NCBI GenBank assembly: GCA_028293775.1
Contig: JAQGOD010000312.1
Span: 1 to 8,275, forward strand
DNA from: Gammaproteobacteria bacterium
GTDB lineage: Bacteria > Pseudomonadota > Gammaproteobacteria > Steroidobacterales > Steroidobacteraceae
Reading direction: 5' to 3'
DNA length: 8,275 nt
Shown piece after piece: positions 1-8,275 of this stretch. The position numbers and the translations under genes were made by a program. The stretch's first letter is position 1, and every line of letters starts with the position of its first letter. The notes beneath the pieces are model-generated. The model saw nothing but the letters and a program-made list of their open reading frames with translations. It was not told the origin of the DNA and searched no databases.

Positions 1-1891
1 CGGGCCGGCTCTCGCCCTCCAGCTTTGCTGCCCCGGCCCAACTTTGCCAGCGCCCTTCCGCATTCACATACGTACCGGAAGTTTCGGCGAAGGAGCCGAT
101 GGGCAGCACCACGTGTACGGTGTCGCGCAAAGACTCCGGCAAGTGCGTGCCGACCGCAACGACCAGATCAGCCGATTTTAGAGCCGACGCATCGACGCCT
201 AAATCGTTGGCGGGATCGATACCGCCGAAAAGCACGTAGGCTTTGAGCGGTGAGTCCAACATCTGGCGAGCCGACAGGCCCGGCGTCTGAAGCGGAGCGC
301 CGCCCGACCCACGATGCGGCACCGCGCCGGCGAGGTACGCACCCGCGGCATTGGCGCCTTCGGTAATGCAGCCGATGCTGGCCGCGCACAAATCCGCAAG
401 GGCGATGCTGAGAGCCTTCAATTGCGAGTACGCCGGATGGCGCTGCGCCAGGGCGCCCAAGATGACCGCGCGCCGCGTTCCATGTGAGAACGCACCGACG
501 AGGGAGCGGTGATCGTCGCTGACCCGGGCCGCTCCTACGCCCTGAGGCAGAGGCTTGCCCGCGGCACCGGCGGCGGCCTGCACCAGGGCAGTCAGTTCGC
601 CCACCATATCGTTCACGGCCGCGTAAGCGGCGATCGGAAACATATACTCAAAACGGCGCGGATTGACGAAGGCCACGTGCGCCCCGCCCTTCACCGCCGC
701 TTGGCGAATGCGATGCGCCAGCATGGGCATCTCGTGGCGCAGATCCGAACCGACGATGAGCACGCTCTCGAGGCGCCCGGCATCGGCGATCTTCATACCG
801 AGGTTGGGATAAGGCGCCTCGCTTTCTTGTGCGCGAAAATCCAGCTGCCGCAAGCGGTGATCGATGTTGTTGCAGCCTAGCCCGCGCGCAATTTGCGCCA
901 GCAAGTACAGTTCCTCGAGCGTGGCCATGGGCGAGGCAAGAAAGCCCGTTGCGGCGGGGCTCATCGCCGCGGCCTTCTGCAATCCATCAGCGGCGGCGGT
1001 GAGCGCCACTTCCCAATCAACCACCTGCAACGTGCCATTCATGCGCATCATGGGCTGCGACACTCGTTCGCTCGAATACATGCCCTCGAACCCGAAGCGA
1101 TCGCGGTCCGCGATCCACGTTTCGTTGATCTCCTCATTCTCGCGCGGCACCATGCGCAACAACCTGCCGCGCAGCACGTGTCCGTACAAGTTCGTGCCGA
1201 AAGCATCGTGCGGCGAGACCAGCGCAGCCTGAGACATTTCCCAGGCGCGCGCGTGATAGCGGAATGGTTTATTGTTGAGCGCGCCGACCGGGCACAGATC
1301 GATGATATTGGCGGACAACTCATGATCGACGCTATGTTCGATGTAAGTGCCGATTTCCATGTGCTCACCGCGGCCGGTGGCGCCCATTTGCGGGTAGCCC
1401 TGGATTTCCGCGCCGAAGCGCACGCAGCGAGTGCAATGAATGCAGCGCGTCATGTCGGTGGAAACCAAGGGCCCGATGTTCTTGTCCTTGACGACGCGCT
1501 TGCGCTCGCTGAATCGCGAAATGTCGCGCCCGTAACCTAAGGCGAGATCTTGCAGCTCGCACTCCCCACCCTGATCGCAGATCGGGCAATCGAGCGGATG
1601 GTTTATGAGTAAAAATTCCATGGTCGCGCGCTGCGCGGCAACCGCCTTGGGAGATTTCGTGAACACCTTCATGCCCTCGGCTACCGGTGTGGCGCACGCC
1701 GGCAGGGGCTTCGGCGCCTTCTCCACTTCCACCAAGCACATGCGGCAATTCGCGGCGACGGTCAATTTTTCGTGATAGCAAAACCGGGGAATATAAATGT
1801 CCGCCGGATCCGTCACCTGCATGATCATCTGGCCCTTGCGGGCCTTTAGCGCAACGCCATTGACTTCGATATTGACTGTGTCGTCTGCCAT
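1..1891 (-). CDS. nuoG: NADH-quinone oxidoreductase subunit G, 5' part (runs off window)
   Basis: Largest peripheral-arm subunit of respiratory complex I; it carries Fe-S clusters that relay electrons from NuoF/NuoE towards NuoB. I read 630 codons from the ATG at 1891 to the window edge without a stop. Residues 1-80 form a [2Fe-2S] ferredoxin-like domain with Cys38, Cys49, Cys52 and Cys66. His98 with Cys102, Cys105 and Cys111 (HPLDCPICDQGGEC) fits the His-ligated [4Fe-4S] cluster. Cys150, Cys153, Cys156 and Cys200 (CPVGAL) fit the next [4Fe-4S] cluster. From about residue 220 it becomes the molybdopterin-oxidoreductase-like domain (SPHDAFGTNLYG, PRENEEINETW, VGSDLRHEMPMLAHRIRQAA). The extra N7 cysteine set of E. 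coli and Thermus NuoG is absent. The start lies 3 bases after the nuoF stop, which suggests coupled translation; the ribosome site is weak. The C-terminal part lies outside the window. Confidence 0.95.
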   Translation of the reverse strand, partial: MADDTVNIEVNGVALKARKGQMIMQVTDPADIYIPRFCYHEKLTVAANCRMCLVEVEKAPKPLPACATPVAEGMKVFTKSPKAVAAQRATMEFLLINHPLDCPICDQGGECELQDLALGYGRDISRFSERKRVVKDKNIGPLVSTDMTRCIHCTRCVRFGAEIQGYPQMGATGRGEHMEIGTYIEHSVDHELSANIIDLCPVGALNNKPFRYHARAWEMSQAALVSPHDAFGTNLYGHVLRGRLLRMVPRENEEINETWIADRDRFGFEGMYSSERVSQPMMRMNGTLQVVDWEVALTAAADGLQKAAAMSPAATGFLASPMATLEELYLLAQIARGLGCNNIDHRLRQLDFRAQESEAPYPNLGMKIADAGRLESVLIVGSDLRHEMPMLAHRIRQAAVKGGAHVAFVNPRRFEYMFPIAAYAAVNDMVGELTALVQAAAGAAGKPLPQGVGAARVSDDHRSLVGAFSHGTRRAVILGALAQRHPAYSQLKALSIALADLCAASIGCITEGANAAGAYLAGAVPHRGSGGAPLQTPGLSARQMLDSPLKAYVLFGGIDPANDLGVDASALKSADLVVAVGTHLPESLRDTVHVVLPIGSFAETSGTYVNAEGRWQSWAGAAKLEGESRP

Positions 1892-1894
1892 GTC

Positions 1895-3217
1895 TCAAGC
1901 CGCAACGGCCGGACGGCCGTCCAAATCAGTGACGCCTTCCGTGATGGAGCGGCCCTTGTGCTCGATCATGTATTGGAATTCAGGCCTGAAGTGCTTCAGG
2001 AAACTTTGTACCGGCCAGGCGGCCGCATCGCCCAAGGCGCAGATAGTGTGTCCCTCGATGCGGTTGGCCACATCGAGCAGCAATCCTAAATCTTCACTGC
2101 GTCCTTCGCCGGCGATGATGCGTTTCAGCATTCGATCGAGCCAACCGGTGCCCTCGCGGCACGGGGTGCACTGGCCGCAGGACTCCGACATATAGAAACG
2201 CGCCAGGCGCTCCAGCGCCCGCACCATGCAGGTGGTTTCGTCCATCACGATGACGGCGCCGGTGCCGATGGAGGAGCCGGCTTTCTTGACCGAGTCGTAA
2301 TCCATGTTGGTGCCCCACATCACGTCGCCGGGCACCACGGGACAAGAGGAACCGCCGGGAATTACCGCCTTTAGCTTGCGGCCCTTCCACACTCCGCCGG
2401 CCAGCGCCATCAACTCCTTGAAGGGAATTCCCATGGGCAACTCGAAATTGCCGGGCTTCTCGACGTGTCCGGAGACCGAGAAAATAATCGTGCCGCCGGA
2501 ATTGACCGGCCCTAACCCTGCGAACCAGGCGGCGCCCTTGCGCATGATGGTGGGCACCGACGCGAAGCTTTGCGTATTGTTGATGGTCGTCGGTTTGCCG
2601 AACAGCCCGAAATTGGCGGGGAACGGCGGCTTGAAGCGCGGCTTGCCGGGCTTGCCCTCGAGGGACTCGAGCAACGCGGTTTCCTCTCCGCAGATATACG
2701 CCCCGGCACCGATGAAGGTGTGTAGATCGAAGTCGACGCCGGAGCCTAAAATATTCTTGCCGAGCAGGCCGGCGGCGTACGCCTCGGCCAGTGCCGCTTC
2801 GAATCGCGGAATGGGTTCGGCCAAAAATTCTCCGCGGATATAGTTGTATCCCACCGTCGCCGTCATCGCGTAGCCGCCGATGGCCATACCCTCGATGACC
2901 GAGTGCGGGTTGTAGCGCAGAATTTCCCGATCATGGCAGGTGCCGGGCTCAGATTCGTCCGAGTTGCATACCGCGTATTTTTGCACCGGCGAAGTGCGGG
3001 GCATGAAGCTCCACTTCACGCCCATCGGAAATGCCGCGCCCCCGCGGCCGCGCAGTCCGGAGGCCTTCACCTCATCGATGATCTTTTCGCGCGGAGTTTG
3101 CTCGCGCAGGATTTTCTCCCACGCCTGATAGCCGCCGAATTGACGGTACACCTCGAGCGTCCACGACCGCTCGTATTTCAAGGCCTCGAATAGCACCAGA
3201 TTCTGTTCATAAGGCAT
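1895..3217 (-). CDS. nuoF: NADH-quinone oxidoreductase subunit F (NADH/FMN-binding)
   Basis: Electron entry subunit of complex I: binds NADH and FMN and carries the N3 [4Fe-4S] cluster, on the cytoplasmic tip of the enzyme. The 440-residue length is normal. The glycine-rich FMN region is GLRGRGGAAFP (residues 54-64), followed by the acidic NSDESEPGT segment (85-93) and the nucleotide-binding stretch GAGAYICGEETALLESLEG (170-188). The cluster ligands are Cys347, Cys350 and Cys353 (ESCGQCTPCREGTGW) and Cys393 (TICALGDAAA). The frame is intact, unlike the two genes just upstream. The ATG at 3217 is 13 bases after the nuoE stop, with AGGGG about 6-10 bases before it as ribosome site. It ends in TGA, 3 bases before nuoG. 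It is clearly NuoF and not a formate dehydrogenase or hydrogenase relative, given the flanking nuo genes. Confidence 0.97.
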   Translation of the reverse strand: MPYEQNLVLFEALKYERSWTLEVYRQFGGYQAWEKILREQTPREKIIDEVKASGLRGRGGAAFPMGVKWSFMPRTSPVQKYAVCNSDESEPGTCHDREILRYNPHSVIEGMAIGGYAMTATVGYNYIRGEFLAEPIPRFEAALAEAYAAGLLGKNILGSGVDFDLHTFIGAGAYICGEETALLESLEGKPGKPRFKPPFPANFGLFGKPTTINNTQSFASVPTIMRKGAAWFAGLGPVNSGGTIIFSVSGHVEKPGNFELPMGIPFKELMALAGGVWKGRKLKAVIPGGSSCPVVPGDVMWGTNMDYDSVKKAGSSIGTGAVIVMDETTCMVRALERLARFYMSESCGQCTPCREGTGWLDRMLKRIIAGEGRSEDLGLLLDVANRIEGHTICALGDAAAWPVQSFLKHFRPEFQYMIEHKGRSITEGVTDLDGRPAVAA

Positions 3218-3230
3218 CAGCGGCCCCTGC

Positions 3231-3716
3231 TCATTTCAATTCGTCCAACACGGTATCGATGATTTGCGGCGTCAAGTTCTCATGGAATACGTGATCGACC
3301 ATCATCATCGGCGCCCCGCAGCACGCCGCCAGGCATTCCTCTTCGCGCTTCAAATAAATCCGTCCATCCGGCGTGCTCTCGCCCGTTTTGATGCCGAGCT
3401 TCTTCTCGACGTAGTCCACCACCTATTGAGAGCCGCGCAGCATGCAAGAGATATTCGTGCACACGGAAATGTGATGACGCCCCACCGGCTTGGTCTCGAA
3501 CATGGAGTAGAAGGAGGCCACTTCGTACACCAGAATATTCGGCAGCTCGAGGTAGGCGGCGACGGCGTCCATCAGCTCCGGGGTCAAATAGCCATGGTTC
3601 TCATGCTGCACCGCATGCAAGGCCGCAATGACCGCGGAGCGCTTGCGGTCGGGCGGAAATTTAGCCAGCCACCGGTCGATTTCTTCTCGCACATGATCCG
3701 ATAATTTCGCGCTCAT
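3231..3716 (-). CDS. nuoE: NADH-quinone oxidoreductase subunit E, reading frame interrupted by in-frame TAG
   Basis: Complex I subunit of the NADH module, a thioredoxin-like protein that binds the [2Fe-2S] cluster next to FMN. Counting the stop as a residue, the gene spans 161 codons, normal for the family. The N-terminal helical part (residues 1-60) and the first ligand pair Cys86/Cys91 ([12 protein letters not shown]) precede a TAG at codon 98. The same frame then continues with [15 protein letters not shown] and the second ligand pair Cys128/Cys132 ([12 protein letters not shown]), ending in TGA. The stop therefore separates the two halves of the cluster site. There is no frameshift. The ATG overlaps the nuoD stop (ATGA). 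As written, the sequence gives a 97-residue fragment and possibly a 63-residue piece from the GTG at 3422. It is either a new pseudogene, a sequence error, or a gene read through. Confidence 0.85.
3423..3425 (-). other. In-frame TAG inside nuoE (codon 98)
   Basis: The minus-strand reading is GGC TCT CAA TAG GTG GTG GAC TAC. Family members usually have GS followed by two acidic or charged residues and then a hydrophobic pair here, so TAG stands at a position that is commonly Glu, Asp or Lys. TAG is one base from GAG and AAG. The codon before is CAA and the codons after are GTG GTG. Confidence 0.9.
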
Positions 3717-4966
3717 CGGTCTATCTCGCCGAAGACGATATCCTGGGTTCCGATGACGGCGACGACATCCGCGAGCATATGGCCGCGGACCATTTCATCC
3801 AGCGAGGCCAGATGCGGGAATCCGGGGGCGCGCACTTTCAGCCGGTACGGCTTATTCGCGCCATCCGATACCAGGTACACGCCCAGCTCTCCCTTCGGCG
3901 CTTCCACCGCCGCATACACCTCGCCTTGCGGCACGCAGTAGCCCTCGGTCATGAGTTTGAAGTGATGAATGAGCGACTCCATGTCGCCTTTCATCTCTTC
4001 GCGGCGCGGCGGCCGTACTTTGCGATCGTCAATCATGACGGATCCAGGATTGGCCTTGAGCCAGGCCACGCATTGCTCGATGATGCGGTTTGATTGGCGC
4101 ATCTCTTCGACGCGGACCAAGTAGCGGTCGTAGCAATCGCCGTTGACTCCCACCGGAATGTCGAAGTCCACTTTGTCGTACACGTCGTAAGGCTGTTTCC
4201 TGCGCAGATCCCATTCGACGCCGGAACCGCGCAGCATGGGGCCGGAGAATCCCAGCTGCATCGCGCGCTCGGGACTGACCACGCCGATATTGACCGTGCG
4301 CTGTTTCCAAATTCGATTGTCGGTGAGCAAGCTTTCGTATTGATCGACGCACGACGGAAAGCGCTTGGTAAAATCCAAGATGAAATCCAGCAAGCCGCCG
4401 GAGCGCCGGCTGTTCAAGCGATCCACATCCTTCTTGCTGCGCCACTGCGAGTACTGGTACTGCGGCATCGAATCAGGCAGGTCGCGATACACGCCGCCGG
4501 GACGATAGTAGGTCGCGTGCATGCGCGTGCCGGACACTGCCTCATAACAGTCCATGAGATCTTCGCGCTCGCGGAAGCAATACAGGAATACGGTCATCGC
4601 GCCGATATCAAGACCGTGCGCCCCGAGCCACATAAGATGATTCAAGATGCGGGTGATCTCATCGAACATCACGCGGATATATTGAGCACGCAGCGGCGGC
4701 TCGAGTCCCAGCAGCTTTTCGATGGCCATGACGTAGGCATGCTCGTTGCACATCATGGACACGTAATCCAATCGATCCATGTAGCCGATCGACTGATTGA
4801 AGGGCTTGCTCTCTGCGAGCTTCTCGGTCGCACGATGCAGGAGGCCGATGTGCGGATCGGCCATTTGAATCACTTAGCCATCGAGTTCCAGCACCAAGCG
4901 CAGCACGCCATGCGCGGCGGGATGCTGGGGGCCGAAATTCATGGTGTAGTTGCGGATTTCAGCCAT
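3713..4966 (-). CDS. nuoD: NADH-quinone oxidoreductase subunit D (49 kDa), reading frame interrupted by in-frame TAA
   Basis: Complex I subunit that forms the quinone-binding cavity together with NuoB. From the ATG at 4966 the frame reads [20 protein letters not shown], the N-terminal sheet with the His19 loop that lines the quinone site, then meets TAA at codon 31. Without a frame change it continues as [19 protein letters not shown], then [17 protein letters not shown] (the quinone-site Tyr is at about 68) and on to the usual C-terminus DIVFGEIDR. Counting the stop, it has 417 positions, the normal family length. The remaining intact part (3713-4873, from GTG) lacks the His loop and could not make a normal NuoD. 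The start overlaps the end of nuoC by 8 bases; the end overlaps nuoE (ATGA). Expression of a full protein would need suppression of the stop; otherwise the gene is inactive or the base is an error. Confidence 0.87.
4874..4876 (-). other. In-frame TAA inside nuoD (codon 31)
   Basis: The minus strand reads GAA CTC GAT GGC TAA GTG ATT CAA ATG. In NuoD, Nqo4 and mitochondrial 49-kDa proteins the Gly here is followed by a well conserved Glu (L-x-GE), so TAA replaces an expected GAA or GAG; it is one G-to-T change from GAA. The downstream frame is intact for 386 codons. Confidence 0.92.
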
Positions 4967-5717
4967 CGGATTTCGCGATGCTCGTGGTTGCGACCGGCGC
5001 GTTGGTCAACTGCGGGTCGTAGCGATTGTCGTGCCGGATGACCTTCGGCACCAGCACACGCGGCTCGATGGTCACGGGCTGGTAGACCACGCGTCCTTTT
5101 TCCGGATCGTAGCGGACTTCAACATTGCCCGAGAGCGGAAAATCCTTTCTGAACGGATGCCCAATGAAGCCGTAGTCGGTGAGCAAGCGGCGCAGGTCCG
5201 GGTGCCCCCTGAAGAGAATGCCGAACAGATCGAAAGCCTCGCGCTCGAACCAGTTGGCACCCGCCCAGATCGCGGTGACGGAATCGACCATGGGTTGCTC
5301 ATCATCCGCACAAAACACCCGCAGACGCAAACGTTGATTCAAGGAAATCGACAACAGGTGGTATACCACCGCAAATCGGCGCCCCGGCGGCACGGGGCCG
5401 ATGCGCTGGGCTCCGCGCGCGACGCCGCGGCTGAATCCGGACGACGTTGCGCTCTGGGTATTCCATTCGTCACGCCCGTGCGAGAGATAATCCACGCCGC
5501 ACACGTCCATGCACATTTGGAACTTCAAATCCGCGCCATCGCGCAGCGCAGAGGCAACACCCAATAGCTCATCGGCGGGCACTTCGTACGTCAATTCGCC
5601 GGTGTGATTGCCGACGCTCGCCACCTTGCCCGGCAAAGCCAACGTAATGGCTTCCGCCAACCTTTGCAGGCGGGTCGGTGTCGCAACCGCCGCCGTGACG
5701 AGCGGATCCGAACTCAT
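4959..5717 (-). CDS. nuoC: NADH-quinone oxidoreductase subunit C (30 kDa)
   Basis: Complex I subunit without cofactor that packs against NuoD and NuoB in the connecting module. It has 252 residues. The family signature lies at residues 155-195: [19 protein letters not shown], then [21 protein letters not shown], followed by [19 protein letters not shown]. Residues about 83-112 form a Gly/Ser/Arg-rich insert ([20 protein letters not shown] and on) before the core, which I associate with Xanthomonadales-type NuoC; this is a recollection, not a search. The tail after residue 230 is a low-conservation extension. The ATG overlaps the nuoB stop (ATGA), with AAGG about 10 bases upstream. It is a separate gene, not the fused NuoCD of E. 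coli. Ends in TGA 8 bases into nuoD. Confidence 0.96.
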
Positions 5718-6193
5718 CGGATAATCGCCTTGTTACGTCTGATCTTGTTCTGCAGCTGGATAATGCCGTAGAGCAGCGCCTCGGCGGTGGGCGGACACCC
5801 CGGCACATACACATCGACCGGCACGATGCGATCGCAGCCGCGAACCACGGCATAGGAATAATGGTAGTAACCGCCGCCGTTGGCGCATGAGCCCATGGAG
5901 ATCACCCAGCGCGGCTCGGTCATCTGGTCGTATACCTTGCGGAGCGCGGGGGCCATCTTGTTGACCAGCGTGCCGGCCACGATCATGACATCGGATTGGC
6001 GCGGGCTCGGCCTGAAGATGATGCCGAAGCGGTCCTGATCGTAACGAGCAGCACCGGCGTGCATCATCTCCACGGCACAACAGGCCAGTCCGAAGGTCAT
6101 CGGCCACAGTGATCCGGTCCGAGCCCAATTGATGAGCTTGTCGATGCTCGTCACTTCGAAGCCGCGCGCGGTATTGTCGGCTTCTAATCCCAT
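5714..6193 (-). CDS. nuoB: NADH-quinone oxidoreductase subunit B (N2 cluster)
   Basis: Complex I subunit carrying the terminal [4Fe-4S] cluster N2, which reduces quinone at the NuoB/NuoD interface. The 159 residues match the short bacterial form. The N2 ligands are the tandem Cys38-Cys39 ([11 protein letters not shown]), Cys103 ([18 protein letters not shown]) and Cys133 ([14 protein letters not shown]). The conserved helix [15 protein letters not shown] precedes the first pair, and [16 protein letters not shown] lies at 65-80. The ATG at 6193 overlaps the end of nuoA by 10 bases, with a good ribosome site AAAGGGG 8-14 bases upstream inside nuoA. It overlaps nuoC by 4 bases. The frame is intact and all cluster ligands are present, so the quinone-module partner of the broken nuoD still looks functional. 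Confidence 0.97.
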
Positions 6194-6552
6194 TCCAACG
6201 CCCCTTTCTTGTAGTCATAGGCCAGCGCGACCACGAGCACCAAGGCGAAAACCAGCATGGAGACGAGGCCAAAGGTACCGGTGATTTTAAGGGAAACGGC
6301 CCAAGGGAAGAAAAACGCGATCTCCAAATCGAAGACAATGAAAATAATGGCGACCAGGTAGTAGCGCACGTCGAAGCGCATGCGCGAATCCTCGAATGCC
6401 TCGAAACCGCATTCGTAGGGAGAGAGTTTTTCAGGATCCGGACGGCGCGGACCCAATATCCAACCGACGGTGAACAACGCCAGACCGAGAACCGTCGCCA
6501 ATCCCAAAAAAATCAATATCGGTAAATACTGTCGCAACATAATCGGCGCCAT
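6184..6552 (-). CDS. nuoA: NADH-quinone oxidoreductase subunit A (membrane)
   Basis: Small membrane subunit (ND3 homologue) next to the quinone cavity. It has 122 residues with three predicted membrane helices at about 9-34, 63-83 and 91-113. The conserved loop [21 protein letters not shown] contains Cys48, equivalent to the loop cysteine of mitochondrial ND3, and helix 2 carries Asp75 and Glu77 ([11 protein letters not shown]). The C-terminus KKGALEWD is typical, followed by TAG, which shows that TAG acts as a normal stop here. The start is uncertain: ATG at 6552 and ATG at 6540 ([11 protein letters not shown]) are both possible, neither has a clear ribosome site, and the second fits the usual family N-terminus better. 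It is the first gene of the nuo operon, preceded by a promoter candidate. Confidence 0.95.
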
Positions 6553-6573
6553 TCGCTACACGGATTGACCATA

Positions 6574-6582
6574 ATTGTATCA
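6574..6582 (-). promoter_or_regulatory. Candidate extended -10 promoter for nuoA
   Basis: The minus strand reads TGATACAAT, that is a TG-N extension plus a -10 hexamer TACAAT with one mismatch to TATAAT. No good -35 box is seen 16-18 bases upstream, as is common for extended -10 promoters. Transcription would start near 6567 and give a leader of about 15 bases to the ATG at 6552, or 27 to the ATG at 6540. It would allow nuo transcription apart from secG and the tRNA. Judged by eye only. Confidence 0.4.
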
Positions 6583-6600
6583 GGCGCGAGCTTGTTGCGT

Positions 6601-6627
6601 CGCGCGGAACAACTCAAGTTCCGCACG
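6601..6627 (-). other. 10-bp RNA hairpin between tRNA-Leu and nuoA
   Basis: Arms 6618-6627 and 6601-6610 pair over 10 bases with a 7-base loop (minus strand CGTGCGGAAC, loop TTGAGTT, GTTCCGCGCG). The one non-Watson-Crick pair is G-U in minus-strand RNA but would be A-C on the other strand, which supports a role in the minus-strand transcript. It starts 7 bases after the tRNA CCA end. There is no U-tract, so it may be a 3' processing or stabilising hairpin, or a Rho-assisted or partial terminator, more than a classic terminator. Confidence 0.5.
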
Positions 6628-6634
6628 ACATTGT

Positions 6635-6719
6635 TGGTGCCGACGGCCGGACTCGAACCGGCACAGGTTGCCCCACTAGCCCCTCAAACTAGCGCGTCTA
6701 CCAATTTCGCCACGTCGGC
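6635..6719 (-). tRNA. leuU: tRNA-Leu, anticodon GAG
   Basis: An 85-base class II tRNA with encoded CCA. The acceptor stem GCCGACG (from 6719) pairs with CGTCGGC, followed by ACCA ending at 6635. The D-arm contains AAATTGGTAGACGCG. The anticodon stem CTAGT pairs with GCTAG around the loop TTGAGGG, giving anticodon GAG for CUC/CUU codons. A short variable arm follows, then the T-arm GCCGGTTCGAGTCCGGC. Its 5' end is only 5 bases after the secG stop, so it is probably cut from the secG transcript. It is not a suppressor tRNA: the anticodon cannot read UAA or UAG. The gene symbol follows E. coli usage and is tentative. Confidence 0.95.
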
Positions 6720-6724
6720 TTTGA

Positions 6725-7126
6725 TCACTTTTTTTCCGGTGCTGTCGGCGTCGTTTCCGGCGCCGCTTGCGGCGGCGTTGCCGGCGCAGTTACCGGCGTC
6801 GGCGGCGCTGAGGGAGTCAGCGCCGGGGGCGGCGCTTTGGATGGAGCGGCCGCCTGTGCCGCGCGTTCCAACACAGAAGTCGGTTGCGCCGGAGCATGCG
6901 ACCCGAGGTAGGCCAAGCTCAAGCTGGTCACGAAGAACAAGCCCGCGAACACTGCCGTCAATTTGGAAAATAACGTACTGGTGCCGCGCGCACCGAATAC
7001 CGTGCCCGACGCGCCCGAACCGAATCCCGCGCCCGCCTCCGCGCCCTTGCCCCGCTGCAGCAACACCAATCCGATAATCATCAGAGCAAGCAGCACATGC
7101 ACGCCTAAGATCACACCACGCAGCAT
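6725..7126 (-). CDS. secG: Preprotein translocase subunit SecG
   Basis: Inner-membrane partner of SecYE that aids SecA-driven export. Residues 1-20 (MLRGVILGVHVLLALMIIGL) are helix 1, followed by the conserved VLLQRGKGAEAGAGFGSGAS loop region and the TSTLFSKLTAVFAGLFF stretch leading into helix 2 (about 54-73). The protein has 133 residues, longer than the usual 75-115, because of a Pro/Ala/Thr-rich tail of about 55 residues (PSKAPPPALTPSAPPTPVTA and on) that is likely disordered. I chose the ATG at 7126 because it matches the family N-terminus and has AAAGAGA upstream; an upstream in-frame start at 7189 would overlap the end of tpiA and add unlike sequence. tpiA lies 35 bases before and the tRNA-Leu 5 bases after. 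Confidence 0.93.
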   Translation of the reverse strand: MLRGVILGVHVLLALMIIGLVLLQRGKGAEAGAGFGSGASGTVFGARGTSTLFSKLTAVFAGLFFVTSLSLAYLGSHAPAQPTSVLERAAQAAAPSKAPPPALTPSAPPTPVTAPATPPQAAPETTPTAPEKK

Positions 7127-7143
7127 AGAAAATCTCTTTAGTG

Positions 7144-7162
7144 ACGCACGTTCGACGTACGT
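7144..7162 (-). other. Hairpin in the tpiA-secG gap
   Basis: The minus strand reads ACGTACGT, loop CGA, ACGTGCGT: 8 pairs including one G-U that would be a mismatch on the plus strand. It begins at the last base of the tpiA stop codon and ends 17 bases before the secG ATG, leaving AAAGAGA free as ribosome site. It may separate the two messages by blocking exonuclease; with no U-tract it is not a clear terminator. Confidence 0.35.
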
Positions 7163-7926
7163 TATTGACGCGCGGCCGCAGCCGCGCAAATCTGTCGAAA
7201 CTCATCCGCGCTCAACGAAGCGCCGCCCACCAATCCACCGTCCACGTCGGGCATCGCGAATAACTCTGCCGCATTGCCGGCTTTTACGCTGCCGCCATAC
7301 AGTATCCGCAATTGGCCCGCTATCTTAGCATCATGCGCCCCTATGCGGCTGCGCAGGAATGCATGCACGGCCTGAGCCTGTTCCGGCGTCGCCGTACGGC
7401 CAGTGCCTATGGCCCACACGGGTTCATAGGCCAGCACGGCGTCCTCCGCAAAGCCCCCTATGCCGAGCATGGCGATCACCGCCTCAACTTGGCGTCCCAC
7501 GACCGCTTCGGTCTGCTTCGCCTCGCGCTCTTCGAGAGTTTCCCCGACGCACAGCACCGGCTTCAAACCACCCGCAAGCGCGGCCGCAAACTTGCGCGCC
7601 ACCAACGTATCGTCCTCGTGATACCAGCGCCGCCGCTCGGAATGACCGACGATGACATAGGTGGATCCCACGTCCTTGAGCATGGCGGCGCTCACTTGAC
7701 CGGTGAACGCGCCGCCGGACTCGGCGCACACATCCTGCGCGCCCACCATGATGCGGCCATCCTCCAACACGCGGACCGCATCGGCTAAATAGACATAAGG
7801 CGGAAACACCACGATGTCGATCGGCCAGTCGGGCCGTATAGAGCGCTCCAACTCGGCCAGCAATGCCTGATTGGAGGCCTGAGACCCGTGCATTTTCCAA
7901 TTGCCCGCGACCATCGGACGACGCAT
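7162..7926 (-). CDS. tpiA: Triose-phosphate isomerase
   Basis: Interconverts dihydroxyacetone phosphate and glyceraldehyde 3-phosphate in glycolysis and gluconeogenesis, in the cytoplasm. It has 254 residues, normal for the TIM-barrel family. Active-site residues are all visible: Asn9 and Lys11 (AGNWKMHG), His95 (YVIVGHSERR), Glu168 (AYEPVWAIGTG) with the mobile loop 6 following, and the phosphate-binding GGSVKAGNA and GGLVGGASL segments near the C-terminus. The ATG at 7926 gives the standard MxxPMVAGNWKM start and has GAAGG about 10 bases upstream; a start at 7995 would add a basic, unlike leader. Ends in TAA. It lies 74 bases after glmM and 35 before secG, a common gene order in gammaproteobacteria. 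Confidence 0.97.
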   Translation of the reverse strand: MRRPMVAGNWKMHGSQASNQALLAELERSIRPDWPIDIVVFPPYVYLADAVRVLEDGRIMVGAQDVCAESGGAFTGQVSAAMLKDVGSTYVIVGHSERRRWYHEDDTLVARKFAAALAGGLKPVLCVGETLEEREAKQTEAVVGRQVEAVIAMLGIGGFAEDAVLAYEPVWAIGTGRTATPEQAQAVHAFLRSRIGAHDAKIAGQLRILYGGSVKAGNAAELFAMPDVDGGLVGGASLSADEFRQICAAAAARQ

Positions 7927-7937
7927 AGCCAACCTTC

Positions 7938-7949
7938 GGGCAATTGCCC
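7938..7949. repeat. 12-base perfect palindrome upstream of tpiA
   Basis: GGGCAATTGCCC is a perfect inverted repeat with no spacer, 12 bases before the tpiA ATG and just upstream of its ribosome site. It could be an operator or chance; no regulator is recognised. As RNA it would need to open its centre to form a loop. Confidence 0.3.
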
Positions 7950-7957
7950 TGCGGGAA

Positions 7958-7984
7958 AGGCGGCGAAGATTAGCCGCGCCGCCT
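7958..7984 (-). terminator. Weak terminator-like hairpin after glmM
   Basis: The minus strand has AGGCGGCG and CGCCGCCT (8 pairs, nearly all G-C) around an 11-base loop, followed by TT then CCC. It lies 17 bases after the glmM stop. The large loop and the short T run argue for partial termination at best, so tpiA may still be read from the glmM message. Confidence 0.35.
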
Positions 7985-8000
7985 CGTAACTGCAAGCCCC

Positions 8001-8275
8001 CTAAGGATTGATGCTGGAAGCCGCTTCGACTGCCGCGGCTATCTCGCTGGCACCCCTCTTGACCAGATTCGCATCCGAACCCTCCACCATCACCCGAATC
8101 ACGAGTTCCGTGCCCGATGCGCGCAACACGATACGGCCACGGCCCTCGAGGCGCCGTTCCACGTCTTCTACGATTTGTGCCACCTTCGTGTCCGTCAGCG
8201 GATCGAAGCGCTTGGCCACCCGGACATTCAAGAGTACCTGCGGATATTTCTTCATGCCCGCGCCCAACTCGGCCA
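8001..8275 (-). CDS. glmM: Phosphoglucosamine mutase, C-terminal end (runs off window)
   Basis: Converts glucosamine-6-phosphate to glucosamine-1-phosphate for UDP-GlcNAc, hence peptidoglycan and LPS. Only the last 90 residues of about 450 are present, the C-terminal domain: LGAGMKKYPQVLLNVRV, then RGRIVLRASGTELVIRVMVE, ending AASSINP before a TAG stop at the usual family length. The phosphate-binding loop of this family is R-x-SGTEP; here it reads RASGTEL, so the usual Pro is Leu (codon 8103-8105). That is odd, but the rest of the domain is normal. Together with tpiA and secG downstream, the context fits glmM and not another hexosephosphate mutase such as algC. The 5' part lies beyond the window. 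Confidence 0.92.
   Translation of the reverse strand, partial: AELGAGMKKYPQVLLNVRVAKRFDPLTDTKVAQIVEDVERRLEGRGRIVLRASGTELVIRVMVEGSDANLVKRGASEIAAAVEAASSINP

Follow-up and report, generated by a model that had tools for sequence, protein, structure and literature searches.

Two in-frame stop codons in the adjacent nuoE and nuoD genes of a gammaproteobacterial contig are most likely private to that contig and without function

Base errors and nonsense (null) alleles are ordinary, general sources of premature stop codons in single assembled contigs. Our search of the literature on premature stops and nonsense alleles in assembled genomes and in nuo returned no matching case among the matches listed. 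Two subunits of complex I are concerned here. NuoD, the 49-kDa subunit (TIGR01962, PF00346), contains a His59-Asp160 pair that is said, in an excerpt of one article, to supply protons to quinone (PMC10212512). In NuoE, the 24-kDa subunit (TIGR01958, PF01257), cysteines 92, 97, 133 and 137 of the E. coli protein are given as ligands of cluster N1a in an excerpt of another (PMC8357420). The window analyzed here, i.e. the whole stretch of 8,275 nucleotides of contig JAQGOD010000312.1, encodes close counterparts of both. All 417 codons of its nuoD align to the intact NuoD of a related locus (L108) with 97.6% identity, and its NuoE is identical at 159 of 161 residues to a protein found on other contigs (P0121).

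The nuo operon lies on the minus strand of the window in the order nuoG (in part), nuoF, nuoE, nuoD, nuoC, nuoB and nuoA, beyond which are found a tRNA-Leu gene, secG, tpiA and the end of glmM. On this strand, nuoG (2..1891) is open for its first 630 codons and continues past the window edge, and nuoF (1895..3217, 440 aa), nuoC (4959..5717, 252 aa), nuoB (5714..6193, 159 aa) and nuoA (6184..6552, 122 aa, stop codon TAG) are open. The gene for NADH-quinone oxidoreductase subunit E, nuoE (3231..3716, minus strand, 161 codons), is broken at codon 98 by an in-frame TAG (3423..3425) followed by GTG GTG, and the gene for subunit D, nuoD (3713..4966, minus strand, 417 codons), is broken at codon 31 by an in-frame TAA (4874..4876) followed by GTG. 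Both genes are free of indels, and both frames reach the normal C-terminus in colinear alignment with relatives. No frameshift or deletion was found from the partial nuoG to nuoA, the two stops being the only breaks in this part of the operon. A sequence-only reading of this DNA had reported one TAG and one TAA without indels in two adjacent nuo genes, each a single G-to-T step away from a Glu codon and with GTG next to it, in an operon with intact nuoA, B, C, F and G. Direct reading and translation, with alignment for the lack of indels, confirmed this description, nuoG being open for the 630 codons present. We also observed that codon 35 of nuoD (4862..4864, minus strand) encodes a private Met (ATG) in place of a Lys that is invariant in the 17 relatives compared, which creates a new ATG four codons past the nuoD stop.

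The closest DNA that we found is that of G066 (locus L108, 87.9% over 5.1 kb) and of one half of a G175 contig (L109, 89.5% over 3.6 kb to the window), both of which are taken to be other species of the window's genus. In a scan of species genomes, the best locus among the matches listed was that of MAG bog_1204 (77% in NuoC), and a closer one is possible; a scan of viral contigs found no relative of the window. The stops at nuoD codon 31 and nuoE codon 98 were absent from all 17 aligned relatives. Across 200 sampled genomes of the family, in which NuoE had a match in 192 and NuoD in 190 at an E value of 0.001, no stop was seen in either gene among the matches listed. Conservation of the stops in sister genomes, which the sequence-only reading had considered and which would be expected of programmed readthrough or recoding, was thus found neither in the 17 aligned relatives nor among the listed matches of the family sample.

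To place these stops among nuo genes at large, we used a survey of 99 related loci (L001-L080 and L107-L125, no two on contigs of equal size as judged by eye), which counted copies of nuo genes with at least 50% identity and considered the best alignment only. Five of the 658 copies contained a stop symbol, and four of these are natural gene ends because the sequence behind them is not the same protein. The only true internal stop (1/658) is a TAG at codon 217 of nuoG in G102 (L107, G102:C1), which belongs to the same genus as G066, and it replaces a Trp that is invariant in the other sequences shown.

Within the genus of G066, nuo genes are present in 23 of 23 genomes, and 20 encode a full-length nuoD without stops. 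Loss of complex I was considered for the three genomes without a full nuoD match and rejected, as other nuo genes are found at contig edges: nuoA and the first part of nuoB are retained at the end of a contig in G150 and G127, and nuoF and nuoG at the beginning of one in G172. A second nuo operon serving as a backup was also rejected, as a second NuoD above 50% identity occurs in only one of the 23 genomes, G175, in an apparent chimera. This 10,708-bp contig (G175:C6, L109) carries two nuo sets in opposite directions that meet inside nuoG near positions 7145-7165. Their NuoD proteins share 97.6% and 92.3% with that of the window, i.e. the sets differ in divergence, and the contig looks like an assembly chimera.

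Other unusual NuoD entries were noted among the relatives. P0027, P0066 and P0113 are 386 aa long and each starts at the residue right after the position of the nuoD stop of the window; P0066 is labelled partial by its source, and all three may be contig-end fragments. P0106 (578 aa, from a contig of 85,153 bp) is a NuoD with an apparently frameshifted C-terminus fused to NuoE.

Copies nearly identical to the window were informative for NuoE. An intact NuoE, otherwise one or two of 161 residues away from that of the window, is listed for 22 other contigs. Twenty of them, up to 169,892 bp long and from four sources, carry P0121, which differs only at residue 98 (Glu in P0121, stop in the window) and residue 99. 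The other two carry P0122, which is identical to the window at 158 of 161 residues, i.e. has one more difference than P0121. Furthermore, NuoG P0241 (contig of 11,814 bp) and P0282 (contig of 10,367 bp), treated on sequence grounds as coming from contigs other than the window, differ from it at only 2 of 629 and 3 of 556 residues, respectively, so that by its NuoG the window resembles a normal representative of the species. P0282 is predicted from Met74 only, its first 73 residues being missing, perhaps because of a contig end or another break. No NuoD more than 95% identical to that of the window was found among the 120 proteins listed, from a clustered database in which a same-species NuoD may be hidden. 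The case for nuoD is therefore built on other species, and same-species copies of nuoD are presumably intact.

The positions of the breaks bear on whether the subunits could still function. In alignment to the mouse 49-kDa chain, residue 4 of the window NuoD corresponds to chain residue 77, without gaps to 164. Chains of 430 residues among the same matches are numbered 33 lower, and in that numbering His19 and Asp120 of the window correspond to His59 and Asp160. The nuoD stop confines His19 to a peptide of 30 residues, apart from Asp120 in the remaining part. In NuoE, spacing places the N1a cysteines at Cys86, Cys91, Cys128 and Cys132, two on either side of the stop. Since both stops split residues that act together, the pieces alone should not work. 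The part of NuoD after the stop passes the TIGR01962 cut-off by itself (542.7 vs 459.35 bits), and the 97-residue piece of NuoE is below the TIGR01958 cut-off (113.5 vs 142.4 bits).

The stops could nevertheless be tolerated in a cell with a working complex I, either by restart at GTG (or at the ATG of nuoD codon 35) or by an ochre-type suppressor tRNA reading both UAA and UAG. We regard this as very unlikely. The codons downstream of the stops are under constraint, both stops are of the UAA/UAG kind and both precede GTG, a context found after 2 of the 15 Glu codons of nuoE and 2 of the 27 of nuoD (product 0.0099, computed post hoc); the extra ATG resulting from the Lys35-to-Met change was also noticed post hoc. 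Against tolerance, the breaks part His19 from Asp120 in NuoD and Cys86 and Cys91 from Cys128 and Cys132 in NuoE, no such stops occur in the relatives examined, and the RNA around the two stops folds no better than shuffles (z of 0.29 and -0.66). Furthermore, the only tRNA detected in the window is the tRNA-Leu (GAG; 6635..6719, minus strand), and no suppressor tRNA was found there. TAG ends nuoA and glmM, TAA ends tpiA, and all three stop codons terminate genes of the window, suggesting that the standard code is in use. It is the GTG after both stops and the private Met after the nuoD stop that keep restart or suppression from being dismissed altogether. That complex I actually works through an ochre-type tRNA or GTG restart, the latter with pieces that assemble into a complex with split quinone and iron-sulfur cluster sites, is scarcely probable. 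The sequence-only reading had ranked error and decay above leaky stops or restart, and this order holds, as support for restart is post hoc and the break positions oppose it.

We next consider the substitution spectrum. In the window, 17 private bases were counted over 3498 columns that do not vary among the relatives compared, one of the bases being G>T (the nuoD stop itself) and another C>A. The nuoE stop falls in a column that differs between relatives and is therefore left out. In eight relatives pooled, G>T or C>A account for 28 of 159 private changes, and the private-base rate ranges from 9/2438 to 33/3497, with the window (17/3498) inside this range; the figures for L109 in these counts are mixed because its contig has two nuo sets. 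Private nuoG changes at codons 372, 376 and 397 are common to P0241 and P0282 and therefore look real. The absence of a G-to-T excess among window-private changes (2/17 vs 28/159 in the relatives) argues against oxidative damage, which the sequence-only reading had offered as an example of a shared base error, and we rejected it as a common cause of both stops.

How unusual is the pair? Given one stop each in nuoD and nuoE, uniform substitution would place both at Glu codons with a probability of 0.044, compared to 0.025 for a transition-biased spectrum with assumed weights; both stops being transversions, a transition-biased spectrum of real mutations is a little less favourable than uniform error. 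Random substitution in these genes is expected to produce about 18 to 21 missense changes per stop. NuoG and NuoE together contain one contig-specific residue in 790 (NuoG Val580, which is Ile in P0241 and P0282), NuoE Val99 being left out because it is common to P0123 and P0124. From one such residue, 0.14 stops are predicted in 2175 nuo codons and the probability of at least two is 0.009, rising to 0.03 with two contig-specific residues (NuoE 99 included) and to 0.14 if the rate from one residue is taken at its 95% upper limit, figures that have to be read knowing that the window was put forward for looking odd. We found no raised rate of other contig-specific changes (1 or 2 of 790), and the private-base rate is as in relatives. 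A pair of stops in a contig that is clean elsewhere is thus improbable under isolated errors and under real neutral mutations, about equally, and because this improbability weighs equally on both, it does not favour real mutation over error. What it does speak against is a heavily corrupted contig, as well as prolonged decay.

Measures of selection gave no sign of decay. Between the window and L108, dN/dS is 0.028 for nuoD, 0.065 for nuoE, 0.023 for nuoF and 0.108 for nuoG. Since the split from L108, with the stops excluded, nuoD and nuoE each acquired 3 amino-acid changes on the window side, compared to 5 and 8, respectively, on the L108 side, with 1 per gene unassignable. Of 315 invariant columns in nuoD, the window has a private residue at 2, namely the stop and Lys35-to-Met, and of 87 in nuoE at 0; the 17 relatives have 0-4 and 0-3, respectively, a range that covers the window. 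Hence neither a raised dN/dS against L108 nor a missense excess relative to the 17 relatives indicates relaxed selection on nuoD or nuoE, and strong purifying selection on both genes implies that decay has left no trace. Decay of complex I throughout the lineage, with standing pseudogenes, could account for two breaks within one operon and is the least probable reading of all, being disfavoured by dN/dS, the purifying selection that it reflects and the intact close relatives. The suggestion made from the sequence alone that the lineage is losing complex I thus finds no support, given the low dN/dS, the intact NuoE copies and nuo genes throughout the genus.

A serious possibility, to which we give somewhat less than an even chance, is that the stops are real and very recent null alleles of one strain, in which complex I would be off and a type 2 dehydrogenase would oxidise NADH. 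Of the two stops, the first would have broken the enzyme and the second would have come by drift. NDH2_C (PF22366) is above the cut-off in 16 of the 23 genomes of G066's genus, with two in G066 itself, and a strain lacking complex I might therefore survive; nqrB was found in 0 of 23. Another species, G102, has its own stop in nuoG, at codon 217. Furthermore, nuo can be a target of selection: an excerpt of a study of evolved E. coli reports the operon hit 41 times, mainly in membrane-arm genes, and the terms "nonsense" and "stop codon" do not appear in the main text (PMC8795404). In contrast, nuoD and nuoE show no missense excess, and two neutral stops would be accompanied by about 15 contig-specific missense changes in NuoG and NuoE, where 1 or 2 were seen. 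The 22 contigs with an intact NuoE and the nuo genes of all 23 genus genomes also speak against recent nulls. As a second null in the same complex should bring no further gain, two real hits would require time, of which there is no trace, or chance.

Taken together, the stops are most likely confined, as far as seen, to this single contig and without function, reflecting either an error in the sequence or a rare allele that was broken very recently, rather than any new mechanism. We give an even chance to contig-private errors of the consensus bases. The contig, taken as metagenome-derived, would then come from a gammaproteobacterium not yet in culture, with a nuo operon that is otherwise normal and functional, and we infer that the two bases are wrong rather than real. 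The intact NuoE of P0121 and P0122, a NuoG that makes the window an ordinary member of its species, relatives without the stops and low dN/dS would all be in keeping with base error on the evidence of sequence comparison. Counting against base error, the contig is otherwise clean and its rate of private changes is as in relatives. Real stops in a working enzyme would provide a striking example of a core respiratory complex made of split or suppressed subunits. Paired nonsense changes in one contig can resemble biology and call for caution, as the near-identical sequences and the spectrum point here to a contig-private event.

Compared to the known 49-kDa subunit, the window copy of NuoD differs by the TAA at codon 31 and by Met at Lys35, and compared to the 24-kDa subunit, that of NuoE differs by the TAG at codon 98. 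Like ordinary nonsense alleles or base errors, the window has point substitutions that are missing from relatives, without other decay. Unlike the ordinary case of a single contig, it has two of them, located in neighbouring genes of the same operon and each at a Glu codon that precedes GTG.
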